From Bacteroidaceae bacterium (GTDB lineage: Bacteria; Bacteroidota; Bacteroidia; Bacteroidales; Bacteroidaceae): a stretch of 46,898 bases of DNA. The notes under the pieces are model-generated. The model did no database searches. It saw nothing but the letters and a program-made list of their open reading frames with translations, and was not told the DNA's origin. Location: assembly GCA_017962495.1 (NCBI GenBank), contig JAGCVH010000019.1:1-46898 (forward strand), written 5' to 3'. This document shows positions 1-46,898 of the stretch, piece by piece; position 1 is the stretch's first letter, and each line of letters begins with the position of its first letter. Both the position numbers and the translations under genes were made by a program.

Positions 1-140
1 ACAATGGACAATGGACAATGGACAATGGATAATGGACCATTCTGACATTTCTTGCTCCGTTGCTCTACGCAAGCGTCACTGCTTCGCAGATGCCGAGCAG
101 ACATTTGACACTTGACATTAGACATTAGACATTAGACATT
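1..140. repeat. Intergenic period-7 repeat arrays
   Basis: Bases 1-40 are about five copies of the heptamer ACAATGG, slightly degenerate at the right end. Bases 101-140 are copies of a TTAGACA/TTGACAC heptamer. Between them (about 46-100) lies a GC-richer stretch with TTGCTCCGTTGCTCTACGC, which resembles the complement of sequence near 1278-1293 and 46,740-46,780. No gene is seen here. The arrays belong to a wider set of period-7 arrays in this window. Confidence 0.8.
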
Positions 141-142
141 CG

Positions 143-181
143 AAAAAAGTCCCGATGGAAAGAAGCCGTCGGGGCTTTTTT
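143..181 (+). terminator. Intrinsic terminator of a gene left of the window
   Basis: A 16-bp stem (143-158 with 166-181) with G-U wobbles, a 7-base loop, A-rich 5' arm and T-rich 3' arm. No gene in the window precedes it, so it probably ends a gene outside the left edge. The A/T arms would let it work in both directions. Confidence 0.75.
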
Positions 182-367
182 TGTGCAAAACGAGGTCGAG
201 ATTGAAAATTTCGTAACTCGTCGCTCGGCCCAAAGGGACGCTTTCACAAAGCGAAGCGACTGAAAGAACTCGGAATTCGGAACAATAATTGAAAAAATCG
301 TAATTCCTAACTCCTAATTCATAATTAATTTTGTATCTTTGTAAGCGATAGTGCGCCCAGACCAAGC
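182..367 (+). promoter_or_regulatory. Upstream region and -7 box of the first membrane protein gene
   Basis: The stretch holds a period-7 array at 302-329 (AATTCCT, AACTCCT, AATTCAT, AATTAAT) followed at once by TATCTTTG (334-341), a match to the Bacteroidetes -7 box TAnnTTTG. I see no clear -33 TTTG at the usual spacing. Transcription would start near 347, giving a leader of about 20 nt before the ATG at 368. No ORF in 1-367 looks real. Confidence 0.55.
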
Positions 368-1240
368 ATGAAGAACATATTCACTCAGATTAAGGTACTT
401 GCCTACTGCATCATATTCTTCGGAGTATGGATAGGACTGGCATTGATTCCGCCTACGGGAGGCTACATCTGGGAACCTTGGACCATCAACATCACTACTT
501 CGGTACTGTTTACGCTATTCGTTTACCTGACTGCCAACTTGGCACGTACCGACCGCACCATCCTCGGCGTCATAGCCACAGCGGCTTTCATCATCTTTTT
601 CTGTCCGGGCGAAGAGGTGTTTTTCAATCGCGATCTCGATTCCATCCTCGAACTGTCATCACAGTGCATCGTGCCGTTCTTCATCGCACAATACAATCGC
701 GTGAGCCAGAAGGACTTCCATCGGTGGTATCTGCTGATGCTGTTGATGGGCGTCTTCTGTAGTTACACGCACAACGGTATCACCATTCCGCTCTGTTGCG
801 CCTTTGTGTGGCTGGCATTCCAACGCCACGAGAGGTTCTTCCGACAAGCCTGCTGGCCAATGGTGGTGGGCGTCATCATAGGCACGGGACTAAGCATCTG
901 GAACAAACGTCACGAAAGCCTAAACATGGCCACAGACCTCAAGGTAATCACCTCCGTAACAAGCATCGCCCTGAAAACGCTGTGGGAGACGAAGGTGTTC
1001 GTCATCTCACTCTTACTTACAGGATATCTGTCTGCCCAAAGGAAGGGACGAAAGGACATCCTATACATTGCCCGTCGGCACTACGTGCTGACGCTGTGTT
1101 CCCTGTTCTCTCTGTTCACCATGCCCTTTGCCCCGCTGGGCATAGAAAACGCTGTCACGGGAGTGTGCTTCTTTAGCATGTTCTGGCTGATGTTCCTCTG
1201 TCAACATCTGGCAGAGAAATACTTGAAGAGAAAATTGTAA
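368..1240 (+). CDS. Polytopic membrane protein of unknown function
   Basis: A 290-residue hydrophobic protein with about eight predicted membrane segments, beginning around residues 9-27 and ending around 265-283. I recognise no catalytic motif. The stretch SYTHNGITIPL, a polar run followed by a hydrophobic helix, recalls bacterial DUF6056-like membrane proteins, but that is only an impression. The start is supported by the -7 box at 334-341. It lies 91 bp upstream of the sialic-acid lyase on the same strand, so a role near sialic-acid metabolism or surface glycans is possible but not shown. Confidence 0.75.
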   Translation: MKNIFTQIKVLAYCIIFFGVWIGLALIPPTGGYIWEPWTINITTSVLFTLFVYLTANLARTDRTILGVIATAAFIIFFCPGEEVFFNRDLDSILELSSQCIVPFFIAQYNRVSQKDFHRWYLLMLLMGVFCSYTHNGITIPLCCAFVWLAFQRHERFFRQACWPMVVGVIIGTGLSIWNKRHESLNMATDLKVITSVTSIALKTLWETKVFVISLLLTGYLSAQRKGRKDILYIARRHYVLTLCSLFSLFTMPFAPLGIENAVTGVCFFSMFWLMFLCQHLAEKYLKRKL

Positions 1241-1245
1241 TTAAT

Positions 1246-1326
1246 CACCTCACCCCTGCCCTCTCCCAAGGAGAGGGAGTAGCGGAGCAAGAAATTATGA
1301 ATTATGAATTATAAATTATGAATTAG
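1246..1326. repeat. GC-rich hairpin element plus ATTATGA heptamer array
   Basis: An 8-bp perfect hairpin (CCCTCTCC-CAA-GGAGAGGG, 1259-1277) is preceded by CACCTCACCCCTGCC and followed by GAGTAG, the same layout as the elements at 19,246 and 19,338. After it come ATTATGA, ATTATGA, ATTATAA, ATTATGA, ATTAG (1294-1326), ending six bases before the lyase start codon. No TAnnTTTG box was found here, so the lyase may depend on upstream transcription. Confidence 0.8.
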
Positions 1327-1331
1327 ATAAA

Positions 1332-2333
1332 ATGAAACAGTTTGAAAAGATTGAGGGTCTCATTGATGCCCCGTTTACTCCGTTCAAGGAGAATGGTGAT
1401 GTGAACTTAGAGCCAATACCGCAGTATGCCCAGATGTTGGCAAAAAATGGGTTGAAAGGCGTGTTCATCAATGGTTCGAGTGGTGAAGGCTATATGCTGA
1501 CGAGCGAAGAGCGCATGCAGATTGCCGAAGCATGGATGAAGGCTGCACCGGAGGGATTCAAGGCTGCGATTGAGCGAGAGGAGAGCGATGCTCGCATCAG
1601 CTTTTCCGAGCGTGAGCAGGCTCGAACGAAGTTCAAGGTAATCGTACACGTAGGCAGTTGCTGTGTCCGCGAGAGTCGCCGACTGGCCGAACACGCGCAA
1701 AAGATTGGAGCCTGGGGCATTGGCGCTATGGCACCCCCATTCCCGAAGGTGGGACGCATAGAAGAACTGGTTAAGTACTGCGAGGAGATAGCCTGCGGTG
1801 CTCCTGACCTGCCCTTCTATTTCTACCACATCCCTGCCTTTAACGGTGCTTTCCTGCCTATGGTGGAACTGCTGAAGGCTGTGGACGGACGCATTCCCAA
1901 CTTCGCAGGCATCAAGTACACCTTCGAGAGCATCTACGAGTACAACCAATGCCGTCTGTATGCCGGTGGCAAGTTCGACATGCTGCATGGGCAGGACGAG
2001 ACCATCCTACCCTCTCTTGCAATGGGTGGCGCACGCGGAGGCATAGGCGGAACCACTAACTACAACGGACGCTGTCTCGTGGGCATCATCGAAGCCTGGA
2101 AGCAGGGCGACCTGGAGAAGGCTCGTGCCTTGCAGAACTATGCCCAAGAGGTCATCAACGTGATCTGCCACTTCCGTGGTAACATCGTCGGAGGCAAGCG
2201 CATCATGAAACTCATGGGTATCGACCTCGGTCCTAACCGTACTCCATTCCAGAACATCACCGACGAAGAGGAGGTTCGCCTGAAGGCCGAACTCGACGCC
2301 ATCGACTTCTGGCATCATTGCAACGAACTCTAA
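1332..2333 (+). CDS. nanL: N-acetylneuraminate lyase with an in-frame insertion
   Basis: Class I aldolase of the DHDPS/NAL family that splits N-acetylneuraminate into ManNAc and pyruvate in the cytoplasm. Seen: the substrate-loop motif INGSSGEGYML (about residues 46-56), the YFYHIPAFNGA segment with the catalytic Tyr, the Schiff-base Lys in FAGIKYTFES, and GIGGTTNYNG near the C-terminus. At 333 residues it is about 25 longer than the roughly 308 expected for Bacteroidetes relatives. The excess is one block after AAPEGFK, bounded by the 7-bp repeat TTCAAGG at 1557-1563 and 1632-1638; without it the text reads straight from AAPEG into FKVIVHVG. The block falls before predicted strand beta-3, so the enzyme may still fold. 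The symporter gene follows 52 bp downstream. Confidence 0.93.
   Translation: MKQFEKIEGLIDAPFTPFKENGDVNLEPIPQYAQMLAKNGLKGVFINGSSGEGYMLTSEERMQIAEAWMKAAPEGFKAAIEREESDARISFSEREQARTKFKVIVHVGSCCVRESRRLAEHAQKIGAWGIGAMAPPFPKVGRIEELVKYCEEIACGAPDLPFYFYHIPAFNGAFLPMVELLKAVDGRIPNFAGIKYTFESIYEYNQCRLYAGGKFDMLHGQDETILPSLAMGGARGGIGGTTNYNGRCLVGIIEAWKQGDLEKARALQNYAQEVINVICHFRGNIVGGKRIMKLMGIDLGPNRTPFQNITDEEEVRLKAELDAIDFWHHCNEL
1557..1638 (+). repeat. 75-bp in-frame insertion in nanL flanked by a 7-bp repeat
   Basis: TTCAAGG occurs at 1557-1563 and again at 1632-1638, exactly 75 bp (25 codons) apart. The interval has small hairpins (GAGC-GAT-GCTC and GAGC-AG-GCTC) and encodes a charged peptide rich in Glu, Arg and Ser (EREESDARISFSEREQAR). 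Frame is kept on both sides and there is no stop. Confidence 0.75.
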
Positions 2334-2344
2334 TCTCCTTAATG

Positions 2345-2380
2345 TCCCTAAAGACCTTAAAGACTTTAAAGACCCTAAAA
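2345..2380 (+). repeat. Period-9 array between nanL and the symporter gene
   Basis: Four nonamers, GTCCCTAAA, GACCTTAAA, GACTTTAAA and GACCCTAAA, fill most of the 52-bp gap between the two genes and end just before AGGATAATG. They therefore lie in the ribosome-loading region of the downstream gene. Confidence 0.8.
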
Positions 2381-2385
2381 GGATA

Positions 2386-4896
2386 ATGAAGAAAATACTT
2401 TTTCTGCTCTTGTGTCTTCCTCTGGCGCTTGTGGCACAGAACAAGTTCTCCATTGAGGCATTGGCTTCCCACCACGCACAAGGTGGGCAGGGAGTCTCGG
2501 CACCCTTCTGTGGAATGGTGGACGGAGCACTGACTATCGCAGGCGGTTGCAACTTCCCCAATAAGCCTGCCGCCGAGGGAGGCGAGAAAGTGTTCTATAA
2601 CGATGTTTGGTATCTGTGCAAAGGCAAATGGTATAAATATCGCTTTTCATTGCCCACTTCCACTGCCTACGGGGCAAGCGTGGCAGTTCCCGACAAAGGA
2701 CTTGTCTGTCTGGGCGGAACAAACGGAAAAGAGAGCCTTACCAACGTTTATCGCATCAGTAAGACGGGCATCATCGACTGGCCGTCATTACCTGTGGGCA
2801 TCGACAATGGGGCTGCGGCTTACGGCAACGACTGCATCTATGTCGTGGGTGGACAAAGCAATGGCGAACCTCAAATGGGAGTCTATCGTCTGCGTCCAGG
2901 CAGTGGGGCCGACGTGCTTACCGCCCAATGGGAACGCATTGCCGAACTGCCAGGTCAAGCGCGTCTGCAACCTTGTGCCGTAGTACAAACCAACGGACTA
3001 GATGTCTCGCTTTATGTCTTTGGTGGATATGATCCTGAGACAGGAAAGATTGACGAGGACGCTTCGGAACTGAACCTGAAGACTATGGAGTGGACGTCAC
3101 ACCCTGGAAGCAAAGCCACTGCAGGCATGAATGCCGTTTCTTCGGGCTACAGCCACGTGCTGTTCTTCGGAGGAGTGAATAAGGACATCTTCGAGAAGGC
3201 AGTGAAAGGGGAATTTGGCGACGACTATCTCACACACCCTGCACCTTGGTATCAGTTCAATCCCGATGTGCTTGTCTATCACACCATTACCGATTCGTGG
3301 TACTCCATTCGGGGTAATTCCCTTATAGCACGCGCTGGAGCAGGACTCGTCAATACGGAAAACGGCTACATCCTTGTCGATGGAGAAAGTAAGCCGGGCA
3401 TTCGTGCGTCGGAAGTGATGAAGGTTTCCTTCGACCATAAGGTTGACTTCGGTTGGCTCAACTGGATTGTCTTGGTGGTCTATCTGTTGGGAATGCTCAG
3501 TCTGGGCGTGTTCTTCATGCGACGTGAAGGCGGTTCGGACGACTTCTTCCGTGGTGGGGGACGCGTTCCTTGGTGGGCTGCAGGCATCAGCATCTATGCC
3601 ACCATGCTCTCGGCTATCACCTATATGGCCATCCCTGCAAAGGCATACGCCACCAACTGGACTTACTACCCCATGCTCGTCATGATACTGGTGGTGAGTT
3701 GGCCTGTGGTCAAGTACTATCTGCCCTACTTCCGCAAACTGAACATCACTTCGGCTTACGAGTATCTGGAAATACGCTTCAACGCGATTACACGCCTGAT
3801 GGCGTCAGGACTGTTCATCATCTTCATGATAGCCCGCATGGCTTTGGTGCTCTATCTGCCTTCGCTTGCTCTAACCGCTGTGACAGGCATAGACATCCGC
3901 ACGTGCATCATCCTCATGGGTCTCGTGACCATCATCTACTGCACTATGGGTGGTGTGGAGGCAGTCATCTGGGGCGATGTCATTCAAGGGTGCATACTGG
4001 TGGGCGGTGCCATCTTTGCTGCATTCTATCTGTGGGGAAACACCGAGGGTGGCTTCTCTGGAGCTTGGCAACTGGCTGTGGACAACGACAAACTGCGCCT
4101 CTTCGAATGGAGTTGGGACTATCGGCGTGTCACCTTCTGGGTGGCCATTCTGGGTGGTGGACTTGCCAACAACCTTATTTCCTACACCTCTGACCAGACG
4201 GTCATACAGCGCTATCTGACTACAAAAGACGTGGAGAGTGCCAAACAGAGCATCTGGATGAATGGTATCATGAGCGTATTCATTTCTATTGCTTTCTACT
4301 TCATCGGCACAGGCCTCTATACCTTCTACAAGACGCATCCGATGGAACTTGACTTCACCATGACGAAGGGCGACACCATCTTCCCCTTCTTCATGATGAG
4401 CCAGATGCCACGAGGCATAGCCGGATTGCTCATTGCTGCCATATTTGCTGCTACGATGTCGACCATTTCGTCGAACATCAATTCGGTATCTACGGCATTC
4501 AGCATCGACTTCTGGAAGCGTTTCCGCCAGCGTGTGTCGGATAAGGAGATGTTGCGCGTAGCCCGATGGACGTGTGTCATCAGTGGCCTCATCGGTGTGG
4601 GTATCGCCCTACTTATGGCCACATGGAACATCATATCCTTGCTCGACTACTTCAACACCATCCTCGGTCTGCTCAGTTCGGGACTTGGCGGTCTGTTCTT
4701 CATGGGACGCTTCCTACCGCGCATCAATGGTCGTGCTGCCCTTCTGGGCTTCGTCGTAGGCGAGGCCGTAGTGCTTTGGATGGCTTTCAACACCGATACT
4801 TCCTTCATGCTCTTTGGCTTCATCGGTATGGTTGTAAGCATTCTCACGGGTTGGTTGCTTTCACTGGGCAGCAAGCGAACGGAAACCAAAATATAA
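2386..4896 (+). CDS. Kelch mutarotase domain fused to a sodium:solute symporter (sialic acid uptake)
   Basis: An 836-residue fusion. Residues 1-17 are a signal peptide ending near ALVAQ. Residues about 20-345 form a Kelch-type beta-propeller (repeated motifs such as CLGGTNGKE, YVVGGQSN, YVFGGYDP, LFFGGV) like the cyclically permuted YjhT/NanM sialic-acid mutarotase family. From about residue 355 a sodium:solute symporter (SSS) core follows with roughly 13-14 membrane helices, including PWWAAGISIYATMLSAITYM and the ATMSTISSNINSVSTAF helix that in SSS proteins carries Na+-site Ser/Thr residues. The signal peptide places the propeller in the periplasm, where it could convert alpha-sialic acid to the beta-anomer beside the transporter. 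The gene follows nanL, which supports sialic acid as substrate; substrate identity is inferred. Confidence 0.9.
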   Translation: MKKILFLLLCLPLALVAQNKFSIEALASHHAQGGQGVSAPFCGMVDGALTIAGGCNFPNKPAAEGGEKVFYNDVWYLCKGKWYKYRFSLPTSTAYGASVAVPDKGLVCLGGTNGKESLTNVYRISKTGIIDWPSLPVGIDNGAAAYGNDCIYVVGGQSNGEPQMGVYRLRPGSGADVLTAQWERIAELPGQARLQPCAVVQTNGLDVSLYVFGGYDPETGKIDEDASELNLKTMEWTSHPGSKATAGMNAVSSGYSHVLFFGGVNKDIFEKAVKGEFGDDYLTHPAPWYQFNPDVLVYHTITDSWYSIRGNSLIARAGAGLVNTENGYILVDGESKPGIRASEVMKVSFDHKVDFGWLNWIVLVVYLLGMLSLGVFFMRREGGSDDFFRGGGRVPWWAAGISIYATMLSAITYMAIPAKAYATNWTYYPMLVMILVVSWPVVKYYLPYFRKLNITSAYEYLEIRFNAITRLMASGLFIIFMIARMALVLYLPSLALTAVTGIDIRTCIILMGLVTIIYCTMGGVEAVIWGDVIQGCILVGGAIFAAFYLWGNTEGGFSGAWQLAVDNDKLRLFEWSWDYRRVTFWVAILGGGLANNLISYTSDQTVIQRYLTTKDVESAKQSIWMNGIMSVFISIAFYFIGTGLYTFYKTHPMELDFTMTKGDTIFPFFMMSQMPRGIAGLLIAAIFAATMSTISSNINSVSTAFSIDFWKRFRQRVSDKEMLRVARWTCVISGLIGVGIALLMATWNIISLLDYFNTILGLLSSGLGGLFFMGRFLPRINGRAALLGFVVGEAVVLWMAFNTDTSFMLFGFIGMVVSILTGWLLSLGSKRTETKI

Positions 4897-4920
4897 GACA
4901 ATCTTACTCTCAAACATAAT

Positions 4921-4948
4921 AAAAGCCCGCTCTCATGAACGGGCTTTT
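4921..4948. terminator. Bidirectional terminator between the symporter and epimerase genes
   Basis: Stem AAAAGCCCG (4921-4929) pairs with CGGGCTTTT (4940-4948) around a 10-base loop. It has A-rich and T-rich sides and lies between two convergent genes ending at 4896 and 4989, so it can stop transcription from both. Confidence 0.9.
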
Positions 4949-4988
4949 ACTTTATCGTTTTTCACGACTCGACAAGAAGCAAGCGAAC

Positions 4989-6203
4989 TTACTTCTGCTC
5001 CTTAGCCGCGATTCTCTCTAACGTCTGCCAAACTTGGAAGAGACCACGGGGAACATGGAAGCATCCCTTCCATTTGCCACCCTTCAGCGTAAGCAGGACT
5101 TCACCACGACGATTCAAATAACCGAACCATTCGCGATATTCCTCGTCGCGGAAGTGACTCCAAGTGTAGTCGTGTACGCGTTTGAACCACTCCAGGCACT
5201 GTTCGTTGCCCGTCAGTTCATAGCCCTTAATCATGGTGATAAGTGTCTCGATGTGTACCCACCAAAGCTTCTGATCCCATTCCAGTTGCTGGAGAGGACG
5301 ACCCAGGCGATCCATGAAATAGAAGATGCCGTCGTATTGCTTATCCCATCCGTATTCGACCTCACGCAGGGCGATGTGTACGGCCTTCTCTATCAAGTCC
5401 TGACGACCCAACCTGCGACCCAAGTCCATAATGAACCACATGGCCTCGATGGCGTGACCGGGATTCTGCAGACGACCTTCGTGGCAATCCACCAGTTCGC
5501 CATCCTTCGAAACGCACTCCACAATCATGTCCAACTCGGGACGATAGAAGACGTCCAGCACTTCATGCAGACAGATGTCTATAGTCTCTTTCAGGAACTC
5601 AGGCGAGAGCAAGTCCTCAATCTCGAGTGCCACGTTGCACAGGATCATGGGCAGGGCAAAGTCCTTCATAGCACGTGCTCCAGGAGCAGCCTTACTCCAT
5701 TTGCCCTTCGGGTTATTACGCTTCTGCAGAACGATGTCGAACGTACGTTTGGCTATGTCGGCATACTCGGGATTACCTGTGGCTTTATACAATTGTCCAA
5801 AGGCGATAACGGCAAAGGTGTAGGAGAAGATGTTGTAAGGCTCCACAAGGGGCTTACCCTCACGCGTCAGCGAGAAATACCAGTTGAGGTTGCCATCATG
5901 CCCGTACTTCTTCAGGAATTCAGCACCCTGTATGGCGGCGTCGAGCCATTGCTTGCGTGTCTCCTCGCTTACTCCGTCCTTCTCGCTCAGTTTATTGTAA
6001 AGGGTGGACAGCATCCACACCTCACGACCCTGCAGCCAGATGAACTTATCGGTATCGTACACCTCGCCATCGCGCTCTATGCAGGTAAAGTATCCTCCAA
6101 ACTCAAGGTCGATGCTTCGTTCCATCCAGAAAGGCATCACCCTGTCCAACAACTCACTTTTGTACTGCGCAGCTAGTGCGTTAAAGTCTAATTCACAACT
6201 CAT
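4989..6203 (-). CDS. N-acylglucosamine 2-epimerase (ManNAc to GlcNAc)
   Basis: A 404-residue member of the AGE/renin-binding protein family, an (alpha/alpha)6 barrel that interconverts ManNAc and GlcNAc and so completes sialic-acid breakdown. Seen: KFIWLQGREVWMLSTLYN near the N-terminus, NPGHAIEAMWFIMDLG with the first catalytic-type His, and CFHVPRGLFQVWQTLERI with the second near the C-terminus. I use the ATG at 6201-6203 (MSCELDF): the longer reading begins at a TTG at 6260 that overlaps the gene's own -33/-7 promoter. The start codon lies inside a period-7 array (6190-6217). The gene converges on the nanL-symporter pair and shares its terminator. Confidence 0.92.
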   Translation of the reverse strand: MSCELDFNALAAQYKSELLDRVMPFWMERSIDLEFGGYFTCIERDGEVYDTDKFIWLQGREVWMLSTLYNKLSEKDGVSEETRKQWLDAAIQGAEFLKKYGHDGNLNWYFSLTREGKPLVEPYNIFSYTFAVIAFGQLYKATGNPEYADIAKRTFDIVLQKRNNPKGKWSKAAPGARAMKDFALPMILCNVALEIEDLLSPEFLKETIDICLHEVLDVFYRPELDMIVECVSKDGELVDCHEGRLQNPGHAIEAMWFIMDLGRRLGRQDLIEKAVHIALREVEYGWDKQYDGIFYFMDRLGRPLQQLEWDQKLWWVHIETLITMIKGYELTGNEQCLEWFKRVHDYTWSHFRDEEYREWFGYLNRRGEVLLTLKGGKWKGCFHVPRGLFQVWQTLERIAAKEQK

Positions 6204-6217
6204 AATTAACAATTCAT
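6190..6217 (-). repeat. Period-7 array containing the epimerase start codon
   Basis: On the plus strand the units are AATTCAC, AACTCAT, AATTAAC, AATTCAT. The epimerase ATG is within the second unit, so the array spans the end of the leader and the first codons. Confidence 0.75.
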
Positions 6218-6231
6218 AAGGATTATGGCTA

Positions 6232-6260
6232 CAAAGATACAAATATTTTTTATTTTTCAA
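6232..6260 (-). promoter_or_regulatory. Promoter of the epimerase gene
   Basis: TATCTTTG (complement of 6232-6239) is a -7 box, with a weak TTG 18 bases upstream (complement of 6258-6260). Predicted transcription start is near 6226, giving a leader of about 22 nt to the ATG at 6203. It is divergent from and abuts the phosphopantetheinyl transferase promoter. Confidence 0.65.
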
Positions 6261-6271
6261 CTTTTAATTTA

Positions 6272-6279
6272 TAATTTTG
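6272..6279 (+). promoter_or_regulatory. -7 box of the phosphopantetheinyl transferase gene
   Basis: TAATTTTG matches TAnnTTTG and ends only four bases before the ATG at 6284. With start sites normally a few bases after this box, the mRNA would be leaderless or nearly so. No clear -33 TTTG was found. Confidence 0.5.
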
Positions 6280-6283
6280 TACA

Positions 6284-6865
6284 ATGATTCTTATCGACGA
6301 CCAAATACAGGAGTACACACCTGAAGAGATAGCCCGTTGGACAGATGAATTGCCCGAATGGCGAAGGAAGCAGGTGCTGGCTTACAAGAACGATATGGGC
6401 CGACGGCAGTCGTTGCTCGCCTATCGCTTGCTCTGTCAGGGACTTCGTGAAGAAAATGGCATCATGGAACAACCTACGTTCGTCTATAATGAACATGGTA
6501 AACCACATCTAGCCCTCCCCCCCACGGGGGGAGATGGAGAGGGGCTTCACTTCTCGCTTTCACATTGCAAGGAGGCAGTTTGCTGTGCCATCTCGGACAG
6601 GCCTGTAGGCATCGATATCGAATCGGCCAATCGAAAGGTGTCCGACAGCGTCATCCGCTATAGCATGAACGAAGGAGAACAAGCACTCATCCGCGAGAGC
6701 GACGATCCACAACGCACGTTCCTACGCCTATGGACACAGAAGGAAGCCGTACTGAAACGCTTGGGCACAGGCATTCGAGACGATATGCGTGACATCTTGT
6801 CAGACCATGCTTATACGATAGAAGTCAGAGAGAACGAACGTTACATCCTCAGTGTGGCGTGGTGA
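6284..6865 (+). CDS. 4'-phosphopantetheinyl transferase (Sfp/HetI type)
   Basis: A 193-residue enzyme expected to move the phosphopantetheine arm from CoA to a carrier protein serine. Seen: FSLSHCKEAVCCAIS, the Mg2+ motif VGIDIES and the second motif LWTQKEAVLKRLGTGI. Between GKPH and FSLSHC the protein has LALPPTGGDGEGL, encoded by a GC-rich hairpin element (6511-6546) of a type otherwise found between genes in this window. Lineage relatives, as I recall them, have a shorter link there, so the element seems to have been absorbed into the coding sequence upstream of the catalytic motifs. Its genomic neighbours do not identify the carrier protein. Confidence 0.9.
   Translation: MILIDDQIQEYTPEEIARWTDELPEWRRKQVLAYKNDMGRRQSLLAYRLLCQGLREENGIMEQPTFVYNEHGKPHLALPPTGGDGEGLHFSLSHCKEAVCCAISDRPVGIDIESANRKVSDSVIRYSMNEGEQALIRESDDPQRTFLRLWTQKEAVLKRLGTGIRDDMRDILSDHAYTIEVRENERYILSVAW
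6511..6546. repeat. GC-rich hairpin element inside a coding sequence
   Basis: CTCCCCCC (6515-6522), loop CAC, GGGGGGAG (6526-6533) is a perfect 8-bp stem with a 3-base loop, set inside outer arms AGCCC and GGGGCTT. The design matches the intergenic copy at 1259-1277 (8-bp stem, 3-base loop). It is read in frame within the phosphopantetheinyl transferase. Confidence 0.7.
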
Positions 6866-6873
6866 TAATAAAA

Positions 6874-6937
6874 GGTTAATGGTTAATCGAGCTTCGCTCT
6901 GGTTAAGAGGTAAATGGTGAAAAGACATTTGACATTT
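6874..6937 (+). repeat. Period-7 repeats upstream of the GH43 operon
   Basis: GGTTAAT occurs twice at 6874-6887 and GACATTT twice at 6924-6937, with a small hairpin GAGC-TTC-GCTC between them. No TAnnTTTG promoter was recognised before the gene at 6949, so read-through from the transferase gene is possible. Confidence 0.65.
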
Positions 6938-6948
6938 AAACAAACCAT

Positions 6949-9054
6949 ATGAAAAAACTACTAACGGCATTACTGCTCACGTGCCTGTTGCCTGCGGCAG
7001 CACAGAATCCCATCATTCGCAATCAGTTTACAGCCGACCCAACGGCTAGAGTCTTTAACGGAAAGGTCTATCTCTACCCTTCCCACGACATCCATGCCCC
7101 TGAAGGGCAACGTCAGGATTGGTTCTGCATGGCCGACTATCATGTCTTCTCCTCAGACAACCTTACCGATTGGACTGACCACGGAGTCATTGTCTCGCAG
7201 GAGAAAGTGCCCTGGGGCAATCCCACGGGCTACTCCATGTGGGCTCCCGACTGCGTTTACAAGAATGGCACCTACTACTTCTACTTTCCCAATGCACCCA
7301 AAAGCGGAAGAGGCTTTGCCATCGGTGTCGCTACTGCCAAACAACCAGAGGGACCATTCACTTGTGAACCCGAACCCATCAAGGGCGTATCGGGCATCGA
7401 CCCCTGCGTACTTATCGACGACGACGGACAAGCCTACATCTACTGGTCGGGCATGGGCATACGTGGTGCAAGACTGAAGGACAACATGAAGGAAGTCATG
7501 GACGAGGATTTCGCTGAGATGCGAATGCCGAACAATCCTAATGCCAATAATGCCAACGTGCCCAATGGGCCTATTCGCGTTGCAGGCAAGACTATGGAAG
7601 GTCTGCCCGACGGCTTCAAGGAAGGTCCATACGCCTTCAAGCGTGGTGGTCATTACTACCTCACCTTCCCTTGGGTACGTAAGGAGAATGGCACCGAGAC
7701 ACTGGCTTATGCCATGTCGGACAATCCGCTTGGTCCTTGGGATTTCAAGGGCATCATCATGGCTGAACACAGCAACGGATGCTGGACCAACCATCACAGC
7801 ATCATGGAATACAAAGGCGAGTGGTTGCTCTTCTATCATCGCAACTACTACTCACCTTCAATGGACAAGCGCCGTTCTGCCTGCATCGAAAGGGTTCACT
7901 TCAATGCTGACGGCACTATTCAGGAAGTGTTCCCGACCCTGCGTGGCGTAGGAGTTAATCAGGCGTCCGAGCAGATTCAGATAGACCGTTACAGCGAGGT
8001 CAGCGATGGCGTAAATGCCGAATACCTTGATACGGCTAATTGTTTCCGCGGCTGGGCCATCAACCTGCCGAGCAAAGGCAGTTGGGTCAGGTACAATGAT
8101 GTAGACTTCAGTGCTACCTCAAATGCCTATCTTGTCATTCGTGCTAAAGCAAACGCCAACACGTCCCTTTGCATTCGTGAAGGTAAGCCCACGGGCAAGG
8201 TGATTGCAAAGGTTGCTCTCACGGTTGCAGGCGAGAACGGACCTTTCCGTCGCAATCTGATTGGGCAATGGCTCACCTTGACAGCACCGCTCGAGTATGT
8301 GCCCAAAGGCATAACTGACCTGTACGTTACTTGTGAGGGCGAGGCAGTAAGCATCGACTGGGTACAGTTCAAGAATCGTCCTGAATACTTCGCACCTGTC
8401 ACAGGCCAGACAGCTCAACCCGATGAAGAAGGCTTCATCCGCCGTTGGATGTTACTCGAACCCATCGATAAACCTAATCGCTCTAACACCGTCTTCACGG
8501 ACACTTACCTGCGTGAGCATTTCTATCAGACTTACTTCAAGGACCAGTTCACCATCGTGCCTAAGGACGGACAGAAAGTCACGGCCTTGGGACAGCAGAC
8601 AGAAGCCTCATTCACTCGGACTCCCGATCGCACACAGGCACAACCTGAACTCAAGACCGTCAAGCAGACGCTCACTTGGCACGCTCTCGACAGCAAGAAC
8701 TACAATGTCAAGCTCTTCCGCTTTGCCGACATGCTCGACAAATCCATCTATGGCGTGCTCTTCTGGGCCGTCACGGTCATCGACTGTCCTGAAGACATTC
8801 CCAATGTACGCCTCTCCGTCGGTTCCAATTCCGCCTCCATGTGGTGGCTCAATGGCGAGGAAGCCCTACTGCTTTCGGGCGACCGCCGCATGGTACGCGA
8901 CGATGCGATGTCCCCCAGACTCAACCTGAAGAAGGGACGCAATATCCTGCGTGGAGCCGTTATCAATGGTCCAGGCATGAGCGACTTCTGCGTCCGTTTC
9001 CTCGATGAGAAAGGCCAGCCCGTTACAAACTATACCATCAACCTTACCAAATAA
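6949..9054 (+). CDS. Secreted GH43 glycoside hydrolase with C-terminal binding domain
   Basis: A 701-residue protein with a signal peptide (cleavage near AAAQ, residue 19). Residues about 20-330 are a five-bladed GH43 propeller with the expected catalytic trio: D30 (FTADPTAR, base), D151 (GIDPCVLID, pKa modulator) and E225 (KEGPYAF, acid). About residues 355-470 look like a CBM6-type module (GSWVRYNDVDFS, SIDWVQFKNRPEY). Residues 490-701 are a further beta-rich domain I cannot name. The family includes beta-xylosidases, arabinofuranosidases and endo-arabinanases, so it probably works on arabinan, arabinoxylan or a related plant polysaccharide; subfamily is undecided. A second GH43 gene follows after 11 bp, implying one operon. 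Confidence 0.92.
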   Translation: MKKLLTALLLTCLLPAAAQNPIIRNQFTADPTARVFNGKVYLYPSHDIHAPEGQRQDWFCMADYHVFSSDNLTDWTDHGVIVSQEKVPWGNPTGYSMWAPDCVYKNGTYYFYFPNAPKSGRGFAIGVATAKQPEGPFTCEPEPIKGVSGIDPCVLIDDDGQAYIYWSGMGIRGARLKDNMKEVMDEDFAEMRMPNNPNANNANVPNGPIRVAGKTMEGLPDGFKEGPYAFKRGGHYYLTFPWVRKENGTETLAYAMSDNPLGPWDFKGIIMAEHSNGCWTNHHSIMEYKGEWLLFYHRNYYSPSMDKRRSACIERVHFNADGTIQEVFPTLRGVGVNQASEQIQIDRYSEVSDGVNAEYLDTANCFRGWAINLPSKGSWVRYNDVDFSATSNAYLVIRAKANANTSLCIREGKPTGKVIAKVALTVAGENGPFRRNLIGQWLTLTAPLEYVPKGITDLYVTCEGEAVSIDWVQFKNRPEYFAPVTGQTAQPDEEGFIRRWMLLEPIDKPNRSNTVFTDTYLREHFYQTYFKDQFTIVPKDGQKVTALGQQTEASFTRTPDRTQAQPELKTVKQTLTWHALDSKNYNVKLFRFADMLDKSIYGVLFWAVTVIDCPEDIPNVRLSVGSNSASMWWLNGEEALLLSGDRRMVRDDAMSPRLNLKKGRNILRGAVINGPGMSDFCVRFLDEKGQPVTNYTINLTK

Positions 9055-9065
9055 ATGTCACCATT

Positions 9066-10532
9066 ATGAAAACCATACACATTTCAGCCACGATTCTTTC
9101 GTTTCTTCTCCTTTCTTTCAGTAGTCGCATCCAGGCTCAAGTTGGTCAGCCCTACATTCACGACCCATCTACATTGGCCGAGTGCGACGGCAAGTATTAC
9201 ACCTTCGGCACAGGAGGTGGAGGTCTTATCTCAGAGGATGGTTGGAGCTGGCATAGCGGAGCTGAGCGCCCAGGTGGTGGAGCAGCACCCGATGTGCTGA
9301 AGATTGGTGACCGCTACCTTGTCATCTACGGAGCAACTGGAGGAGGACTGGGTGGAGGCCATAATGGTCGCATCCTTACGATGTGGAACAAGACGCTCGA
9401 CCCCAAGTCACCCGACTTCCACTATACCGAAGCCATCGAAGTATGTTCGTCTGATGGCATGGAGGACAATGATGCCATTGACCCCGGTCTCTTGCTCGAC
9501 CCCACAACGGGACGCTTATGGGCAAGCTACGGAACTTATTTCGGTACCATTCGCCTTATCGAGCTCGACCCAGCGACTGGCGAACGCGTCAAGGGCAATA
9601 AAGAACAAGACATAGCCATTGACTGCGAGGCCAGTGACCTTATCTATCGTGATGGCTGGTACTATTTGCTGGGTACTCACGGCACTTGTTGCGATGGCGT
9701 CAACTCCACTTATAACATTGTCGTGGGGCGTTCCCGCAGTGTCACAGGTCCGTATGTCGATAATGTCGGACGCGAGATGTTGCAAGGCGGAGGAAAGATG
9801 GTCATAGCCGCTGGCGACCGAGTATGCGGTCCCGGTCACTTTGGCCGAACGATTATTGACGAGGGTGTTGAGGTAATGTCGTGCCACTACGAAGCCGATT
9901 TCGACCAAGGCGGACGTAGTGTGCTCGGTCTGCGTCCTCTGCTGTGGCGCAATGATTGGCCCGTAGCTGGCGACCGTTTCCGTGGAGGAACCTTTGAGAT
10001 TGAATCAGAGCGTCGTGGCTATGCCCTCGAACTTGCTGTCGATTTCGTACGCATGACCCAAGAGCGCCAAGGCTGGTTCAACCGCGAACAGATGCAGCAA
10101 CCCGTTCGCCCTGTACCTAACCAGACCTTGCAGGATGTCATAGGCACATGGCCCAAAGGCGATATCCCTGCCCGCATTGGCGACTATATGTTCCGTCCCC
10201 ATCAGCGTTGGACCGTTACCCCCGTCAGTGAGGCTGGTGGTTACCTTGGCGGCCCTTACTTCAAGATTACCATTGAAGGCACTGACCGCGCTCTGGCTGC
10301 CACCTCTGCACTGGAGGTTACTACAGTTCCCGCTTTCACGGGTGCAGAGGAACAGTTGTGGCGCATCGAGCAACTTATCGACGGCACCTTCCGCATCATG
10401 CCCAAGACCATCCCCGGGCAAGAGGGATTGAACACGCGCTTTGTGCTTTATTCCGCAGGAGACAGTACTCCCACCCTTGCCCCATACGACTTCTCATCCG
10501 ACAACTCCAAGTGGAACTTCAGGAATCATTGA
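9066..10532 (+). CDS. Secreted GH43 glycoside hydrolase (arabinanase-like)
   Basis: A 488-residue protein with a signal peptide ending near RIQAQ (residue 25). The GH43 catalytic set is visible as D33 (YIHDPSTL), D139 (DAIDPGLL) and E188 (IDCEASDL). Residues about 25-310 are the propeller; about 350-488 form a C-terminal beta domain. The HDPS opening and Gly-rich GGGAAPDV region resemble endo-alpha-1,5-arabinanases, so arabinan side chains are a plausible substrate (inference). The last 44 bp before the stop recur at 11,261-11,304, beyond the toxin-antitoxin pair, where they encode the same final residues PYDFSSDNSKWNFRNH and a stop. Confidence 0.92.
   Translation: MKTIHISATILSFLLLSFSSRIQAQVGQPYIHDPSTLAECDGKYYTFGTGGGGLISEDGWSWHSGAERPGGGAAPDVLKIGDRYLVIYGATGGGLGGGHNGRILTMWNKTLDPKSPDFHYTEAIEVCSSDGMEDNDAIDPGLLLDPTTGRLWASYGTYFGTIRLIELDPATGERVKGNKEQDIAIDCEASDLIYRDGWYYLLGTHGTCCDGVNSTYNIVVGRSRSVTGPYVDNVGREMLQGGGKMVIAAGDRVCGPGHFGRTIIDEGVEVMSCHYEADFDQGGRSVLGLRPLLWRNDWPVAGDRFRGGTFEIESERRGYALELAVDFVRMTQERQGWFNREQMQQPVRPVPNQTLQDVIGTWPKGDIPARIGDYMFRPHQRWTVTPVSEAGGYLGGPYFKITIEGTDRALAATSALEVTTVPAFTGAEEQLWRIEQLIDGTFRIMPKTIPGQEGLNTRFVLYSAGDSTPTLAPYDFSSDNSKWNFRNH
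10485..10528 (+). repeat. Direct repeat copy 1 (3' end of GH43 gene)
   Basis: A 44-bp sequence identical to 11,261-11,304. The two copies are 776 bp apart and enclose the toxin-antitoxin module. Confidence 0.9.
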
Positions 10533-10558
10533 TAATGGTTAAAGAAGGGAATAATCAA

Positions 10559-10593
10559 ATAACCGAGAGCCTTAAACAAAGACTCTCGGTTAT
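10559..10593 (+). terminator. Terminator after the GH43 pair
   Basis: AACCGAGAG (10,561-10,569) pairs with CTCTCGGTT (10,583-10,591), extendable by two base pairs, around a 13-base loop and followed by TATTATTT. It separates the glycosidase operon from the toxin-antitoxin promoter. Confidence 0.85.
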
Positions 10594-10659
10594 TATTTAC
10601 TCTGCTCCTTTCCTCCCCCCTCCCTTTAACAGCAGTCTTTAATGTTTTAAGCTATATAT

Positions 10660-10690
10660 TTTGTTGTTTTAATATATATTCGTATTTTTG
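10660..10690 (+). promoter_or_regulatory. Promoter of the toxin-antitoxin operon
   Basis: TTTG (10,660-10,663), a 19-base spacer and TATTTTTG (10,683-10,690) make a consensus Bacteroidetes promoter. The expected start is near 10,697, 14 bases before the antitoxin ATG at 10,711. TA operons are usually autorepressed here by the antitoxin-toxin complex; I see no strong palindrome to confirm it. Confidence 0.8.
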
Positions 10691-10710
10691 CAGACAAATA
10701 TGTTAGAATT

Positions 10711-10944
10711 ATGACAACACTACAAATGAATGCGGAATTGTTCCGCACAATGGGTGAAATCGCTGATGACGAGACCTTGATGGCCAAGGTTTTGAAGTAT
10801 GTGAAGAAACTTGCCGCCCAAAAGAATGACCCGACACGAATGACGAAGGAAGAGTTCTTCCGTCGTGTGGACGAAGCAAAGAAAGGACCATCAATGCGAT
10901 TTGACAGCGTGGAGGACCTAGACAAATACATCCGCAGTCTATGA
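10711..10944 (+). CDS. Antitoxin of a Txe/YoeB-type toxin-antitoxin pair
   Basis: A 77-residue charged, helical protein (N-terminal LQMNAELFRTMGEIADD, C-terminal FDSVEDLDKYIRSL). It lacks an obvious Phd/YefM N-terminal motif. It resembles the short antitoxins that precede RelE/Txe toxins in Bacteroidetes, and I call it antitoxin mainly from position: its stop overlaps the toxin start by 4 bp (ATGA at 10,941-10,944), implying translational coupling. The acidic C-terminal helix is the likely toxin-binding part. Confidence 0.8.
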   Translation: MTTLQMNAELFRTMGEIADDETLMAKVLKYVKKLAAQKNDPTRMTKEEFFRRVDEAKKGPSMRFDSVEDLDKYIRSL

Positions 10945-11219
10945 GCAAGTATTTTGTTGAGGTTAAAGACCAGGCACAGAACGACTTGAAACGCCTTAGT
11001 GATAATGAGCCCAAAGCATATATGAAAGCACTGAAGCTCATTGGTGAACTCTACGACCATCCTCGAACTGGTACGGGTAAACCCGAGCAGTTGTCGAGTG
11101 ACCGAAGTGGACAATGGAGCCGACGCATCACCAAGAAGCATAGATTGATCTACGAGATCCACGACACAGAGGTGGTGGTACTCGTTCTTACGGCTTACGG
11201 CCACTACGGCGACCGCTAA
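10941..11219 (+). CDS. Txe/YoeB-family mRNA interferase toxin
   Basis: A 92-residue RelE-superfamily toxin expected to cut mRNA on the ribosome and slow growth under stress. Family features are visible in order: the TGTGKPEQL segment with the conserved Glu, the WSRRITKKHRLIYEI core with the catalytic-type Arg, and the C-terminal TAYGHYGDR with the His-Tyr pair used in catalysis by YoeB. All key residues appear intact, so it should be active. It overlaps the antitoxin gene by 4 bp. The pair sits between two copies of a GH43 gene end, suggesting it arrived by insertion. Confidence 0.92.
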   Translation: MSKYFVEVKDQAQNDLKRLSDNEPKAYMKALKLIGELYDHPRTGTGKPEQLSSDRSGQWSRRITKKHRLIYEIHDTEVVVLVLTAYGHYGDR

Positions 11220-11260
11220 CTCATTGTCTGCTAACCATCACAAAACCTTCCCTTACCCCT

Positions 11261-11304
11261 TACGACTTCTCATCCGACAACTCCAAGTGGAACTTCAGGA
11301 ATCA
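11261..11304 (+). pseudogene. Stranded second copy of the GH43 3' end
   Basis: Identical over 44 bp to 10,485-10,528. Read in the matching frame it ends with PYDFSSDNSKWNFRNH and a stop (CAC TAA here, CAT TGA in copy 1). Upstream similarity fades quickly (KPSLTPYDF here against TPTLAPYDF). There is no start codon or body, so it is a remnant: either the original gene end displaced by insertion, or the leftover tail of a deleted tandem GH43 paralogue. Confidence 0.8.
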
Positions 11305-11332
11305 CTAATGATTTATGGTTAACGGTTTATGG

Positions 11333-11366
11333 TTAGGCCCGCAAGCTGTAGAACTTGCGGGCCTAA
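11333..11366. terminator. Strong bidirectional terminator
   Basis: A perfect 13-bp stem (11,333-11,345 with 11,354-11,366) and 8-base loop lie between the plus-strand toxin side and the minus-strand peptidase gene ending at 11,396. Just before it is a period-7 array (GGTTAAC, GGTTTAT, GGTTAGG; 11,317-11,337). It may be the original terminator of the GH43 operon. Confidence 0.85.
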
Positions 11367-11395
11367 CTATTAGGTCTTCGGGAAAATGTCCGTCC

Positions 11396-13561
11396 TTATA
11401 GTTTCACTTGGTCCCATGGTGGTGGCTGCTGACCAAGGAGATGACGGACGAAGAAGTCGTAGCGCTTGTGCTGTCCATAAGCATCGCCCATGGTATGATG
11501 AGCACCTGGGAGTACAACGAGTTCGAAGTCTTTGTTGGCACGAATAAGGGCGTTCACCACTTGCATCGTGCTGGAGGGATCGACATTGTCGTCCATCTCG
11601 CCCACGAGAAGCATAAGGGCACCTTGCAAGCGATGGGCATTCACAACATTGGAACAATTAACGTAACTGCTATCGACAGGATAACCCATCCACTGTTCAT
11701 TCCACCATATCTTATCCATGCGATTGTCATGACAACCACAAGCCGCATAAGCAGCCTTATAGAAGTCACCATGGAAGAGCATGGCACCAAGGGCATTCTG
11801 ACCACCGGCCGAGCATCCGTAGATACCCATACGCGAGATATCCATCTCAGGATGCATCTTTGCTGCGGCCTTAAGCCATTCTATGCGATCGGGGAAACCT
11901 GCATCGGCAAGATTCTTATAGCATACCTGTTCGAAGTCGAGCGAACGGAAGGAGGTGGTCATCGCATCGAGCTGGACAACGATGAAGCCAAGCTCTGCCA
12001 AGTCGGCAAGATTGGAATGCCACGTGGAGAATGACTTGGGCACATACTGGTCGCCAGGGCCTGAATAGATGTATTCTATAACAGGATAACGCTTCGAGGG
12101 GTCGAAGTTGGAAGGACGCTGAATGATGCCCCACATGTCGGTCTTGCCATCACGCCCGGGTGCTACGAACACTTCAGGTGCTCGCCAACCCGTGGCTTGC
12201 AGACGACTCATGTCGGCCGTCTCAAGTGTAGAGATGAGATGCCCATCGAGCGCAGAACGTAAGACCGTCACAGGCGGTTGCAAGACGGTGGAATAGGTGT
12301 CGATGAATGTCGTATTATCGGCATTAAACGTGATACGATGGTTGGCAGGCTCGGGAGTAAGCACTATTGGTGCAGAAGCCATCTTACGGCCAGACTGCAA
12401 CTGAATCCTATAGTAATGAACGTTATAAGGGTCTTCCTCCGTGATGGAACCATCAAGCGAGGAGGCTGGATGCCCCATGTTGCGACAGTCGCGCCCATTG
12501 GCAGAGAAGATGATGTAACCACGTCCCTCGTCGTCTATCTCTACTTGCTGAACATCGCGCACCCAGTACTGCCCTTGGGTAAGTTGGGTCAGGCGGTCCT
12601 TCTTCCTGTCATAGAGATAGAGGTGAGCATAGCCGTCGCGGTCGCTCTTCCAAAGGATGAAACGGGAATTGAGGTCGCGGCGAAGGTTACGGCTATAGGC
12701 TACATATTTGTCGTTATGCTCTTCGATAAGGCAACGCACCTCGCCCTTTAAGTTCATCTCCAGCACACGATAGGTCTTGTGTCCACGTTCGTTAAACTCA
12801 AAGGTGAGCGTCTGGTCGCCTTCGTCCCACCTTGGTGCCGTGACTTGATATTGCGAAGCAAAGAGAGCGGTAGAGTTAGGGCGTATGGTACGACGTTCCT
12901 GCACATCGATAACGACGGGTATGCGATAGTTCAGCGAATCGCCAGGCTTGGCATACTCTTGCTGTGAATAGCGGGGTTGCACTTGGTCGCGGGGAGACGA
13001 AAGCGTGTAAGTGACATAGTGCTTAGGCGCTGGCTTGATGAGCACGGTGGCATAGTAGCGACCGTCACGGGAGAAGCGACCCCATGTCGAATAGTAACAG
13101 GTATCGACGCCATCCTGAGTAAGTGCGACTGCATGCTCGTCATCGCCGTCAGTAGAAAGATAAAGATTGCAGTCACGAAGGAAGATGGTCTGACGTCTAT
13201 CGGCAGGATTGACGGAGCGCCCGTCCTTCTCGTCTCGGACTTCCATCCAGTGATGACCATCACCACCTCCTCCCCTGCCCCAGTTCTGGCGACGTTGCGA
13301 AGAGAAGGGGTTCTCGATTCGTTCTTTACTTCCCGAAGTAGCATCGACATGATACCAAACGGTGCTATCGCCATTAAACACTGAGTACTGGAAGCCATTG
13401 GCGCCCTCGCGACGATCAGGCGTCACACGCACATCGCTATTGATTATCTTGCCTGCATAGCTATTGCGCAAGCGCGTGGCACGATAATAATCTTCGGGTG
13501 TGACCTGAGCTGCCGCATGAGCAGCAAGCAATAAGGATAAAGACAAAAATAGTGCTTTCAT
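11396..13561 (-). CDS. S9 family peptidase, dipeptidyl peptidase IV-like
   Basis: A 721-residue protein with a signal peptide (residues 1-18, cleaved near HAAAQ). About residues 90-450 form the DPPIV-type beta-propeller and about 480-715 an alpha/beta hydrolase domain. The catalytic triad is visible: S584 in GCSAGG, D658 in GEMDDNVDP and H688 in GAHHTMG. The nucleophile elbow is GCSAGG rather than the common GxSYGG. It should act in the periplasm or at the outer membrane, removing dipeptides from or cleaving short Pro- or Ala-containing peptides; specificity is not decided. It lies 48 bp downstream of an outer-membrane barrel gene on the same strand, so the two are probably cotranscribed. Confidence 0.92.
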   Translation of the reverse strand: MKALFLSLSLLLAAHAAAQVTPEDYYRATRLRNSYAGKIINSDVRVTPDRREGANGFQYSVFNGDSTVWYHVDATSGSKERIENPFSSQRRQNWGRGGGGDGHHWMEVRDEKDGRSVNPADRRQTIFLRDCNLYLSTDGDDEHAVALTQDGVDTCYYSTWGRFSRDGRYYATVLIKPAPKHYVTYTLSSPRDQVQPRYSQQEYAKPGDSLNYRIPVVIDVQERRTIRPNSTALFASQYQVTAPRWDEGDQTLTFEFNERGHKTYRVLEMNLKGEVRCLIEEHNDKYVAYSRNLRRDLNSRFILWKSDRDGYAHLYLYDRKKDRLTQLTQGQYWVRDVQQVEIDDEGRGYIIFSANGRDCRNMGHPASSLDGSITEEDPYNVHYYRIQLQSGRKMASAPIVLTPEPANHRITFNADNTTFIDTYSTVLQPPVTVLRSALDGHLISTLETADMSRLQATGWRAPEVFVAPGRDGKTDMWGIIQRPSNFDPSKRYPVIEYIYSGPGDQYVPKSFSTWHSNLADLAELGFIVVQLDAMTTSFRSLDFEQVCYKNLADAGFPDRIEWLKAAAKMHPEMDISRMGIYGCSAGGQNALGAMLFHGDFYKAAYAACGCHDNRMDKIWWNEQWMGYPVDSSYVNCSNVVNAHRLQGALMLLVGEMDDNVDPSSTMQVVNALIRANKDFELVVLPGAHHTMGDAYGQHKRYDFFVRHLLGQQPPPWDQVKL

Positions 13562-13609
13562 ATGTTGGTTGTTGTTAGTTGCTTTATAGGAGGGGGGACG
13601 AGAGGGATA

Positions 13610-16600
13610 TTAGAAGCGACCGCCTCCGCCACCACCGAAGCCACCGCCACCGCCGAAGCCTCCGCCGCCAGGACCACCGCCTCCGCGATTGCCACCGCCA
13701 CGATTGCCTCCGCCACCATTGCGGCCACCGCCTTCGCCACGACCGCCCTCACGGGCTTCTGGACGTGGGCCTTCACCTTCGCCTTCCATCCTGCTCTCGC
13801 GATTCTGCCGCATCTGGCGTCCGCCGAAGCGACCAAAGCGCCAACCTACAGAGAAGAGCACATAGGAGTTAACCGATTCGTTGCGCGAGTCGGTACGCTG
13901 GGTCGCCGAAATGCTTCGTCCTATGTTGTCGCGCTGTTGCAACAAGTCGAGGGCACGAATGCTGAGCGTAAGGTTACGCTGGCGCAACAGGCGCTGACTG
14001 ATGCTGGCATTCCAGATGAGCTGGTTGGTGTTCATGGCATGGTCGGCATATCCTCGACGACTCTGCTCGTTGATGTCGGTAGAGAACGTCATACCCCAAG
14101 GGAACTGGATAGTGACCGAAGCACCATAGGAGAAATTGTAAGTATCGAGGTTCGAGGCCGATGAGTTAGAGGCCCGACTATGGTTATAACCAAAACGTCC
14201 ACTGACACCTGCCTCCAAGTTGTAGTTCGTCTCCCAGTCGCGACGATACGAGATGCGGGCAGTCTGCGACGCGTTCATGCCTCGGGTACGGTTCTTCACC
14301 GTCTCCATCGTCTTACTCTGATAGACGTACGATACAGCATTGGTGAACGAACCGTTGGTGCTCATGTTGAAGCGCCAGTACATCTCAGGTCCCAACGCTG
14401 TGTTGAAGTTGTAGGAGGCCGAACTGTTCCAGTTGCCGTTGATGTTGACAGGCTTCGATATTCGTCCGCCCGTGATGTCGTTGTACTCAGTGCGGTTAGC
14501 CGTAGAGTTCTGTGTAGTTCGGAACGAAGCGTTCACCGCCGAGGTGCGTTGCTTATCCGTAACCGACCGACGATACGAAGCATTCATGTTGTGGGTGAAC
14601 GAAGGCTTCAGTTCGGGGTTACCAAGGCGTATGTTCAAGGGGTCGGCATTGGAGAGGGTATCGGGTATGAGGTCGGTTATACCGGGCTGACCCGTATTAC
14701 CATTGTAACGGAACTCCAGTTGCTCCTGTCGCGAGAACATGTAGCGGAAGTTGATATTGGGCGATGCATTGAAGACGGAGCGCTTTACATCGTAGTGCTT
14801 CACACCCTTGGTATAGTCAACCTCGTTGACTTGCGGTTGCAGATTGGCACCTATGGTCAGCCTGTATAGCGTGCGATTGATACGCAGCTGGAGGCGGATG
14901 TTGTGGTTCTGATAGGTGTTGGTCGTGTAGTTACACTGGTCGACGTCGGGCGCAGCTATGCTTTCCCAATGCCGATAGTTCTCGGCAGAGATGTTATAGA
15001 AGCTGTAGGGGTTATAGATATTGCCATCGGGGTCGCGCATATAGTCGAAGATACTGGAAACATTGCGGTCGCGGTCGGTAAAGCGACGATTGTACTGATA
15101 GGACATCTGCAGGAATATCTGCCGCCCTATAGGCTCGGTGTAGGAGAGCTGGGTAGAGATGTTGCGGTTCTTCGATGGCGCGTCGTTATACTGAATCTTG
15201 TGATAGATGGAGTCATCGCCTGTGGTTGCCAGTATCTGGTAGTAATCAACATGGCTGAACGACTGACTCTCGCTGGTCGAATTACCATATCCGGCGTCGA
15301 GGTTCAGTGTGACGTTGCGCCCTGGCTTAGCCAGACGACGGTTGACCTGCACCGAACCGCTGGCATTCAGGTTATTAGACTCCGAGCGGTTGCGATTCTC
15401 ACGATGGTTGACACCAATGAGGGGAGCAAGCTCCATATAATCGTCCAGCGGGTTGTCGCTGATGGCGTAAGGGTCGTCGCTAAAGGCTGCACTCTCGCTG
15501 GCCGAACGACTGCGCGATCCGCTCCACGAGATATTGGGACGCACGAGAATGTTGGTCATCGAGTCGGGACGCCATTCTACTGTATAGTTGAACGAGTAGT
15601 TGCGGTTGCGGTTCGAGTTCTTGTTCCACGAGTTGCTGTAGGCTGCATTGGGGTTCTCGAAGCTCTGCGAGTTCGTCCACGACTGGCTACCGCCTTGCGA
15701 GAAGTTACCATTGAGCGAGCCATTGAGTTCCAACAGAGGGTCGCGCCTGCTGCGAGCGCCTTGCTGGTCGCCTTTTATCTGCAGGTTCATTGTGGCACCA
15801 CCCGACTGCTGGTCGGTGAGGCCATTGCCTTGAGTATTGTTGGTGTTGCCAACGATAGAGAACTTCTGGTCGCCCACAAAACGATTGACATTGACACGGC
15901 CCGAATAGCGGTCATGCGTACCGTATGCCCCGTCGATGTTGCCAAACCATCCGCGTTTGCGATTCTTCTTGATGGTCAGGTCGAGCACTGTACGCTCCTG
16001 CCCATCGTCAATGCCTGTAATACGGGCATAATCGCTCTGGCGGTCGTAAGCCTTCACCTTGTCGATGATTTCAGCAGGCAAGTTACGCAGGATAAGCTCA
16101 CGGTTGTTGCCGAAGAACTCCTTACCATCGACCAGGAACTGCTGCACGGTCTTGCCGTTCCAAGTGTATGAGCCATCGTCGTTGACAACAATACCAGGCA
16201 ACTTCTTGATGAGTTCCTCCACCAAAGCTCCTTCCTGAAGCTTGAAGGCATCGGCATTGTACATGATGGTGTCGTCAACCACCGTCATCTCCGGCAGCTT
16301 GCCTTCGACAACGGCCTCGGCCATAACCTTGGCATCTTCACGCATCAGGATGTCCTTGACACGATAGTTTCCCGTGCGACGAGGAAGGTTAAGGGCAAAC
16401 TTCTGCTCCTTGAAGCCGATGAACGAAACTTGCAGTATGTAGTTGCCGGCCCGAACACCTGGCAGGACAAACTGGCCGTTCTTCTGCACAAGGGCGCCAG
16501 TCACCTGAGTGCTGTCCGGGCGAAGCAGGCGCACCTGGGCTCCTTCGAGTGGGTCGAGGCTCTGGTTTTCATAGACCATACCTCGTACATTAAGTCGGGG

Positions 16601-16672
16601 AATCGAGTCCGTCTGACCCATGGCCAGAAGGGAAATTATCGTAAGAGAAAGCAATAAAATGAGACGTCGCAT
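13610..16672 (-). CDS. Outer-membrane beta-barrel (TonB-receptor-like) protein with Gly-rich tail
   Basis: A 1020-residue protein. Signal peptide residues 1-20 (ending SLLAMGQ). Residues about 25-115 form a carboxypeptidase-regulatory-like domain (VRGMVYENQSLDPLEGAQV). About 120-240 are plug-like (VEELIKKLPGIVVNDDG, FLVDGKEFFGNN). The remainder is a barrel with alternating strands rich in Asn, Arg and Tyr, like the Bacteroidetes outer membrane beta-barrel family. From about residue 965 the sequence becomes a low-complexity tail of Gly with Arg, Glu and Asn, ending GGGGRF; a terminal Phe is typical of proteins inserted by the Bam machinery. No SusD partner is present; the partner gene is the S9 peptidase downstream, which suggests peptide-related transport (inference). 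No clear promoter box was found upstream. Confidence 0.88.
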   Translation of the reverse strand: MRRLILLLSLTIISLLAMGQTDSIPRLNVRGMVYENQSLDPLEGAQVRLLRPDSTQVTGALVQKNGQFVLPGVRAGNYILQVSFIGFKEQKFALNLPRRTGNYRVKDILMREDAKVMAEAVVEGKLPEMTVVDDTIMYNADAFKLQEGALVEELIKKLPGIVVNDDGSYTWNGKTVQQFLVDGKEFFGNNRELILRNLPAEIIDKVKAYDRQSDYARITGIDDGQERTVLDLTIKKNRKRGWFGNIDGAYGTHDRYSGRVNVNRFVGDQKFSIVGNTNNTQGNGLTDQQSGGATMNLQIKGDQQGARSRRDPLLELNGSLNGNFSQGGSQSWTNSQSFENPNAAYSNSWNKNSNRNRNYSFNYTVEWRPDSMTNILVRPNISWSGSRSRSASESAAFSDDPYAISDNPLDDYMELAPLIGVNHRENRNRSESNNLNASGSVQVNRRLAKPGRNVTLNLDAGYGNSTSESQSFSHVDYYQILATTGDDSIYHKIQYNDAPSKNRNISTQLSYTEPIGRQIFLQMSYQYNRRFTDRDRNVSSIFDYMRDPDGNIYNPYSFYNISAENYRHWESIAAPDVDQCNYTTNTYQNHNIRLQLRINRTLYRLTIGANLQPQVNEVDYTKGVKHYDVKRSVFNASPNINFRYMFSRQEQLEFRYNGNTGQPGITDLIPDTLSNADPLNIRLGNPELKPSFTHNMNASYRRSVTDKQRTSAVNASFRTTQNSTANRTEYNDITGGRISKPVNINGNWNSSASYNFNTALGPEMYWRFNMSTNGSFTNAVSYVYQSKTMETVKNRTRGMNASQTARISYRRDWETNYNLEAGVSGRFGYNHSRASNSSASNLDTYNFSYGASVTIQFPWGMTFSTDINEQSRRGYADHAMNTNQLIWNASISQRLLRQRNLTLSIRALDLLQQRDNIGRSISATQRTDSRNESVNSYVLFSVGWRFGRFGGRQMRQNRESRMEGEGEGPRPEAREGGRGEGGGRNGGGGNRGGGNRGGGGPGGGGFGGGGGFGGGGGGRF

Positions 16673-16785
16673 ACAGGATAGACACCCCTTGCGCCTAATG
16701 GTTTAATACAAAGGACGATAACTTTTCACATAAAGTTGTCAATTTCATTACCTTTAGCAAAAGGCGGTACAGGATATATGTCTTA

Positions 16786-17091
16786 TCACTCCACCCCATT
16801 CCTCAGTTCGCGCTTCGCCATCTGCCTAACCGAATGAGTAATGCTTCGCTTTATCGCATGCAAGCGTGAACTCTGCACCTCTGCCTCACGGAACCGCTCT
16901 TTCAGCCACAGATAGGCTTCCTTGCCACCTCGCTTGTCCGCCCGCAACCCCTTGGCTCGCGTTCCGTGGGGATGTCGGGAAAGCCTTGCCTCCACCAGCT
17001 TCAGCACGCTAACGTTGCTGAGGAACACACCTTTGTACTCCTCGTCCACCAGTTTCCTATACTCCCGCTTTGTAAACCGTGTCTTGCTCAT
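16786..17091 (-). CDS. Small basic protein of unknown function
   Basis: 101 residues, strongly basic, predicted helical, without signal peptide or membrane segment. It contains TRAKGLRADKRGGKEAY and ends SVRQMAKRELRNGVE. I do not recognise a family. Support for a real gene: a consensus promoter at 17,237-17,268 in the right direction and an uninterrupted frame. The leader would be about 140 nt, long for this genome. Charge suggests nucleic-acid or ribosome contact, but nothing specific is visible. Confidence 0.6.
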   Translation of the reverse strand: MSKTRFTKREYRKLVDEEYKGVFLSNVSVLKLVEARLSRHPHGTRAKGLRADKRGGKEAYLWLKERFREAEVQSSRLHAIKRSITHSVRQMAKRELRNGVE

Positions 17092-17236
17092 AAGTCTCTA
17101 CGTCCTCTCTATTGTATCAAAAGACGGGCCAGTCCTTATCCTTCCGCTCCCTTCATCTCAACCTACACCTTGTGGGTATGCAATCCCTCGGAGGCTAATA
17201 GGATTCCCGTCATTGCCAATTGCTATAGGACAGCAG

Positions 17237-17268
17237 CAAAGTTACGTATTTATTTCCATTTCACCAAA
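17237..17268 (-). promoter_or_regulatory. Promoter of the small basic protein gene
   Basis: TTTG (complement of 17,265-17,268), 20-base spacer, TAACTTTG (complement of 17,237-17,244). Predicted start near 17,230, about 140 nt upstream of the ATG at 17,091. Confidence 0.75.
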
Positions 17269-17418
17269 TACAAGTAGTAATTATCTCTCCTGTACCATCC
17301 AGGTCAGCAATCTCTCGTTTGTAAAAAGTAGGCATTTCTGCACTTGCTTTATTGGGTTCGGCATCAGACTCCAAGGAAAAACGTCCCCAACACTTATATC
17401 TTCCGCCCCGGACACCAA

Positions 17419-17519
17419 AGAGGATAAAGCCGAACGCCTAGGAGGATAAGTTCAAACGCCTAGGAGGATAAAGCGTCACGCTTAGGAGGAAAAGGTGATA
17501 TATTATAGGAGGATAACTA
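17419..17519. repeat. Five ~22-bp repeats around AGGAGGATAA
   Basis: AGAGGATAA, AGGAGGATAA, AGGAGGATAA, AGGAGGAAAA and AGGAGGATAA recur with spacings of about 21-23 bp; the first three intervals also share AACGCCT-like ends. They lie just downstream, on the minus strand, of the heptapeptide-repeat ORF. The RNA made from the minus strand would carry several UCCUCCU copies. Confidence 0.75.
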
Positions 17520-17611
17520 AAGCTCCTACGTGAAACGATTGTTGCACGCCCTGAAACGAATATTGCACGTCGTGAAACATTCATCTCACGACGTGCAACC
17601 TTTTGCAACAT
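17438..17611 (-). CDS. Possible 57-residue protein with heptapeptide repeats
   Basis: The ATG at 17,609-17,611 lies about 23 nt after the expected start of a consensus promoter (17,641-17,672), and the frame then runs 57 codons. Residues about 4-33 read as four heptads, VARREMN, VSRRAIF, VSGRATI and VSRRSFS, set by a 21-bp DNA repeat (17,529-17,612). The remainder is hydrophobic (IIYHLFLLSV) and ends in the next repeat array. I recognise no family. The promoter and short leader favour expression; the repeat origin and small size argue for caution. It could instead be a repeat-bearing noncoding RNA. Confidence 0.35.
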   Translation of the reverse strand: MLQKVARREMNVSRRAIFVSGRATIVSRRSFSYPPIIYHLFLLSVTLYPPRRLNLSS

Positions 17612-17612
17612 T
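17529..17612. repeat. Four tandem 21-bp repeats
   Basis: Units on the plus strand begin CGTGAAACG (17,529), CCTGAAACG (17,550), CGTGAAACA (17,571) and CGTGCAACC (17,592). Most contain TTGCACG or a variant. CACGACGTGCAA is itself partly palindromic. The period of 21 bp gives 7 codons. Confidence 0.85.
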
Positions 17613-17640
17613 CGCCCTTGTATGGGCTTTGATTCAAAGG

Positions 17641-17672
17641 CAAAGATACAAAAAAACAAGCGGAAATCCAAA
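17641..17672 (-). promoter_or_regulatory. Consensus promoter reading into the repeat region
   Basis: TTTG (complement of 17,669-17,672), 20-base spacer, TATCTTTG (complement of 17,641-17,648). It points toward 17,611-17,240, where there is no conventional gene, so it either serves the 57-residue ORF or a noncoding RNA. Confidence 0.7.
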
Positions 17673-17795
17673 CAAATAAGCAATTATTTGTTCGGTCAGA
17701 CGAAAGTATTTATGACAAAGGCTGGAGTATGAAAGGTAAGCGCAAAAGGAAGGAGGGAGGCTCAATCATTCTACTCAGGGAGTGCAAGAAAAGAA

Positions 17796-17828
17796 GAGAG
17801 GTGCGAAACGCAATGTTTCGCACCTCTC
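17796..17828 (-). terminator. Terminator of asnS
   Basis: A perfect 14-bp stem (17,796-17,809 with 17,815-17,828) with a 5-base loop, 12 bases after the asnS stop on the minus strand, followed there by CTTCTTTTCTTG. Confidence 0.9.
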
Positions 17829-17839
17829 TGTCGTATCGT

Positions 17840-19234
17840 TTAGAACTCGCAGTTCTTAGGTGTACGCGGGAAGGGAATGACGTCGCGTATGTTCTGCATT
17901 CCTGTCACGAAGAGTATCAGGCGTTCGAAACCGAGGCCGAAGCCGGCATGGGGGCAGCTGCCCCAACGGCGTGTATCGAGGTACCATTCCAGTTTCTCGG
18001 TCTCCATGCCACGGCGATGGATCTCGGCCATAAGTTTGTCATAGTTCTCCTCACGAACGCTTCCGCCGATGATCTCACCAATCTGGGGGAACAGCACGTC
18101 GGTGCCCTGCATCGTGCGTCCGTCCTCGTTCATCTTCATATAGAAGGCCTTTATCTCCTTCGGGTAGTCGGTCATGATGACGGGCTTCTTGAAGTATTCC
18201 TCCACGAGGTATCGCTCGTGCTCGCTGGCCAAGTCGTCGCCCCACTCGCATGGGAACTCGAACTTGCGACCGCCTTGGATTGCCTTCTGCAGAATCTCGA
18301 TGCCCTCGGTGTAAGGCAAGCGAACGAAGGTTTCCTTCAGCACGCCCTCGAGGCGTTCGATGAGGGTCTTATCGACCATCTTATTAAGGAATTCGAGGTC
18401 GTCGCGGCAATTGTCGAGTGCCCAACGCACGCAGTACTTGATGAAGTCTTCCTCAAGGTCCATCAGGTCATCCTTATCGTAGAAGGCCATCTCTGGCTCT
18501 ATCATCCAGAACTCGGCCAAGTGGCGAGGGGTGTTTGAGTTCTCGGCACGGAACGTGGGACCGAATGTGTATATCTGACCCAGTGCTGTGGCGCCAAGCT
18601 CGCCCTCGAGCTGTCCGCTAACTGTAAGTGCTACCTGCTGGCCGAAGAAGTCGTCGGCATAGTCTATCTTTCCTTGCTCGTCCTTCTTCAGGTCATAGAG
18701 GTTCTTCGTAGTCACTTGGAACATGTTACCTGCACCCTCGCAGTCGCTGGCGGTGATAAGCGGTGTGTGGAAGTAGAAGAAGCCGTGTTCGTGGAAATAG
18801 GTGTGGATGGCCATCGCCATGTTGTGGCGGATGCGCAGGATGGCACCAAAGGTATTGGTGCGAGGACGCATGTGGGCCACCGTGCGCAGATATTCCCACG
18901 AGGCACCTTTCTTCTGCAGGGGATAGGTGTTGTCGCACTGTCCCAGCACTTCTATTTCCTTGGCTTGTATCTCGGAAGCCTGACCTGCGGCAGGACTCTC
19001 CACCAGCACACCCTTCACACGCAAGCATGCTCCGGTGGTTATTAGCTTTATCGTCTCTTCGTCGAAATGCTCGTCCTCACCCACTATCTGAACATTCTTG
19101 ATGGTGGAGCCATCGTTGAGGGCAATAAAGAATATGCCCTTCGAGCCACGCTTCGAGCGTACCCAGCCCATCACTGTTATCTCACTACCGAAGTCAGTAC
19201 GCTTCAGTGCATCAATGACTTTTGTTCGTTTCAT
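17840..19234 (-). CDS. asnS: Asparaginyl-tRNA synthetase
   Basis: A 464-residue class IIb synthetase that charges tRNA-Asn. An N-terminal OB-fold anticodon-binding domain (residues about 15-110, [20 protein letters not shown]) is followed by the catalytic domain with motif 2 [19 protein letters not shown] and motif 3 [15 protein letters not shown] near the C-terminus. Length is normal for bacterial AsnS. It is the last gene of a minus-strand run purB, pseudouridine synthase, asnS, and is closed by a strong terminator. The 134-bp gap upstream holds two inverted copies of the GC-rich element. Confidence 0.96.
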
Positions 19235-19245
19235 AATACTATCAG

Positions 19246-19369
19246 ACCCACCCCCCTGCCCCTCCCTTGTAGGGAGGAGAGTAGATACTTTTGCTATTTA
19301 TTTCTACTTGTTATCATATAATATTATAGTGACTACCCCCTCCCTACAAGGGAGGGCTGGGGTGGGTCC
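19246..19369. repeat. Inverted pair of GC-rich hairpin elements
   Basis: Copy 1 (19,246-19,284) reads GACCCACCCCCCTGCCCC then hairpin CCTCCC-TTGTA-GGGAGG and GAGAGTAG. Copy 2 (19,333-19,369) is the near-complement: CTACCCC, hairpin CCCTCCC-TACAA-GGGAGGG, then CTGGGGTGGGTCC. The two face each other across about 50 bp of AT-rich DNA, so the RNA could also fold into one long stem. Copy 2 ends at the stop codon of the pseudouridine synthase gene (19,369). Confidence 0.85.
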
Positions 19370-20634
19370 TATTCAAACATTCCCGTGTACAACATGTTCA
19401 CCTCAGCCTCGGTGAGGAAGCGCCAATCGCCACGACGAACATTCTTCTTGGTAAGACCGGCGAAATATACGCGGTCGAGCTTCACTACGCGATAGCCTAA
19501 GTGCTCGAAGATGCGGCGCACGATGCGGTTGCGACCTGAATGTATCTCGATGCCAATCTGCTTCTTATCCTTCTCATCGGCATACTCGATGGCGTCGGCC
19601 TTAATGGGACCGTCCTCAAGGTCTATGCCTTCAGATATCTGATGCATGTCGGCAAGGGTGACAGCCTTATCAAGGAATACGTGATATATCTTCTTTTTCT
19701 TGTACTGAGGATGGGTGAGTTTGCTGGCAAGCTCGCCATCGTTGGTGAGCAGGAGCACGCCCGTGGTGTTGCGGTCGAGGCGACCAACAGGATAGATGCG
19801 CTCTTTGCAAGCACCCTTTACCAAGTCCATCACAGTCTTACGATTCTGAGGATCGTCGCTCGTGGTTACGGTATCCTTAGGCTTATTGAGCAGGACATAA
19901 ACCTTGCGCTCGGGCGTAATGAGCTGATCGTGGAAGAGCACGCTATCGGTACGCATTACCTTCGTTCCCAGTTCCGTAACGACTTGTCCGTTGACACGAA
20001 CAACACCTGCCTGAATGAAGTCATCGGCTTCGCGACGGCTGCATACGCCGGAGTTTGCCAAGAACTTGTTGAGGCGAATGGGTTCATTGGGATCATAGTG
20101 CTTCTCCTTATACTCAATCTGCTTCTTCATGCTGTACTTGGCATGAGGATTATAGTCGCCCGTACGCTGACGATAGCCACCACGCTGTTGGCCATAACCA
20201 CCCTGACGCTGATAGCCGCCCTCGCGACGCTGGTAGCCACCTTGGTAACCACCCTCACGACGCTGATAGCCACCCTCGCGATTGTATGAGGGGCGTCCCT
20301 CGCGCTGTTCATAACCGCCCTCACGACGGGGACGATAACCGCCCTCGCGGTGTTGGCCATAGCCTCCTTCGCGCTGCTGACCGTAACCGCCTTCACGTTG
20401 CTGACCATAGCCACCTTCACGACGGTAGGGCTGATAGCCCTCGCGACGCTGACCATAGCCCTGCTGAGGACGGGCAGGTTCGTAGTTGACACGCTGAATG
20501 CGCGGACGCTTGCCAGTATGTCCTTCACTGTTAGAACTCCTTGATGATTCTCTGTTGTAAGGACGGGAGCCCTCACGGCTTTCATCCTTCTCGTCGGAGA
20601 ATTGCTCTCTCCAACGCTCGTCTTCTGTAATCAT
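19369..20634 (-). CDS. RluB/RsuA-type rRNA pseudouridine synthase with RG/GY-rich extension
   Basis: A 421-residue protein. Residues about 1-165 are low complexity, with repeated units such as REGGYGQQ, REGGYGQH and QRREGGY, rich in Gly, Arg, Gln and Tyr and presumably disordered. About 180-240 form an S4 RNA-binding domain (IRLNKFLANSGVCSRREADD). The catalytic domain follows with GRLDRNTTGVLLLTNDG (catalytic Asp) and HSGRNRIVRRIFEHLGY. It should isomerise a uridine in 23S or 16S rRNA; target not decided. It lies 35 bp after purB in the same direction. The extension resembles RGG-type RNA-binding regions and may raise RNA affinity or promote condensation (inference). Confidence 0.92.
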   Translation of the reverse strand: MITEDERWREQFSDEKDESREGSRPYNRESSRSSNSEGHTGKRPRIQRVNYEPARPQQGYGQRREGYQPYRREGGYGQQREGGYGQQREGGYGQHREGGYRPRREGGYEQREGRPSYNREGGYQRREGGYQGGYQRREGGYQRQGGYGQQRGGYRQRTGDYNPHAKYSMKKQIEYKEKHYDPNEPIRLNKFLANSGVCSRREADDFIQAGVVRVNGQVVTELGTKVMRTDSVLFHDQLITPERKVYVLLNKPKDTVTTSDDPQNRKTVMDLVKGACKERIYPVGRLDRNTTGVLLLTNDGELASKLTHPQYKKKKIYHVFLDKAVTLADMHQISEGIDLEDGPIKADAIEYADEKDKKQIGIEIHSGRNRIVRRIFEHLGYRVVKLDRVYFAGLTKKNVRRGDWRFLTEAEVNMLYTGMFE

Positions 20635-20669
20635 GATGATTTAATTTTTACTGATAAATGATTGATTCT

Positions 20670-22013
20670 TTAAAGACCAGTATAGCTATGCGGCGACAGG
20701 TTTCGCAACTCCTCGCGCACACTATCACTGACGTCTAGTGTTTCTATAAAATTCTTTATTGTACTTTCACTTATGCCTTCGCCCGTGCGAGTAAGGGCCT
20801 TTAATGCTTCGTATGGCTTCGGATAGCCCTCGCGACGCAGGATGGTTTGAATGGCTTCTGCACATACAGCCCAGCAACCATCGAGGTCACGGTTGATGGC
20901 ACTTTGGTTCAATACCAACTTACGCAGGCCTTTCAGCGTGCTCTGAATACTGATAAGCATATGGCCCATGGGCACACCGATGTTGCGAAGCACGGTTGAG
21001 TCGGTGAGGTCGCGCTGGAGACGACTCACGGGCAACTTCTGACTGAGGTGGGCAAGCAAGGCATTGGCAACGCCAAGATTGCCTTCCGAGTTCTCGAAGT
21101 CAATGGGGTTAACCTTATGAGGCATGGCACTGCTGCCTACCTCACCAGCCTTGATGCGCTGACGGAAATACTCCATGGAGATGTATTGCCAGAAGTCGCG
21201 GTCGAGGTCAATAATAACGGTGTTGATGCGCTGCATGGCATCGAAGACGGCGGCCAGGCAATCGTAATTACTAATTTGAGTGGTGTACTCCTCACGCTCC
21301 AGACCCAACTTCTCAGAGACAAAGCTATTGCCGAACGAACGCCAATCGATGTCGGGATAGGCAACATGGTGGGCATTATAGTTACCCGTAGCTCCTCCAA
21401 ACTTTGCAGTAATAGGACAAGCCTTGAGCATATCCAACTGACGACGAAGGCGATAACTGAACACACGCACCTCCTTGCCTAAGCGAGTAGGACTGGCTGG
21501 CTGACCGTGCGTCTTAGCAAGCATGGGTATGTCGGCCCATTCCTCGGCATACGCCTCAAGCTGAGCAACAAGTTCTTCAATCTGAGGATAATACACCTGC
21601 TCCAAAGCCTCACGGAGACTAAGGGGAATGCTTGTATTGTTGATATCCTGAGACGTAAGTCCAAAGTGGATAAACTCCTTGTATTTGTCCAATCCACCTA
21701 TCTCGTCGAACTTCTCCTTAATAAAGTATTCGACGGCTTTAACATCGTGGTTGGTAACGGACTCTATATCCTTTACGCGCTGGGCATCGGCCTCGGAGAA
21801 ATCATAGTAAATGGAACGAAGGCGTTCAGCCTCAACCGGGAAATCGGCCAATTGAGGCAACGGGCGTTCGCACAAGGCGATGAAATACTCCACCTCTACG
21901 CGCACACGATACTTTATTAAGGCATACTCGGAAAAATAAAGTGCTAACGATTCCGTCTTCCCCCTGTAACGGCCATCTATCGGGGATATTGCTGTCAGCT
22001 GGTTCAATTCCAT
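20670..22013 (-). CDS. purB: Adenylosuccinate lyase
   Basis: A 447-residue fumarase/aspartase-superfamily enzyme acting twice in purine synthesis (SAICAR to AICAR; adenylosuccinate to AMP). Seen: the signature GSSAMPHKVNPIDFEN, the TSQDINNTS segment and KTHGQPASPT. I use the ATG at 22,011-22,013 (MELNQLTAISPIDGRYRG), which matches the family N-terminus; the longer frame up to 22,196 runs through the promoter at 22,040-22,071. It is first in a run with the pseudouridine synthase and asnS. Confidence 0.95.
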   Translation of the reverse strand: MELNQLTAISPIDGRYRGKTESLALYFSEYALIKYRVRVEVEYFIALCERPLPQLADFPVEAERLRSIYYDFSEADAQRVKDIESVTNHDVKAVEYFIKEKFDEIGGLDKYKEFIHFGLTSQDINNTSIPLSLREALEQVYYPQIEELVAQLEAYAEEWADIPMLAKTHGQPASPTRLGKEVRVFSYRLRRQLDMLKACPITAKFGGATGNYNAHHVAYPDIDWRSFGNSFVSEKLGLEREEYTTQISNYDCLAAVFDAMQRINTVIIDLDRDFWQYISMEYFRQRIKAGEVGSSAMPHKVNPIDFENSEGNLGVANALLAHLSQKLPVSRLQRDLTDSTVLRNIGVPMGHMLISIQSTLKGLRKLVLNQSAINRDLDGCWAVCAEAIQTILRREGYPKPYEALKALTRTGEGISESTIKNFIETLDVSDSVREELRNLSPHSYTGL

Positions 22014-22039
22014 AAAAAACAACTTCTTCTTTGAGACTG

Positions 22040-22071
22040 CAAAGGTACAAATAAGTGAGTAAAAACGCAAA
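22040..22071 (-). promoter_or_regulatory. Promoter of purB
   Basis: TTTG (complement of 22,068-22,071), 20-base spacer, TACCTTTG (complement of 22,040-22,047), giving a leader of about 20 nt. Its spacer (ACTCACTTATTTG) is shared in part with the two 53-bp repeats further upstream. Confidence 0.8.
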
Positions 22072-22087
22072 TATATTTGCAGTTTTT

Positions 22088-22221
22088 CGAACGAAAGCAC
22101 CTTCGACGAGGTCAATGGTACGAATAAGTGAGGGCATAACAAAATAAATCTTAATTTATTTTTTCTGCCGAATGAAAGTACCTTCGACGCAGTCAATGGG
22201 ACGAGTAAGTGAGGGCATAAC
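22088..22221 (-). repeat. Two 53-bp direct repeats upstream of purB
   Basis: 22,088-22,140 and 22,169-22,221 match at 47 of 53 positions and are 81 bp apart. Both contain ACCTTCGACG and end TAAGTGAGGGCATAAC. The part reading GTACGAATAAGTGAG resembles promoter spacers at purB (GTACAAATAAGTGAG) and tig (TTACGAATAAGCGAG). Confidence 0.85.
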
Positions 22222-22252
22222 GAACGCCTATCATCAAAACAAATATAAAAAT

Positions 22253-22281
22253 ATGAGCCTCGTCATCACGACGAGGCTCAT
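22253..22281 (-). terminator. Terminator after tRNA-Val
   Basis: A perfect 12-bp stem (22,253-22,264 with 22,270-22,281), 5-base loop and minus-strand T-rich tail (ATTTTTATATTTG). It lies 42 bp past the tRNA. Confidence 0.88.
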
Positions 22282-22322
22282 ACCTATTAATCATCAAAGA
22301 ATTTTATCCATTCACATGGATG

Positions 22323-22397
22323 TGGGCGCTGACGGATTCGAACCGCCGACCCTCTGCTTGTAAGGCAGACGCTCTGAACCAGCTGAGCTAAGCGCCC
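22323..22397 (-). tRNA. tRNA-Val (anticodon UAC)
   Basis: The minus strand folds into a cloverleaf: acceptor arm GGGCGCT/AGCGCCC, D arm with AGCTCAGCTGG, anticodon stem TCTGC/GCAGA around loop CTTACAA (anticodon TAC), and T arm GGTTCGAATCC. It is 75 nt including the discriminator A. The 3' CCA is not encoded (ACA follows), so it must be added. Confidence 0.95.
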
Positions 22398-22427
22398 GTC
22401 GGAACCTCAGTTCCTAATTAGCGAGTA

Positions 22428-22459
22428 CAAAGGTAACACAATAATGTGAATTAGCCAAA
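22428..22459 (-). promoter_or_regulatory. Promoter of tRNA-Val
   Basis: TTTG (complement of 22,456-22,459), 20-base spacer, TACCTTTG (complement of 22,428-22,435). It sits between the trpS stop (22,478) and the tRNA. Confidence 0.8.
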
Positions 22460-22477
22460 TAATTGGTGAGAAAAAGT

Positions 22478-23575
22478 TTAATTTTTTGAGAATCGCTGGG
22501 ATTGTTCTTCTATGAAGGAGGAATCCTCAAAATAATCAATTCGCATAGCATGGCGAACCTCACCAAGCGTCCTCCGTCCCTGTTCGCGAGCCGCCTCTGT
22601 GCCCTGCCTCAATATCTCGTAAACCTCGGGGATGCGCTGTTCCCACATGGCACGACGCTCACGAATAGGTTCGAAGCGGGAGTTCAAGATATTGAGAAGG
22701 AACTTCTTACATGTTCCGTCACCAAGACCTCCACGAGTATAATGAGCCTTCATTTCATCCAAATTCTTATACTCTGGCATGAATTGCTCAAAATCGGCAT
22801 CTTCACAAAATGCATCGAGATAGGTAAACACCGTATTACCCTCCAAATGACCAGGGTCTTCAATACGCAGGTGTAAGGGGTCAGTAAACATCGAGTTCAC
22901 CTTCTTCTTCAATTCCTTTGCTGAGTCGGAAAGATAGATGCAATTACCCAGAGACTTCGACATCTTGGACTTACCATCGGTACCAGGCAGTCGCATACAT
23001 GCTTGATTTCCAGGTAAAAGGATCTGAGGCTCAATAAGCACGTCACCATATATATGATTGAAACGACGAACTATCTCGTTAGTAAGTTCTAGCATCGGCT
23101 TCTGGTCCTCACCCACAGGTACTGTAGTTGCCTTAAAAAGGGTGATATCAGCAGCTTGAGAGATAGGGTAACAGAAGAAACCTGTCGGAGTTCCACCATC
23201 GAACTTACGCATCTCCAACTCTGTTTTTACGGTCGGATTACGTTGCAATCGCTGTACACTTACAAGATTCATGTAGTAGAACGTCAACTCTGTAAGTTCG
23301 GGCACAGCTGACTGAACGAATATATGGGTCTTAGTCGGGTCTATGCCTACTGACAAATAATCAAGCGCTACTTCTATGATATTCTGACGAACTTTGTCAG
23401 GATTATCAAAGTTATCCGTCAGTGCTTGAGCATCTGCTATCATTATGAATATCTTGTCGTACTCACCCGAGTTCTGCAATTCAACACGGCGACGCAACGA
23501 ACCAACATAATGGCCAATGTGCAGTTTTCCTGTTGGGCGATCGCCTGTCAAAATAATCTTTTCTTTAGGTTCCAT
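22478..23575 (-). CDS. trpS: Tryptophanyl-tRNA synthetase
   Basis: A 365-residue class I synthetase that charges tRNA-Trp. The HIGH motif appears as LHIGHYVGS (residues about 18-26) and KMSKS as [11 protein letters not shown] (about residues 205). The [12 protein letters not shown] opening and YPISQAADI are standard. Length is slightly above the usual 330. A -7 box TAACTTTG (complement of 23,599-23,606) lies 24 bp upstream, so it is transcribed on its own, between the OmpA terminator and the tRNA promoter. Confidence 0.96.
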
Positions 23576-23598
23576 CTATATTTAACTTAATTGGTTTG

Positions 23599-23606
23599 CA
23601 AAGTTA
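23599..23606 (-). promoter_or_regulatory. -7 box of trpS
   Basis: TAACTTTG on the minus strand; predicted start near 23,593, leader under 20 nt. No good -33 TTTG was found at the normal spacing. Confidence 0.5.
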
Positions 23607-23647
23607 ATCAAAATATATGACCTGAGAAAGTATTGGCACAAAAAAAG

Positions 23648-23677
23648 AGACGCACTGCCAAAAGGCAATGCGTCTCG
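23648..23677 (-). terminator. Terminator of the OmpA-family gene
   Basis: A 13-bp stem (23,648-23,660 with 23,665-23,677) with one mismatched or wobble pair and an AAAA loop, followed on the minus strand by seven T. Confidence 0.88.
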
Positions 23678-23697
23678 AAAAGTTCTCGTGAGAGTTA

Positions 23698-24924
23698 TTA
23701 CTTCATAGTAACAACGGCACGACGGTTGTAAGGATAGGGAGAGAGGATGTCTACACCACCCTGACCAGAGCACTCGATGTTCTCTTCAGCAACACCCATG
23801 TCCATCAGGACCTTCTTAACGGTGTTAGCACGGTTCTCAGACAGAGTCTGGTTCCAACCTGCGCTACCAGTTCTGCTATCAGCATAACCAGTAACAACAA
23901 CCTTCTTACCATGCTCCTTAGCGTAGTCAGCAATTTCCTTCACGTTAACCAAATCCTTCTTAGAAGCGATGTTCCACTTGTTCAGGTCGAAGAATACAGA
24001 AGCGCTTGTGCTACCGAACTCAGTAACGGTCTTAACAACTTCCTTGGTAACGGGCTTCTGGTTAGCCAACTTGTTCTTCAGAGCTGCGTTCTCAGCCTCA
24101 AGACCAGCGATAGAAGCGTTCAGAGCATCGAGCTGAGCCTTGTGGTTAGCCAAGATAGCATCCATGTCAGGAGCGTTGTCCCATCCTACCTTGCCCAGGT
24201 TTACACCAAGACCGGCAGAAATACCAACCTGGATGTCACGAGTACCGAAGATACGGGGGAAACTCTTCTGAGGAGTTCCATCATAGGGCTTAACTTTGCC
24301 ATCAAGATTGGTGTCACCTACGTTACCATAAACGTCCAAGTTCAAGTGCAGACGCTTGGTGAGGTTAAAGGTGTTCAAAACACCAACGGTTGCCAGAGGA
24401 GACCAATAGGTAGGATCGTCCTCATACTCGTCAGCTGTGCGACCGAGGTTAACCAATGCACCAACACCTCCGTAAAGAATAATGTTCCATACGCGGGGCT
24501 TGTAGCCACCAATCAGGTTGGTCAGGTTAATCATGGGCTGGAATTCGAAGTTAACCTGGTAGAAGGTAGGATTACCACCCTTTACGTAAGGTTCGTCCCA
24601 AGACTGGTAGTTTACTTGAGTACCCCAGCCACCCTGGACCTTAACACGCATACCGAATGCGGGAGTTGCCCACTTACCAACGCTCAGCTCACCGCCCCAA
24701 GAACGACGACCGGGCCAGAAGGGATTCTTCTTGTGGTAGTTTGTTCCGTGCTCCTGATTGGAGAAGAACGAGAGGTGAGTTACACCTGCATCAATGAACC
24801 AATTGTCCCAGAAGCCGTTAGTAACATAGCGATGCTTCAGAGTGGGATAGCTTTCAGTTGTAGTATCAGCCATTGCAAAACTAGCCAGACCGCAGAAAGC
24901 CAACAACATCATTAACTTTTTCAT
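23698..24924 (-). CDS. OmpA-family outer membrane protein
   Basis: A 408-residue protein with a signal peptide (residues 1-19, ending FAMAD). Residues about 20-250 form an eight-stranded barrel-like region. A short coiled segment (LNASIAGLEAENAALKNKL, about 260-285) precedes the C-terminal OmpA peptidoglycan-binding domain (about 305-408), where GYADSRTG holds the diaminopimelate-binding Asp and LSENRANTVKKVL the matching Arg. It should tether the outer membrane to the cell wall, as the major OmpA-like proteins of Porphyromonas and Bacteroides do. It has its own promoter, an about 80-nt leader and its own terminator, suggesting a highly expressed single gene. Confidence 0.95.
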   Translation of the reverse strand: MKKLMMLLAFCGLASFAMADTTTESYPTLKHRYVTNGFWDNWFIDAGVTHLSFFSNQEHGTNYHKKNPFWPGRRSWGGELSVGKWATPAFGMRVKVQGGWGTQVNYQSWDEPYVKGGNPTFYQVNFEFQPMINLTNLIGGYKPRVWNIILYGGVGALVNLGRTADEYEDDPTYWSPLATVGVLNTFNLTKRLHLNLDVYGNVGDTNLDGKVKPYDGTPQKSFPRIFGTRDIQVGISAGLGVNLGKVGWDNAPDMDAILANHKAQLDALNASIAGLEAENAALKNKLANQKPVTKEVVKTVTEFGSTSASVFFDLNKWNIASKKDLVNVKEIADYAKEHGKKVVVTGYADSRTGSAGWNQTLSENRANTVKKVLMDMGVAEENIECSGQGGVDILSPYPYNRRAVVTMK

Positions 24925-25012
24925 AATTTTTAGATTAAAAATGTTAATACTAATACTTGTTATCTCTTCTAAGTTATTTATACATGCAGGTTTTATCCCA
25001 CAATGTTCGGCG

Positions 25013-25046
25013 CAAAGTTACAAAAATATTATTGAATATATCCAAA
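25013..25046 (-). promoter_or_regulatory. Promoter of the OmpA-family gene
   Basis: TTTG (complement of 25,043-25,046), 22-base spacer, TAACTTTG (complement of 25,013-25,020). The leader of about 80 nt is longer than most here and could hold translational control, but I see no defined structure. Confidence 0.7.
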
Positions 25047-25094
25047 AGATTTTACGTTTTTTTACAAAAAATAGTACATTTTTGTTATTTTTTG

Positions 25095-26924
25095 TTATTT
25101 AAACAGCTTTTCGAGGGTTTCATGAGGGAATATTGCCACTATAACCTTGCCGTCTGGTGTGTAATTAGGCTCATCTTGTTGGAAGAGCTCATCCACAAGA
25201 TTTTCCATTTCCTGCTGAGTCAAAACGCCTCCCACGGGTATTGCTGCATCCCGAGCCATAGCCAAAGCCATTCGGTGGTGAAGTTCATTCTCCATATGCT
25301 GGCCACTCACTTTCAACGTCTCTATTATATCTTCTAAAAGTCGCCTCGGGTCAACACCCTCAAAACCTGCCGGCATACCCTGAACTGAATAGCTGCCACC
25401 TCCTAACGAAGACATTTCAAAACCTAATGCACGTAATTCATCCTGGATTTCTTCTAGTAATGGAGCATCTGACATGGAGAACTGAATCAGTTCTGGGAAT
25501 AATAATCCTTGAGAAGAGGATGGTTGCCCATTGAGTTGCGCCTTATACCTATTATATAATATACGCGTATGCGCGCGATGTTGGTCAATTACCATTAACC
25601 CAGAGCGTACCTCTGTCACGATGTACTGACCACGATACTGATAATGGAGGGCGCTTCGCTCAATATCCGACAAGTTCAATTGATCATCAAATAAGTCAAC
25701 TTTCTCTTGAGGTTTTGGTGGATCAACCTCATTTGTGGGATTGAGTGCAGGATATAATTGCTGCCAATTGTCAGGTATATCCTTGCGATTTGATTCCGTG
25801 TTCTTAAAGGGGTTATACGTATGGTCAATAGTAACCCGTGGAATTGGTGTATAATTATTTTTCGAGGACGATGGGTTATATACAGGAATATTCTTAGGCC
25901 GTCCATCAACGTCGAAGTCAATTATGGGCACTGCATTAAATCGACCTAAAGCCTCCTTAACAGCAGCCATAAGGATCTGCCATATCGCCTGCTCGTTTTC
26001 AAACTTTATTTCCGTTTTAGTTGGATGGATATTTACATCGATTGACGATGGGTCAACCTGCATATAAAGAATATACGGAACTTGTTCGGTCGGTTGAATC
26101 AAACCTTCAAAGGCCTCTTGCACCGCCTTGTGGAAATAGGGATGACGCATATAACGCCCATTGATAAAGAAGAATTGCCGAACTCCTTTCTTACGTGCCG
26201 ATTCTGGTTTCCCCACATATCCATGTAGCGTGCACAAAGTCGTATCCACATCTACGCTAAGCAATTGCTCCCCAAGTTTCTTGCCAAACAATGTTGCTAT
26301 GCGTTGTTTATGGGACTCAGGTAACAACGTTGTCATCAAGTGATCGTTGTGCGTAAATGTAAAATGCAGATTTGGATTCACTAAAGCCACGCGCTCAAAC
26401 TCCTGAATGATATTTGAGAGTTCTGTTTGATTGCTCTTTAGGAACTTCCGACGGGCAGGAACATTATAAAAAAGATTCTGAACCAAGAAATTACATCCAA
26501 CAGGACAGTTATCCACTTCTTGAGAAACCACCCTCCCACCTTCGATTGTGAGACATGTTCCTAAATCTGCGTCTGCAGCATGGGTTCGAAGAGTTACATG
26601 TGACACCGCAGCAATACTGGGTAAGGCTTCACCTCGAAAGCCCATCGTAGTTAGGCTAAATAAGTCGGATGCTTGAGATATTTTACTGGTAGCATGTCGT
26701 TCAAAAGCCAAACGAGCATCAGTTTCCGACATTCCCTTTCCGTTATCAAGCACCTGTATAGAAGTACGGCCGGCATCCACTACTACAACATCAATACGAT
26801 GGGCACCTGCATCGACTGAATTTTCGAGCAGTTCCTTAATAACAGAAGAAGGGCGTTGTATGACCTCACCTGCTGCTATTTGATTAGCCACGGAGTCGGG
26901 CAACAAATGAATGATGTCTGCCAT
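25095..26924 (-). CDS. mutL: DNA mismatch repair protein MutL
   Basis: A 609-residue GHKL ATPase that links MutS mismatch recognition to repair. N-terminal motifs are clear: KELLENSVDAGA, VLDNGKGM, RHATSKI and TMGFRGEALPSI. The C-terminal dimerisation domain spans about 425-600. The endonuclease motif DQHA(X)2E(X)4E is degenerate: the protein has DQHRAHTRILYN, with both Glu replaced. I start at the ATG at 26,922-26,924 (MADIIHLLPDSVANQIAAGE), which matches the family N-terminus; the frame extends 20 codons further but into the upstream gene's end. It is last in the guaB operon. Confidence 0.95.
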   Translation of the reverse strand: MADIIHLLPDSVANQIAAGEVIQRPSSVIKELLENSVDAGAHRIDVVVVDAGRTSIQVLDNGKGMSETDARLAFERHATSKISQASDLFSLTTMGFRGEALPSIAAVSHVTLRTHAADADLGTCLTIEGGRVVSQEVDNCPVGCNFLVQNLFYNVPARRKFLKSNQTELSNIIQEFERVALVNPNLHFTFTHNDHLMTTLLPESHKQRIATLFGKKLGEQLLSVDVDTTLCTLHGYVGKPESARKKGVRQFFFINGRYMRHPYFHKAVQEAFEGLIQPTEQVPYILYMQVDPSSIDVNIHPTKTEIKFENEQAIWQILMAAVKEALGRFNAVPIIDFDVDGRPKNIPVYNPSSSKNNYTPIPRVTIDHTYNPFKNTESNRKDIPDNWQQLYPALNPTNEVDPPKPQEKVDLFDDQLNLSDIERSALHYQYRGQYIVTEVRSGLMVIDQHRAHTRILYNRYKAQLNGQPSSSQGLLFPELIQFSMSDAPLLEEIQDELRALGFEMSSLGGGSYSVQGMPAGFEGVDPRRLLEDIIETLKVSGQHMENELHHRMALAMARDAAIPVGGVLTQQEMENLVDELFQQDEPNYTPDGKVIVAIFPHETLEKLFK

Positions 26925-26937
26925 AACTTGCCTAAGG

Positions 26938-27225
26938 CTATAACCTTCCCATAATAATATAACGCCAGATAAGCGCCAATACAAGTATTATCATCAGTGC
27001 CAAAGGCCAACTCAGACGATGTTCACGCTGACTGGCACGATGGGCATGTGGAGTAAACTTGGAAAACTTACCCTTAAACCTGTCTGGATCAATATCATCG
27101 GCAGGGAGTTCACCCATTTCACGTTTAACGTCACGAACTATCTTGTCGAGTCGGTCTTTTCTTTCACTCGTGTACATACTAATCCTTCTATACTTACGAG
27201 GTTCTCGTGTCTGAAACATTCCCAT
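26938..27225 (-). CDS. Small C-terminally anchored membrane protein
   Basis: A 95-residue protein: charged N-terminal part (residues 1-70, with SERKDRLDKIVRDVKREMGE) and one C-terminal membrane helix (about 73-90, WPLALMIILVLALIWRYII) ending MGRL. I recognise no named family, though a small protein between an OstA-like gene and mutL is a recurring Bacteroidales arrangement as I recall. It lies 13 bp before mutL and 26 bp after the OstA-like gene, so it is in the operon. Position hints at envelope assembly, not proven. Confidence 0.75.
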   Translation of the reverse strand: MGMFQTREPRKYRRISMYTSERKDRLDKIVRDVKREMGELPADDIDPDRFKGKFSKFTPHAHRASQREHRLSWPLALMIILVLALIWRYIIMGRL

Positions 27226-27251
27226 AGCTTATTCTCCTTTGTCTATGTTTC

Positions 27252-28916
27252 TTATTTCACAATCATAATACTTTGCTCTCCATCTTCATTACCTGAGAAC
27301 TTTTGCTTAGGAGCAGCATGGCGTACGCTCTCCTTCAGTTCTGTTCCAGCTTTCTTGGGACGCCAGTTGAATATGTCATCCTTGTCTATTGGCCGCACAT
27401 AGTCGAACCAACTGAAATTCTCAAGATACAACTTGTCAGAGGGGATTTGGAAAGGTGGATACATCGTATGGATAGACTCCGGCATCCAGATTTTCTGCAA
27501 CTTACGGCCTTTCATATACACCTTCATTTGACTCGTCTCAGCATTATTCATGCCAACCATCATGGAATCGTCGTCAAAAATAAAGTAATTGACATATACA
27601 TTCATGTCCGCCACAGAGAGATAAGGGTCTTTGCCATTGAAATACAGGTGCATTTCTTTACTAGCCACCTGATTATAATGCACTGAATCGATTCGTTCTA
27701 CCGAGAGCGCCTGATTAATCACATACACGCTATCCAATGTCGAATCGTTACGCCAAGCCTTGATTTCCTCTCCTAAAAGCTGTTGCCCTTGTTGCCACAC
27801 GATAGGGTCTTTGTACATAGTCGTACAAGAATCCCGTCCGTCATACACCATCGAGTCACATACAGCTTGCAAGTCCACACGATAAGCACGAACCCTATGA
27901 TGAGCATGGACCATGCGATACATGCTATCCGTATTAATATAAAATGTCTTAAGGAAAATAGAATCTGCATGGACATAACCCGTATCACGCTGAGAGTAAT
28001 CGATTAGTACTGCGCTGTCAGCCGCTTCGGCATATCCATTTTTGTCATCATAGAGTGCATAATTACCGATGAACATGTTCTTGTTCAACGTGTCTTTATA
28101 AATGACATTGCCAAAAGCCTTTCCAACAGAATCTTTAGCATTCCAGCAAACGCTATCACCAACCAAGGCTTTATATCCATTTTGTAAGATGGAGCGATTC
28201 AGCAGATACGACTCATCTGAATTCGTGTTATAGAACCCGTCCTCCGTATAAATATGGTTACCCCCATTGTCTATATTACTTGGACCAAGCACATGAGCCA
28301 ATCCTGTACGAGAATTGTAATGAAGTGTATCACTAATAAGAACAGAACGAGCATCCTTTGGTGGACGAGGGTTCACAAGTCGAACATTATAATTAAACAC
28401 AGCTTCACGAGTCGTCGGACTATACTCTCCCCAATCGCTTGTCAGTTCATTATCTTTGTCTACCAATCTTCCACCTTCAAAATAATAGCCCAAATCATAG
28501 AGGCGGTCGTAATCTAAAGAATCGGCATAGAGAGTTGTTTCACGATGCTTCAACACGACGTTGTGTCGAACACGCGCCATTTGATCAAGCCCATCATAAT
28601 ACAAAACATCTCCTACCAGAGAGAGAGTATCACCCTGGCGCATTCTAACATGTCCAAAAGCATCGAACGAATTTGTAGCCTCGTAGAAGAGCGCGCTGTC
28701 ACAATACATCAACGTGCCCTCATGGTCGAAACGCACATTCCCCACCAGGAATTGCGCTGTGGGGTGTACGCGTTGGTTAAAATAAAGCTTGTCGGCATGC
28801 AGGAGGTGTACACGGGAATCCGAAGGTTTCCGCCCTCCTTTTCGCACTGGCCCCATTGTCATAGACAAAGAGAGTAGAGCAAAAAGACATAGCCATATCG
28901 ACCTGAAGTGCTTCAT
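27252..28916 (-). CDS. OstA-like (LPS-transport-domain) protein
   Basis: A 554-residue protein with an N-terminal signal-anchor-like segment (IWLCLFALLSLSMTM). The OstA/LptA-type beta-jellyroll is suggested by recurring LYCDSALFYEATNSFDAFG and LYADSLDYDRLYDLGYY units in which a polymer-like beta repeat recurs every 25-35 residues. LptA and LptD use this fold to pass lipopolysaccharide across the periplasm, so a role in LPS export is the natural inference. Its start overlaps the stop of the upstream chaperone gene by 4 bp (ATGA, 28,913-28,916), indicating translational coupling. Confidence 0.85.
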   Translation of the reverse strand: MKHFRSIWLCLFALLSLSMTMGPVRKGGRKPSDSRVHLLHADKLYFNQRVHPTAQFLVGNVRFDHEGTLMYCDSALFYEATNSFDAFGHVRMRQGDTLSLVGDVLYYDGLDQMARVRHNVVLKHRETTLYADSLDYDRLYDLGYYFEGGRLVDKDNELTSDWGEYSPTTREAVFNYNVRLVNPRPPKDARSVLISDTLHYNSRTGLAHVLGPSNIDNGGNHIYTEDGFYNTNSDESYLLNRSILQNGYKALVGDSVCWNAKDSVGKAFGNVIYKDTLNKNMFIGNYALYDDKNGYAEAADSAVLIDYSQRDTGYVHADSIFLKTFYINTDSMYRMVHAHHRVRAYRVDLQAVCDSMVYDGRDSCTTMYKDPIVWQQGQQLLGEEIKAWRNDSTLDSVYVINQALSVERIDSVHYNQVASKEMHLYFNGKDPYLSVADMNVYVNYFIFDDDSMMVGMNNAETSQMKVYMKGRKLQKIWMPESIHTMYPPFQIPSDKLYLENFSWFDYVRPIDKDDIFNWRPKKAGTELKESVRHAAPKQKFSGNEDGEQSIMIVK

Positions 28917-30304
28917 TTAACCCATCCAGGATACTCAAAATCACAATCACGCCAATCCTCATGGATGCGAATATATGTATTCTTCTGCTTGTTTCGTATC
29001 CATTCGTCAATAAGATCTTCCTTTTTCTTGTTCAGAACAATCTCACGCAACACCTGAAAGTCCTCGGAAATACTGGCGCGATGAGTCTTGATACGACTCT
29101 TCAGCTTAGCAATTGCGCAAACGGTCTTTGTCTGCCGGTCCATCATTTTAAAAGGCTTTGAGATCTCCCCAATCTCCATTCCGTCTATCACACGAGCAAG
29201 TTCAGGAGACAAGTTTGCAAGTTCTCTCATCTCAAACTTTGACGTTTGCATCGCAGTTCCGTCAGACTTCCGCTTTTGATTAGTCAACAAACCATGATTG
29301 CTTCTGGTATCTTTATCATCGCTTATAAGCGTAGCACCATCCTCAAACGAGAACTTTTCATTACGAATGTCATCAGCAATGGAGTCAAGTCGCAACAAGG
29401 CAACATCTATGTCTTTCTGAGCAACTACAGGTTTGCGCAAAATATGACGAACCTTTATTTTATCTCCTCGTTTATCAATAAGTTGAATAATGTGAAAACC
29501 ATACTCTGACTCAACAACCTTCGAAACTTTCTTTGGGTCTGTCAGGCTGAAAGCAACATTGGCAAAGGCAGGATCCAAATCACTTTTACTCATATAAGGA
29601 AGCTCTCCCCCTTGCAACTTTGTCTCTTGGTCTTCACTATTGAGAATTGCAAGTGTCGAAAACGGCATACTCCCAGAAACCACACGCTCTGCATATCCTC
29701 GCAGTTCCTCCTTGACACGATTTATCTCCTCCTCTGGGATATTGGGGTGCTGTACCAGAATCTCCACCTCTACCTGTGTGGGAATCAAAGGAAGGGAATC
29801 CTCTGGCATATCCTTAAAAAAACGACGCACTTCCGCTGGACTGACTTTAACATCCTCAGTCAGTTTTTCACGCATCATCTTCACCGTTAGTTCATCCTTA
29901 TATCGGTCATGCAGCTCCTCACGAATTTGGGATATAGGCATCGACGTATACTCCTCCAGCTTCTCCTTGCTTCCTGCCGAAAGAACCAACTCATTGAGGC
30001 GTCTGTCAACATCCGAATTCACCTGAGCATCAGTCACTTCGATACTGTCTATTACTGCCTGATGGAGAAACAGCTTCTGAATAGCCAGACGCTCAGGTAT
30101 CACACAATAAGGGTTTCCCTTTATCTGTGACCATGATGGGTCGTTTCGCAGACCTTCTACATCGCTCTTCAAAATAGCCTCATCACCCACCACCCATATA
30201 ACTTCGTCAACTGTATTATTCACCTGTTGAGCAAATAGAGGTGAGAGGAAAGGGGTGAGAGGAAAGATAATTGTTATGATTGCTAAAACTATGCGCTTCA
30301 TCAT
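28913..30304 (-). CDS. SurA-like periplasmic peptidyl-prolyl isomerase/chaperone
   Basis: A 463-residue protein with signal peptide (about residues 1-25, ending LFAQQ). A SurA-type N-terminal helical domain (VDEVIWVVGDEAILKSDVEG) is followed by one clear parvulin domain (about 165-275, with GGELPYMSKSDLDPAFANVAF and SEYGFHIIQLIDKRGDKIKVRHIL) and a second, more divergent one. SurA escorts outer-membrane proteins to the Bam complex. The neighbouring PpiC-type and OstA-like genes fit an outer-membrane assembly operon. The signal peptide contains a short PLTPFLSPLF repeat at DNA level. Confidence 0.9.
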   Translation of the reverse strand: MMKRIVLAIITIIFPLTPFLSPLFAQQVNNTVDEVIWVVGDEAILKSDVEGLRNDPSWSQIKGNPYCVIPERLAIQKLFLHQAVIDSIEVTDAQVNSDVDRRLNELVLSAGSKEKLEEYTSMPISQIREELHDRYKDELTVKMMREKLTEDVKVSPAEVRRFFKDMPEDSLPLIPTQVEVEILVQHPNIPEEEINRVKEELRGYAERVVSGSMPFSTLAILNSEDQETKLQGGELPYMSKSDLDPAFANVAFSLTDPKKVSKVVESEYGFHIIQLIDKRGDKIKVRHILRKPVVAQKDIDVALLRLDSIADDIRNEKFSFEDGATLISDDKDTRSNHGLLTNQKRKSDGTAMQTSKFEMRELANLSPELARVIDGMEIGEISKPFKMMDRQTKTVCAIAKLKSRIKTHRASISEDFQVLREIVLNKKKEDLIDEWIRNKQKNTYIRIHEDWRDCDFEYPGWVK

Positions 30305-30332
30305 CCAAATAAAAAGTAAATCGTAACTGGGT

Positions 30333-31757
30333 TTAGTGCTTATTTACTGTGGCAAGAACTTCAGGATATTTTTCAACAGCATAACGACGGCGCAAATCCT
30401 CCACGAACTTCCGTTCGCATTCGCCTTGATAGTCGGTTACTACCTGGCTATTAATGTCAGTCCATTTCTGTGGACCTTTCTTCAAAGTGCGACCAATGAT
30501 TGCAGCATAAGGATACCCTTTGCGCTCGCGTGTCTTCCCTTCTTTCACTTTAAAGACGAGAGAATCAACAAATGCATGTTCTCCCTTTTCATATAAGCGA
30601 GGTTGCTCCATCCTGACGGTAACACTATCCTTGTTGAAAGCATCGCGAACCACCTTGGTCCAGTTTTCCTCATCCACACCCTTCAAGAGTTTTTTCACTT
30701 TCTTTACATCGGCCTTTTCTTTCGCATAATACACCATTCCATGAAAGTGGGGAGTATTCCACGCATATTGTTTCTTATTCTCCTTGAAATAATTCTCAAG
30801 AGCTACCGTGTCCGATGCCGCAGGATCCCAAATCTGAGACTTACTGATTTCATACAGCAACAGACCATCGTGATACTCTTGAACCAAATACTTCAAATCC
30901 AAATCTTTAGCGCATAAGCGTTCTGTTTCAGCATCCAAAAGCTGTTCGGGAGTCATCCCTCTGGCTGTAGCAATACTATCAGTGGCTTTCTGCGCAAGAC
31001 GCTCACCCAACCCACGAGCCTCTAAGAATTGTTGTATCTGAGGTTTAAGTTCCTCGTAGGGTTCCAATTGTTTGCAATCCACCAACTTTACAATATGATA
31101 TCCAACGGTGGACAAGAATGGAGCCGATGTCTCACCTTTCTTCAATTGATACATCACCTTCTCAAACTCTGGAACGAGCTGACCAGGACCAAACCACGTT
31201 AGTTCACCTCCACGAACAGACGACTGGGGGTCCTCTGAACATTTCTTAGCCAGTTCGGCAAAATCACCACCAGATTGCAAAGCCTGATAGATACTGTCAA
31301 TGCGAACTTTCTTTGCTTCTTGCTCCTCGGCTGTACTCTTTTGAGGTACACGCAAGAAGATATGTGCAGGCAGACGCAAGTCGTGTCCATCCAACTGTTT
31401 CAGCATACCATCGTAATAATCACGCACTTCTGCTTCTTCGGAACCTTCCGGCACAAGCAGGGGACGTATTTGCTGGTCGCGATATGTACGGAACTCATCG
31501 AGAAAAGCACTTGTTGTATCCATCTTGGCGTCTTCGGCTGCTTTTACCTTTAACTTATAGTTGATAAAGAGTTCTACATACTCTTCCAAATCCTTTCGGT
31601 CAATGACGTTCTCCGTATTGTTCTTATTATAGTTGTACTCAAACTCGGAACGAGTAATCGGAGTTCCTGCAATCTTCATCACCACGGGGTCATTATCCTG
31701 TGCCTGCAATGAGGACAGAAACGATAAACCGACAATCAAAAATGCTATACGTTTCAT
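30333..31757 (-). CDS. Periplasmic parvulin-type peptidyl-prolyl isomerase
   Basis: A 474-residue protein with signal peptide (residues 1-19, ending SLQAQ). A SurA-like N-terminal segment (VVMKIAGTPITRSEFEYNY) precedes a parvulin domain (about 125-235, with GGELTWFGPGQLVPEFEKV and STVGYHIVKLVD). The C-terminal half is helical and charged. It probably helps fold periplasmic or outer-membrane proteins and is paralogous in layout to the next gene, 28 bp downstream. It lies 38 bp after guaB. Confidence 0.9.
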   Translation of the reverse strand: MKRIAFLIVGLSFLSSLQAQDNDPVVMKIAGTPITRSEFEYNYNKNNTENVIDRKDLEEYVELFINYKLKVKAAEDAKMDTTSAFLDEFRTYRDQQIRPLLVPEGSEEAEVRDYYDGMLKQLDGHDLRLPAHIFLRVPQKSTAEEQEAKKVRIDSIYQALQSGGDFAELAKKCSEDPQSSVRGGELTWFGPGQLVPEFEKVMYQLKKGETSAPFLSTVGYHIVKLVDCKQLEPYEELKPQIQQFLEARGLGERLAQKATDSIATARGMTPEQLLDAETERLCAKDLDLKYLVQEYHDGLLLYEISKSQIWDPAASDTVALENYFKENKKQYAWNTPHFHGMVYYAKEKADVKKVKKLLKGVDEENWTKVVRDAFNKDSVTVRMEQPRLYEKGEHAFVDSLVFKVKEGKTRERKGYPYAAIIGRTLKKGPQKWTDINSQVVTDYQGECERKFVEDLRRRYAVEKYPEVLATVNKH

Positions 31758-31795
31758 TATTTAAATAATTTTATGATCAATGTAGATAGTCAATA

Positions 31796-33277
<1,482 letters not shown>

Positions 33278-33305
33278 TTAATGGTGTTTTTAGTGAATTT
33301 GTCGG

Positions 33306-33335
33306 CAAAGATAGTAAAACTAAGGGAAATACAAA
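33306..33335 (-). promoter_or_regulatory. Promoter of the guaB operon
   Basis: TTTG (complement of 33,332-33,335), 18-base spacer, TATCTTTG (complement of 33,306-33,313). The leader is about 25 nt. Confidence 0.75.
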
Positions 33336-33390
33336 AAGAATTAATTCTTTTTATACTTCTCTAACACGCTTTTCTAGGTAGAATGTAGGA

Positions 33391-35562
33391 TTAATTTGCC
33401 TTTTCGGAATAGAATTTGATGCGCACGAGGCGAACTTCCTCCTCTGTGTACTCAGGACCGAGTTCGTCCAAAGCCTCGTCTAAGTCGTCGGTATCGGCGT
33501 CTTCGAAGTACTCATAAATGTCCAGCATATGGTCTTCGTCCATCACCTCATCGATATAGTAATCTATGTTTAGTTTCAAGCCACTGTACACGATGCCTTC
33601 TATCTCATTGAGCAGTTCCTCGAATTCCAGATTACAAGCTTTGGCAATGTCCTCAAACATCACCTTAAGGTCTATCTTCTGTATTATCGTGACCTTCACC
33701 TTCGACTTATTGTCTTTTGCGGAAGAACGAACACGTGCGATATCTGGTCGTTCTATTTCATTCTCTTCACAATGCTTTGCTATCAGCTCACAGAATTCCT
33801 TTCCAAAGCGTTTTGCTTTTCCTTCGCTCACGCCTTGCACATTGACCAATTCTTCCACGGTTATGGGATACATTGTGGCCATGTCTTCAAGTGCCGAATC
33901 TTGGAATATGAGATAAGGAGCAATGTTCATCCGTCGACCTATACTGCGACGCAGGTCTTTAAGCATTGCGAGCAAGGTCTCATCCAAAGCAGCCGTTGTC
34001 ACCAATTCGTCTTCAGTCTCAGTGAAATCATGGTCTTCAATGATGCTAAAGGACGAAGGCGACTTCATGAACAGCACACCTTTGGTAGTCATCTTGATAA
34101 GTCCATAATTCTCTACTTCCTTATACAGGTAGCCTGCAAGCATACCTTGTCGGATGACGGCATTCCAGAAACGAGGTGGGAAGTCACTGCCAATGCCAAA
34201 CGAAACGAGGGTATTGTGTTTGTGAGCCTGTACCTCCTCGGTAGAGCGCCCCACAAGCACGTCAATAAGATGGTTTATCTTAAAGTTCTCCTTCGTGTCA
34301 CGTACCACACGCAATACCTTTTGCAACTGGGCGCTGGCCTCTATGCGCTCGTGAGGATGCAGACAGTTGTCGCAATTACCACAGTTCTGCTCCTTATATT
34401 CTTCGCCAAAATAGTGAAGCAATGTCTTACGACGACAAACCGAACTCTCGGCGTAGGCAGCGGTCTCTTGCAACAATTGCTTACCGATGTCTTGCTCACT
34501 CAAAGGCTTGCCTTCCATGAATTTCTCCAATTTCTGCAAGTCTTTGCGGGCATAGAAAGTGATACACAGACCCTCTCCCCCATCGCGACCTGCACGACCT
34601 GTCTCCTGATAGTAACCTTCAAGACTCTTGGGGATATCATAGTGAATAACGAAGCGTACGTCGGGCTTGTCGATACCCATTCCAAAGGCTATCGTAGCCA
34701 CAATCACATCGATGCGCTCCATGATGAAGTCATCCTGCGTCTCACTCCTCTGTTGAGCATCCATACCCGCATGATAGGGCTTGGCACTAATCTTATTCAT
34801 CTGCAGGAACTCCGCCAGGTCTTCCACCTTCTTACGGCTTAGGCAATAGATGATGCCACTCTTACCCGGATGCTGACGAATGAAACGAACAATATCCTTA
34901 TCCACATCCTTCGTCTTGGCACGAATGCCGTAGTAGAGGTTGGGACGGTTGAAAGAGCTCTTGAATTCCGTTGCGCCCACCATACCCAGATTCTTCATGA
35001 TATCGCCTCTAACCTTGTCTGTGGCCGTTGCAGTAAGAGCAATGATTGGGGCAACACCAATATTGCTAACGATTGGACGTATCTTTCGATATTCAGGACG
35101 GAAATCGTGACCCCACTCCGAAATACAATGGGCTTCATCGACTGCATAGAACGATATCTTAACCGTACGCAGGAAGTCCACATTCTCTTCTTTCGTAAGG
35201 CTTTCGGGAGCCAGATACAATAGTTTTGTTCTACCTGTGCGAATGTCTTCCTTCGCCTTGTCAATCTCGGCCTTAGTCAATGAAGAGTTGATGAAGTGTG
35301 CTATACCGTCGTCTTCACTCACCATACGTATTGCATCCACCTGATTCTTCATCAGGGCTATCAGAGGAGAGATGACGATTGCCGTACCCTCCATAAGCAA
35401 AGCAGGCAACTGATAACAAAGCGACTTACCGCCTCCCGTAGGCATTAGTACAAACGTATCCTTACCGGCAAGAACATTGCGGATGATGGCTTCCTGGTCA
35501 CCCTTAAAGGTATCGAAACCAAAGTACTTCTTCAGCTTATCGCTAAGGTTCTGAATCTTCAA
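33391..35562 (-). CDS. recQ: ATP-dependent DNA helicase RecQ
   Basis: A 723-residue superfamily 2 helicase that unwinds DNA 3' to 5' in recombination and fork repair. Seen: Walker A PTGGGKSLCYQLP, DEAH box VDEAHCISEWGHDFRPEY, and motif VI QETGRAGRDG. The RQC zinc-binding Cys set appears as CRRKTLLHYFGEEYKEQNCGNCDNC in outline (about 375-405). An HRDC-like domain (about 525-600) includes the NVQGVSEGKAKRFG hairpin-type motif. The last 60 residues are very acidic (YEYFEDADTDDLDEALDE). It has its own promoter and is separated from clpX by a terminator. Confidence 0.95.
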   Translation of the reverse strand: MKIQNLSDKLKKYFGFDTFKGDQEAIIRNVLAGKDTFVLMPTGGGKSLCYQLPALLMEGTAIVISPLIALMKNQVDAIRMVSEDDGIAHFINSSLTKAEIDKAKEDIRTGRTKLLYLAPESLTKEENVDFLRTVKISFYAVDEAHCISEWGHDFRPEYRKIRPIVSNIGVAPIIALTATATDKVRGDIMKNLGMVGATEFKSSFNRPNLYYGIRAKTKDVDKDIVRFIRQHPGKSGIIYCLSRKKVEDLAEFLQMNKISAKPYHAGMDAQQRSETQDDFIMERIDVIVATIAFGMGIDKPDVRFVIHYDIPKSLEGYYQETGRAGRDGGEGLCITFYARKDLQKLEKFMEGKPLSEQDIGKQLLQETAAYAESSVCRRKTLLHYFGEEYKEQNCGNCDNCLHPHERIEASAQLQKVLRVVRDTKENFKINHLIDVLVGRSTEEVQAHKHNTLVSFGIGSDFPPRFWNAVIRQGMLAGYLYKEVENYGLIKMTTKGVLFMKSPSSFSIIEDHDFTETEDELVTTAALDETLLAMLKDLRRSIGRRMNIAPYLIFQDSALEDMATMYPITVEELVNVQGVSEGKAKRFGKEFCELIAKHCEENEIERPDIARVRSSAKDNKSKVKVTIIQKIDLKVMFEDIAKACNLEFEELLNEIEGIVYSGLKLNIDYYIDEVMDEDHMLDIYEYFEDADTDDLDEALDELGPEYTEEEVRLVRIKFYSEKAN

Positions 35563-35591
35563 ATTCTATCGTTTTTTCTATTACTCCTTTA

Positions 35592-35622
35592 CAAAGTTAC
35601 AAAAAAGCGAAAGGAAAACAAA
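35592..35622 (-). promoter_or_regulatory. Promoter of recQ
   Basis: TTTG (complement of 35,619-35,622), 19-base spacer, TAACTTTG (complement of 35,592-35,599), about 25 nt before the start. Confidence 0.75.
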
Positions 35623-35679
35623 ATTTTATTGAAGTTTTTCCAAACACTTACAACTCTACGCCCTCAAAGTTACAAAAAA

Positions 35680-35704
35680 GCCCCAAAGTATCAAACTTTG
35701 GGGC
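35680..35704 (-). terminator. Terminator of the tig-clpP-clpX operon
   Basis: GCCCCAAAGT (35,680-35,689) pairs with ACTTTGGGGC (35,695-35,704), 5-base loop, minus-strand TTTTTTG tail, 33 bp after the clpX stop. Confidence 0.9.
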
Positions 35705-35736
35705 AAATATCTGATGTTAAATTTTATTAAATCCCA

Positions 35737-36975
35737 TCAACTCACGTCCGCCGATTCTTGCAAAAGGGAGTTTTCGAGTTGACTCTTGGCATATTCCTTG
35801 GTAATAACAAGTCGTTTGTTCTTGGGTTTCGATGAAGGAGCATCGTATTGTAATTGCATCATCAGTGTTTCCATGATAGAACGCAAGCCACGTGCTCCGA
35901 GTTTGTACTCCACCGCCTTATCAACAATGTAGTCAAGCACCTCGTCGGAGAATTCCAATTTTATGCCGTCCATACCGAACAACTTCATCTGTTGCTTGAT
36001 GAGCGAATTCTTGGGTTCGAGAAGGATACGGTGTAAGGTCTCACGATCCAAAGGATTAAGATAAGTAAGCACTGGCAGACGACCTATGATTTCCGGAATC
36101 AAGCCAAACGACTTCAAGTCCTGAGGCATAACGTACTTCATCAGGTTGCCTTTGTCCAGGTTACGCGTATGTTGCACCGAATTGAATCCCACTACGTGAG
36201 TGTTCAGGCGTTGGGCTATCTTCTTCTCGATACCATCGAAAGCACCGCCACAAATGAACAGGATATTATGTGTGTCCACTTGTGTGTACTCCTGCTCAGG
36301 ATGTTTGCGGCCTCCCTTGGGAGGAACATTCACGATGCTGCCTTCGAGCAGTTTTAGCAGACCTTGTTGCACGCCTTCGCCTGAGACATCTCGTGTTATG
36401 CTGGGGTTGTCACTCTTACGTGCAATTTTGTCGATTTCATCGATAAAAACGATACCTCGTTCGGCTGCTCTGACATCGCCGTCAGCCACTTGCAGGAGTC
36501 GACTTAGGATGCTCTCCACATCTTCTCCCACATATCCAGCTTCAGTGAACACAGTAGCGTCAACTATCGTGAACGGAACCTTCAGCAAGCGTGCAATCGT
36601 GCGAGCCAGCAAGGTTTTTCCAGTACCTGTAGGACCAACCATGATGATGTTCGACTTCTCAATCTCCACCTCATCGTCGTGTTCCTGCGCCAAACGTTTA
36701 TAGTGATTATATACACTCACCGACAAGTAGCGCTTGGCATCATCCTGCCCTATAACGTATTGGTCGAGATAGGCCTTGATGTCGTGGGGCTTGGGCAACT
36801 CGCTCAGTTTCAGGTCGAAATCCTTCCCTTTCTTCGGAGACATCCGCAAGTTATCTTCCACGATGCGATAGGCCGCACGGGCGCAATCGTTGCAGATGAA
36901 TCCCGTCAGTCCGGTTATCAGCAGTGGAACGTCCTTTTCGCTTCGTCCACAAAACGAACAAACTCTCTTTGCCAC
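35737..36975 (-). CDS. clpX: ClpX ATP-dependent protease unfoldase subunit
   Basis: A 412-residue AAA+ unfoldase that feeds proteins to ClpP. The N-terminal zinc domain has Cys pairs CSFCGRSE and CNDC (residues 6-35). Walker A is [11 protein letters not shown], the pore loop GYVGEDVE, Walker [12 protein letters not shown] and sensor region [11 protein letters not shown]. The ClpP-contact loop, IGF in E. coli, reads VGF here ([10 protein letters not shown]). Order on the strand is tig, clpP, clpX with short gaps, and a terminator follows. The gap to clpP holds a copy of the GC-rich element. Confidence 0.96.
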
Positions 36976-36999
36976 GTTTATTATTATCCTTTGTCCTAC

Positions 37000-37046
37000 A
37001 TTTCCTCACTCTCGCCTCTCCTGTTAGGGAGGTAAGAGGGGGCCTT
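37000..37046. repeat. GC-rich hairpin element between clpP and clpX
   Basis: CTCACTCTCGCCTCTCC, TGTTA loop, GGGAGG, then TAAGAGGGGGCC. Same general plan as the other GC-rich elements. It runs to the clpP stop codon at 37,045-37,047. Confidence 0.65.
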
Positions 37047-37707
37047 ACTTCTTCGCCAGCACCTGGTCTATCATACCATACTCCTTGGCTTCCTGTGCCG
37101 TCATCCAATAGTCGCGGTCACTATCGGCCCACACCTTGTCATAAGCCTGATGGCTATGCTCGGCAATGATAGAGTAGAGTTCCTGCTTCAACTTTTGAAT
37201 CTCGCGAGCTGTAATCTCGATGTCGCTGGCCTGACCTTGTGCACCACCCATCGGCTGATGTATCATCACACGGCTATGGGGCAAAGCGAAGCGTTTTCCC
37301 TCCTTACCGGCCACCAGCAGGACTGCTGCCATAGAGGCAGCCATACCCGTGCAGATAGTCGATACATCGCTCTTGATGAACTGCATCGTGTCATAGATAC
37401 CCAGACCTGCATGTACACTGCCACCAGGTGAGTTCACGTAGATATTGATGTCCTTGCCTGCATCCACCGAATCCAGATACAGCAACTGAGCCTGCAGGGT
37501 GTTGGCCGTGTAGTCGTCAATCTGTGTACCGAGGAATATGATGCGGTCCATCATCAAGCGAGAGAACACATCCATCTGCGTTACGTTCAGTTGTCTTTCC
37601 TCCAAGATATACGGATTCAGATACTGATTCTGCATCGAGATGACATCGTCCAGCACCATGCTGTTGATGCCTACGTGCTTTGTAGCAAATTTCTTGAAAT
37701 CGTCCAT
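37045..37707 (-). CDS. clpP: ClpP serine protease subunit
   Basis: A 220-residue peptidase forming the double heptamer with ClpX. Catalytic Ser is S125 in CTGMAASMAAVLL, His H150 in SRVMIHQPMGG; the Asp is expected near SDRDYWMTAQEA. The GGSVHAGLGIYDTM segment forms the oxyanion region. The N-terminus has about 30 residues more than the mature E. coli enzyme and may be processed. It follows tig by 26 bp. Confidence 0.96.
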   Translation of the reverse strand: MDDFKKFATKHVGINSMVLDDVISMQNQYLNPYILEERQLNVTQMDVFSRLMMDRIIFLGTQIDDYTANTLQAQLLYLDSVDAGKDINIYVNSPGGSVHAGLGIYDTMQFIKSDVSTICTGMAASMAAVLLVAGKEGKRFALPHSRVMIHQPMGGAQGQASDIEITAREIQKLKQELYSIIAEHSHQAYDKVWADSDRDYWMTAQEAKEYGMIDQVLAKK

Positions 37708-37733
37708 AATTATTACAAGTTGGGAGTCTGGAT

Positions 37734-39089
37734 TTACTTAAACATCTTGTTAAACTCGTCCAGACTCACGGTCTTCTCATTCAGCTTCACCGTCTCCTTA
37801 GCCTTGGCAGCTATCTTTTGCTCGATGGCGCGGGTAACGAGACCTTCCGTCTGATCCTTCTTCTTCAGCATCTCCTGAGCATATTGGTTCAGCAGTTCCT
37901 CGGGCACTTCCATCATGCCATACTGGGCAAACTGCATCTTCGTCACGGACTTGGCGGCCTCCAACACATCTTCCTGCGTCAGCTTAATCTCGAACTGCTC
38001 AGTCAGTTGTTCCTTAGCCAATTGCCATGTCAGCTCCTCGAGGCTGCGCTCGAAGTTCTCTTCCACGAAATTCTCTTCCTTATCGGGATTGTTCAGACGC
38101 ATGATGCGCTTCAGCATCGTTTCGGGGAACTCCAACTTACCAATGCGCTCCAACAAGTGCTTACGCAGGTCAAGCATAAATTTAAACTCGCTGTCCTTCT
38201 GGAACTGCTCGCCCATAGCCTGACGGATGCGACTGCGGAACTCTTCCTCGCTATTCACTTTACCCTCACCAAAGATGTGGTCGAACAGGTTCTGATCAAC
38301 GGGAGCAGGCTGGTAGCGGGTAATCTCCTCAACCTGGAAGCTGAAGTCGCCCTTCATTTCGCCCACTTCCTCCTTCTTCAGGCGAAGCAGGGAAGCCAAT
38401 TCCGTCTCGCTATCGTTGTATGCCCTCGAGGGGTTGAACACGAGCACGTCGTTCACCTTGCAGTCTGTGAACTTTGCCTTCTCCTCGTCGTTCTTCATAT
38501 AGTCGGGAAGCATCACGGCACCTTCCACCTGCACACCGCCATCCTTGGGGTTGCCTTCAGCGTCAAGTTCTGCCAAGAGGCCCTTCACCATATCTTTGGG
38601 TTCATACTTCTCCACCTTGGTGTACTGACCATTACGACCAGCATACGACTCCACTTGCTGCTGTACCATCTCGTCGCTAACCTCTATCGTGTAGAAGTCC
38701 ACCTTGTCCTTACCTGTCAGTTTGGCATCGAACTCGGGAGCCAGAGCCACGTCGAAGACAAATGTAAAGTCGTCCTGCAACTCGAAGTCAGTCTTCGGAG
38801 TCTTCTCCTCGTTGGGCAGAGGTTCGCCCAAGATATTCAGCTTCTCGTCACGGATATATCCGTACAGCTTCTCGCGTATAAGTTTATCCACTGCCTCAGC
38901 CTTCACTTCAGTGCCAAAGCGTTTCTTTATCAGTCCCATAGGTACCTGACCAGGACGGAAACCGGGCATATTTGCCTTCTTGCGGAAGTTCTTCAGTTCT
39001 TTTTCTACGTTCTCGGCATAGTCTGCCTTCTCAATCTGCATGGTAATGAGGCCATTCACGGCATCAACCTTCTCGAATGTTGTGTTCAT
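37734..39089 (-). CDS. tig: Trigger factor
   Basis: A 451-residue ribosome-bound chaperone. The N-terminal ribosome-binding signature is present as FRKKANMPGFRPGQVPMGLIKKRFG (residues about 35-60 as a whole). A middle FKBP-like PPIase region is weakly conserved and the C-terminal helical chaperone domain spans about 265-430. I start at the ATG at 39,087-39,089 (MNTTFEKVDAVNG), since the longer frame to 39,158 crosses the promoter at 39,128-39,159. It heads the tig-clpP-clpX operon, coupling nascent-chain folding with proteolysis. Confidence 0.94.
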   Translation of the reverse strand: MNTTFEKVDAVNGLITMQIEKADYAENVEKELKNFRKKANMPGFRPGQVPMGLIKKRFGTEVKAEAVDKLIREKLYGYIRDEKLNILGEPLPNEEKTPKTDFELQDDFTFVFDVALAPEFDAKLTGKDKVDFYTIEVSDEMVQQQVESYAGRNGQYTKVEKYEPKDMVKGLLAELDAEGNPKDGGVQVEGAVMLPDYMKNDEEKAKFTDCKVNDVLVFNPSRAYNDSETELASLLRLKKEEVGEMKGDFSFQVEEITRYQPAPVDQNLFDHIFGEGKVNSEEEFRSRIRQAMGEQFQKDSEFKFMLDLRKHLLERIGKLEFPETMLKRIMRLNNPDKEENFVEENFERSLEELTWQLAKEQLTEQFEIKLTQEDVLEAAKSVTKMQFAQYGMMEVPEELLNQYAQEMLKKKDQTEGLVTRAIEQKIAAKAKETVKLNEKTVSLDEFNKMFK

Positions 39090-39127
39090 ATATACTTTAT
39101 TAATTACTATTTCACATTTTGGGGTTG

Positions 39128-39159
39128 CAAAGTTACGAATAAGCGAGCAGAAACACAAA
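39128..39159 (-). promoter_or_regulatory. Promoter of tig-clpP-clpX
   Basis: TTTG (complement of 39,156-39,159), 20-base spacer, TAACTTTG (complement of 39,128-39,135); leader about 30 nt. The spacer shares a GCTTATTCGTAA-like stretch with the purB promoter and its upstream repeats. Confidence 0.8.
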
Positions 39160-39440
39160 TAAAATCATAGATTTTTGTCGAGATTGGACACTGACGGGGA
39201 ACTTGTTTGCCGTAATGTCCATATCAAGACAAAGCAGGTACAAATAAAAGAACTGTATTTATGTTTCTCGGGCGAGAGTAAGTCCAGCGTAGCCAAAGTA
39301 GTGGGAACCTCGATGCATCCTATCTAAGACCGAGGAACGAAGGCCCGCTCGGCGACGATAGGCAATGCAAGTTGGGCGTTAGCATTGGGGAGCGTAGCGA
39401 CGGAGGCAAACGCTTGCATACCGAAGAGGAACAAAATGAA
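39160..39440. other. Intergenic DNA of unknown content
   Basis: About 280 bp without a gene. Several short inverted repeats are visible: CCTCG/CGAGG and CCTATC/GATAGG around 39,308-39,362, and ATGCAAG (39,365) with CTTGCAT (39,413). The segment GGAGCGTAGCGACGGAGGC resembles the complement of sequence at 50-70. No TAnnTTTG with -33 was found for an independent RNA. It may be a repeat element or an RNA; undecided. Confidence 0.4.
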
Positions 39441-39446
39441 TAAAAA

Positions 39447-39475
39447 GGACGAGAGCGGAACTCCCGCCCTCGTCC
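39447..39475 (-). terminator. Terminator of the giant surface protein gene
   Basis: GGACGAGAGCGG (39,447-39,458) and CCGCCCTCGTCC (39,464-39,475) pair with one mismatch around a 5-base loop; on the minus strand the stem is followed by TTTTTATTC. It is 20 bp past the stop. Confidence 0.87.
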
Positions 39476-39495
39476 CAACCAATGTGTCTAAGGAT

Positions 39496-42400
39496 TTATT
39501 GTATCGGTTTACCGAGAATCACATTTACAAGTGTCGTCACGTCGGCAATAGAGATATGTCCATCGCGATTCACATCGAAGCGGTCGGTGTCATCGACTTC
39601 GACGACTTCCTTAAAGTAACCTCCGTCGGCTATCGACTTCCAACCTGCATTGGCATAGGCCGTCTTCTTTCCTCTGGGAACGATAAGTACACAATTGGCC
39701 GTTTCCGTCATATTATCGCTAAACATGTTCGTGTTGAATTGAATAGGAGTCTCGCGTTTCATCTCCAATGTCTCTAAGTTGTTTTCTAAGAAGGCTCCAA
39801 TCCCGATCGTACTTACCGAGGCAGGAATGACTATGGACGTGATGTTTGCAGCGTGGAATGCACGACTCCAGAGTTCTGTTATGCCTTCGGGGATATGCGA
39901 ATTCTTACATCCGTAAAGGAACTTTCCACCGGATGACGCCTTCTCAATAATGGCCATACAGTTGTCACGCGAGTCGTAAATCGGGTTGGCTTCATCTACG
40001 GCCACGCTTGCCAGGTTCGGACAATTATAGAATATATTCGAACCTGCACCTGGTGTGATTCTAGTCACGTTTTCAGGAATGAAGATGTGCTTGATGGCCG
40101 TATTCGCAAATGCATCATACCCAATGGTGGTCAGGCTCTTAGGCAATTTCACTTCCTCCAGCTGACTACAATCGGTGAAGACATTATCACCAAGGGATGT
40201 AACCCCCTCAGGAATGATGATGCTTCGAATCTGATTCGTATTGAATGCACCAGTCCCTATGGATGTGATATTGGGCGGCAGGACAATGCTCTGGAGAGTA
40301 GTATTATAGAATGCAGACCTCTCAATCTCCGTCAAGCCGGTGAAGTACTGGAACTCGTCGAAATGGGTAATCGTTCTGTTCATGAAGAACACCGATTGGC
40401 CGTTCTTCTTCAGCGTTGTCACTGCTGCTGCCTCTACCTTCGAGATTTCCCCGTCGCCGTCGGTATCCCAACCTGCACCTACGCAGATGGCCTTCACATT
40501 GGCATCGGCAAAATCGATATTGTCGGGCAGAGTCACTATTTCTATCTCTTTCTCTTCCTCAACAACACTCTTGAAGTAACCTCCGTCGGCAATCGACTTC
40601 CAGCCATAATTCGCATAGGCCGTCTTCTTGCCGTAGGGAACGATAAGCACGCAGTTGGCAATGCTGTCTGCCGTAAACCTGTCTAGATTGAACGCAAATG
40701 GCGTCTCGCGTTTCATTACCAACGTATCCAGGTTGTTCTGCTTTAAGGCACCTGAACCAATACTTGCCACCGACGCCGGAATCACCAGATTCTTAAGGCC
40801 TACGCATGAGAATGCATTATTTTGAATGGAGGTAACCCCTTCGGGAATAACCGTACTCTTACACCCATAGTAAAGAGCATTCCCTAAAAGGACAGCCGAG
40901 CAATTGTCACGCGAATTATACCTCGTATTTTTCGTATCCACAACAACGCTACTCAGTTTATAGCACCCTATGAACTGACTATTCTGGATAGGTATGGTTA
41001 CCAAATTCTCTGGTATGAAGAGATGTCGTATCGCCGTATAGCCCAATATATTATTCCCAATTGTAGTCAGGCTTCTCGGCAAACTGATGGTTTCAAGATT
41101 CAGACTTGAATAGAAGGCATTATTGCCAATGGTGGTGACTCCTTCGGGTATGTCGATATGCTGTAATTTGGAGGACATGAATGCGTTTACTCCTATCGTT
41201 TTTATTGTGGGGGGAAGAACGATACTCCTGATGCCGCAGCTGAGGAATGTTTCATCTTCCACCTTCGTCAAGCCCGTAAAATACTGGAACTCGTCGAACG
41301 AAGTCAACGCCGTTTTGCTCTTGAACACCGAAGCACCGTTTTTCAGAAGCGTCGTAACCGCAGCGGCTTCTTCCTTCGAGATTTCCCCATCGCCATCGGT
41401 GTCCCATCCTGCATCCAAGCAAATGGTCTTCACTGCAGCATCGGCAAACTCTATGATTTCGGGAAGAGCAAAGCCTCCCGTCTGTCGGGTTATGAGGATA
41501 ATGTCGTGTGCAGAGGTCATGTCTCCCATGTCGAATGCGGCAAACGACAGCGTGCCGCTGGTGTTCTGCTTCTGCAACTCGGTGTATGCGCCGTCGATGA
41601 CGAGAGTTGCTTCATAATTGTTCAGGTCTGCACCCTCTGGCATTGTAACAACCAGCGTCAGAGCGTCGCCCTTAGTCCAGCTGACAGATGTGGGCTCTCC
41701 TGCACCGACAGAGGCTACCTCGGCTCCTTCGCTATCGCGCAGGCTCAGCAAACCGTCGCCAACCACACGCACTGTCTGCAGAACTTGCCAAGGCGATTCG
41801 ATTGATCCACTGCCGTTGTCAACAATGATGTAAGAGTCTGTTGCTGCATTCTTCAACAGATAGCAGTAGCCGCTAACTGGGCATCGGTATGCTTGTTGAA
41901 TGCCTATAAGTTTACTGTTAAGTTCCGTCAGCAAGTCTCCAGCATTGTGCCATACGTAATCAGTCTGCACAACACCGTCTTCGACAAGGCGGAAGTTGGC
42001 ACCCTGTGCTACCTGTACGAAGATGACGCCCACGGAATAGTTTCCAGCTCTGCCAGGTTCGGTGCGGTTGCCATAGTGCATGATGGTGGCATCTGCATTC
42101 AAAAGCGATGATTCGGACTGGTCAAACATGTCTAAGAGGCATGCTTCCATACTGTCATATTCACCAAAATAGTATCCGAGCTTGATGTTGTCCTTTGAAC
42201 GAACCAAAGTCTTTACCGGCCCATAATCAGATGTTGGGAAATATAATGGTATGATAGAACTTGTCAGGTCCTCACCAAGGATGGTATAGGTGTACGTTCC
42301 GTCGCCGTTATTCACGAGTGTACCCAAGGTGTTGCTCTGTTGAGCAGAGCTAAAATTGTCATTGTCAGGAACCATTACGACCTCTATCTTAGAAATAACT

Positions 42401-45400
42401 TTCTTTTCACCAAAACTTAAAGTTGAGAAACCACCTAATGCTGTGTCGAAGGAGCCATCTTCGAACCATATTTTCGAGCGCCCCAGGCTACCTGTACCAT
42501 TGTATTTTTCAAAGTGAATCGAGGAGGTAACGAGAGGCACAGGAACATTGACGTTGTACTGAACTTCGATGACCATCACATCCGATAAATTTGTCATGGT
42601 ATAGAACGTGTATCCTTCATAGTTGGGGTCGTCCGGTGTGGTGCCAGGCAAGGCTGTAGTCACATCAGTGCCATTAACGATAATCTTATCAAGATAGGTG
42701 TTGGGGACACGAAGTTGCAGACTTGTCGCATTATTTATTGTTTGCCATAATGTGCCCCCCTCTTGGGAGATGGAAGCCACTTGTGTGTTACCCTTCCACA
42801 CTTCAATTCCCTTGTCGCATACCCCAGCTATCAACACCAAGTTCATATTATGCTCCTGCGAATGGTCTCTCAGGTAACCAGGCGAAGCTGGGCTGTCGAT
42901 ACATGCGTATGACGCATCAACATGAGACGCATCGTAGAGTGTGCCATTGCCACCCACCAGTTGTGTGCAGTTAGTAAACATATTGCTGGAATTGGTGACG
43001 GCTTGGGTGCTCCAATTGCCACCGGCATAGATGACTTCCAAGATGGAACATTCGCGGAACATATTGCTCATGTTTGATACCTTTTTGGTGTTCCAGTTCG
43101 TCAGGTCGAGAATAGTGAGAGCAGAGCAGTTGCGGAACATGTCGCTCATGGCAGTTACGTTACTAGTATTAAAGCCTGTCAGGTCGAGGTTTCCCAACTG
43201 GGTACATCCGTAGAACATCTCAGACATCATCGTTACCTGACTGGTGTTAAGGTTCTCGATGCCGCTGATAGTTGTCAGGCTACCCATATCGCGGAACCAG
43301 CGGTAGGTGCTTTTGGACCGAGCGTTGGCAAACGAGGCATCGAAAACTACGCTGGTGACGGCACTAGACACAGAGCTTACCCACCCGGGAGAGTTGCTGC
43401 CCGTAGGCAAATCGTAGCTCGTGCCTGAACGCGAGCTGCGTTGCGTATCGCAGTAGAACGTCAGCGTGGTATTTCCAGAGGTGTATACGGCATAGGATTC
43501 GTCGGATTTCTCAGTAAGATAGCCAGGGGTGCCTGAAGCATCGATACGGGCATAGGTCTTATCGACGTTCGAACTACTCCATCTTGTGCCGTTTCCGCCC
43601 ACCAGAGAGGTGCAGTTGCCGAAAATAGTATTATAGACAGAAACGCGATCTACAGTCCATCCGCTACCCACATATATGGTGGTAAGGCGACTGCAGCTTT
43701 CGAACATTCCCTCCATTTCGCCAGCTCCAGAGGTGTCCCAACCGCCTAAGGTGAGGGTAACGAGGTTGGAGCAGCCACTGAACATATAACTCATATTCCA
43801 GACTCCACTGGTTTGCCAGCCTGACAGGTCGAGGTCGGTGAGAGCGGAGCAGTTCTTGAACATGTTTTCCAGCTTACCATTGTTGTTCCCAAGGCTAGGA
43901 GTTTTCCACTTGCTGATGCCGGTGATGGTGGCCAGATGGTTGCAGAGCGAGAACATACCGCTCAGGTCGGTGACGCTGTTGGTATTCCAACTACTCAGGT
44001 TGAGACTGGTGAGGGCGGAGCAGCCACTGAACATGTAGCCCATAGAGGTGACGTTGGAGGTATTCCAACTGCTGATGCCATTGATAGTGGAAAGGCTGGA
44101 ACAGCCGCTAAACATACTATTCATGCCGGTAGCAGCAGAGGTGTCGAAGCCCGTCAGGTTGAGGGTGGTTAAGGCTGAGCAGTTTTTGAACATTGCGCTC
44201 ATGCCCGTAACGTTGGCAGTATTGAACGAACTCAGGTTGAGAGAACTTATGGTAGAACATCCATTGAACATTGAGTCCATAGAGGTGACGTTACTGGTGT
44301 TCCAGCCACCGCCGAACGAAATGCTCGACAGGTTACTGCATCCAGAGAACATACCGTCCATGCTGGTGACATTGGAGGTGTACCAGTTCAGGACGAGAGT
44401 GGTAAGTGAGGAGCATCCGTGGAATATGCCACTCATATCAGTGACGTTAGAGACATTCCAACTGCTCAGTCCAAGGTTGGAAATGTTGGAAAGTGCAGAG
44501 CATCCATCGAACATGTAACTCATATTTGTTACATGGCCAGTATTTATTGTACCACTATAAACGAAACCCGTCAGATTGCTGCATCCCTTGAACATGCTGC
44601 TCATATTGGTAACGTTGGTGGTATTATACTTGCTCAGGTTGATACTGGTAACGTTAGTGCAATTTTCAAACAAGCTGCTCATGTCGGTTACATTGCTGGT
44701 GTTCCAGTTGTTACCATAGGTAATGTTCCCCAGGTTGCTGCATCCTCGGAACATACCACTCATGTTGGTAACGTTGGAAGTATTGAAGCTACCCAGACCG
44801 AGGAAGCCAAGGGCAACACAGTTGTCGAACAGACCACTCATGTTGGTGACGTTCGAGGTGTTGAACGAACTCAGGTTGAGGTTGGTAAGTTTGGAGCAAC
44901 CTGAGAACATACCACTCATGTTGGTGGCAGCCGAGGTGTTGAACGAACTCAGGTTGAGGCTGGTAAGTTTGGAGCAACCTGAGAACATACCACTCATGTT
45001 GGTGGCAGCCGAGGTGTTGAAGTTCGTCAGGTCAATGCTAGTGAGAGCGGAGCAACCATCGAATATGTTACTCATGTTGGTGAACCTGGTGTTGGTCCAG
45101 CCACTCACGTTGAGGGAGGCGAGGGCTGAGCAACCGTGAAACATATCGCTCATGTTAATAAGATTGGCTGTGTTCCATCCGCTCAGGTTGAGGCTGGTAA
45201 GGGCATAGCATCCAGAGAACATCTCACTCATGTTGGTGACATTGGCAACGTTCAAACCACTCAAATCGAGGTTAGTGAGAGCTTTGCAGCCTTCAAACAT
45301 ATTGCTCATGTCAGTGACACTTGTGGGAAAGTATTGAAGATTAACAAGGGTCGTCAGCAGGGGCATCCCTCTAAACCAATTGTGGGTGCTGGTGATGGGA

Positions 45401-45672
45401 GCGTTTTTAAACTCGGACATGAACTCTATTTCCCGAACATGGAAAAGTATAGAAAGTACGTCGGGATTGCTGAACCACTCTGGAGTACCATTATCCACCA
45501 ATAAGGAAACTTCATCAGCGGTCATGTTCGCGAGGCGCTGATCGTCGTAGCAAAGATACATCGTATTATAATGCGTGTTCACTCGAGCATAGACTTCAAC
45601 CACAGCCCACGCACTCTGCACTCCTGCCATAATGAGGCAGAGCATAAGTAATAGTTTTTTAAGGTGTTTCAT
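39496..45672 (-). CDS. Giant BspA-like surface protein with DUF285 repeats, EF-hand/LRR modules and dockerin-like end
   Basis: A 2058-residue secreted protein. Signal peptide about residues 1-23 (VQSAWA). Residues about 115-690 carry some 22 copies of a 26-residue repeat of the form NTSNVTNMSGMFSGCSKL (DUF285/TIGR02167-like, the PARCEL type); about 815-905 carry four more after a second cap region. About 925-1410 are beta-rich and unassigned. Two modules of about 310 residues follow, each opening with an EF-hand (GWDTDGDGEIS, near 1420 and 1735), then BspA-type LRR_5 repeats (IPEGVTTIGNNAF), then GWKSIADGGYFK. The C-terminus is one dockerin-like loop (DVNRDGHISIADVTTLVN). No type IX secretion C-terminal domain is apparent. 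Relatives bind host proteins or mediate adhesion; that role is inferred. Confidence 0.92.
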   Translation of the reverse strand: MKHLKKLLLMLCLIMAGVQSAWAVVEVYARVNTHYNTMYLCYDDQRLANMTADEVSLLVDNGTPEWFSNPDVLSILFHVREIEFMSEFKNAPITSTHNWFRGMPLLTTLVNLQYFPTSVTDMSNMFEGCKALTNLDLSGLNVANVTNMSEMFSGCYALTSLNLSGWNTANLINMSDMFHGCSALASLNVSGWTNTRFTNMSNIFDGCSALTSIDLTNFNTSAATNMSGMFSGCSKLTSLNLSSFNTSAATNMSGMFSGCSKLTNLNLSSFNTSNVTNMSGLFDNCVALGFLGLGSFNTSNVTNMSGMFRGCSNLGNITYGNNWNTSNVTDMSSLFENCTNVTSINLSKYNTTNVTNMSSMFKGCSNLTGFVYSGTINTGHVTNMSYMFDGCSALSNISNLGLSSWNVSNVTDMSGIFHGCSSLTTLVLNWYTSNVTSMDGMFSGCSNLSSISFGGGWNTSNVTSMDSMFNGCSTISSLNLSSFNTANVTGMSAMFKNCSALTTLNLTGFDTSAATGMNSMFSGCSSLSTINGISSWNTSNVTSMGYMFSGCSALTSLNLSSWNTNSVTDLSGMFSLCNHLATITGISKWKTPSLGNNNGKLENMFKNCSALTDLDLSGWQTSGVWNMSYMFSGCSNLVTLTLGGWDTSGAGEMEGMFESCSRLTTIYVGSGWTVDRVSVYNTIFGNCTSLVGGNGTRWSSSNVDKTYARIDASGTPGYLTEKSDESYAVYTSGNTTLTFYCDTQRSSRSGTSYDLPTGSNSPGWVSSVSSAVTSVVFDASFANARSKSTYRWFRDMGSLTTISGIENLNTSQVTMMSEMFYGCTQLGNLDLTGFNTSNVTAMSDMFRNCSALTILDLTNWNTKKVSNMSNMFRECSILEVIYAGGNWSTQAVTNSSNMFTNCTQLVGGNGTLYDASHVDASYACIDSPASPGYLRDHSQEHNMNLVLIAGVCDKGIEVWKGNTQVASISQEGGTLWQTINNATSLQLRVPNTYLDKIIVNGTDVTTALPGTTPDDPNYEGYTFYTMTNLSDVMVIEVQYNVNVPVPLVTSSIHFEKYNGTGSLGRSKIWFEDGSFDTALGGFSTLSFGEKKVISKIEVVMVPDNDNFSSAQQSNTLGTLVNNGDGTYTYTILGEDLTSSIIPLYFPTSDYGPVKTLVRSKDNIKLGYYFGEYDSMEACLLDMFDQSESSLLNADATIMHYGNRTEPGRAGNYSVGVIFVQVAQGANFRLVEDGVVQTDYVWHNAGDLLTELNSKLIGIQQAYRCPVSGYCYLLKNAATDSYIIVDNGSGSIESPWQVLQTVRVVGDGLLSLRDSEGAEVASVGAGEPTSVSWTKGDALTLVVTMPEGADLNNYEATLVIDGAYTELQKQNTSGTLSFAAFDMGDMTSAHDIILITRQTGGFALPEIIEFADAAVKTICLDAGWDTDGDGEISKEEAAAVTTLLKNGASVFKSKTALTSFDEFQYFTGLTKVEDETFLSCGIRSIVLPPTIKTIGVNAFMSSKLQHIDIPEGVTTIGNNAFYSSLNLETISLPRSLTTIGNNILGYTAIRHLFIPENLVTIPIQNSQFIGCYKLSSVVVDTKNTRYNSRDNCSAVLLGNALYYGCKSTVIPEGVTSIQNNAFSCVGLKNLVIPASVASIGSGALKQNNLDTLVMKRETPFAFNLDRFTADSIANCVLIVPYGKKTAYANYGWKSIADGGYFKSVVEEEKEIEIVTLPDNIDFADANVKAICVGAGWDTDGDGEISKVEAAAVTTLKKNGQSVFFMNRTITHFDEFQYFTGLTEIERSAFYNTTLQSIVLPPNITSIGTGAFNTNQIRSIIIPEGVTSLGDNVFTDCSQLEEVKLPKSLTTIGYDAFANTAIKHIFIPENVTRITPGAGSNIFYNCPNLASVAVDEANPIYDSRDNCMAIIEKASSGGKFLYGCKNSHIPEGITELWSRAFHAANITSIVIPASVSTIGIGAFLENNLETLEMKRETPIQFNTNMFSDNMTETANCVLIVPRGKKTAYANAGWKSIADGGYFKEVVEVDDTDRFDVNRDGHISIADVTTLVNVILGKPIQ
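44855..45010 (-). repeat. Near-identical 78-bp tandem repeat in the giant surface gene
   Basis: Units 44,855-44,932 and 44,933-45,010 have nearly the same sequence over most of their length (one visible change, GAGGTTGG to GAGGCTGG, plus changes near the right end). Each encodes one 26-residue repeat. Other units of the gene are far more diverged at DNA level, so this pair is a recent duplication or gene conversion. Confidence 0.85.
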
Positions 45673-46014
45673 ATTTTTAAATGTTTAGTGTTCATCGGTT
45701 ATTAAGATTTTACCTAAGAGGTGCCGAGCTATTGAGAACGACTTTAAGGTTATTTTCTTACTATTCGCTACAAATGTACACATTTATTTTCAATATTACA
45801 CATTATTTTATCATTATTTTCCACAATATCCTTTATGCTCTCTTTGTCAGGGGAATGAGCCTCCACATATACTTGTTCGATGCCCATTGTATACTTGTTC
45901 GCATTGCTTTGAACCTAATCTCGCATGACTTTGCCTTCGCTGTTACAAAAATACGAAAAAGCTTTAACGCTGGGTAACTTATGGCAACTTATGGCAACTT
46001 AATTATGAAAAAAC
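45673..46014. promoter_or_regulatory. Divergent upstream region of the giant gene and the DUF4248 gene
   Basis: For the minus-strand giant gene a -7 box TACATTTG lies at the complement of 45,771-45,778, giving a leader of about 95 nt; no good -33 was seen. Further right TATACTTGTTCG occurs twice, 22 bp apart (about 45,869 and 45,891). At 45,976-46,001 the decamer AACTTATGGC is repeated two and a half times in tandem, ending 14 bp before the DUF4248 -33 box. No ORF here looks real. Confidence 0.5.
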
Positions 46015-46063
46015 TTTGAAATGTGCAGAAAAATTAGTAACTTTGTTATCTTAAGATAACAAA
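46015..46063 (+). promoter_or_regulatory. Promoter with palindromic operator for the DUF4248 gene
   Basis: TTTG (46,015-46,018), 19-base spacer and TAACTTTG (46,038-46,045) form a consensus promoter. A perfect 22-bp palindrome centred on CTTAAG (46,042-46,063) overlaps the last four bases of the -7 box and the start site, a classic position for a repressor operator. Confidence 0.75.
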
Positions 46064-46099
46064 AATAAGAGAAATGCAACCCTCTAACACACTAATGAA

Positions 46100-46297
46100 A
46101 TGGTAAAAGTAAAAGTTTACGGACGGATGGAATTGGCGCAGGCATACTTACCGAACTATACGGCTCGTGGGGCGTGGAGGAGGTTACGCCAATGGTTCAG
46201 TATCAATCCCCGCCTTTCCCCTCTGCTCCAACTAGGCAGACGTACTTTCACACCTGCCGAGGTAAAGCTGATTTTCGATGAATTGGGAGAGCCGTGA
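46100..46297 (+). CDS. DUF4248 family protein
   Basis: A 65-residue protein matching the Bacteroidetes DUF4248 pattern: KVKVYGRMELAQAYLPNY at the start, a middle AWRRLRQWFSINPRLSPLL and the C-terminal RTFTPAEVKLIFDELGEP. Members are often next to HU-like DNA-binding, VirE/DUF3987 or amidase genes in mobile or phage-like islands; none of those is present here, so this may be a solitary remnant. The helical, basic make-up suggests nucleic-acid binding, but function is unknown. A palindrome at its promoter suggests regulation, and a terminator overlaps its stop codon. Confidence 0.85.
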   Translation: MVKVKVYGRMELAQAYLPNYTARGAWRRLRQWFSINPRLSPLLQLGRRTFTPAEVKLIFDELGEP

Positions 46298-46312
46298 GCC
46301 TCTCCCTTTTAT
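46285..46312 (+). terminator. Terminator overlapping the DUF4248 stop codon
   Basis: GGGAGAG (46,285-46,291) pairs with CTCTCCC (46,300-46,306) and is followed by TTTTATTT. The stop codon (46,295-46,297) is in the loop. Confidence 0.85.
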
Positions 46313-46314
46313 TT

Positions 46315-46386
46315 GCTTCAGAATGCAAAAATTGGACAATTGGACATTTGGACATTGGACATTTAATGTTTTTGCATTTCTGAAGC
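46315..46386. repeat. Hairpin enclosing the left inverted-repeat arm
   Basis: GCTTCAGAATGCAAAAA (46,315-46,331) is the complement, with one extra base, of TTTTTGCATTTCTGAAGC (46,369-46,386). The loop is formed by the TTGGACA-type repeat that is also arm 1 of the 33-bp inverted repeat, so the two structures compete. Confidence 0.8.
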
Positions 46387-46560
46387 ATAGAACTTGAAAC
46401 GAAAAAGATATTATATATTATAATAAATTATAATATATAATATAAATAAATATTTTATAATTTTTAAAATAATCAATTGAATAACTTACAATTCCCAATC
46501 CATTTTATTATCATTCGAAAGTACAAGATGTCCAATGTCCAAATGTCCAATTGTCCAATT
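46330..46560. repeat. Perfect 33-bp inverted repeat around an AT-rich core
   Basis: Arm 1 (46,330-46,362) and arm 2 (46,528-46,560) are exact complements. Both are made of TTGGACA/TTGGACAT units of about 7-8 bp. The 165-bp interval is extremely AT-rich (for instance TTATATATTATAATAAATTA near 46,411). No ORF lies inside. The arrangement recalls a small non-autonomous mobile element or a large cruciform. Confidence 0.85.
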
Positions 46561-46667
46561 TCCGACAACAAAATATTGCTATGACTTTTCCCTATTTTAA
46601 GTTGCAGTCATTATCTCAATTCTCCTCAATTTATCAAAAAACGCCCATTTCATCGAAGAAATTGAGC

Positions 46668-46826
46668 CCCCTCTCCCCGCTTTCCCGATGGGGAGAGCCA
46701 TGCTTAGACACTAAAATAAATGCAATTTTTGCGCTCGAACTTGTTCGCTTGCGTAGCGAAAAGGAGCAAAAGGGTCAAAATGAAAAAAATACTCCTCCCT
46801 ACGGGGAGGAAAGGGAGGGGGCCTGA
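46668..46826. repeat. Two inverted GC-rich hairpin elements
   Basis: Copy 1 has CTCTCCCC (46,671-46,678) and GGGGAGAG (46,690-46,697). Copy 2 has CCTCCC (46,794-46,799) and GGGAGG (46,804-46,809) followed by AAAGGGAGGGGGCCTGAC. They face each other, as at 19,246-19,369. Between them is GCTCGAACTTGTTCGCTTGC, akin to sequence near 50-85. No gene is seen in 46,313-46,839. Confidence 0.7.
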
Positions 46827-46839
46827 CTTAAACGCAGAA

Positions 46840-46869
46840 AACCCTCCGGTCCCGAAAGACCAGAGGGTT
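46840..46869 (-). terminator. Probable terminator of an rRNA operon
   Basis: AACCCTCCGGTC (46,840-46,851) pairs with GACCAGAGGGTT (46,858-46,869) with one mismatch and a 6-base loop; minus-strand tail TTTTCTGCG. It lies 15 bp beyond the putative 5S 3' end. Confidence 0.75.
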
Positions 46870-46884
46870 CTCTCTTTTGAAAAA

Positions 46885-46898
46885 CGGCGGCTACCTAC
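46885..46898 (-). rRNA. Probable 3' end of a 5S rRNA (cut by window edge)
   Basis: The minus strand begins GTAGGTAGCCGCCG then TTTT. Bacteroidales 5S rRNA ends, from memory, in GGGAGAGTAGGTAGCCGCC or close to it, and the terminator just downstream supports a stable RNA. Only 14 bases are visible, so the call rests on a short match. Confidence 0.5.

What the first reader, a model, noticed from the sequence alone, without database searches (positions are those of the whole stretch)
1557..1638. A 75-bp repeat-bounded insert is read in frame within sialic-acid lyase
Seen: TTCAAGG at both ends, exactly 25 codons apart, with small internal hairpins and a charged peptide product. Known: NAL/DHDPS enzymes of this lineage run directly from AAPEG to FKVIVHVG, as I recall the family. 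Inference: a short palindromic element inserted with a 7-bp target duplication and was tolerated between helix alpha-2 and strand beta-3, similar in principle to Rickettsia palindromic elements. Part of it (TTTTCCGAGCG...GCTCGAACG) is faintly like intergenic DNA near 46,740.
Basis: partly seen in the sequence, partly recalled or inferred. Interest (0 to 1): 0.72.

Follow-up and report, generated by a model that had tools for sequence, protein, structure and literature searches.

The report
Structured mobile DNA inside bacterial proteins
A 75-base structured repeat present in dozens of copies in Prevotella-type gut bacteria has landed inside this sialic-acid enzyme gene, and inside many other genes, so that it adds 25 amino acids instead of breaking the protein.

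Summary
Confirmed, with one correction. Window 1562-1636 is a 75-bp dispersed element inserted in frame (25 codons) in an N-acetylneuraminate lyase gene. Of 30 nanL loci read, two carry it: the window and G127, at another site 21 bp away; 14 show the empty sequence. A structural model gives 60 matches in the window's genome and 88 and 92 in two relatives. Of 230 distinct copies held, an enriched set, 44 lie in a sense frame with 40 or more codons on each side; hosts include glutamate synthase, type III glutamine synthetase and tRNA formyltransferase. The element folds into a long-range helix, a variable hairpin and a terminal hairpin, with strong covariation in the genus and in other families of the order; Rfam gave no match. 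It works like Rickettsia palindromic elements but is built differently. Its mobilising enzyme is unknown: Y1 and IS110 transposase domains were not found in the window's genome.

The parts
1332..2333 (+). nanL, N-acetylneuraminate lyase/DHDPS family (333 aa) that carries the insert
1562..1636 (+). the 75-bp inserted unit GGCTGCG...GTTCAA (25 codons); the target dinucleotide AA is at 1560-1561
   Evidence: empty site in L040
1561..1567 (+). 5' arm AGGCTGC of the long-range helix
   Evidence: covariation in other families
1616..1622 (+). 3' arm GCAGGCT of the long-range helix
1580..1606 (+). middle hairpin, sequence-variable and structure-conserved (9 of 11 pairs with changes on both sides)
1608..1623 (+). 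alternative short helix GAGC(1608-1611)/GCTC(1620-1623), which competes for the last bases of the long-range helix; no double changes seen
1560..1637 (+). encoded peptide K AAIEREESDARISFSEREQARTKFK
1293..1325 (+). heptamer array (AATTATG)4.7 upstream of nanL, of the kind that flanks many intergenic copies elsewhere; no element copy here

Best explanation
The block is one copy of an abundant, non-autonomous, structured mobile-type element of Bacteroidales. Shown: it is dispersed, its copies share a multi-helix structure kept by compensatory changes, and the window copy interrupts an otherwise uninterrupted family sequence by exactly 75 bp at AA|GG. Inferred: copies enter after an AA, usually before G, without a target duplication beyond AA. 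Because the unit is 75 bp, has no stop in its main sense frame, and AAG(G) in genes is mostly in phase 0, an insertion at a lysine codon adds a hydrophilic 25-residue segment (AAIEREQSDARISSAEREQARPKVK-like). In nanL this falls in a naturally length-variable loop between alpha-2 and beta-3, which by general knowledge of TIM barrels is on the face away from the active site, so the enzyme should tolerate it. The enzyme that moves the element is not known; my leading guess is a trans-acting single-strand (HUH-like) or RNA-based process that recognises the folded strand.
For: Copies: 92 of 139 same-genus genomes; 56 of 251 family genomes, 13 of 30 genera. Empty site. A second, separately placed copy in G127 nanL. 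GltB of G099 carries the 25 residues between K and AATPIP where G007 reads FFGFKKAATPIP (1 of the 25 GltB rows printed has the element). Pfam domains bridge the insert with extra residues: Glu_synthase 391 aa on 365 positions, LPG_synthase_C 262 on 236, DUF554 248 on 219, GSIII_N 183 on 158, FMN_red 136 on 105, Aldo_ket_red 318 on 290. Covariation: (94.4% paired against 83.1% shuffled; 168 double-change cells against 57.5; slid versions 27-40% paired). Unit length a multiple of 3 in 38 of 41 in-gene copies against 99 of 158 others. Recent mobility: the window copy is 99% identical over 77 bases to an intergenic copy in G123 while the nearest nanL (G103) is 86-90% identical in DNA. Model: insert is two low-confidence helices between H58-71 and E102-108; mean pLDDT 78.1, pTM 0.81.
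Against: No empty and filled site of one strain was compared, so transposition was not observed. Y1_Tnp and Transposase_20 were not found in the window's genome, which is only 85% complete, so no mobiliser is in hand. G-T over A-C excess, my argument for strand specificity, is seen only in the middle hairpin (49 against 8); it is 7 to 5 and 8 to 7 in two other helices and absent in the fourth. The window copy alone does not fold better than shuffles (z -0.35 RNA, 0.10 DNA). Most intergenic copies with matching 7-mers could still be read as a 7-bp duplication. Enzyme activity was not measured.
Confidence: 0.88

Rival explanations
1. Classical MITE or transposon copy with a 7-bp (or 9-bp, AANNNNNAA) target duplication; the heptamers beside intergenic copies are the duplications.
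For: 81 of 145 usable non-coding copies have at least 6 of 7 matching flanking bases against 6.8% for mismatched pairs; several show 9 of 9.
Against: Only 3 of 37 in-gene copies do, and these 3 lie in heptamer arrays; 73 of the 81 matching non-coding copies also have further heptamer units, 8 have exactly one on each side. The nanL and GltB insertions add exactly 75 bp. Head-to-tail tandem copies repeat every 73-76 bp, leaving no room for a 7-bp duplication. No terminal inverted repeats were seen.
Confidence: 0.1
2. The in-gene RNA structure is itself functional: the element is a structured RNA domain (regulatory, processing or self-removing) and its sense-only placement in genes reflects that, the peptide being a by-product.
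For: In-gene copies keep their pairing as well as others: middle hairpin 426 of 440 against 1548 of 1661 pairs. In 9 of 16 orthologous or paralogous in-gene pairs the element is significantly more conserved than 210-bp flanks, for example 77/77 in the sigma-factor trio with flanks 74-93%. One GSIII copy differs from another by a compensatory double change in the terminal hairpin. 12 of 12 in-gene insertions found by DNA search are sense, beyond target availability (P 1.8e-4, AAG model).
Against: 7 of 16 pairs show no such excess, and in two paralogues of a viral contig the element is less conserved than its flanks (83.1% against 95.5%, middle hairpin exchanged). Pairs are not independent. Recent insertion, gene conversion or selection on the peptide explain the same data. 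In-gene frames are kept open, which a removed RNA would not need.
Confidence: 0.12
3. Conserved family sequence: an ordinary lineage-specific loop of NanL, with coincidental repeats.
For: This loop varies in length: 12 of 30 nanL loci read have other loop sequences.
Against: 28 of 30 loci lack the block; it has dozens of copies in this genome and occurs in many unrelated proteins.
Confidence: 0.01
4. Assembly or binning artefact of metagenome-derived genomes.
For: The window's genome is a 104-contig draft, and many matching records are MAGs.
Against: In-gene copies recur in many separate assemblies, some at the same site in different species. Records titled as named strains also carry the element (Prevotella sp. 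tc2-28, P. aff. ruminicola Tc2-24, Prevotellaceae HUN156, Prevotella sp. P5-50, ne3005), although I did not find an in-gene copy among those loci.
Confidence: 0.01

Closest known systems
Rickettsia palindromic elements (RPE) and Wolbachia palindromic elements
   Same: Short dispersed repeats, intergenic and in frame inside unrelated, often conserved genes; proteins apparently tolerate them (PMC2229807, PMC10969869, PMC4224334, passages only).
   Different: RPEs are described as 105-146 bp with terminal inverted repeats forming a long stem-loop (PMC2229807). Here a 75-bp unit without terminal inverted repeats, a long-range helix, a variable hairpin and a terminal hairpin, AA junction, in Bacteroidales. 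No sequence relation was tested against RPE sequences.
ERIC/RU-1, RU-2/YPAL, RU-3 and the 107-bp Correia element
   Same: MITE-like repeats with open frames found fused in frame in genes (PMC2759123 abstract and outline, PMC2229807 passages).
   Different: Terminal inverted repeats and target duplications are listed for most of these; different sequences, sizes and hosts.
IS200/IS605 elements and REP/RAYT systems
   Same: Works-like only: no target duplication, terminal hairpins on one strand, insertion beside a short tetranucleotide; the 3' end TCAA recalls the right cleavage site of IS608 (recalled, from no call).
   Different: No Y1_Tnp match in the window's genome and only 62 of 139 genus genomes have one; 2 of 30 Y1 loci fetched hold an element match at E<=0.01.
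IS110 with bridge RNA
   Same: Works-like only: structured RNA, short core, no long target duplication (recalled).
   Different: Transposase_20 is absent from the window's genome and present in 18 of 139.
Heptamer direct repeats (TAACTGA and others)
   Same: Short 7-bp tandem arrays between genes, reported also in some Bacteroidetes and held to be the commonest class of such repeats in bacteria (PMC4679880, PMC4692102, passages).
   Different: Those papers' passages do not link heptamers to a structured element; here most matching-flank copies sit at AA of (AANNNNN)n arrays.

Membership tests
Rickettsia palindromic elements | Dispersed short repeat inserted in frame inside several unrelated genes | tested here: met
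Rickettsia palindromic elements | Sequence of a named RPE family / Rickettsia host | tested here: not met
   Host is Bacteroidales by record titles of relatives; RPE sequences were not compared
Rickettsia palindromic elements | Terminal inverted repeats forming one long stem-loop | tested here: not met
   Structure is a long-range helix plus two hairpins; the ends (GGCTGCG / ..TCAA) do not pair with each other
MITE | Terminal inverted repeats and target site duplication | tested here: not met
   No inverted ends; 3 of 37 in-gene copies show matching 7-mers, all within arrays
REP/RAYT or IS200/IS605 | Y1 transposase in the genome | tested here: inconclusive
   None in the window's genome, 85% complete; 62 of 139 genus genomes
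IS110 | DEDD transposase (PF02371) in the genome | tested here: inconclusive
   None in the window's genome; 18 of 139; draft genome
Known Rfam RNA family | Match to an Rfam model | tested here: not met
   Window, gathering: only tRNA; 12 element loci at E<=1: no credible match
N-acetylneuraminate lyase | DHDPS/NAL fold and family profile despite the insert | tested here: met
N-acetylneuraminate lyase | Lyase activity | not testable with these tools
   No assay; active-site residues are in invariant columns, roles recalled

The most novel reading that the evidence does not exclude
An order-wide, unclassified structured nucleic-acid family is a mobile element that moves by recognition of one folded strand and lives in genes as a dual-purpose sequence: its helices stay under selection inside the reading frame while the same bases encode a tolerated peptide. 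That would make it a bacterial SINE-like or single-strand element and an RNA domain embedded in many host mRNAs.
Probability: 0.22. Interest if true: 0.88.

Novelty: new variant of a known kind. Interest (0 to 1): 0.76.

Why it matters
In-frame 'coding' repeats have been described chiefly in Rickettsia and Wolbachia, with scattered enterobacterial and neisserial cases; a 2024 review calls it conceivable that the same happens elsewhere (PMC10969869, passage). Here it happens in gut and rumen Bacteroidales, at least some with cultured relatives, in core enzymes such as glutamate synthase and glutamine synthetase, with many orthologous filled and empty sites. That makes the question whether selfish DNA supplies new protein segments directly testable. 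The strongly covarying fold without an Rfam match also points to an unknown mobility machinery.

Tried and rejected
Rfam: no match. Y1 transposase as partner: and only 2 of 30 Y1 loci carry an element match; I did not run a formal association test. IS110. Seven-bp target duplication: first suspected from intergenic copies, set aside. L010, L287 and L296 sit in open frames that I judged spurious by eye. The peptide has no PDB match. Orientation to neighbours: element sense 20, antisense 11 between co-directional genes (own and G103 together); no conclusion drawn. Literature searches for such an element in Prevotella or Bacteroidota; nothing found in the open library, which lacks most subscription journals.

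Rows dropped: 72 of 98 copies passed a length and score filter and 71 of these were aligned (L017 left out). In one search, 182 of 230 copies had AA on both sides and were counted. In one search an end was assigned in 199 of 230. In one search, 25 of 30 GltB loci and, 19 of 30 Fmt loci matched my text pattern and were printed. In one search, 191 of 230 kept the register. The 230 copies are enriched for in-gene ones, because some loci came from the peptide search and from places with long open frames.

Full report
WHAT IS THERE. TTCAAGG occurs twice, 75 bp apart, in an open frame of 333 codons whose product matches PF00701 and N-acetylneuraminate lyases of known structure. Of the 30 nanL loci that I read (the best-matching ones; 117 of 139 same-genus genomes have a match), the window and L025 (G127) carry a 25-codon element copy, L026 and L027 carry a different short palindrome in the same loop, 12 have other loop sequences, and 14 read AAPxxFKVIV. 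The window and L025 copies are at different AAGG sites 21 bp apart, so I take them as two insertions.

A DISPERSED FAMILY. Window 1540-1660 matches 15 further places in the same genome; 92 of 139 genomes of the genus and 56 of 251 of the family, in 13 of 30 genera, have a match. A covariance model gives 60 matches in the window's genome, 88 in G099 and 92 in G103 (150 candidates scored per genome, so lower bounds). Over the order, 11 of 198 genomes match at E<=1e-8, ten of them from other families. Four viral contigs match.

STRUCTURE. On 71 aligned copies, a structure of four helices has 94.4% of cells paired (83.1% after shuffling), 16 pairs with changes on both sides, and a covariation score of 0.317 against 0.128, with 0 of 500 shuffles as high; slid versions pair 27-40%. 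The middle hairpin carries most changes; the terminal hairpin changes sequence but stays a hairpin; the helix 51-54/63-66 shows no double changes. The long-range helix varies little in the genus, but in matches from other families (21 distinct rows) 4 of its 6 pairs have changes on both sides and 95.9% of cells pair (that alignment was fitted to the model and leans towards it, but the raw sequences show the same). G-T pairs exceed A-C in the middle hairpin (49 to 8), but not in the others. The window copy by itself folds no better than shuffles.

INSIDE GENES. Of 230 distinct copies held, 44 lie in the main sense frame with at least 40 codons of open frame on each side. This set is enriched for such copies. 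In less biased sets, 3 of 44 copies read in the window's genome (nanL, vsr, fmt) and, by my judgement, 1 of 62 in G103 (DUF554) are in recognisable genes; a mechanical count of open frames gives 3 sense and 1 antisense in each. Pfam supports the hosts: DHDPS, glutamine synthetase III, Fe-ADH, FMN reductase, sigma-70, metallo-beta-lactamase fold, methyltransferase, Vsr, formyltransferase, RND transporter, aldo/keto reductase, SNF2 helicase, AAA-ATPase, glutamate synthase, glycoside hydrolase 2, DUF234 and DUF4143 ATPases, lysyltransferase, Schlafen/AlbA, C_GCAxxG_C_C, DUF554, TsaE. In GltB, G007 reads FFGFKKAATPIP and G099 has the 25 residues between K and AATPIP. The window genome's Fmt has a composite insert of about 50 residues in its C-terminal domain (150 residues on 99 profile positions; relatives). 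Unit length is a multiple of 3 in 38 of 41 in-gene copies and 99 of 158 others.

HOW IT ENTERS. The shared sequence at in-gene sites is AA, with G next in 21 of 37; tandem copies are joined head to tail through AA. Intergenic copies often sit in heptamer arrays: 81 of 145 have matching 7-mers on both sides (6.8% expected from mismatched pairs) and 73 of these have further units; only 3 of 37 in-gene copies do. I therefore favour insertion after AA without a long duplication, with heptamer arrays as frequent landing places; a 7-bp duplication in intergenic copies is not excluded. All 12 in-gene insertions found by DNA search are in one sense frame. Target availability explains the choice among sense frames but not the lack of antisense ones (P 1.8e-4 for AAG, 2.4e-3 for AAGG); similarity to the coding query copy may have biased that set.

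TOLERANCE AND AGE. The model (mean pLDDT 78.1, pTM 0.81) places the insert as two low-confidence helices between helix 58-71 and strand 102-108. The window copy is 99% identical over 77 bases to one in G123, while the closest nanL differs by 10-14% in DNA: the element moved recently. Between in-gene copies at corresponding sites the element is significantly more conserved than its flanks in 9 of 16 pairs (sigma trio 77/77 with flanks 74-93%, GSIII 91-94% with 81-82%, C_GCAxxG 98.7% with 85%), not in 7 (lysyltransferase set mixed; viral paralogues 83.1% with 95.5%). In-gene copies keep their pairing. Recent insertion, gene conversion or selection on the structure are all possible.

WHAT IT IS LIKE. 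It works like Rickettsia and Wolbachia palindromic elements (passages in PMC2229807, PMC10969869, PMC4224334) and intragenic enterobacterial repeats (PMC2759123, abstract and outline), but it fails their structural marks and is a new variant of that kind. Searches of an open library found no description of it.

Noticed in passing
L026, L027 (nanL of G016, G102); L190 (GltB of G011); L004 (own Fmt): A second, unrelated intergenic-type palindrome (CTCCCTCCCTTTAAGGGAGGG-like) or similar repeats are also read in frame inside loops of these genes.
   Followed up: partly
window 1-37, 99-140, 301-326, 1293-1325: Several period-7 tandem arrays in the first 1.4 kb of the window.
   Followed up: partly
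window 22052-22113 and 22119-22188: Two weak, tandem possible relatives of the element (E 0.51 and 0.67) near a tRNA-Val gene.
   Followed up: no
L432 positions 2146 and 4636 (viral contig): Two neighbouring paralogous genes carry the element at the same site; flanks are 95.5% identical but the middle hairpins are two different perfect hairpins.
   Followed up: partly
L444-L455 (G513, another family): Related elements with a longer terminal hairpin, often flanked by AACTAAC or AACTGAC.
   Followed up: partly
window 44827-45243: A 78-bp tandem repeat in a coding-like region (TRF, 5.3 copies).
   Followed up: no
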